Source of the DNA: an uncultured Roseburia sp.
Lineage (GTDB): Bacteria > Bacillota_A > Clostridia > Lachnospirales > Lachnospiraceae
NCBI GenBank assembly: GCA_900753715.1
Contig: CAAEAE010000007.1
Span: 1-24,928 of the forward strand
Reading direction: 5' to 3'
Length of the DNA: 24,928 nt
Both the position numbers and the translations under genes were made by a program. The notes beneath the pieces are model-generated. The model was not told where the DNA came from. It did not search any database and saw nothing but the letters and a program-made list of their open reading frames with translations. Shown piece by piece: positions 1 through 24,928 of this stretch (positions within the stretch are counted from its first letter, which is position 1; each line of letters opens with the position of its first letter).

Positions 1-1
1 C

Positions 2-277
2 TCCAGTGAGATTAAGAATACCGGATTAAACCGGTTCTACTCTACCACATATGCGAACTGGAAAGATGATGCGGCAGCAATTTATGCGCAGGTAAATGAA
101 GCATTGAAGAATGTAAATGGTGCATATATCACAAACCATCAAATCTTAGACGACAATCTGCGGGCTGTCACATACAGCAATGGAGTTACGATTTACATCA
201 ACAGCGGAACTGAGGATCAGACCGTTGACGGAGTAAAGGTTCCTGCGAGAAACTTTGGAATAGGGGGAGCGAGATAA
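2..277 (+). CDS. C-terminal end of a probable DUF5696-type protein (5' truncated)
   Basis: The frame is open from the window edge and stops with TAA at 275-277, so only the last 91 residues are visible. They include a mixed alpha/beta stretch followed by beta segments (VTYSNGVTIYINSG, then TVDGVKVPARNF). That ending, a 'sequence-visible, strand, VDGV.VPA' pattern, resembles from memory the C-terminus of large DUF5696 proteins that sit beside sugar ABC transporters in Lachnospiraceae; no search was possible. The stop overlaps the start of the next gene in TAATG, which implies translational coupling and one operon with the two permeases. The function is unknown; a role in glycan handling is inferred from context only. 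It could also be the C-terminus of another glycoside-hydrolase-like protein. Confidence 0.55.
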   Translation, partial: SSEIKNTGLNRFYSTTYANWKDDAAAIYAQVNEALKNVNGAYITNHQILDDNLRAVTYSNGVTIYINSGTEDQTVDGVKVPARNFGIGGAR

Positions 278-1203
278 TGGAAAAACAGAAAAAAAAGAAA
301 AAAATGTCGCTTTCAACGAAACGAAGTATTACAGGATTAATATTCATCCTTCCATGGTTGATTGGATTTATCTGTTTTTACTTAAGAAGTCTGATTATGA
401 CCGTCGAGTTTTCACTGTCAGAGCTGACCGTGAATCCCGGCGGGGGCTATAGCCTCAAGTTTGTAGGACTCGACAATTTCATTTATGCGTTCCGCGCACA
501 TGCAACCTACAAACAGATTCTTACCACATCCATTGGCAATATGTTAATCGATGTACCGCTCATTACCTTTTTCAGTTTGTTTATGGCAATGTTGTTAAAC
601 AGAAAGTTTAAGGGAAGAACGTTGGTAAGAGCCATCTTCTTCTTACCGGTTATCCTTAATTCCGGAGCAATCATGGATGCGATGGATCTGGCAAGAAGCA
701 TGATGAGCGGCGGAATTTCAAACGCCAGTGCAGAAATGGCAGCAGCGGCGGCAGGAAGCGGTGTAAGCATCGAGTATTATATTCAGATGTTTAGTGCACT
801 GGGACTTCCGGAGAGCATTATCCAGTACATATCCGGAGCGGTTGGCCGAATCAGCGACATCATCAATGCTTCCGGTGTACAGATTATCATCTTCATCGCG
901 GCATTGCAGTCCATTCCGGGCTCCATGTACGAGGTTGCCAAGATTGAAGGCGCAACCGCTTATGAGACATTCTGGAAGGTTACTTTCCCGATGGTAATGC
1001 CTCACATTATCACGAACGTTGTTTATACCGTTGTAGACAGCTTTACCGAATCCGATGTAGTAGAGCTTGCTTACAACACAGCGTTTAAGGAAATGAATTA
1101 TGGATTAAGTTCCGTATTCAGTCTGGTTTCGACCGTAATCACCTGTTTGATTCTGGTTCTTGTATGCAGGTTCATTCAGAAGCGGACGTTCTACTATAAT
1201 TAG
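277..1203 (+). CDS. Carbohydrate ABC transporter permease, UgpA/LacF type (MalF-like position)
   Basis: A 308-residue polytopic inner-membrane protein with a Lys-rich cytoplasmic N-terminus (KQKKKKKMSLSTKRS) and about six membrane segments, the first near residues 16-40. The binding-protein-dependent permease 'EAA' loop that docks onto the ATPase is visible near residues 219-245 (EVAKIEGATAYETFWKV, then FPMVMPHI). Length and layout fit the first of the two permeases of a CUT1 sugar importer. Its ATG overlaps the upstream stop (TAATG), and it is followed after 15 bases by the second permease. The substrate cannot be read from the permease; the neighbouring GH5 and GH130 enzymes suggest beta-1,4-linked gluco- or manno-oligosaccharides. 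No ATPase is encoded nearby, so a shared MsmK-like ATPase is likely, as is common in Firmicutes. Confidence 0.93.
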   Translation: MEKQKKKKKMSLSTKRSITGLIFILPWLIGFICFYLRSLIMTVEFSLSELTVNPGGGYSLKFVGLDNFIYAFRAHATYKQILTTSIGNMLIDVPLITFFSLFMAMLLNRKFKGRTLVRAIFFLPVILNSGAIMDAMDLARSMMSGGISNASAEMAAAAAGSGVSIEYYIQMFSALGLPESIIQYISGAVGRISDIINASGVQIIIFIAALQSIPGSMYEVAKIEGATAYETFWKVTFPMVMPHIITNVVYTVVDSFTESDVVELAYNTAFKEMNYGLSSVFSLVSTVITCLILVLVCRFIQKRTFYYN

Positions 1204-1218
1204 GAAAGGAGAAAAAAG

Positions 1219-2229
1219 ATGGAAAAGGCAAAGAAAAAAATTTCGCTGGATTCCTTAAAGGGCGGATTAAAAGACTGGAAAGAAGATTCACAGTTTGCCA
1301 ATGACAGAGTGCGCTGGGCAACAAGTGGAAAAGCGTTTTTACTTGGATTCTTCCGGTTAGTGCTTATCATTGGAATCTGCTATGTTATCTTAGGACCGGT
1401 GATTGGTATCATCAGCAGTTCTTTTTTCTCCGATGCGGATAACTACAACCCGATGGTTTACCTGATTCCGCAGGAGCCGACATTAGAGCGTTACAAGATA
1501 GCAATCCAGTATCTCGATTACGGCAGAACCGTAACGGCATCTCTTCTGTATTCACTGACACTGATGCTGATTCAGGTTTTGGTATGTTCTATGGTCGGAT
1601 ACGGATTTGCAAGATATGATTTTCCGTTTAAGAAGTTATTGTTTGGATGTGTCGTCGTAATGATTGTAATTCCGACCCACACCATCATGCTTCCACTTTA
1701 CATGACATTTGCAAAGTTTGATGTATTTGGAATCCTGAAGCTTACAACGGGTTCGGCAGTAAACCTTCTGTCCACCCCGATACCGATGTATATCATGACC
1801 TTATTTGGATGTGGTTTACGCTCCGGTCTTTATATTTACATTTTCAATCAGTTCTTCCGCGGACTTCCGAAGGAAATTGAGGAAGCGGCATTTGTGGACG
1901 GAGCCGGAACATGGTATACGTATTTCAGAATTATGTTAGTAAACGCACTTCCGTCTGTTGTAACCGTAGCAATCTTTTCTATGGTATGGCAGTACAATGA
2001 TACGTTTTACGCAAACTTGTTTTTGATTAGCGATGACATCGTAATCAGTAAGAAGATTTCTACCATTGAGGCAACCATTTCAAACGTAGAGAAAATCTTA
2101 GACCCGAATATTCTGGAATTGTTCCTGGATGCCGGTATTGTGCTGATTATGATTCCAATTATCATTATTTACATAGCATTACAAAAGCAGTTTATTGAGG
2201 GTGTTGAGAGAAGTGGTATCGTCGGGTAA
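1219..2229 (+). CDS. Carbohydrate ABC transporter permease, UgpE/AraQ type (MalG-like)
   Basis: A 336-residue partner permease. A cytoplasmic N-terminal extension of about 45 residues precedes six predicted membrane helices, the first around residues 46-70 (LVLIIGICYVILGPVIGIIS). The EAA loop is near residues 219-245 (EIEEAAFVDGAGTWYTYFRI), a good match to MalG-type permeases, and the C-terminus ends in the typical QKQFIEGVERSGIVG. The start is supported by an AGGAGA ribosome binding site shortly upstream. With the preceding gene it should form the heterodimeric membrane channel of a CUT1 sugar importer. It is followed closely by two lipoprotein genes, the repeat protein and the substrate-binding protein, in one apparent operon. 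Confidence 0.94.
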   Translation: MEKAKKKISLDSLKGGLKDWKEDSQFANDRVRWATSGKAFLLGFFRLVLIIGICYVILGPVIGIISSSFFSDADNYNPMVYLIPQEPTLERYKIAIQYLDYGRTVTASLLYSLTLMLIQVLVCSMVGYGFARYDFPFKKLLFGCVVVMIVIPTHTIMLPLYMTFAKFDVFGILKLTTGSAVNLLSTPIPMYIMTLFGCGLRSGLYIYIFNQFFRGLPKEIEEAAFVDGAGTWYTYFRIMLVNALPSVVTVAIFSMVWQYNDTFYANLFLISDDIVISKKISTIEATISNVEKILDPNILELFLDAGIVLIMIPIIIIYIALQKQFIEGVERSGIVG

Positions 2230-2281
2230 GAGGCGATGCACTTATCTTATAAAAACAACTATTTTAAAGGAGGAGAAAGAG

Positions 2282-4195
2282 TTGAAAGCAAGAAAAATCA
2301 TGGCATTATCGTTGACAGCAGCAATGACTTTGAGCATGGCTGCCTGTGGTGACAACAGTGCGCAGACAAACGGCGGAGATACCGCAGGAGCCGGCACAGA
2401 AGTTACCAGCGAACAGGGCGGGGCAACAGAGGCCACAGAACAGGCATCAGATGCCGGCACAGCCGACAATGATGCAGCAGACGCAGGTGAGGTTAGTATC
2501 GACTTTGAAGATGGGGTGTACGGATTTGTCGGAGTTGACAAAACTGTAAATTCCGCAGGCGATGATTCCGCACTTTCTGTAGAAGATTTTGCAGGATCTA
2601 AGGCATTAAAGGTAACCGCAGCTTCCAGCAAAGCAAGATTCCTTGGTATTCAGGTGGATGCGCTTCTTGGGGACAGCGCTTCTTCCGTGAAGACAGTTGA
2701 GATGTCCATCGGTACTTCCCGTTCTGACGGAACATTTGCAGCAACTTCCGGTAATATCTATGCATTCCTTGGCGAAGACAATGCAAAGAATGCACAGGAG
2801 TGGTCCGTATATCTTGAGACCGCAAATCCAAAGACCGTTACCTATACGGTTCCGGACGGACAGTCTTTTGTGGCAGGAAACTACATGGTAGTTTCTCTTG
2901 AAACAGATGCCGGCGAGACACCGGCAGATTTCTACGTTGACAACATCGTATTCAAAGATGCATCCGGAAATGTCTTAGCAGCTGATACCTCTGCTGAATA
3001 TGCAGCAGCAGATACCGGCGTTGACAGATCAAACCTTTGCAGCTTAAAGAATGCAGTAGAGTTTGAAGGCTTTGCAACCAGTGGAGATGGCTGGGCACAG
3101 AACGGCTATGATATGCCGCAGGAAATTATTGATGCATTAGTTCCGGGTTCTGTTGTAGAAATTTCTTACAGCAGTGAAAACGGAGATATGTGGCTTGTAA
3201 TGCCGGGCGCAGCAGCAGGCTGGATGAGAGTTGGTCAGGGCAATGCAGACGAAAGCGGAAGCGATGCAGCAGTCATCAACGGCTCTAAGAACATTGCTCA
3301 GATTACCTATGAGCAGATTGCAGCAGTATGTGGTGACGATGTATCTACCTGGGGTGCTACAATGCAGTGTGAGGCATCCGGTGCTTGGGAAGTTTACAGC
3401 GTAAAAGTTGGAACAAAGGCTCCGAATTATTCTATTACAGATGCAGTAGAATTTGAAGGATTTGCAACCAGCGGAGACGGCTGGGCACAGAACGGATATG
3501 ATATGCCGCAGGAAATCATCGATGCATTAGTTCCGGGCTCTATTGTAGAGATTACCTACAGCAGTGACAACGGAGATATGTGGCTTGTAATGCCAGGTGC
3601 AGAAGCAGGCTGGATGAGAGTTGGCCAGGGTAATGCAGACGGAAGCGGAAGCGATTCTGCAGTATTTGACGGAAGCAAGTGCTACATCACCTACGAGCAG
3701 ATTGCAGCAGTATGCGGTGACGATGTATCAAAATGGGGAACCACAATGCAGTGTGAAGCATCCGGTGCATGGGAAGTTTACGGTGTCAAGGTTGGAAAAG
3801 CAGCAGAATTTGCAATGGTTAAGAATCCGGTAGAATTTGAAGGATTTGCAACCAGCGGAGACGGCTGGGCACAGAACGGCTTCGATATGCCGCAGGAAAT
3901 CATTGATGCATTAGTTCCGGGTTCTGTAGTTACCATTAATTACACCAGCGAAAACGGAGATATGTGGCTTGTAATGCCAGGCGCGACCGCAGGCTGGATG
4001 AGAGTAGGTCAGGGTAACGCTGATGGAAGCGGAAGCGATTCTGCAGTCTTCAACGGAAAGACCTGCCAGATTACATACGAGCAGATTGCAGCAGTATGCG
4101 GCGACGATGTATCTGCATGGGGAACCACAATGCAGTGTGAAGCATCCGGCGCATGGGAGGTTTACAGCGTATCCGTAGGAACCGCTGTAGAATAA
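2282..4195 (+). CDS. Surface lipoprotein with a jelly-roll-like domain and three tandem ~130-residue repeats; putative glycan-binding protein
   Basis: The likely start is TTG at 2282, 8 bases after AGGAGG (2268-2273). This gives 637 residues beginning with a lipoprotein signal (lipobox MAAC, lipidated Cys22). An open frame continues upstream to 2195, but that start would lie inside the permease gene and hide the signal peptide. A low-complexity linker (about residues 23-69) leads to a beta-rich domain (about 70-233) that ends FYVDNIVFKDASG, reminiscent of jelly-roll carbohydrate-binding modules. Three tandem repeats then start near residues 257, 387 and 515. Each carries GDGWAQNG, EIIDALVPGS, NGDMWLVMPG, GWMRVGQGNAD, QITYEQIAAVCGDDV and MQCEASGAWEVY. 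The invariant Trp residues would suit sugar stacking. No catalytic signature is visible. Encoded between the permeases and the binding protein, it is inferred to capture glycan at the cell surface. The family assignment of the repeats is not known to me. Confidence 0.85.
   Translation: MKARKIMALSLTAAMTLSMAACGDNSAQTNGGDTAGAGTEVTSEQGGATEATEQASDAGTADNDAADAGEVSIDFEDGVYGFVGVDKTVNSAGDDSALSVEDFAGSKALKVTAASSKARFLGIQVDALLGDSASSVKTVEMSIGTSRSDGTFAATSGNIYAFLGEDNAKNAQEWSVYLETANPKTVTYTVPDGQSFVAGNYMVVSLETDAGETPADFYVDNIVFKDASGNVLAADTSAEYAAADTGVDRSNLCSLKNAVEFEGFATSGDGWAQNGYDMPQEIIDALVPGSVVEISYSSENGDMWLVMPGAAAGWMRVGQGNADESGSDAAVINGSKNIAQITYEQIAAVCGDDVSTWGATMQCEASGAWEVYSVKVGTKAPNYSITDAVEFEGFATSGDGWAQNGYDMPQEIIDALVPGSIVEITYSSDNGDMWLVMPGAEAGWMRVGQGNADGSGSDSAVFDGSKCYITYEQIAAVCGDDVSKWGTTMQCEASGAWEVYGVKVGKAAEFAMVKNPVEFEGFATSGDGWAQNGFDMPQEIIDALVPGSVVTINYTSENGDMWLVMPGATAGWMRVGQGNADGSGSDSAVFNGKTCQITYEQIAAVCGDDVSAWGTTMQCEASGAWEVYSVSVGTAVE
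3050..4192 (+). repeat. Three in-frame tandem coding repeats (390, 384 and ~369 bases)
   Basis: Units begin at 3050, 3440 and 3824. They stay highly similar at the nucleotide level, with long identical runs such as those encoding ATSGDGWAQNG and EIIDALVPGS. They differ mainly in the linker between units and in the GSK/NGK loop before ITYEQIAAVC: the first unit has two extra residues there (IAQ). The near-identity suggests recent duplication or ongoing homogenisation by recombination. Copy number may therefore vary between strains, and the region may be prone to misassembly. Confidence 0.93.
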
Positions 4196-4217
4196 TAAAT
4201 TGAAAATCGGAGTCTGC

Positions 4218-4239
4218 CGGGGCAACTTGCCTTGCCCCG
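4218..4239 (+). promoter_or_regulatory. Intercistronic hairpin between the repeat-lipoprotein and solute-binding protein genes
   Basis: CGGGGCAA (4218-4225) pairs with TTGCCCCG (4232-4239), an 8-bp perfect stem with a 6-base loop. No T-run follows, so it is not a standard intrinsic terminator. Its place just upstream of a binding-protein gene fits an mRNA-stabilising or processing hairpin that uncouples the abundance of the two messages, as known from other binding-protein operons. That role is inferred. Confidence 0.6.
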
Positions 4240-4278
4240 CGGGTTCTTAGGTGAAGGTAAAAAAGGAGGAATTAAAAC

Positions 4279-5742
4279 ATGAAAAATTATAAGAGAGTAT
4301 TAGCTCTTGGACTCAGCACAGCAATGCTTGTAGGAGCAGCAGCCTGTGGTAACACAAATGCAGGAGCTGGAAGCAGCAACGGCGGCAGCGACAATAACAG
4401 CGCAGCAGCAGGCACAGAGAGCAATACGGGAAATGAGGCAAGTGACAACAACGCATCTGCAGATGACAACTCTGCAACCGTTCGCAATGATGGTGAGACA
4501 AGAACCATCAAGATTGGTACCTGGTATGACCATTACTATGACAGTACCGATACGGATATCCATGATGACCCGAGCGTTTCTGATGAGGAACTTGCACAGA
4601 AGCACTTCGATATCGTAAAAGAAGTTGAAGACAAATATAACGTAAAGATTGAATTCGTAAACCTTACTTATGCAGGTACACAGGAGTCCATCAATACCTC
4701 TATTCTTGCAGGTGCACCGGACTGCGATATCTACGAAGTGGACTTAAGCTTTGGTATTCCGGCAGCATTGAACGGATTTGCTACAAACCTTGAGGACATT
4801 CTTCCGGCTGATTCTGATATCTTTAACGACCAGATGGTATTTTCTCAGGTAGACATCGGAACTGACGATGGTGTATATTTGTTTCAGTCCAACAGTGCAG
4901 AGATGCTTCTGGCTGGTACTTATATGCTTGCATACAATAAGCAGATGTTAGACGAAGCAGGTCTTGAGGATCCGAACGCTTTATATGAAAGAGGCGAGTG
5001 GACCTGGGATAAGTGGAGAGAGTATATGCTTGCTCTGACCCAGGATACCGATGGAGATGGTGTGACAGATGTATATGGTTATGGTTCGAGATGGGATTTC
5101 CTTGTATATAACCTTTTAATGAGCAACGGTACCGGTATTGCAATGAGCGATACAGAGAACCTTTCCAGCCCGGAAGTTGCTGAAGCACTTGATTTCATCT
5201 ACAACATGTACAATGTAGACCACGTTGCAAATCCTTGGAATTCAGAGGATTTTGATTACAACCAGAACTGCTACATGGACGGAAGAGTTGCTTTCTGGAT
5301 TGACGCAGCCTGGATTTCTTCTGCAAACCAGGATGCAAACCTTGGATTTGACGTTGTATGGTGCCCATGGCCAATCGGACCAAGCGGTGATGAAGCTACT
5401 AACAAGTTCAAGAACGTATCTTCCGGTAATGCTTGGATGATTCCGGCAGGTGTTGAGGATCCGGAACTTGTATACAATGTATTCTATGATTGGCAGAACT
5501 GGTACCATGGCGATACCGATCTTCGTGACGGTGACTTAACATGGTGGGAAGACTGTGCTATCACAGAAGAGAACTACAAAGTTATGGAGTACATGGGAAC
5601 AAGAGGTGCATTCGACCTGTGGAACTCTTTAGGTCTTGAATGGGATTGGTCACAGTTATTAAATGGCGAGATGACCGCAGCTCAGTTCCAGGAGTCCTAT
5701 AAACAGAACGTACAGGATGCTTTGGACGGCTTCTACAAATAA
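4279..5742 (+). CDS. Extracellular solute-binding protein, family 1 (sugar ABC transporter lipoprotein)
   Basis: A 487-residue lipoprotein with signal peptide and lipobox (GAAAC, lipidated Cys23). A Gly/Ser/Asn/Asp-rich linker to about residue 70 is followed by the periplasmic-binding-protein fold starting RTIKIGTWYDHYYDS. Typical features are the early ILAGAPDCDIYEVD segment, an internal calcium-loop-like stretch (DTDGDGVTDVYGYG, about residues 256-269) and many Trp and Tyr residues in the second half, as in oligosaccharide binders. The ATG follows an AAGGAGGA ribosome binding site (about 4262-4269). It would bind the imported oligosaccharide outside the membrane and deliver it to the two permeases upstream in the operon. 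The substrate is not determinable directly; a beta-glucan or glucomannan oligosaccharide is inferred from the GH5 and GH130 neighbours. Confidence 0.93.
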   Translation: MKNYKRVLALGLSTAMLVGAAACGNTNAGAGSSNGGSDNNSAAAGTESNTGNEASDNNASADDNSATVRNDGETRTIKIGTWYDHYYDSTDTDIHDDPSVSDEELAQKHFDIVKEVEDKYNVKIEFVNLTYAGTQESINTSILAGAPDCDIYEVDLSFGIPAALNGFATNLEDILPADSDIFNDQMVFSQVDIGTDDGVYLFQSNSAEMLLAGTYMLAYNKQMLDEAGLEDPNALYERGEWTWDKWREYMLALTQDTDGDGVTDVYGYGSRWDFLVYNLLMSNGTGIAMSDTENLSSPEVAEALDFIYNMYNVDHVANPWNSEDFDYNQNCYMDGRVAFWIDAAWISSANQDANLGFDVVWCPWPIGPSGDEATNKFKNVSSGNAWMIPAGVEDPELVYNVFYDWQNWYHGDTDLRDGDLTWWEDCAITEENYKVMEYMGTRGAFDLWNSLGLEWDWSQLLNGEMTAAQFQESYKQNVQDALDGFYK

Positions 5743-5760
5743 GGATTAAGTTTGGTGGAT

Positions 5761-5795
5761 GTACGGACGGGAACCGATTCCGGTTCCCACCGTGC
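5761..5795 (+). promoter_or_regulatory. Hairpin after the solute-binding protein gene
   Basis: GGGAACCG (5769-5776) pairs with CGGTTCCC (5781-5788) around an ATTC loop. An outer, imperfect stem uses 5761-5766 with 5790-5795. No T-run follows, so it is more likely a 3'-end-stabilising or attenuating structure than a full terminator. It separates the transport genes from the DUF624 and LacI genes. Confidence 0.6.
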
Positions 5796-5835
5796 AAAAG
5801 CCATAAAACAGCAGTAGCAGGAAATGAGGGATTTT

Positions 5836-6471
5836 ATGTTTCGCAGCGATGGTCCGTTTGCCAGATTTATGAATATGTTAGGTGATATCCTTTTCACCGG
5901 AATCCTGTGGATTCTTTTTTCTCTGCCGGTGATTACCGCAGGGGCATCCATGACGGCAGCTTATTACACCATGGCGAAGTGTGTGAAGCATAGAACCGGT
6001 TACATTGGAAAAGAGTTTTTGGGTTCTTTTAAGCGCAATTTAAAACAGACACTGCCAATGACCTGTATCTTTCTGATTGCGACGGCAGTTCTGATTGTAG
6101 ATGTCGTTTATTTGTGGAAAAATGACAGTACACTAAACAGCGCACTGTTTATGGTATTAATATTTGTGACATTTCTGGTCTGGGGACTGGCACTTTACAT
6201 TTATCCCCTGTTGTCCAGATTTGATAAGAAGAGTTTAGAGTTGATTAAAATAGCATCGGTAGTATTATTTAAGTATCTGCCGGTGACGATAGCAGGAATA
6301 TTGCTTTTTGCAATCGCCTGCGTAGGAGTATATCTGATGCCCTGGGCGATACTTGTAATCCCGGGAGTGTATTTATATCTTCTGTCCTATCCGATGGAAC
6401 GTATTCTGAGGAAACTGATGCCTCCGGTGGAAGAAGACAGTGAAGAGGCGCAAAAATGGTATTACCAATAG
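5836..6471 (+). CDS. DUF624 / YesL-family membrane protein
   Basis: A 211-residue integral membrane protein of the YesL (DUF624) family. These are typically encoded beside CUT1 sugar transporters in Firmicutes and have no established biochemical role. The N-terminus FRSDGPFARFMNMLGDI, followed by a first helix with LFSLPVITAGASMTAAYY, is characteristic, and about five membrane helices are predicted. I prefer ATG at 5836, with GAGGG at 5826-5830 five bases upstream; the in-frame ATG at 5824 has AGGA only one base away. The gene follows the binding protein after a hairpin and precedes the LacI regulator by 18 bases. A supporting role in sugar transport or assembly of the permease complex is inferred from the family's usual context. 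Confidence 0.88.
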   Translation: MFRSDGPFARFMNMLGDILFTGILWILFSLPVITAGASMTAAYYTMAKCVKHRTGYIGKEFLGSFKRNLKQTLPMTCIFLIATAVLIVDVVYLWKNDSTLNSALFMVLIFVTFLVWGLALYIYPLLSRFDKKSLELIKIASVVLFKYLPVTIAGILLFAIACVGVYLMPWAILVIPGVYLYLLSYPMERILRKLMPPVEEDSEEAQKWYYQ

Positions 6472-6489
6472 AAACGGCGGGAATGTTTT

Positions 6490-7512
6490 ATGGCAAAAAG
6501 CGTTACGATGAGAGACATTGCAGAAAAAGTAGGCGTCAGCACGGTTACGATTTCAAAAGCGCTGACAGATAAAGAAGGCGTAGGAAGCGAGCTTCGTGCG
6601 CTCATTAAGCAGACAGCGGAAGAGATGGGATACCACTATAGCATTGGAACGAAAACGTTTCGAGAAGGAAAGAGTTACAATGTGGGTGTCCTTGTGGAGG
6701 AGCATTATGTAGAGAATGCTGCCACTGCATTTCCGTTTTACATGAAGATGTATCACAGCGTCATCATGCAGCTTACCCAGTTTCATTATTCTGCCATCAT
6801 GGAAGTCGTGACACCGGTTATGATGGACGAAATCATTATGCCAAACATTGTTGTTGGACAGAAAGTAGATGGAATCATCGTACTTGGGCAGATTAAATCG
6901 GGATACTTAAACAAAGTCAGGGAATCCGGCATACCGATGGTGTATCTGGATTTTTATGACAGACATATGGAAGTGCCGAGCATTATTACAGACAATGTAT
7001 ATGGTTCGTATATGTTGTCAAATTATCTCGTAAGCAAAGGGCATACGAAAATGGCATTTATTGGAAGTATTGATGCCACACCGAGTATTTTAGACCGTTA
7101 TCTGGGATATTACCGTTCCCTTTTAGTCAATCACATACCGCTCCGTGAAGATTATATCATTCCGGATCGTGGAGAGGATGGACTGTTTATCGAGTTAAAG
7201 CTTCCGGAAAAAGATATGCCGACGGCATTTGTATGTAACTGTGATGAAATCGCATATATTCTGATGGAACGTTTGGGCAGGATGGGTTACCGCGTGCCGG
7301 AGGACATCTCAGTTGTTGGATTTGATAATTATGCGTTTGCAACTTATACGGCACCAAGACTTACAACTGTGGAAGTCAACATTGAAGAGATGACGAAAAA
7401 CGCTGTGGAAATTCTGATACGGCTGATGAAGGGCGAAGAGGAAGTTCATGGCAGAAAAGTCATCAGTGGTAAATTAATCATCCGTGATTCCGTTGCAGAG
7501 GCAAAAAAATAA
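6490..7512 (+). CDS. LacI/GalR-family transcriptional regulator
   Basis: A 340-residue DNA-binding regulator. The N-terminal LacI helix-turn-helix is clear (residues about 4-46: VTMRDIAEKVGVSTVTISKA, then hinge-proximal LIKQTAEEMGY). The periplasmic-binding-like sensor domain follows, with the usual KVDGIIVLGQI, GIPMVYLDFYD, ITDNVYGSYMLSNYLV, KMAFIGSI, PTAFVCNCDEIAYILME and DISVVGFDNY motifs. Ribosome binding is weak (GGCGGGA before ATG). It most likely senses an oligosaccharide or its phosphorylated product and represses this glycan locus. I found no convincing palindromic operator inside the window; the operon promoter lies upstream of base 1. The following GH130 gene starts about 30 bases after the stop, so the regulator and enzyme are co-transcribed. 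Confidence 0.93.
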   Translation: MAKSVTMRDIAEKVGVSTVTISKALTDKEGVGSELRALIKQTAEEMGYHYSIGTKTFREGKSYNVGVLVEEHYVENAATAFPFYMKMYHSVIMQLTQFHYSAIMEVVTPVMMDEIIMPNIVVGQKVDGIIVLGQIKSGYLNKVRESGIPMVYLDFYDRHMEVPSIITDNVYGSYMLSNYLVSKGHTKMAFIGSIDATPSILDRYLGYYRSLLVNHIPLREDYIIPDRGEDGLFIELKLPEKDMPTAFVCNCDEIAYILMERLGRMGYRVPEDISVVGFDNYAFATYTAPRLTTVEVNIEEMTKNAVEILIRLMKGEEEVHGRKVISGKLIIRDSVAEAKK

Positions 7513-7541
7513 AAGAGAATATGAAAAATATGGAGGCAGCT

Positions 7542-8564
7542 ATGAGCGAAGTAAAAATGATTGCGCCAGTGGTAAAAAATGTGCCATGGCAGGAAAAACC
7601 AGAAGGATTAAAAGGAGCTCCGGTATGGAGATATTCTGAAAATCCGATTATTGACCGCAACCCGGTAGAGGGCGTTGCACGTATCTTTAACAGTGCCGTA
7701 ATGCCGTATGGAGATGAATTCATCGGCGTATTCCGCGGTGAGCAGACAAATGGTATCCCATATATTTACCTTGGACACAGCAAAGATGCAATCCATTGGA
7801 ATATCGAGAAGGACAAGATTCCATTCAAAGATGAAAACGGAAATGATTTTATGCCGATTTACGCATATGATCCGCGTCTGGTAAAAGTAGAAGACACCTA
7901 TTATATTATCTGGTGCCAGGATTTCTACGGAGCAGCAATCGGAATGGCAAAGACAACTGATTTCAAGACCTTCACACGTCTGGAGAATCCGTTCCTTCCA
8001 TTTAACCGTAATGCTGTATTATTCCCGCGTAAAATTAACGGAAACTACATGCTGTTAAGCCGCCCGTCTGATTCCGGCCATACACCGTTTGGTGATATTT
8101 TCATCAGCGAGAGCCCGGATTTGGTATACTGGGGCAAGCACAGACATGTGATGAGCCGCGGAAATGAGTGGTGGGAATCTTTAAAGATTGGCGGAGGCGC
8201 AACACCGATTGAGACAACAGAGGGATGGCTTTTGTTCTACCACGGCGTAAGCGGAACCTGCAACGGATATGTATATTCCATCGGTGGAGCAATTCTCGAC
8301 CTTGAGAATCCATCCAAGGTATTATACCGTTGTGAGAACTTCCTGCTGACACCGGAACAGTGGTATGAGGAGCGTGGATTTGTACCGAACGTAACATTCC
8401 CATGTGCAACTATTCATGATTCCGAGTCCGGCAAGATTGCAATCTATTACGGCTGTGCAGACAGCTATGTAGGTCTTGCATTCACTAAGCTTGATGAAGT
8501 TGTAGCTTATATTAAAGAGCATAGCGTAACAAATGATACAGACCGTGAAATCGGAATGAGATAA
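7542..8564 (+). CDS. GH130-family glycoside phosphorylase/hydrolase (mannoside phosphorylase-like)
   Basis: A 340-residue cytoplasmic enzyme with the five-bladed beta-propeller pattern of GH130. Visible family motifs are NPIIDRNPVEGVARIFNSAV at the N-terminus; YDPRL with the candidate general-acid Asp110; LLSRPSDSG; KIGGGATPIETTEGWLLFYH with Lys215 and His234, which match positions used for phosphate binding in the phosphorylases of this family; and IAIYYGCADSYVGLAFTKLDEV at the end. Known members act on beta-mannosides such as mannosyl-glucose or mannooligosaccharides, releasing alpha-mannose 1-phosphate; other subfamilies hydrolyse beta-1,2-mannosides. The exact subfamily is uncertain. The start at 7542 has GGAGG at 7532-7536; an in-frame ATG at 7521 has no good ribosome binding site. 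There is no signal peptide, so it acts on imported sugars. A terminator-like hairpin follows. Confidence 0.85.
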   Translation: MSEVKMIAPVVKNVPWQEKPEGLKGAPVWRYSENPIIDRNPVEGVARIFNSAVMPYGDEFIGVFRGEQTNGIPYIYLGHSKDAIHWNIEKDKIPFKDENGNDFMPIYAYDPRLVKVEDTYYIIWCQDFYGAAIGMAKTTDFKTFTRLENPFLPFNRNAVLFPRKINGNYMLLSRPSDSGHTPFGDIFISESPDLVYWGKHRHVMSRGNEWWESLKIGGGATPIETTEGWLLFYHGVSGTCNGYVYSIGGAILDLENPSKVLYRCENFLLTPEQWYEERGFVPNVTFPCATIHDSESGKIAIYYGCADSYVGLAFTKLDEVVAYIKEHSVTNDTDREIGMR

Positions 8565-8573
8565 GATGTACAT

Positions 8574-8621
8574 ACGGCTGCTGCAGAGAGACAATTGGGT
8601 TGTACTGTGGCAGCCGTTTTT
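8574..8621 (+). terminator. Terminator-like hairpin / attenuator between the GH130 and GH5 genes
   Basis: ACGGCTGC (8574-8581) pairs perfectly with GCAGCCGT (8610-8617), followed by T at 8617-8621. The long loop contains a second small stem (ACAA 8591-8594 with TTGT 8600-8603). The GGGAGG ribosome binding site of the GH5 gene starts at 8622, directly after the T-run. The layout suggests partial termination that lowers, rather than stops, GH5 transcription. Confidence 0.6.
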
Positions 8622-8634
8622 GGGAGGGAAAAAA

Positions 8635-9906
8635 TTGAAAAAAAGAGGTTTGGGTTTACTGCTTGCAGGAATGCTTTTTGTCACAGGACTTGCGGGATGT
8701 GGAAGTGCCGGAGGAAATCAGGCATCAGAGAATCAGACATCGGAAAGCCGGACATCTGAAGCGGCAGGCGGTCAGGAGAGCGAAGCAGGTACAGAAGCGG
8801 AGAATGGGACACAGGTGGCAGAGGAGACAGAAGCGTCTGTCGAGAAGGCACCGAATATAAATGTAGACATGGAGGATATGAATGCGATGAATGTAGTAAG
8901 CAATATGAGAATTGGATGGAATATCGGAAACACACTTGATTCCACCAGCGACAGACTGACCAGAGTGGATATGGCGTTTAAATTTGAGACAGCCTGGGGA
9001 AATCCGAAGGTGACACAGGAACTCATCGATGCCGTGCTTGATGCCGGATTTAATGTGATTCGTGTACCGGTTTCATGGACGAATCATATGGCAGGCGAAC
9101 CGGATTACCTGATTACAGAAAGCTGGATGGACCGTGTGCAGGAGGTTGTCGACTATGCGTATAACAAAGGCGCTTATGTCATCTTAAATCTTCATCATGA
9201 AGACTGGAACTATCCGTATTACGATAACGAGGAAGCTGCCTGTGCACGTATGAAAGCAGTTTGGAGCCAGATTGCGGAGCGTTTTCAGGATTATGATGAG
9301 CACCTTATTTTTGAGGGACAGAACGAGCCAAGAAAAATTGGAACATCTGTAGAGTGGACCGGAGGAGACCAGGAAGGCTGGGATGTTGTAAATGCAACAA
9401 ACAAGGCATTCGTGGAAGCAATCCGTAACGCCGGAGGCTCCAATCCATATCGTATTCTTATGATTCCGGGCTACGGTGCAAACAGCACAGTGGGAATCAG
9501 GCATATTGAACTGCCGGAAAACGATGACCGCATCGTGGTATCCGTACACGCATATGAGCCGTATGATTTTGCATTAAATACCGCAGGAAGAAGCGAGTGG
9601 AATGAAGATACCGCCGCAATTGACACACTGATGAAAACGCTCAAGGAATTATACATTGACAAAGGAACACCGGTCATTATCGGTGAGTTTGGTGCAATGA
9701 ATAAGGACAATGAATCAGACCGTGCTGCCTGGGCAGAATATTATGTGAAGGCTGCAGCCGAGATTGGTGTACCGTGTGTATGGTGGGACAATGGATTGTT
9801 TGAAGGTGATGGAGAACGATTCGGATTGTTTGACCGCCACACCTATGAGTGCAAATATCCACAGTTGATGGAAGCGTTAATGCGCGGAACAAATGTAACG
9901 AATTAG
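8635..9906 (+). CDS. GH5-family endo-beta-1,4-glycanase lipoprotein (cellulase/endoglucanase type, probably GH5_4)
   Basis: The preferred start is TTG at 8635, seven bases after GGGAGG (8622-8627). It gives 423 residues with a lipoprotein signal (LAGC, Cys22); the longer frame to 8566 would bury the signal. A Ser/Glu/Gly linker (about 23-75) leads to a GH5 TIM barrel. It starts NMRIGWNIGNTLDS and shows AWGNPKVT, FNVIRVPVSW, VILNLHHEDW, FEGQNEPR with acid/base Glu231, VSVHAYEPYDFA, PVIIGEFGAM with nucleophile Glu351, and VPCVWWDNG. All expected catalytic elements are intact. The motif set fits GH5 subfamily 4 (endoglucanase, xyloglucanase or lichenase, some with mannanase activity); the subfamily call is from memory. 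As a surface lipoprotein it would cut polymer outside the cell and feed the ABC importer encoded upstream. Confidence 0.92.
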   Translation: MKKRGLGLLLAGMLFVTGLAGCGSAGGNQASENQTSESRTSEAAGGQESEAGTEAENGTQVAEETEASVEKAPNINVDMEDMNAMNVVSNMRIGWNIGNTLDSTSDRLTRVDMAFKFETAWGNPKVTQELIDAVLDAGFNVIRVPVSWTNHMAGEPDYLITESWMDRVQEVVDYAYNKGAYVILNLHHEDWNYPYYDNEEAACARMKAVWSQIAERFQDYDEHLIFEGQNEPRKIGTSVEWTGGDQEGWDVVNATNKAFVEAIRNAGGSNPYRILMIPGYGANSTVGIRHIELPENDDRIVVSVHAYEPYDFALNTAGRSEWNEDTAAIDTLMKTLKELYIDKGTPVIIGEFGAMNKDNESDRAAWAEYYVKAAAEIGVPCVWWDNGLFEGDGERFGLFDRHTYECKYPQLMEALMRGTNVTN

Positions 9907-9915
9907 TTATTATTA

Positions 9916-9995
9916 AATCCCCTGTTTTTGCCGATGAAGAATGTAGCGATGGAATGGATGCTATCGAAATGTTTTTCACGGAGGAACAGGGGATT
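9916..9995 (+). promoter_or_regulatory. Inverted repeat enclosing the ribosome binding site of the coiled-coil gene
   Basis: AATCCCCTGTT (9916-9926) is a perfect 11-base inverse complement of AACAGGGGATT (9985-9995). Two G-U pairs extend the stem inward (TT 9927-9928 with GG 9983-9984). The right arm abuts the ATG at 9996 and includes the AGGGG and part of the GGAGG that could serve as ribosome binding sites. In RNA the fold would hide the translation start; the 54-58 base loop contains further short complementary stretches. Translational control is inferred. Confidence 0.55.
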
Positions 9996-10838
9996 ATGAG
10001 TATTATGGTAAACAGTGCGGGGGCAAACAGCACTTCTGCGATGATATCAGGAACACTGACGATTAAAAACCAGAATGACAGAAAAGCCGTTGCTTCCAGT
10101 ATGAGTATGACGAAGAGTCAGACGAAAAAGAAAACGACAAAACAGCTTAACTACAATCACAAAGAAATTTCCAGCCAGATTATGCGCGCCAAGAAGACAC
10201 AGAGTGCAAATGCAGCATTGGTGAAGGCAAAAAGCAGAGTATCCATGTTAAAACGCTGTGCGGCAAGCGGTGAGTATGATAGCCGCGAAGTGGCGGTTGC
10301 GCTTGCACATGCAAAGCGGATGGTACGCTGTGCGCAGATGAAGGCAAATAATATTAAGCAGGAAGAGCAGGAGCGAAGACAGCACGAGAGGGAGAATGCG
10401 ACAGAAGAGCGCCAGCAGAAAAACGAGGTAAAACGCCGTGCCGGACAGAAGGAGCAGCAGTTAAAGCAGAAGATGGCTGCAAAGGAAATCGGAAAAGTCC
10501 AGCAGGAAAAGCGAATCCGCCAGCAGATGATACAGAAACGCCGTCAGCACCGCAATCAGGAGCAGACGAAAATAAATGAAGCGGATTTTAAATATTTAAA
10601 GGCGTGGGCGGATGAGCATTACGGAAATAACTCAAATTACTACGACGACAATTCGGGCGTTATCGTAGAGCTGAGTGCGCAGATGCAGCAGGAGATTGAA
10701 GCGGAAGTAGAAGCCGAGATTTCTGCGGAGATGGCATCCGCTGCAGATATGGGCACAGGGGATGTCTCGATGGCTACGTCGATGCCAGCTTCCGCTACAG
10801 CGGCAGTCAGTACGCCGTCTGTGGATATTTCACTGTAA
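9996..10838 (+). CDS. Charged coiled-coil protein of unknown function
   Basis: A 280-residue soluble protein starting MSIMVNSAGANSTSAM. It has a basic segment (KSQTKKKTTKQLNYNHKEI), a conserved-looking helical block with RAKKTQSANAALVKAKSRV, SGEYDSREVAVALAHAKRMV and RCAQMKANNIKQEEQERR, then a long Lys/Arg/Gln/Glu coiled coil (about residues 120-195) and an acidic Ala/Glu tail (QQEIEAEVEAEISAEMAS). I recall similar 'LNYNhKEISSQIMRAKksqsA' proteins in other Lachnospiraceae, with no known function. No signal peptide, membrane segment or enzyme motif is visible. The frame is open back to 9849, but that would overlap the GH5 gene by 58 bases; ATG 9996 (or 10005) is preferred. It lies 29 bases upstream of tatD and is probably co-transcribed with it. 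Confidence 0.8.
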   Translation: MSIMVNSAGANSTSAMISGTLTIKNQNDRKAVASSMSMTKSQTKKKTTKQLNYNHKEISSQIMRAKKTQSANAALVKAKSRVSMLKRCAASGEYDSREVAVALAHAKRMVRCAQMKANNIKQEEQERRQHERENATEERQQKNEVKRRAGQKEQQLKQKMAAKEIGKVQQEKRIRQQMIQKRRQHRNQEQTKINEADFKYLKAWADEHYGNNSNYYDDNSGVIVELSAQMQQEIEAEVEAEISAEMASAADMGTGDVSMATSMPASATAAVSTPSVDISL

Positions 10839-10867
10839 CTGAGGCGGACAGAAAGGAAACAGGTATA

Positions 10868-11644
10868 ATGATATTTGAAACACACGCACATTACGATGAT
10901 GAGCGGTTTGCAGAGGACAGAGATACGTTACTGGCATCCCTGCCGGAGCGCGGAATTGGAAGAATTATAAATGTAGGTTCAACACTTGTCTCTACAAAGG
11001 AAACACTCGCAATTGCACAGAATTATCCTTATGTTTACGCTGCGGTCGGGGTTCATCCAAGCGAAATCGGGGACTTGAATGAAGAGACGTTCGCCTGGTT
11101 AAAAGAGCAGACCAGACAGGAAAAGACAGTGGCGGTAGGAGAAATCGGTCTGGACTATTACTGGGATAAAGAACCGGAAGTACAAAAGGCACAGCGCTAC
11201 TGGTTTAAAAGACAGATGGAGCTGGCGCGTGAGGAAACTCTTCCGGTCATTATTCATTCACGGGATGCAGCGGAGGATACGATGCGTCTGATGCAGGAAA
11301 TCCACGCAGAGGAGATACCGGGTGTGATACACTGCTATTCCTATTCCAAAGAAATGGCGCTCGAATTTGTCAAAATGGGCTATCGGATTGGAGTGGGCGG
11401 TGTTGTGACCTTTAAAAATGCCAGAAAGTTAAAGGAGACTGTCGAGGCGGTTCCGATGGAAGCGATTCTGTTGGAAACAGACTGCCCTTATATGGCACCG
11501 GAACCACACCGTGGAACGCGCAATGATTCCTCAAACATTCCGTACGTCGTAAATACAATTGCACAGATAAAGGGAATCAGTACCGATGAGGTCGAGCAGA
11601 TTACCTGGGAGAACGCCATGCGGCTCTTTACGCGGGTGAGATGA
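10868..11644 (+). CDS. tatD: TatD-family metal-dependent hydrolase / DNase
   Basis: A 258-residue TIM-barrel amidohydrolase-superfamily enzyme. All metal-site motifs are present: THAHYDD (His6, His8), VGEIGLDYY (Glu92), VIIHSRDA (His130), GVIHCYSYS (His155) and LETDCPYMAP (Asp205). Length is typical for TatD (about 255-265 residues). Known family members are 3'-5' exonucleases or DNases linked to DNA repair and turnover of nucleic acids, and some act as D-aminoacyl-tRNA deacylases. An AAGGAAA ribosome binding site precedes the ATG. In many Firmicutes tatD is followed by rnmV and ksgA; here ksgA lies about 5 kb downstream, with a divergent repair-type pair, a chemotaxis receptor and a small gene between. 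No clear terminator separates it from the convergent gene that ends at 11710. Confidence 0.92.
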   Translation: MIFETHAHYDDERFAEDRDTLLASLPERGIGRIINVGSTLVSTKETLAIAQNYPYVYAAVGVHPSEIGDLNEETFAWLKEQTRQEKTVAVGEIGLDYYWDKEPEVQKAQRYWFKRQMELAREETLPVIIHSRDAAEDTMRLMQEIHAEEIPGVIHCYSYSKEMALEFVKMGYRIGVGGVVTFKNARKLKETVEAVPMEAILLETDCPYMAPEPHRGTRNDSSNIPYVVNTIAQIKGISTDEVEQITWENAMRLFTRVR

Positions 11645-11709
11645 TGTTGGGTACGGGAAAAAACATCCGACGCCAGCGTGGGAACATGTGTCGCAGGAAG
11701 CATTGCATC

Positions 11710-12519
11710 TTATGAGAGTGTGCGGGATAATTCCGGTGTGTCCTTCCAGTAACGTTTTGAAATCAACTGCATCTGTAAATCCGGATTCGTGCGCGCCTTG
11801 ATGGCGATACTGTCAAAGAAGGCAAGCCAGAGCTTCTGGTATTCCGCTTCATTTGCGGAACAGCGTGTCAGCCTGTCGCGGTCAAGGTCGGTGGCATCGG
11901 TCAGCAGATAGCCCTTTCCGGCACGATGGATGGCAACGGTATTTCTGGTCTCGTCAAAAATCATAAAGTTCTCCGGGGAAAGCCGGTCGGTAAAATGTTC
12001 TGCCAGATAGGGCAGGACATTATTTTTGGGGTGAATGGTGGCAAACAAAACGCCATTTTCAAGTTCCTTAAAGCGTAAAAACCCAAGCAGATGGGCTGCT
12101 TCACGGTTTGTGGCACGGCAGAGCTCAAAGACACGCATGACGCATGGCTCTCCGAGCGCGAGAAGAACGCGGTTTCCGTCATTGCAGGAGAACGCAAGGA
12201 GAATCGTGCGGTAGATGGCATCTGCCTTGTCCAAGGCGGGTTTGTGGGAGACACCTGGTTTATCGGAGGATTCCCTTGCCATTGCAGTCTGATAGATGGC
12301 TTCGTAAAATTCTCTGCCAAAGCGCTCGTTTAACGTCCGCACGACTTTGGCGGTCTTCTCCACAGAAGGCGTGACAATCCGGTATTCAGAAAAAAGTTCG
12401 TAATTTTCCGGCTCTCCGGTGGTGAGCCGGATATTTTTGTGCCCAAGCCTGCTGGCGCAGGCATCATAGACACCGGTAAAAATCCCTTCCGGGCTGTCTT
12501 CACATACAAATACATACAT
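11710..12519 (-). CDS. DUF4130 / TIGR03915-family protein, partner of the radical SAM protein (putative DNA repair or modification)
   Basis: A 269-residue protein matching, by recall, the TIGR03915/DUF4130 family. Evidence is the N-terminus MYVFVCEDSPEGIFTGVYDA, the central HLLGFLRFKELENGVLFATIHPKNNVLPYLAEHF (quoted here only in part: LLGFLRFKELENGVL; NNVLPYLAEHF), and the C-terminal LWLAFFDSIAI and NPDLQMQLISKRYWKDTPE. In some bacteria this domain is fused to a uracil-DNA-glycosylase-like domain; that part is absent here. The family almost always sits beside a TIGR03916 radical SAM protein, as here, 32 bases downstream of its stop. Reaction and substrate are unknown. I chose ATG 12519, with AAGGA 11 bases upstream and a start that fits the family; the in-frame ATG at 12531 abuts the AAAGG and has no usable spacing. 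Confidence 0.85.
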   Translation of the reverse strand: MYVFVCEDSPEGIFTGVYDACASRLGHKNIRLTTGEPENYELFSEYRIVTPSVEKTAKVVRTLNERFGREFYEAIYQTAMARESSDKPGVSHKPALDKADAIYRTILLAFSCNDGNRVLLALGEPCVMRVFELCRATNREAAHLLGFLRFKELENGVLFATIHPKNNVLPYLAEHFTDRLSPENFMIFDETRNTVAIHRAGKGYLLTDATDLDRDRLTRCSANEAEYQKLWLAFFDSIAIKARTNPDLQMQLISKRYWKDTPELSRTLS

Positions 12520-12551
12520 GGCAAAATCCATCCTTTCTTAAATGTCCGGGT

Positions 12552-13895
12552 TCATGAGACAGCCTCACTCTGGATGACGGTGGTCTGTGGAATGGCAAGG
12601 TCACAAAGTGTATCCGTATCAAACAGGGAGAGCTGCTTGTAACCACAGTTTCTGAGCTCGCGGGGAATCTGCGTGCGGTCTGCCATCAGATTGGTGCAGA
12701 TATAATCTTCATCGAGCTTTGTATGGTACATCATTCTGCCGGAGCAGGTAATAAAATAAAGGGCGCGCTTTAAAACAACGCCGATGCGCTTTAAATCCGG
12801 GAAATCCAGACGGTTCTGCCGTCTTGCCGCAACAATGCGCTGGGCGGACTTGTAACCGATGCCTGGGACCCGTAAAAGCGTCTGGTAGGGCGCAGAGTTA
12901 ATCTCCACCGGAAACTGTTCGAGGTGGCGCAGTGCCCAGTCACATTTCGGGTCTAAATAAATGTTAAAATCCGGGCGCTCCTCGGACAGCAGTTCATCTA
13001 CCTTAAAGTGATAATAGCGCAACAGCCAGTCTGCCTGATAGAGCCGGTGTTCCCGCAGCAGAGGTGGTCCGCCCGGAAGCATGGGGAGATTGGAGTTGTG
13101 GTTTACATTCACAAAGGCGGAATAGAACACGCGCTTGAGCGAAAAATGGTCGTAAAGTCCTTCCGCGACGCGCATAATCTGATAATCACTTTCAGGGGTT
13201 GCACCGATAATCATCTGCGTGCTCTGTCCGGCGGGAACAAAGGTCGGAGTCTTGCGATAGGGAATCAGCTCATTCCGGTTTGCGGTGATGCCGTTTTGAA
13301 TCAGCCGCATCGGTTTTAAAATCGTATTGCGCGATTTGCACGGAGCAAGCTTCTTTAAACCGTCCGCGGTGGGGAGCTCTAAGTTGATGCTCATGCGGTC
13401 TGCCAGACAGCCGGTCTTTTCAATCAGTACCGGGTCAGCGCCCGGAATCGCCTTCACATGGATATAGCCATTAAAATGGTATTCATTGCGGAGCTTGAAT
13501 AACGTCTGGTAAATCAGATCCATCGTGTAGTTTGGGCTAATCATGATGCCGGAACTTAAGAAAAGTCCTTCTATATAGTTCCTGCGGTAAAATTCCATCG
13601 TCAGCGTGCAGACCTCCTCCGGCGTGAATGACGCGCGGGGAACATCGGAGTTGCAATTGTTCTGGCAGTAGGCACAGTTAAAGATGCATTCGTTTGTATA
13701 GAGAATCTTGAGCAGGGAGATACAGCGCCCGTCCGCCGCGAAGCTGTGGCAGATTCCTGCAGCAACAGAATTGCCGATGCCGTCTTTCTTCCCCTTGCGG
13801 TCAACACCGCTGGAAGTGCAGGCAACGTCATATTTGGCGGCATCTGCTAAGATAGAAAGTTTCTCCATCAGAGACATATTTTGCTGGATATTCAT
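12552..13895 (-). CDS. Putative DNA modification/repair radical SAM protein (TIGR03916, rSAM_link_UDG type)
   Basis: A 447-residue radical S-adenosylmethionine protein. The 4Fe-4S ligands form CX3CX2C at Cys70, Cys74 and Cys77 (ECIFNCAYCQNN). It is preceded by the family-typical segment AAKYDVACTSSG and GICHSFAADGRCISLLKILY with additional Cys49 and Cys58. The barrel shows LFLSSGI, YIHVKAIPGAD and MSINLELPT. A helix-hairpin-helix (about residues 336-365: LLRVPGIGYKSAQRIVAARR) indicates nucleic-acid binding. TIGR03916 members are annotated as putative DNA repair or modification enzymes, but I know of no demonstrated reaction. AGGAGGT (13902-13908) sits six bases before the ATG. The promoter is flanked by two LexA-box-like sites. 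The DUF4130 partner follows in the same transcript. Confidence 0.92.
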   Translation of the reverse strand: MNIQQNMSLMEKLSILADAAKYDVACTSSGVDRKGKKDGIGNSVAAGICHSFAADGRCISLLKILYTNECIFNCAYCQNNCNSDVPRASFTPEEVCTLTMEFYRRNYIEGLFLSSGIMISPNYTMDLIYQTLFKLRNEYHFNGYIHVKAIPGADPVLIEKTGCLADRMSINLELPTADGLKKLAPCKSRNTILKPMRLIQNGITANRNELIPYRKTPTFVPAGQSTQMIIGATPESDYQIMRVAEGLYDHFSLKRVFYSAFVNVNHNSNLPMLPGGPPLLREHRLYQADWLLRYYHFKVDELLSEERPDFNIYLDPKCDWALRHLEQFPVEINSAPYQTLLRVPGIGYKSAQRIVAARRQNRLDFPDLKRIGVVLKRALYFITCSGRMMYHTKLDEDYICTNLMADRTQIPRELRNCGYKQLSLFDTDTLCDLAIPQTTVIQSEAVS

Positions 13896-13972
13896 TATGT
13901 TACCTCCTGCTTTCTGGATTGCTCATGGGAATCAATTGCAAGTGAATCATGCGTCCTGTCAGGGCAGAAAAA

Positions 13973-13984
13973 GAACGAATGTTC
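13973..13984. promoter_or_regulatory. LexA (SOS) box, perfect GAAC-N4-GTTC core
   Basis: GAACGAATGTTC matches the Gram-positive LexA/DinR core GAAC-N4-GTTC exactly and differs from the extended consensus CGAACRNRYGTTYG only at the first base. It starts nine bases downstream of the -10 box of the radical SAM gene, over the expected transcription start. Bound LexA should block initiation. Confidence 0.75.
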
Positions 13985-13993
13985 GATATGAAA

Positions 13994-14022
13994 ACTATAA
14001 CACAGCCGGGCAAAAATTACAA
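13994..14022 (-). promoter_or_regulatory. Sigma-A-type promoter of the radical SAM / DUF4130 operon
   Basis: On the minus strand, -35 TTGTAA (14017-14022) and -10 TATAGT (13994-13999) are separated by 17 bases. Transcription should start near 13987, about 90 bases before the start codon at 13895. The promoter is bracketed by LexA-box-like sites at nine bases on each side. Confidence 0.7.
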
Positions 14023-14031
14023 GAGAAAATC

Positions 14032-14043
14032 GAACACTTGTTT
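14032..14043. promoter_or_regulatory. Second, imperfect LexA box
   Basis: CGAACACTTGTTTG (14031-14044) matches CGAACRNRYGTTYG with one mismatch and has the core GAAC-N4-GTTT. It lies nine bases upstream of the -35 box of the minus-strand promoter and well upstream of the chemotaxis receptor promoter (-35 at 14076). Confidence 0.55.
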
Positions 14044-14075
14044 GAGAAAATTTTGTAAAATGATGCAGCGTTTTC

Positions 14076-14103
14076 TTGAAACTGACAGAAAATATGGTAT
14101 GAT
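14076..14103 (+). promoter_or_regulatory. Promoter of the chemotaxis receptor gene
   Basis: TTGAAA (14076-14081) and TATGAT (14098-14103) are 16 bases apart, a good sigma-A-type promoter about 65 bases upstream of the start codon. It does not look like the flagellar sigma-D type (TAAA/GCCGATAA). The divergent LexA-box-like sites do not overlap it. Confidence 0.6.
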
Positions 14104-14167
14104 AGAACTATAGCAACAGTATCGTTTTTGCTGCGTACAAATGAATAGGGAAGATGGGGGAGAAAGT

Positions 14168-16258
14168 ATGAAATCGATTAAAACCAAAATTATAGCAGCC
14201 GTGATTTTTTGTTCATTGATTTCAGCCGGAATCTGCGGTGCAATCAGTATTGCAAATGCATCGAAGAACTATGAGGCGGATTCCAAACAGGAGATGCTTC
14301 TTACAGCGCACAACCAGGCGCTCGAACTTAACGCAAGCATGGAACAGGTAGAGCAGTCGGTAGATACGCTGTATGATGTGGCACTCGGAAGACTTGACGA
14401 TGTGAACAAGTTCAAGACAAGCAGTGAGTATGTGGATTCCTACACAGAGGGCATTAAAGATATGATGCTCCAGACTGCAACGCACACCAAGGGGGCGTTG
14501 ACAGCATATATCCGTTATAATCCGGAATTTACGGAACCGACCAGTGGAATTTTCATGACAAGAGATGACAGCAACAGTGCGTTTTCCATTGTGACACCGA
14601 CGGACTTCTCGATGTATGACCCGTCTGATATTGAGCATGTCGGCTGGTATTATATTCCGGTAGAAAATAAACAGGCGACCTGGATGTCTCCGTATTTGAA
14701 TTCCAACATTAACGTTTACATGGTTTCCTACGTCGTTCCGATTTATGTGGACGGAGAGTCCATCGGAATCGTTGGCATGGATATTGACTTTGGCGTATTC
14801 ACCGATATGGTGGATGCATCGGATATTTTTACCACCGGTTATGCGTTCCTGGCGGATGCGGATGGAAATATCGTTTACCATGAAGGACTTGACAATGGAA
14901 CCGCAATCAGCGCAGCGGGAGATGGTTTGCAGACAGTTGCATCCGCACTTTCGGACTCTTCCAAAGAAAATCAGTTTATTCATTACAGCTACCAGGGAAA
15001 AGATAAGGTGCTCTGCTATGAGACACTTGAGAATGGCATGAAATTTGTGCTGACAGCGCCGAAATCAGAGCTTCATGCTGAGGCGAGCCGGAATGCAAAT
15101 ATGATATTTGTAGGCGCAGTGTTCGCAGTTGTCATCACGGCGATAATCGGTTTCATACTTGCCGTTACGCTGACAAAACCAATCCGCCAGATTGATACGA
15201 TTGTAACGAGCACGGCAGAACTGGATTTTTCCCACAATGCAGCAAACGAGCAGCTTTACAAGAGAAAAGACGAGACGGCACATATGGCAAAGTCGCTCCA
15301 TGTCATGCGTAAGAATCTGCGGGGAATGGTAGCGGATATCCGCACGACCTATGACAACCTGAAAGAAAGTATGGAACAGCTTGCGCAGACGACCGAGCAG
15401 GTAAGCTCTATGAGCAAAAAGAACTCTGACACCACGCAGCAGCTTGCAGCAGCGATGGAAGAGACTGCGGCAACGATGGAGGATGTCAATGATAACATTA
15501 CAGATGTAAGAAAACGTGCTGATGCCATCGAAGAACGTTCCAGAAATGGAAAAGAGGCGGCTGTTGAAGTGCGTGGCAGAGCAGACCAGTTGCGGAAGAC
15601 GACGGATGAGGCAAGCGCTAAGACGACAGAGATGTACGAGAGTGTACAGCAGAAGACCGTGGAGGCAATTGAGCGTGCGAAGGCGGTGGAGAAGATTAAT
15701 CAGCTTACGCAGGCAATTCTTGAGATTTCAAGCCAGACCAATCTTCTGGCATTAAACGCATCCATTGAGGCGGCAAGAGCCGGAGATGCAGGAAGAGGAT
15801 TTGCTGTTGTCGCAGAAGAAATCGGACAGCTTGCAACCCAGACCTCTCAGACCGTAGGCGATATTAACAATATCATTGATGAAGTAAACGGTGCCGTAAA
15901 GAATATGGCAGACTGCCTCAAGGAGAGCACCGATTTCTTAGAGTCAGCAGTATTAAAGGACTACGGCAGTTTCAGCCAGGTTGCAGAGGAGTATACGAAG
16001 GATGCGGCGACCTTTGAAAATGATATGAATGATATCAGCAGGGAGGTAGACACATTGCTTGCGGCAATTGTCAATATCTCCGATGCTGCGGATTCCGTCA
16101 GCCGCACGGTAAATGATGCCGCAAACGGTGTGACCGATATCGCACAGAAAACGCAGGATGTGGCAGATATGGTGGAGACAAACACCGGACTGGTAGAGAG
16201 CAATCAAGGAAATATGGAGCGCCTACGCAATATTATTACAATGTTTAAGAATGAATAA
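14168..16258 (+). CDS. Methyl-accepting chemotaxis protein with extracellular dCache-type sensor
   Basis: A 696-residue transmembrane receptor. A membrane helix (about residues 8-28) is followed by an extracellular dCache_1-like sensor (about 30-305) with [20 protein letters not shown] and [20 protein letters not shown]. The second helix is at about 312-333, then HAMP (about 334-390) and a long cytoplasmic coiled coil. The highly conserved signalling tip is around residues 517-556 ([20 protein letters not shown], then [11 protein letters not shown]), which contacts CheA and CheW. The Arg of the amino-acid-binding dCache motif before WY appears to be missing, so the ligand is probably not a standard amino acid. 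No C-terminal CheR-docking pentapeptide is present. The start at 14168 follows GGGGGAG by five bases; the in-frame ATG at 14141 lacks a ribosome binding site. It implies a motile organism. Confidence 0.93.
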
Positions 16259-16276
16259 AAAGGAGCAATTGACCCA

Positions 16277-16681
16277 ATGACTATTTTTGAGCAGTTCCCG
16301 GACAGGGAAGCATTTGACAGATACTGGAATGAAAATTATGTTCCGGTGACCTACGAAGATGTACGGGAGGCGTTTGAGAACTTCGTGTCCGCAGCAGACG
16401 GACATATCTATAACTCCGATTACGAGGAAAACGGATGTGTTTCTAAGGAGGATTTTAAGGACAACCTGAGTGAAGAAGCGCAGTTCTCATTTCAGGATGG
16501 ACTTACAGAGGCATTTTACGATAAGAACCCGGAGGTTTATGAGAACGCATTTGCCCTGTTTGAGGAAGCACAGATGTCCGGCAATGGAAAGCTGGATGTG
16601 GCGCAGACGTTTCACAAGGTTTTTAACAGTCTGTATGCGGAATTTTTAGACCGCCTGTTTGACGAGAAATTATCAGACTGA
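16277..16681 (+). CDS. Small acidic protein with two EF-hand-like loops, function unknown
   Basis: A 134-residue soluble, acidic protein without signal peptide. I do not recognise the family. Two 12-residue stretches have EF-hand-like loop spacing. DYEENGCVSKED (residues 48-59) has Asp1, Glu3, Asn5, Gly6, Val8, Ser9 and Asp12. QMSGNGKLDVAQ (99-110) has Ser3, Asn5, Gly6, Leu8 and Asp9, but Gln at positions 1 and 12. Each lies between predicted helices (FENFVSAAD before the first, FALFEEA before the second, TFHKVFNSLY after it), as in helix-loop-helix calcium modules. The second loop is weaker. The gene starts 18 bases after the chemotaxis receptor stop with AGGAG upstream, and ksgA follows after 35 bases, so it is probably co-transcribed with both. 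Calcium binding is inference. Confidence 0.75.
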   Translation: MTIFEQFPDREAFDRYWNENYVPVTYEDVREAFENFVSAADGHIYNSDYEENGCVSKEDFKDNLSEEAQFSFQDGLTEAFYDKNPEVYENAFALFEEAQMSGNGKLDVAQTFHKVFNSLYAEFLDRLFDEKLSD

Positions 16682-16716
16682 CGAAGACGGAAACGACAAC
16701 AAAACAGGGAGGATAC

Positions 16717-17580
16717 ATGGCAACACTTGGAATTCCGCAGAACACCATTGCGGTGCTGCAAAAATATAATTTTAATTTTCAGAAGAAATTCGGACAGAAT
16801 TTCCTGATTGATACACACGTACTTGAGCGCATCATACAGGAAGCGGGCATCACGAAGGATGATTTCGTGTTAGAGATTGGACCGGGAATCGGAACCATGA
16901 CCCAGTATCTGTGTGAGAGTGCCAGAGAAGTCGTAGCGGTGGAAATTGACAAGAACCTGATTCCGATTCTTGCGGACACCTTGCAGGATTATCAGAATGT
17001 AACGGTTTTGAACGAAGACATTCTCAAGGTGGACATCAATGCACTTGCGCAGGAAAAAAACGGGGGTGCGCCGATTAAGGTGGTTGCAAACCTTCCTTAT
17101 TATATTACGACACCGATTATCATGGGACTCTTTGAGAGCCACGTGCCGATTGAGAGCATCACAGTCATGGTGCAGAAGGAAGTCGCAGACCGGATGCAGG
17201 TAGGACCTGGAACGAAGGATTATGGTGCGCTGTCGCTTGCAGTGCAGTACTATGCGAAGCCTGAAATTGTTGCAAACGTGCCGCCAAACTGTTTTATGCC
17301 AAGACCGAATGTGGGCAGTGCGGTGATTCGCCTGACCTGCCACGAAAAGCCGCCGGTTCAGGTGGACGATGAAAAGCTGATGTTTTCTCTGATTCGTGCA
17401 TCGTTTAACCAGCGCAGAAAAACACTTGCGAACGGGCTTAATAATGCACCGGATATTCATTTTTCCAAGGAAGCGATACAGGAGAGTATCGCAGAGCTTG
17501 GCGTTCCGGCTGGAATCCGTGGAGAGGCATTGACGTTAGAGCAGTTTGCCGCACTCAGCAATATCATTGCAAAGAAATGA
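16717..17580 (+). CDS. ksgA: 16S rRNA (adenine(1518)-N6/adenine(1519)-N6)-dimethyltransferase KsgA/RsmA
   Basis: A 287-residue SAM-dependent RNA methyltransferase that dimethylates two adjacent adenosines in the 3'-terminal hairpin of 16S rRNA during 30S maturation. Hallmarks are KKFGQNFLID at the N-terminus, SAM motif I EIGPGIGTMT (Glu53-Gly59 region), VVAVEIDKNLIPIL (motif II), NEDILKVD, the catalytic motif IV NLPYYIT (about 125-131), and the C-terminal FMPRPNVGSAVIRL and IRASFNQRRKTLANGL. All are intact and length is normal. The ATG has GGGAGGA upstream. It ends in a strong intrinsic terminator that overlaps the start of spoIID. Confidence 0.97.
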   Translation: MATLGIPQNTIAVLQKYNFNFQKKFGQNFLIDTHVLERIIQEAGITKDDFVLEIGPGIGTMTQYLCESAREVVAVEIDKNLIPILADTLQDYQNVTVLNEDILKVDINALAQEKNGGAPIKVVANLPYYITTPIIMGLFESHVPIESITVMVQKEVADRMQVGPGTKDYGALSLAVQYYAKPEIVANVPPNCFMPRPNVGSAVIRLTCHEKPPVQVDDEKLMFSLIRASFNQRRKTLANGLNNAPDIHFSKEAIQESIAELGVPAGIRGEALTLEQFAALSNIIAKK

Positions 17581-17585
17581 ATGAG

Positions 17586-17633
17586 AAATCTCTCTGTTTC
17601 ATATAGTAAGTATATGGACAGGGAGATTTTTTT
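17586..17633 (+). terminator. ksgA intrinsic terminator, overlapping the spoIID translation signals
   Basis: AAATCTCTCTGT (17586-17597) pairs with ACAGGGAGATTT (17618-17629) over 12 positions with one G-U pair and a 20-base loop. A T-run at 17627-17633 ends directly at the spoIID ATG (17634). The 3' arm contains GGGAG (17621-17625), the only ribosome binding site for spoIID, at eight bases spacing. Confidence 0.88.
17600..17607 (+). promoter_or_regulatory. Candidate sigma-E -10 box for spoIID
   Basis: CATATAGT fits the mother-cell sigma-E -10 pattern CATAnnnT. The expected -35 position, 14 bases upstream (17579-17585), reads GAATGAG, only a partial match to kmATAtt. SpoIID is sigma-E dependent in Bacillus and Clostridium, which is the main support. 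The site lies in the loop of the ksgA terminator. Confidence 0.4.
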
Positions 17634-18545
17634 ATGAAAAAAAGGAGAAAACAGCAGAACAGCTATCTTTTGTCAATTTTTTTGCTTTTAGCGCTTCTCT
17701 TTCTGCTTGCGGTGGTCATTTTGCAGCAGATGAAGTTAGATGAGCTGTTAGCGGGGGCAGAGACAGAGTTAGAACAGAGTATGACGGATGAAGAATTAGA
17801 AAAGAAGGTGCTGCTCATTACTGCAAAAGAAATTTCCGTGATGGCAGAGCCAGAGGCGCTTCAGGCGCAGTGTGTGATTGCGCGGACGAATCTCATTGCG
17901 GCAATGAAGGAGGGCGAAAACGAACCACAGGCATTTACCTTAGAAGAACTGCAGGAAATGTGGGGAGAACAGTTTAAAAGCTATTACACAAAACTTGAGG
18001 ATGCAGCAGCTGATACGAGAGGGCAGTATCTTGCCTATCATGGGAATTGTATTTATGCCGCATATCATGCCATCAGTGCCGGAGAGACCAGAGCGATGGA
18101 AGAACTTTATCCAGAGGTACAGATGCCATATCTTACAAATATTGAATGTCATGGGGATGCGATGGCAGAAGATTATGTATCGGTTTTTACCTGGAGCAGG
18201 GAGGAATTCATGGCACTGTGTAAGGAGGCATATCCCGACAGCGGGCTAAAAGAGCCGGAAGGCTGCAGCGTGCAGAGCAGAGACTCGGCAGACTATGCGC
18301 TTACAATCGCAGTTGGAAAACTGCGCATTACAGGAGAAGAATTTCGGACGGCATTAAAACTTCCATCCGCCTGTTTTTCGATTACGGTGGATGAAGAAAA
18401 GGTGCGGATTGTCACAAAAGGCTGCGGGCATGGACTTGGACTCAGCCAGTATGCGGCAGAACAGCTGGCAAAGGAAGGTGATACCTGGCAGGAAATTCTT
18501 ACACAGTTTTATCCGGGATGCGAACTTTTGACGTATAAACCATGA
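17634..18545 (+). CDS. spoIID: Stage II sporulation protein D (SpoIID) family, peptidoglycan lytic transglycosylase
   Basis: A 303-residue membrane-anchored protein. A basic N-terminus (KKRRKQQNS) precedes one membrane helix (about residues 12-30), then the SpoIID domain. Visible motifs are EPEALQAQCVIARTN with the candidate catalytic Glu74 (equivalent by alignment to the Glu of EALKAQ in Bacillus SpoIID), YHAISAGETRAMEELY, and the C-terminal KGCGHGLGLSQYAAEQLAKEG, then ILTQFYPG. In sporulation SpoIID cleaves glycan strands and drives membrane migration during engulfment. Its downstream neighbour resembles SpoIIQ, the same gene order as in clostridia. Translation starts at the end of the ksgA terminator. 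Sequence around the active-site region is more divergent than in bacilli, so the enzymatic activity itself is inferred. Confidence 0.88.
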   Translation: MKKRRKQQNSYLLSIFLLLALLFLLAVVILQQMKLDELLAGAETELEQSMTDEELEKKVLLITAKEISVMAEPEALQAQCVIARTNLIAAMKEGENEPQAFTLEELQEMWGEQFKSYYTKLEDAAADTRGQYLAYHGNCIYAAYHAISAGETRAMEELYPEVQMPYLTNIECHGDAMAEDYVSVFTWSREEFMALCKEAYPDSGLKEPEGCSVQSRDSADYALTIAVGKLRITGEEFRTALKLPSACFSITVDEEKVRIVTKGCGHGLGLSQYAAEQLAKEGDTWQEILTQFYPGCELLTYKP

Positions 18546-18561
18546 GAATCCGGCAACACTA
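18533..18561 (+). promoter_or_regulatory. Candidate forespore sigma-F promoter of the spoIIQ-like gene
   Basis: GTATA (18533-18537), a 14-base spacer and GGCAACACTA (18552-18561) match the Bacillus sigma-F consensus (G[C/T]ATA, N14, GGnrAyAmTw): all defined -10 positions agree. It overlaps the last codons of spoIID and lies about 35 bases upstream of the next start codon. SpoIIQ is the classic sigma-F target. Confidence 0.7.
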
Positions 18562-18595
18562 TGATTAATAGTCGACAGGCTAAATAATCATATGG

Positions 18596-19444
18596 ATGGT
18601 GAAGAGGATGAGGAAACAGAAAGGATGGATTGGTTTTTTACGTGGAAAACAGTACGTCATTGCAGGGACACTGGTCATTTTAGCTGCAATTGCAACGACT
18701 GTGATTTATAATGACCATCAGGAAAAGGAGCGTGCCCAGATGGAGGCAGAGCTTGCAGAGGAAATGACTGACATTGCGGAAAGTAATCAGGTGGCGGAAC
18801 TTACCCAGGAAACGGAACTTTCCAAGGAAAAAGAACTTTCTCTGGGGATGGAAGAAGAAAGAGAGCAGCCGTCTGCATATACTTCTGCAGTAATCCCGCC
18901 GGAAACCACAGCAGAGGAGGAAACCGATGCGGCTGGCGCAGAAGTGGCGGCAATCGAATACGATGAGGAAGGTGTTGAGGTCGAAGAGGAAGTGCAGGAA
19001 ACAACATCTTCAAATGTAGAAACATTACATTTTGCGGCAGAAGATGGAATCCTCTGGCCGACAGAAGGAAATGTGATTTTAAATTACAGCATGGATTCCA
19101 CGGTTTATTTTGCGACGCTTGACCAGTATAAATATAATCCGGCGGTGATTATTTCCGGTGAGGTGAACCAGAAGGTGTATTCGGTGGCGCCGGGGCGCAT
19201 CAGCGCGATTGAGAATGATGAGGTGACCGGGTGCACAGTGACGGTAGACCTTGGAGATGGCTATCAGGCAGTGTACGGACAGCTCAAGGAACTGAACTTT
19301 GCGGAGGGGGATTACGTGGAGTCCGGACATGTATTGGGCTACATCAGTGAGCCGACAAAATATTTTTCCGTCGAGGGAAGCAACCTGTATTTTGAGCTGT
19401 TAAAGGACGGTTCCCCAATAGACCCGGTGGAATGTTTTCAGTAA
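18596..19444 (+). CDS. M23/LytM-domain protein, SpoIIQ-like, with degenerate metal site
   Basis: A 282-residue membrane-anchored protein. A short cytoplasmic N-terminus and one membrane helix (about residues 20-40) are followed by a long acidic Glu-rich linker (about 43-140) and a C-terminal LytM/M23 domain. Visible domain features are ILWPTEGNVILNYSMDSTVY, VYSVAPGRISAIENDEVTG, VTVDLGDGYQAVYGQL, GDYVESGHVLGYIS and LYFELLKDGSPIDP. The zinc ligands of active M23 peptidases are missing: YGQL stands where YxHL is expected, NLYFE where HLHFE is expected, and no HxxxD-type site precedes. It is therefore probably a structural partner, as Bacillus SpoIIQ is with SpoIIIAH across the engulfing membranes. 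Position after spoIID and the sigma-F-like promoter support the name. The start is uncertain (18596 or 18608) because no strong ribosome binding site is visible. Confidence 0.8.
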   Translation: MVKRMRKQKGWIGFLRGKQYVIAGTLVILAAIATTVIYNDHQEKERAQMEAELAEEMTDIAESNQVAELTQETELSKEKELSLGMEEEREQPSAYTSAVIPPETTAEEETDAAGAEVAAIEYDEEGVEVEEEVQETTSSNVETLHFAAEDGILWPTEGNVILNYSMDSTVYFATLDQYKYNPAVIISGEVNQKVYSVAPGRISAIENDEVTGCTVTVDLGDGYQAVYGQLKELNFAEGDYVESGHVLGYISEPTKYFSVEGSNLYFELLKDGSPIDPVECFQ

Positions 19445-19471
19445 AATTCATGTAGACGGCACTTTCTCTTC

Positions 19472-19500
19472 TTGAAAAGCACACATTTCCTGTTTATAAT
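19472..19500 (+). promoter_or_regulatory. Strong sigma-A promoter of the TPR-GGDEF gene
   Basis: TTGAAA (19472-19477) and a perfect TATAAT (19495-19500) are 17 bases apart. The start codon lies 46 bases further on, so the gene has a short leader and its own transcript. Confidence 0.8.
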
Positions 19501-19546
19501 AAGATAGAGTAAATGTTGGATTACACAAGTAGAGGAGGTTGCCGTC

Positions 19547-21160
19547 GTGGATTTTGCCGAATACAGGGAGCCGGTACATTCGTGGATTGAACAAATCCAG
19601 AAATACCGTGGTGAAGATGCGGAAAAAACGCTTCTTTACAGTCAGAAGTTAGAAGACTATGCCGTAGAGCATGACGATATCAAACTGCTTGGAATTGCAA
19701 GCTATTATTTTGGAGAAACATATTACGTTCTTAATGACGGAGAACATTTTTTTAAATACATTACCCGTGCGATTTCGTATCTTGACGAGGCAAAACAGTG
19801 GAATCTGGTGGCACTCGCGTGCAATCTTATGGCGATTACGTCGGTGAACCGTGGAAATGCACCGATTGCGATGGATTACTATCTTCGTGGACTTAATTAC
19901 TGCAAAAAATATGATATGAAGTACGAGGAGCGGATTTTAACGCTCAACCTTGGAACCCTTTATCTGTCAAATAAGCAGTACCAGGAGGCGCAGAAGCGTT
20001 TCGAGTACGTGCTTGGGATGTTGGGAACCGATGAAGAGGAGCCGAACTATTACAGCGTATTAAACTGTATCTATACCAGCATGGGAAGATGCTATATGCT
20101 CAGAGATATGCCGGAGAAAGCGCAGGAGTATATTGACCGGCTCGATAACGAGTGCTGGGAAAAACTCGATAAGCTTGACTGGCTCTACACGCTGTGTTTT
20201 AAGGCAGAGTATTATAACAGAACCGGACGCAGCTCATTGCGGGATGAGTGCATCCAGATTGTACATGATAATACAAATGTCGATATGCCGATTATGGATA
20301 TCTTTGAGGATTATGACAATTTCTGTGAGATGTTGCTTAAGATAGGGTGTGATGATGTGTTCTGGGATATCATGAAGGTGCTTGAAGAGCTGACAGATTC
20401 CGCAAGAATCATCAACCTGAAACACCGGGTTCTTTCACTGAAAATTGAGTATTACCGGATGCATGGCGAGGAACAGAATTATCTGCGTGCAGCCGGAATG
20501 TACTATGAGATGTCCAAAGTGTTAGAGCAGGAAAACAGCAATATGGTTGCCAATATGCTAAGAGTGCGCAATTCTCTTGAGGAGGTCAAGGCAAAGCGAA
20601 GAGAGCTTCTTGAGGAGAATGAAGAACTACAGAAGAAGTCGGAGACGGATGCGCTTACAAAACTTCCAAACCGTTTCCGGCTTAATGCGTACTCGGAGGA
20701 AGCATTTGAACGAGCCATGAGCGAACGTTCGCCGCTTGCGGTGGAAATCCTCGATATTGACTATTTCAAGGAATACAATGACAATTACGGGCATCAGGCG
20801 GGCGACAGATGTATTGCCTCGATTGCAAAAGAATTGCAGAAAATGCAGGATGACAAAATTTTCGTTGCGCGTTACGGCGGCGATGAGTTTATTATTATTT
20901 ATGAAAACATGACCGAGCAGGCGGTACGCGAGAAGGCGGAGGACTTAAAGAAGCGTATCATGGATTTACAGATTACGCATGAGTATTCGAAAAGTCTGCC
21001 GATTGTAACGGTTTCACAGGGAATCTGCTATGATATTCCAAGGGGAGCGAACCGGAACTGGGACTTCCTCTCCTGTGCGGATAACAGACTCTATCGTGCG
21101 AAAAAAGCGAACCGGAACAACATTTCCATGGGCTATATGAATGTAGTTTCTGAAACGTGA
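19547..21160 (+). CDS. Cytoplasmic TPR-GGDEF diguanylate cyclase
   Basis: A 537-residue protein starting at GTG 19547, eight bases after GAGGAGG (19532-19538). The N-terminal two thirds (about residues 1-335) is all-helical with tetratricopeptide-like units (LVALACNLMAITSVNRGNAP, YEERILTLNLGTLYLSNKQY, then SVLNCIYTSMGRCYMLRDMP). A coiled coil (about 335-365) leads into a GGDEF domain beginning SETDALTKLPNRF (about residue 366). The catalytic signature YGGDEF is intact at 444-448, with DIDYFKEYNDNYGHQAGD upstream. It should make c-di-GMP from two GTP. The RxxD inhibitory site is absent: the equivalent positions read DDKI, so product inhibition is probably lost. No membrane segment or signal peptide is present; the TPR part likely binds a cytoplasmic partner. 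Confidence 0.93.
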   Translation: MDFAEYREPVHSWIEQIQKYRGEDAEKTLLYSQKLEDYAVEHDDIKLLGIASYYFGETYYVLNDGEHFFKYITRAISYLDEAKQWNLVALACNLMAITSVNRGNAPIAMDYYLRGLNYCKKYDMKYEERILTLNLGTLYLSNKQYQEAQKRFEYVLGMLGTDEEEPNYYSVLNCIYTSMGRCYMLRDMPEKAQEYIDRLDNECWEKLDKLDWLYTLCFKAEYYNRTGRSSLRDECIQIVHDNTNVDMPIMDIFEDYDNFCEMLLKIGCDDVFWDIMKVLEELTDSARIINLKHRVLSLKIEYYRMHGEEQNYLRAAGMYYEMSKVLEQENSNMVANMLRVRNSLEEVKAKRRELLEENEELQKKSETDALTKLPNRFRLNAYSEEAFERAMSERSPLAVEILDIDYFKEYNDNYGHQAGDRCIASIAKELQKMQDDKIFVARYGGDEFIIIYENMTEQAVREKAEDLKKRIMDLQITHEYSKSLPIVTVSQGICYDIPRGANRNWDFLSCADNRLYRAKKANRNNISMGYMNVVSET

Positions 21161-21406
21161 TGGAAACATTTGCGGAGCGTTGCATAAGATATGAAAGAAG
21201 GAAAATCCGCAATCGAAGGTTCACATTTCTACCAGAGAAATTTTCCACGGAAGAACAATGATGAGAACAGGAATACCCCAGGTAAAATACTTTCTTTTCG
21301 ATTGCTTTTTATAGCATCTCCTGTCTGATAAGGCAGGGGGTACATAGGAGCATAAGGCACTGCGCAAAAAGGCGGCGGCAGGAGGCACCTTGCGCAGGGA
21401 AAAGGC
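21161..21406 (+). other. Intergenic stretch with inverted repeats but no supported gene
   Basis: This is the non-leader part of the 381-base gap between the GGDEF and helicase genes. It contains TTGCGGA/TCCGCAA (7 bp, 29-base loop) just after the GGDEF stop, a CTCCTGTC/GGCAGGGG hairpin with G-U pairs near 21318-21338, and CTGCGCAA (21360-21367) with TTGCGCAG (21390-21397). None is followed by a T-run on the + strand. I see no tRNA or known riboswitch, and only short open frames without ribosome binding sites. Confidence 0.5.
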
Positions 21407-21435
21407 TTGACAAATGGGGATTGCAATGTTATCAT
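21407..21435 (+). promoter_or_regulatory. Promoter of the DEAD-box helicase gene
   Basis: A perfect -35 TTGACA (21407-21412) is separated by 17 bases from -10 TATCAT (21430-21435). Transcription should start near 21442, leaving a leader of about 100 bases that contains two stable hairpins. Confidence 0.78.
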
Positions 21436-21468
21436 CCTAATTGTTTTGCAGAAGAGACCGATGTGTGG

Positions 21469-21521
21469 AAGGGCGCATTTCATGCGCCCTTTCTGTGCGT
21501 TTCCATGTGGAAACGCTTTTT
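21469..21521 (+). promoter_or_regulatory. Structured leader of the helicase gene: hairpin plus terminator-like hairpin
   Basis: AAGGGCGCA (21469-21477) pairs with TGCGCCCTT (21483-21491) around a 5-base loop. Directly after it, GCGTTTCC (21497-21504) pairs with GGAAACGC (21509-21516) around ATGT and is followed by TTTTT (21517-21521), a textbook intrinsic terminator. Both lie between the promoter and the AAAGGA ribosome binding site (21530-21535). This suggests transcription attenuation or a temperature-sensitive leader for the helicase gene. A short leader RNA of about 80 bases would be the terminated product. Confidence 0.75.
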
Positions 21522-21541
21522 ATAAATAGAAAGGATTTTGA

Positions 21542-23134
21542 ATGGAAACAGTAAGATTTGACGAACTTAATTTATACCCGCAGGTGCTTCGGGCAATCGC
21601 CGAGATGGGATTTGAAGAGGCAACACCGATTCAGAGCCAGGCGATTCCGGTTGTCATGTCCGGCGTTGACGTCATCGGACAGGCGCAGACCGGAACCGGA
21701 AAGACCGCTTCCTTTGGTATTCCGATGCTGCAGAAGGTAGACACTGCGAACCATAAAACGCAGATTATCATTCTCTCTCCGACCAGAGAGCTTGCCATCC
21801 AGGTGGCAGATGAGATGCGCAAGCTGGCAAAATATATGCACGGAGTGAAGATTCTTCCGGTATATGGTGGACAGGAAATCGGACGCCAGATTAAGGCATT
21901 AAAAGGCGGCGCGCAGATTATTATCGGAACACCGGGACGTGTCATGGACCATCTGCGCAGAAAGACCATCCGTTGTGAGGCGGTCAATACCATCGTGCTT
22001 GACGAGGCAGATGAGATGTTAAACATGGGATTCCGCGAGGATATCGAGACCATCCTCCAGTATATCCCGGAAGAGGGAAGACAGACGGTACTGTTTTCCG
22101 CGACGATGCCAAAGCCAATTTTAGACATTACCAAGAAATATCAGCATGATGCCGTGACGATTAAGGTGGTAAAAAAAGAGCTGACCGTTCCGAGCATTGA
22201 GCAGTATTACTATGATGTAAAGCGCCATGACAAGGTGGATGTGCTGACAAGATTACTCGATTACTATAATCCAAAGCTTTCTTTGGTGTTCTGTAATACC
22301 AAGCGTATGGTAGATGAGCTGGCAAGTGAGCTGCAAGGGAGAGGTTATTTTGCAGAAGGACTCCACGGTGATATGAAGCAGGCACAGAGAGACCGTGTCA
22401 TGAAGGGCTTCCGCAACGGCAAGACAGAGATTTTGATTGCGACAGATGTAGCTGCAAGAGGAATTGACGTGGATGACGTGGAAGCAGTATTCAACTTTGA
22501 CATTCCGCAGGACGATGAGTATTATGTACACCGTATCGGACGTACCGGACGTGCCGGACGCACCGGGCGAGCATTTACTTTCGTAAAGGGCAAGGAAGTC
22601 TACAAGTTAAAGGATATCATGCGCTACTGCAAGACCAAGATTATTGCCATGCCGATTCCGTCCACCGATGATGTGGCACAGATTAAGGCAGAGAAGGTCA
22701 TGGACGAGATTGGAAGAATTATCGACGAGGAAAATCTCAAAGATATGATTGAGATTATTGAGAAGCAGGTCAACAGCTCCGACTACACCGCAATGGACAT
22801 TGCAGCAGCTTTCTTAAAGCAGGCACTCGGTCAGGTGAAGCTCGATAAGGAGTCCGATGATGAGGCAGATTTTGATAATACCGGGGCAGAGGAAGGAATG
22901 GTGCGCCTGTTTGTCAATATCGGCAAGAAAGACCGCGTAAAACCGGGCGATATCTTAGGAGCCATCGCAGGCGAATCCGGTATGCCGGGCAAACTTGTGG
23001 GAGCCATTGATATGTATGATAAATACACGTTTGTGGAAGTCCCAAGAGAGTACGGCAGAGAAGTATTAGATGCCATGAAAAATGCAAAAATCAAGGGCAG
23101 GGCTGTCAATATGGAGCCGGCCAATTCCAAATAG
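21542..23134 (+). CDS. DEAD-box ATP-dependent RNA helicase, DeaD/CsdA/CshA type with DbpA-like RNA-binding domain
   Basis: A 530-residue RNA helicase with every core motif: Q motif (FEEATPIQSQAIP), Walker A AQTGTGKT (48-55), PTRELAIQ, GG, TPGRVMDHL, DEAD (154-157), SAT (FSATMP), VFCNTKRMVDELA, HGDMKQAQRD, ATDVAARGIDVDDV and HRIGRTGRAGRTGRAF. A C-terminal DbpA-type RNA-binding domain (about residues 452-527: VRLFVNIGKKDRVKPGDILG onwards) is typical of DeaD/CsdA and DbpA proteins, which remodel ribosomal and other structured RNAs, often in the cold. It is a stand-alone gene with its own promoter, a leader carrying a terminator-like hairpin, and a strong terminator behind it. Which of DeaD, CshA or DbpA it equals functionally cannot be decided from sequence alone. 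Confidence 0.95.
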   Translation: METVRFDELNLYPQVLRAIAEMGFEEATPIQSQAIPVVMSGVDVIGQAQTGTGKTASFGIPMLQKVDTANHKTQIIILSPTRELAIQVADEMRKLAKYMHGVKILPVYGGQEIGRQIKALKGGAQIIIGTPGRVMDHLRRKTIRCEAVNTIVLDEADEMLNMGFREDIETILQYIPEEGRQTVLFSATMPKPILDITKKYQHDAVTIKVVKKELTVPSIEQYYYDVKRHDKVDVLTRLLDYYNPKLSLVFCNTKRMVDELASELQGRGYFAEGLHGDMKQAQRDRVMKGFRNGKTEILIATDVAARGIDVDDVEAVFNFDIPQDDEYYVHRIGRTGRAGRTGRAFTFVKGKEVYKLKDIMRYCKTKIIAMPIPSTDDVAQIKAEKVMDEIGRIIDEENLKDMIEIIEKQVNSSDYTAMDIAAAFLKQALGQVKLDKESDDEADFDNTGAEEGMVRLFVNIGKKDRVKPGDILGAIAGESGMPGKLVGAIDMYDKYTFVEVPREYGREVLDAMKNAKIKGRAVNMEPANSK

Positions 23135-23146
23135 ACTGTAACAATA

Positions 23147-23181
23147 AAAGGTACTGTGGAAATTCCCTACAGTACCTTTTT
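23147..23181 (+). terminator. Intrinsic terminator of the helicase gene
   Basis: AAAGGTACTGT (23147-23157) pairs perfectly with ACAGTACCTTT (23169-23179), with an 11-base loop, and continues into TTTTT (23177-23181). Confidence 0.92.
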
Positions 23182-23214
23182 CATATATTCATCAAATCTT
23201 AATCTTTTAACTCA

Positions 23215-23243
23215 TTGGAAATTCATAAACGTTTCGTTACAAT
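23215..23243 (+). promoter_or_regulatory. Promoter of the two-component operon
   Basis: TTGGAA (23215-23220) and TACAAT (23238-23243) are 17 bases apart. Directly upstream, TTAATCTTTTAA (23199-23210) contains two TTAA elements eight bases apart, which could be part of an autoregulatory site for the OmpR-type regulator; that is a weak guess. Confidence 0.65.
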
Positions 23244-23283
23244 AGAAGCATGATGATCATAGAAAACGCAAAGGAGCGGACGA

Positions 23284-23970
23284 ATGTATAACATACTGGT
23301 ATGTGATGATGAAAAGGATATTGTTTCTGCATTAAAAATCTATCTGACAGCGGACGGCTATCAGATTTATGAAGCATACAACGGAAAGCAGGCAATCGAG
23401 GTGTTAAGGGAGCAGCAAATCCACTTAGTACTCATGGATATCATGATGCCGGAGATGGACGGTATCACGGCGATGGTAAAAATTCGCGAGACAAGTAACG
23501 TGCCGGTCATTCTTCTGACGGCAAAGAGCGAGGATATGGATAAGGTCTTAGGGCTTACCGTAGGGGCGGATGACTATATTACAAAACCATTTAATCCGGT
23601 AGAGCTACAGGCGAGAGTCAAGTCACAGCTCAGACGCTATATGCAGCTTGGCGGTGGGGAAATCCGCAAGGATGTGCTTACCATCGGCGGAATTGAGCTC
23701 GATGACTGCACCAAGGAAGTGCAGCTTGACGGAGAAAAAATATCGCTTACCCGTACCGAGTATGACATTTTAAAGCTGTTGATGGAACATCCGGGAAAAG
23801 TATATTCCCCGAATGAAATCTATGAACTGGTGTGGAAGGACAATCCTTACGGAACCGAGAATACGGTTGCGGTACATATCCGCCATTTGCGCGAGAAAGT
23901 GGAATATAACCCGGCGGAGCCCCGCTATCTGAAAGTGGTGTGGGGAAGAGGCTACAAGATGGAGCAATGA
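23284..23970 (+). CDS. OmpR/PhoB-family response regulator
   Basis: A 228-residue two-component response regulator. The receiver domain (about residues 1-118) has the acidic pair DDE (8-10), phospho-acceptor Asp52 in LVLMDIMMPEMDG, Thr in ILLTAKS and the conserved Lys in DDYITKPF. A winged-helix DNA-binding domain follows (about 130-226), with SLTRTEYDILKLLMEHPGKV, SPNEIYELVW, ENTVAVHIRHLREKVE and YLKVVWGRGYKM. The ATG follows AAAGGAG. The sensor kinase gene begins 18 bases after its stop. The overall pattern is close to VanR/RegX-like regulators of Firmicutes; the target genes are not identifiable here. Confidence 0.95.
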   Translation: MYNILVCDDEKDIVSALKIYLTADGYQIYEAYNGKQAIEVLREQQIHLVLMDIMMPEMDGITAMVKIRETSNVPVILLTAKSEDMDKVLGLTVGADDYITKPFNPVELQARVKSQLRRYMQLGGGEIRKDVLTIGGIELDDCTKEVQLDGEKISLTRTEYDILKLLMEHPGKVYSPNEIYELVWKDNPYGTENTVAVHIRHLREKVEYNPAEPRYLKVVWGRGYKMEQ

Positions 23971-23988
23971 GAGAAAGGTGGATAAGGA

Positions 23989-24928
23989 ATGATAAAATAT
24001 AAGGACCGTATGTGGTATAAAGCGGTTTTATGGATATTGTTGATACTTTCCGGAATTTCGCTTGGCACAAATATCGCATTTGTGACACTTGCGTATGACT
24101 GGGGCGTCTATGAGAAAGAGAGCAAAGAGACGTATCAGGAGAACATTGGGGATGCAAACCGGAGCTATTCTGTGCAGGCGCTGTATGGCTATTTAAATCA
24201 GACAGAGGAAGAACTGCCGGACGGTTTCCAGTATGGAATATTAAAATGTGATGAAAAAGATTTAAGCAAGGTAGACTTAAAGGATACTGCAAACTATCTG
24301 GTATCGCATTTTACGACGGATTCATGGGATGAAAAAGAGCTGACATGGTTTAATTATCAGGTTTTGGTGACGACATCGTTCTCGTTTTATCAGAATGCGC
24401 TGTGGATGGAAAATCATATCCATTCCGACACGCAGTATCAGAGCTTCATTGAGAAAATCTGCTATTGTAAGAAAAACGACACCTATTACTATAAGATGGC
24501 AGATGGCGAGTGGCTGATTCCGGTTCTTACCGTGGGAGATGGCGAAGACGGAACGGTTCTTCTGGATGGAAACACATATAAAAGCAGCACGATTGAGACG
24601 ATAAGCGAAAAGGAAGTAGAGACGGCGAAAACAAATGAAAAGCTTGTGGAAAGCACTTACCAGTACCTCGACGACGGTGAGCTTTTTATGGATACGGATA
24701 ACGGACAGGGCATCGTTGGAAACTTCTGGGTGGTATCGTATTATCTGCGGGATACGACGGTGGATACGGCTTCGCTGTGGGGAGACGGAGACCGTTACGA
24801 GAAGGTAACGGTGTTAAACGAAATTTTTTATAATTATGCGTATGGTGCAATTGTGATGGGCGTCATCTCCTTTGGCATTGCGCTTTTATGTGTGATTTTA
24901 CTGTGCGCGAGTGCCGGACACCGGAAAG
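23989..24928 (+). CDS. Sensor histidine kinase, N-terminal part (3' truncated by window end)
   Basis: The frame opens with ATG at 23989, behind AAAGGTGG (about 23974-23981), and runs to the window end without a stop, giving 313 residues. A short basic N-terminus and a membrane helix (about residues 11-35) precede an extracellular sensor region of about 245 residues, rich in Tyr, Asp and Glu (SFSFYQNALWMENHIHSDT, YYKMADGEWLIPVL, YLDDGELFMDTDN). A second helix follows (about 283-306: YGAIVMGVISFGIALLCVIL). The HAMP, His-box and ATPase domains would lie beyond the window. Identity as a histidine kinase rests on this topology and on the preceding response regulator; the sensor resembles no fold I can name. 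Confidence 0.85.
   Translation, partial: MIKYKDRMWYKAVLWILLILSGISLGTNIAFVTLAYDWGVYEKESKETYQENIGDANRSYSVQALYGYLNQTEEELPDGFQYGILKCDEKDLSKVDLKDTANYLVSHFTTDSWDEKELTWFNYQVLVTTSFSFYQNALWMENHIHSDTQYQSFIEKICYCKKNDTYYYKMADGEWLIPVLTVGDGEDGTVLLDGNTYKSSTIETISEKEVETAKTNEKLVESTYQYLDDGELFMDTDNGQGIVGNFWVVSYYLRDTTVDTASLWGDGDRYEKVTVLNEIFYNYAYGAIVMGVISFGIALLCVILLCASAGHRK

Follow-up and report, generated by a model that had tools for sequence, protein, structure and literature searches.

The window, by which is meant the whole stretch of 24,928 nucleotides of DNA that was analysed, carries on its minus strand a gene for a radical SAM protein of family TIGR03916 (rSAM_link_UDG) and, 20 bp beyond it, a gene for a TIGR03915 / DUF4130 protein, the second of the presumed operon. 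A gene pair of this kind has been called a DNA-repair system from its domain content. The features that are relevant to the regulation and function of this pair are as follows.

11710..12531, minus strand: TIGR03915 / DUF4130 protein, 273 aa (TIGR03915 209 bits, cut-off 112.25; PF13566 162.1 bits, cut-off 27)
12552..13895, minus strand: radical SAM protein, TIGR03916 (rSAM_link_UDG), 447 aa (687.8 bits, cut-off 343.5)
12621..12635, minus strand: QLSLF, residues 421-425, beta-clamp-binding-like, in a tail predicted to be disordered (AlphaFold pLDDT <50)
12810..12911, minus strand: helix-hairpin-helix motif, residues 329-362 (PF12836 31.0 bits, cut-off 27)
13665..13688, minus strand: CX3CX2C radical SAM cluster motif (C70, C74 and C77 in the translation, all invariant throughout an alignment of 27 proteins)
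13903..13908, minus strand: ribosome-binding site AGGAGG, read from the sequence
13972..13985, minus strand: predicted promoter-proximal LexA operator, minus-strand sequence CGAACATTCGTTCT (17.9 bits, best of the window)
13994..13999, minus strand: predicted -10 element TATAGT, extended, preceded by TG (sequence and sigma-70-like scan)
14017..14022, minus strand: predicted -35 element TTGTAA (sequence and sigma-70-like scan)
14031..14044, minus strand: predicted LexA operator upstream of the -35 element, minus-strand sequence CAAACAAGTGTTCG (16.6 bits, second best of the window)

Elsewhere in the window, at 2195-4195, a 666-aa lipoprotein-like open reading frame with three near-identical repeats (EFEGFATSGDGWAQNG...) was noted by eye.

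It had been claimed in an initial annotation of this DNA that a perfect GAAC-N4-GTTC palindrome covers the expected transcription start of a minus-strand promoter (TTGTAA, 17 bp, TATAGT), and that a second, near-consensus box lies nine bases from the -35 element. The palindrome is present without any mismatch as GAACGAATGTTC at 13973-13984, the sole mismatch-free GAACN4GTTC match in the window, and CGAACACTTGTTTG at 14031-14044 is the sole mismatch-free match to CGAACN4GTTYG (plus strand), with a spacing of 59 bp between the two boxes. The promoter does lie between them, and the distance of nine bases is correct for the 12-bp core of the outer box; taken as 14-bp boxes, the outer one is 8 bp from the predicted -35 element and the inner one 8 bp from the predicted -10 element. 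The position given to the palindrome did not stand, as the inner box starts 8 bp after the -10 element and thus just downstream of the expected start, at about +3 to +16 if transcription is assumed to start 7 bp past the -10 element. TTGTAA-17-TATAGT is the only minus-strand sigma-70-like site across 11600-14300; a promoter scan of this interval returned 3 promoter-like sites, against 2.9 expected from shuffling, and the promoter by itself is therefore not significant.

The boxes were scored with a LexA matrix for which only lexA and recA promoters of related Lachnospiraceae served as source. It comprises 85 distinct sites, none of them from the radical SAM operon, and 3 of 137 sites were left out for unread bases. 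LexA was found above cut-off in 27 of 30 genomes of relatives (and in 6 of 8 further-checked genomes of relatives) and RecA in 28 of the 30, and a GAACN4GTTC-like site, allowing at most one mismatch and at most 300 bp upstream, precedes the gene at all 27 lexA loci and all 28 recA loci. Under this matrix the two boxes score 17.9 and 16.6 bits and rank first and second in the window, the third-ranking site reaching 10.0 bits, and their scores fall within the spread of those used for training (mean 15.4 bits, sd 2.4). The scores are much the same when the matrix is made from lexA sites alone (17.5 and 16.7 bits) or from recA sites alone (18.1 and 15.9 bits).

Genome contigs were scanned with the radical SAM protein, which gave a near set of 80 loci with identities of up to 84%, mostly labelled Roseburia or Lachnospiraceae; a DUF4130 protein named Roseburia sp. 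is 97% identical to that of the window. In 80 of 81 loci the DUF4130 gene follows that for the radical SAM protein; the remaining locus (L067) ends with its contig. Site counts refer to the 79 loci, the window included, that offer 150 bp or more of upstream sequence, L002 and L039 being dropped as too short. Of these 79, 68 have a site of at least 12 bits between -250 and +30 relative to the radical SAM gene; the near loci are mutually related and their counts hence not independent. Among 280-bp control windows from the same loci, 22 of 2257 have such a site, some of these being rarA operators. Four of the 68 are marginal (L065, L070, L076 and L078, each at 12.1 bits). The 11 misses comprise six loci headed by rarA, three with weak sites (L060, L068 and L072, with best sites of merely 10.3-10.5 bits), L075, which offers only 166 bp of upstream sequence and no site of at least 12 bits, and L013, where neither a LexA box nor rarA was found before the radical SAM gene although lexA is present in its genome, an apparent loss of LexA control. 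LexA was not found in the genomes carrying L065 and L068. As a separate observation, L055, L060, L065, L068, L070, L076 and L078 have two degenerate sites (e.g. AGAACAAATGTATG and GGAAAATTTGTTTG) 38-39 bp apart, perhaps reflecting weaker control.

Beyond these relatives, TIGR03916 occurs above cut-off in 109 of 291 genomes of the class of a near relative, presumably Clostridia, and TIGR03915 in 105 of the 291. Ninety of the 109 loci were examined, namely 30 that were returned (among them L142, from the same genome as L001) and 60 picked from listed places, mostly with 1 kb upstream. A site of at least 12 bits was found in 28 of the 30 and 54 of the 60, thus in 82 of 90 class-level loci, compared to 0 of 59 adjacent control windows, which were taken for the 60 only and not for the 30. 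CGAACATATGTTTG was read as the site in 13 of the 60. No site of at least 11 bits was found in 6 of the 60; at L168, with 216 bp available, there is none of at least 9 bits, and the best at L169 reaches 10.8 bits. Conservation of the boxes before orthologues, which the initial annotation had named as a check on its reading, is thus borne out in both the near and the class-level loci. A single site of at least 11 bits is present in 38 of the 60, and since a single box is commoner outside the near relatives, bracketing of the promoter is not required for control.

Architecture was counted in 81 loci, those headed by rarA being measured at rarA, with sites of at least 8 bits lying 15-75 bp apart. 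Two boxes were found in 74 of the 81, and their spacing is 55-62 bp in 51 of these 74. All but one of these 51 loci (the exception is L080) have a promoter of the form TTG-17-TANNNT between the boxes. In these 50 the promoter begins 7-10 bp past the first box and ends 4-11 bp short of the second, with TTGCAT or TTGCAA as the -35 element in 27 of the 50 and a TG close before the -10 element in 48. The bracketing of the promoter that had been remarked at this single locus is, consequently, a conserved design. Other layouts were also seen: in L037, L038, L040 and L052 the -35 element (TTGCGT or TTGTGT) is embedded in the upstream box and the boxes are 40 bp apart, and some loci with a spacing of 23-31 bp (e.g. 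L042 and L063) have a -10-like sequence immediately next to the first box. A strict bracket pattern, modelled on the radical SAM operon and hence biased towards it, was searched in 30 whole genomes and matched 22 distinct places in 19 of them, 16 being the radical SAM operon, 2 lexA and 4 others; the reversed pattern gave 0 matches in the 30 genomes. One of these 4 others, L238 (G007:C145:3914-3984), precedes an open frame that is sigma-factor-like by eye.

The six rarA-headed loci without a site before the radical SAM gene (L048, L051, L054, L057, L064 and L077; the rarA match of L051 spans query residues 149-442 only) have rarA directly upstream of that gene and in the same direction. In each of them the box pair, with a promoter between and a spacing of 55-60 bp, stands before rarA, which places the operator pair at the front of what is presumably one transcription unit. 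Overall, a same-strand rarA lies upstream in 12 of 81 loci and adjoins the radical SAM gene in 11; besides the six, rarA is directly upstream in L043, L045, L066, L069 and L071. No rarA was found beside the radical SAM gene in any of the 90 class-level loci, each with about 1-1.5 kb upstream at most, so the linkage is observed among near loci only.

These data bear on three other explanations of the boxes. The palindromes might have arisen by chance in an AT-rich intergenic region, and loose matches to the motif are indeed no commoner in the window than expected (13 found against 8.7 expected with at most one mismatch, 27 against 36 with at most two), for which reason the argument rests on the trained matrix, the pairing and the conservation. 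However, a pair of sites of at least 14 bits within 100 bp was obtained in 0 of 400 dinucleotide shuffles and conservation exceeds that of the controls, which makes coincidence extremely improbable. It is very unlikely, too, that the operon is controlled by a different repressor that recognises a GAAC-N4-GTTC-like site, for instance a phage repressor or a paralogue of LexA; further, weaker TIGR00498 matches do exist in several relatives, but related genomes have the same motif before lexA and recA, and the two boxes of the window score like the training sites.

A third possibility is that the boxes act on the divergent MCP (chemotaxis) gene at 14141-16258, either instead of the radical SAM operon or together with it. 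At a distance of 31 bp past the outer box there is a promoter-like TTGAAA-16-TATGAT (14076-14103), and some influence on the MCP gene is possible. Yet both boxes flank the minus-strand promoter while neither overlaps that of the MCP gene, and where rarA heads the operon the box pair precedes rarA. Furthermore, only 3 of 81 loci (the window, L008 and L009; some loci have little upstream sequence) have an MCP relative in the vicinity of the radical SAM gene, compared to boxes in 68 of 79, which argues that the boxes are not those of the MCP gene. An assignment of the boxes to the MCP gene, or to both genes, is therefore very unlikely.

Taken together, the LexA/SOS control that was initially suggested for the radical SAM / DUF4130 promoter is strongly supported by matrix scores, shuffles and conservation. 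Judging from the DNA sequence, the TIGR03916-TIGR03915 operon is, with high probability, a member of the LexA (SOS) regulon that is repressed at both sides of one promoter, and the gene pair very probably switches on upon DNA damage. It is established for the SOS response generally that LexA cleaves itself when triggered by RecA filaments on damaged DNA. In the undamaged cell, a LexA dimer would occupy each operator, and the single extended -10 promoter between them would be shut. The inner dimer, covering about +3 to +16, would block open-complex formation or promoter escape, and the outer one (about -44 to -57) would exclude contacts of RNA polymerase upstream of the -35 element. Repression of this kind may be tight, as the initial annotation had suggested. 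Upon damage, self-cleavage of LexA triggered by RecA filaments would free both sites and allow joint synthesis of the radical SAM enzyme and the DUF4130 protein, presumably from one transcript. Two-sided occlusion is more likely than looping because, by our reasoning, a distance of 55-62 bp (59 bp here) is short and rigid. The other box arrangements keep the same logic, and the bracketed promoter together with the alternative box layouts of relatives offers a natural series on operator position, repression and SOS timing.

SOS control is evidence of pathway membership and not of biochemical function, for which the proteins themselves provide some indications. The consensus sliding-clamp motif is given as QL[S/D]LF, and QLSLF occurs in B. 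subtilis PolC, according to the excerpted text of that report (PMC12309361). Of the near radical SAM proteins, 74 of 79 have a QLSLF-type pattern in their final 70 residues (2 of 81 were skipped as incomplete), the other five having QLSFF or QISFF. The pattern is also present in 17 of 28 class-level proteins, the rest having variants such as QLSFF, QISFW and QLRMF; among control open frames, which run from stop to stop and are not necessarily genes, 6 of 604 contain it. The tail thus resembles a clamp-binding motif in an accessible segment, and binding to DnaN is putative. RarA itself begins with MEQLSLF or MEQLTLF in the 10 rarA loci checked.

Structure models added a lead for the DUF4130 protein. 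The radical SAM model (mean pLDDT 73.7) matches general radical SAM enzymes, e.g. HydE and lipoyl synthase, from which nothing specific is learned, and an alignment search by sequence gave only short helix-hairpin-helix and radical SAM stretches, with a best E of 9e-4. The DUF4130 model (pLDDT 92.8) is matched best by DHH-type structures, with RecJ and Cdc45 prominent, at a weak to moderate level. An alignment search by sequence with the DUF4130 protein gave no match, sequence profiles detected no relation between DUF4130 and DHH or RecJ-Cdc45, and apart from DUF4130 itself no Pfam family has matches in more than 2 of 53 members. As the fold matches are weak to moderate and find no support in sequence, a RecJ/Cdc45-like DUF4130 stays a lead.

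The helix-hairpin-helix motif, the QLSLF tail and the linkage to rarA are hints that the pair belongs to repair at the replication fork, its reaction being unproven. The class-level loci examined, 82 of 90 of which carry LexA-like sites, tie the pair to the DNA-damage response, and the replication fork is indicated by the QLSLF tail as well as by the operons with rarA. A more speculative and, as a whole, rather doubtful proposal is that the pair might constitute a core, class-wide SOS module of Clostridia at stalled forks, with a clamp-tethered radical SAM protein (QLSLF) and a RecJ/Cdc45-like DUF4130 protein, made with RarA in some Lachnospiraceae and with LexA at both sides of the promoter there.

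COG4277 is presumably the same family as TIGR03916. A COG1573-COG4277 operon has been placed under LexA in Bacteroidetes and, by citation, in Verrucomicrobia and Alphaproteobacteria, as stated in the excerpt of that study (PMC8565304). It has SOS control in common with the operon described here, whereas the LexA motifs given in that excerpt differ from ours and the partner there is a uracil-DNA glycosylase (COG1573) instead of a stand-alone DUF4130 protein. A figure legend links DUF4130 to radical SAM photolyases and uracil glycosylases (PMC3765255), and a domain pair of the same kind was previously described near the SOS network by gene neighbourhood, with LexA sites unmentioned in the portion of text concerned.

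Within Clostridia, LexA control of CAC3343-CAC3344 in Clostridium acetobutylicum was predicted in 2013 from footprint and expression, with the remark, in the passage concerned, that there was no orthologue in RegPrecise (PMC3828012). This would be such a gene pair under LexA, the assignment of CAC3343 to TIGR03916 being putative, and the excerpted account mentions neither operators on both sides of the promoter nor conservation across the class, rarA or a clamp motif. That such a pair is under SOS control has therefore already been predicted and is not new. The term 'radical SAM' is absent from the main text of a paper on the gut SOS meta-regulon (PMC3998124) and from that on the in silico LexA regulon of C. 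difficile (PMC4234289). Two other candidate precedents (PMC7739468 and PMC9380542) were set aside, as the excerpts do not allow one to tell which radical SAM protein is meant. Within the open-licence literature searched, no earlier description was found of the bracketed design, the rarA operon or the clamp motif, and what appears to be new, at the level of sequence, is the scale, the bracketed promoter, the linkage to rarA and the conserved, clamp-binding-like QLSLF tail.

With regard to promoter design, E. coli lexA has two LexA operators, as given in the excerpt of a further report (PMC9210283), and both this promoter and the lexA promoters of Lachnospiraceae resemble that of the radical SAM operon in having several LexA sites. 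The arrangement differs, however, in that the lexA promoters of these Lachnospiraceae (L081-L107) have 3-5 LexA-like sites in 21 of 27 loci, with several pairs 13 bp apart, whereas in the radical SAM operon the core promoter is typically flanked by a single site to either side.
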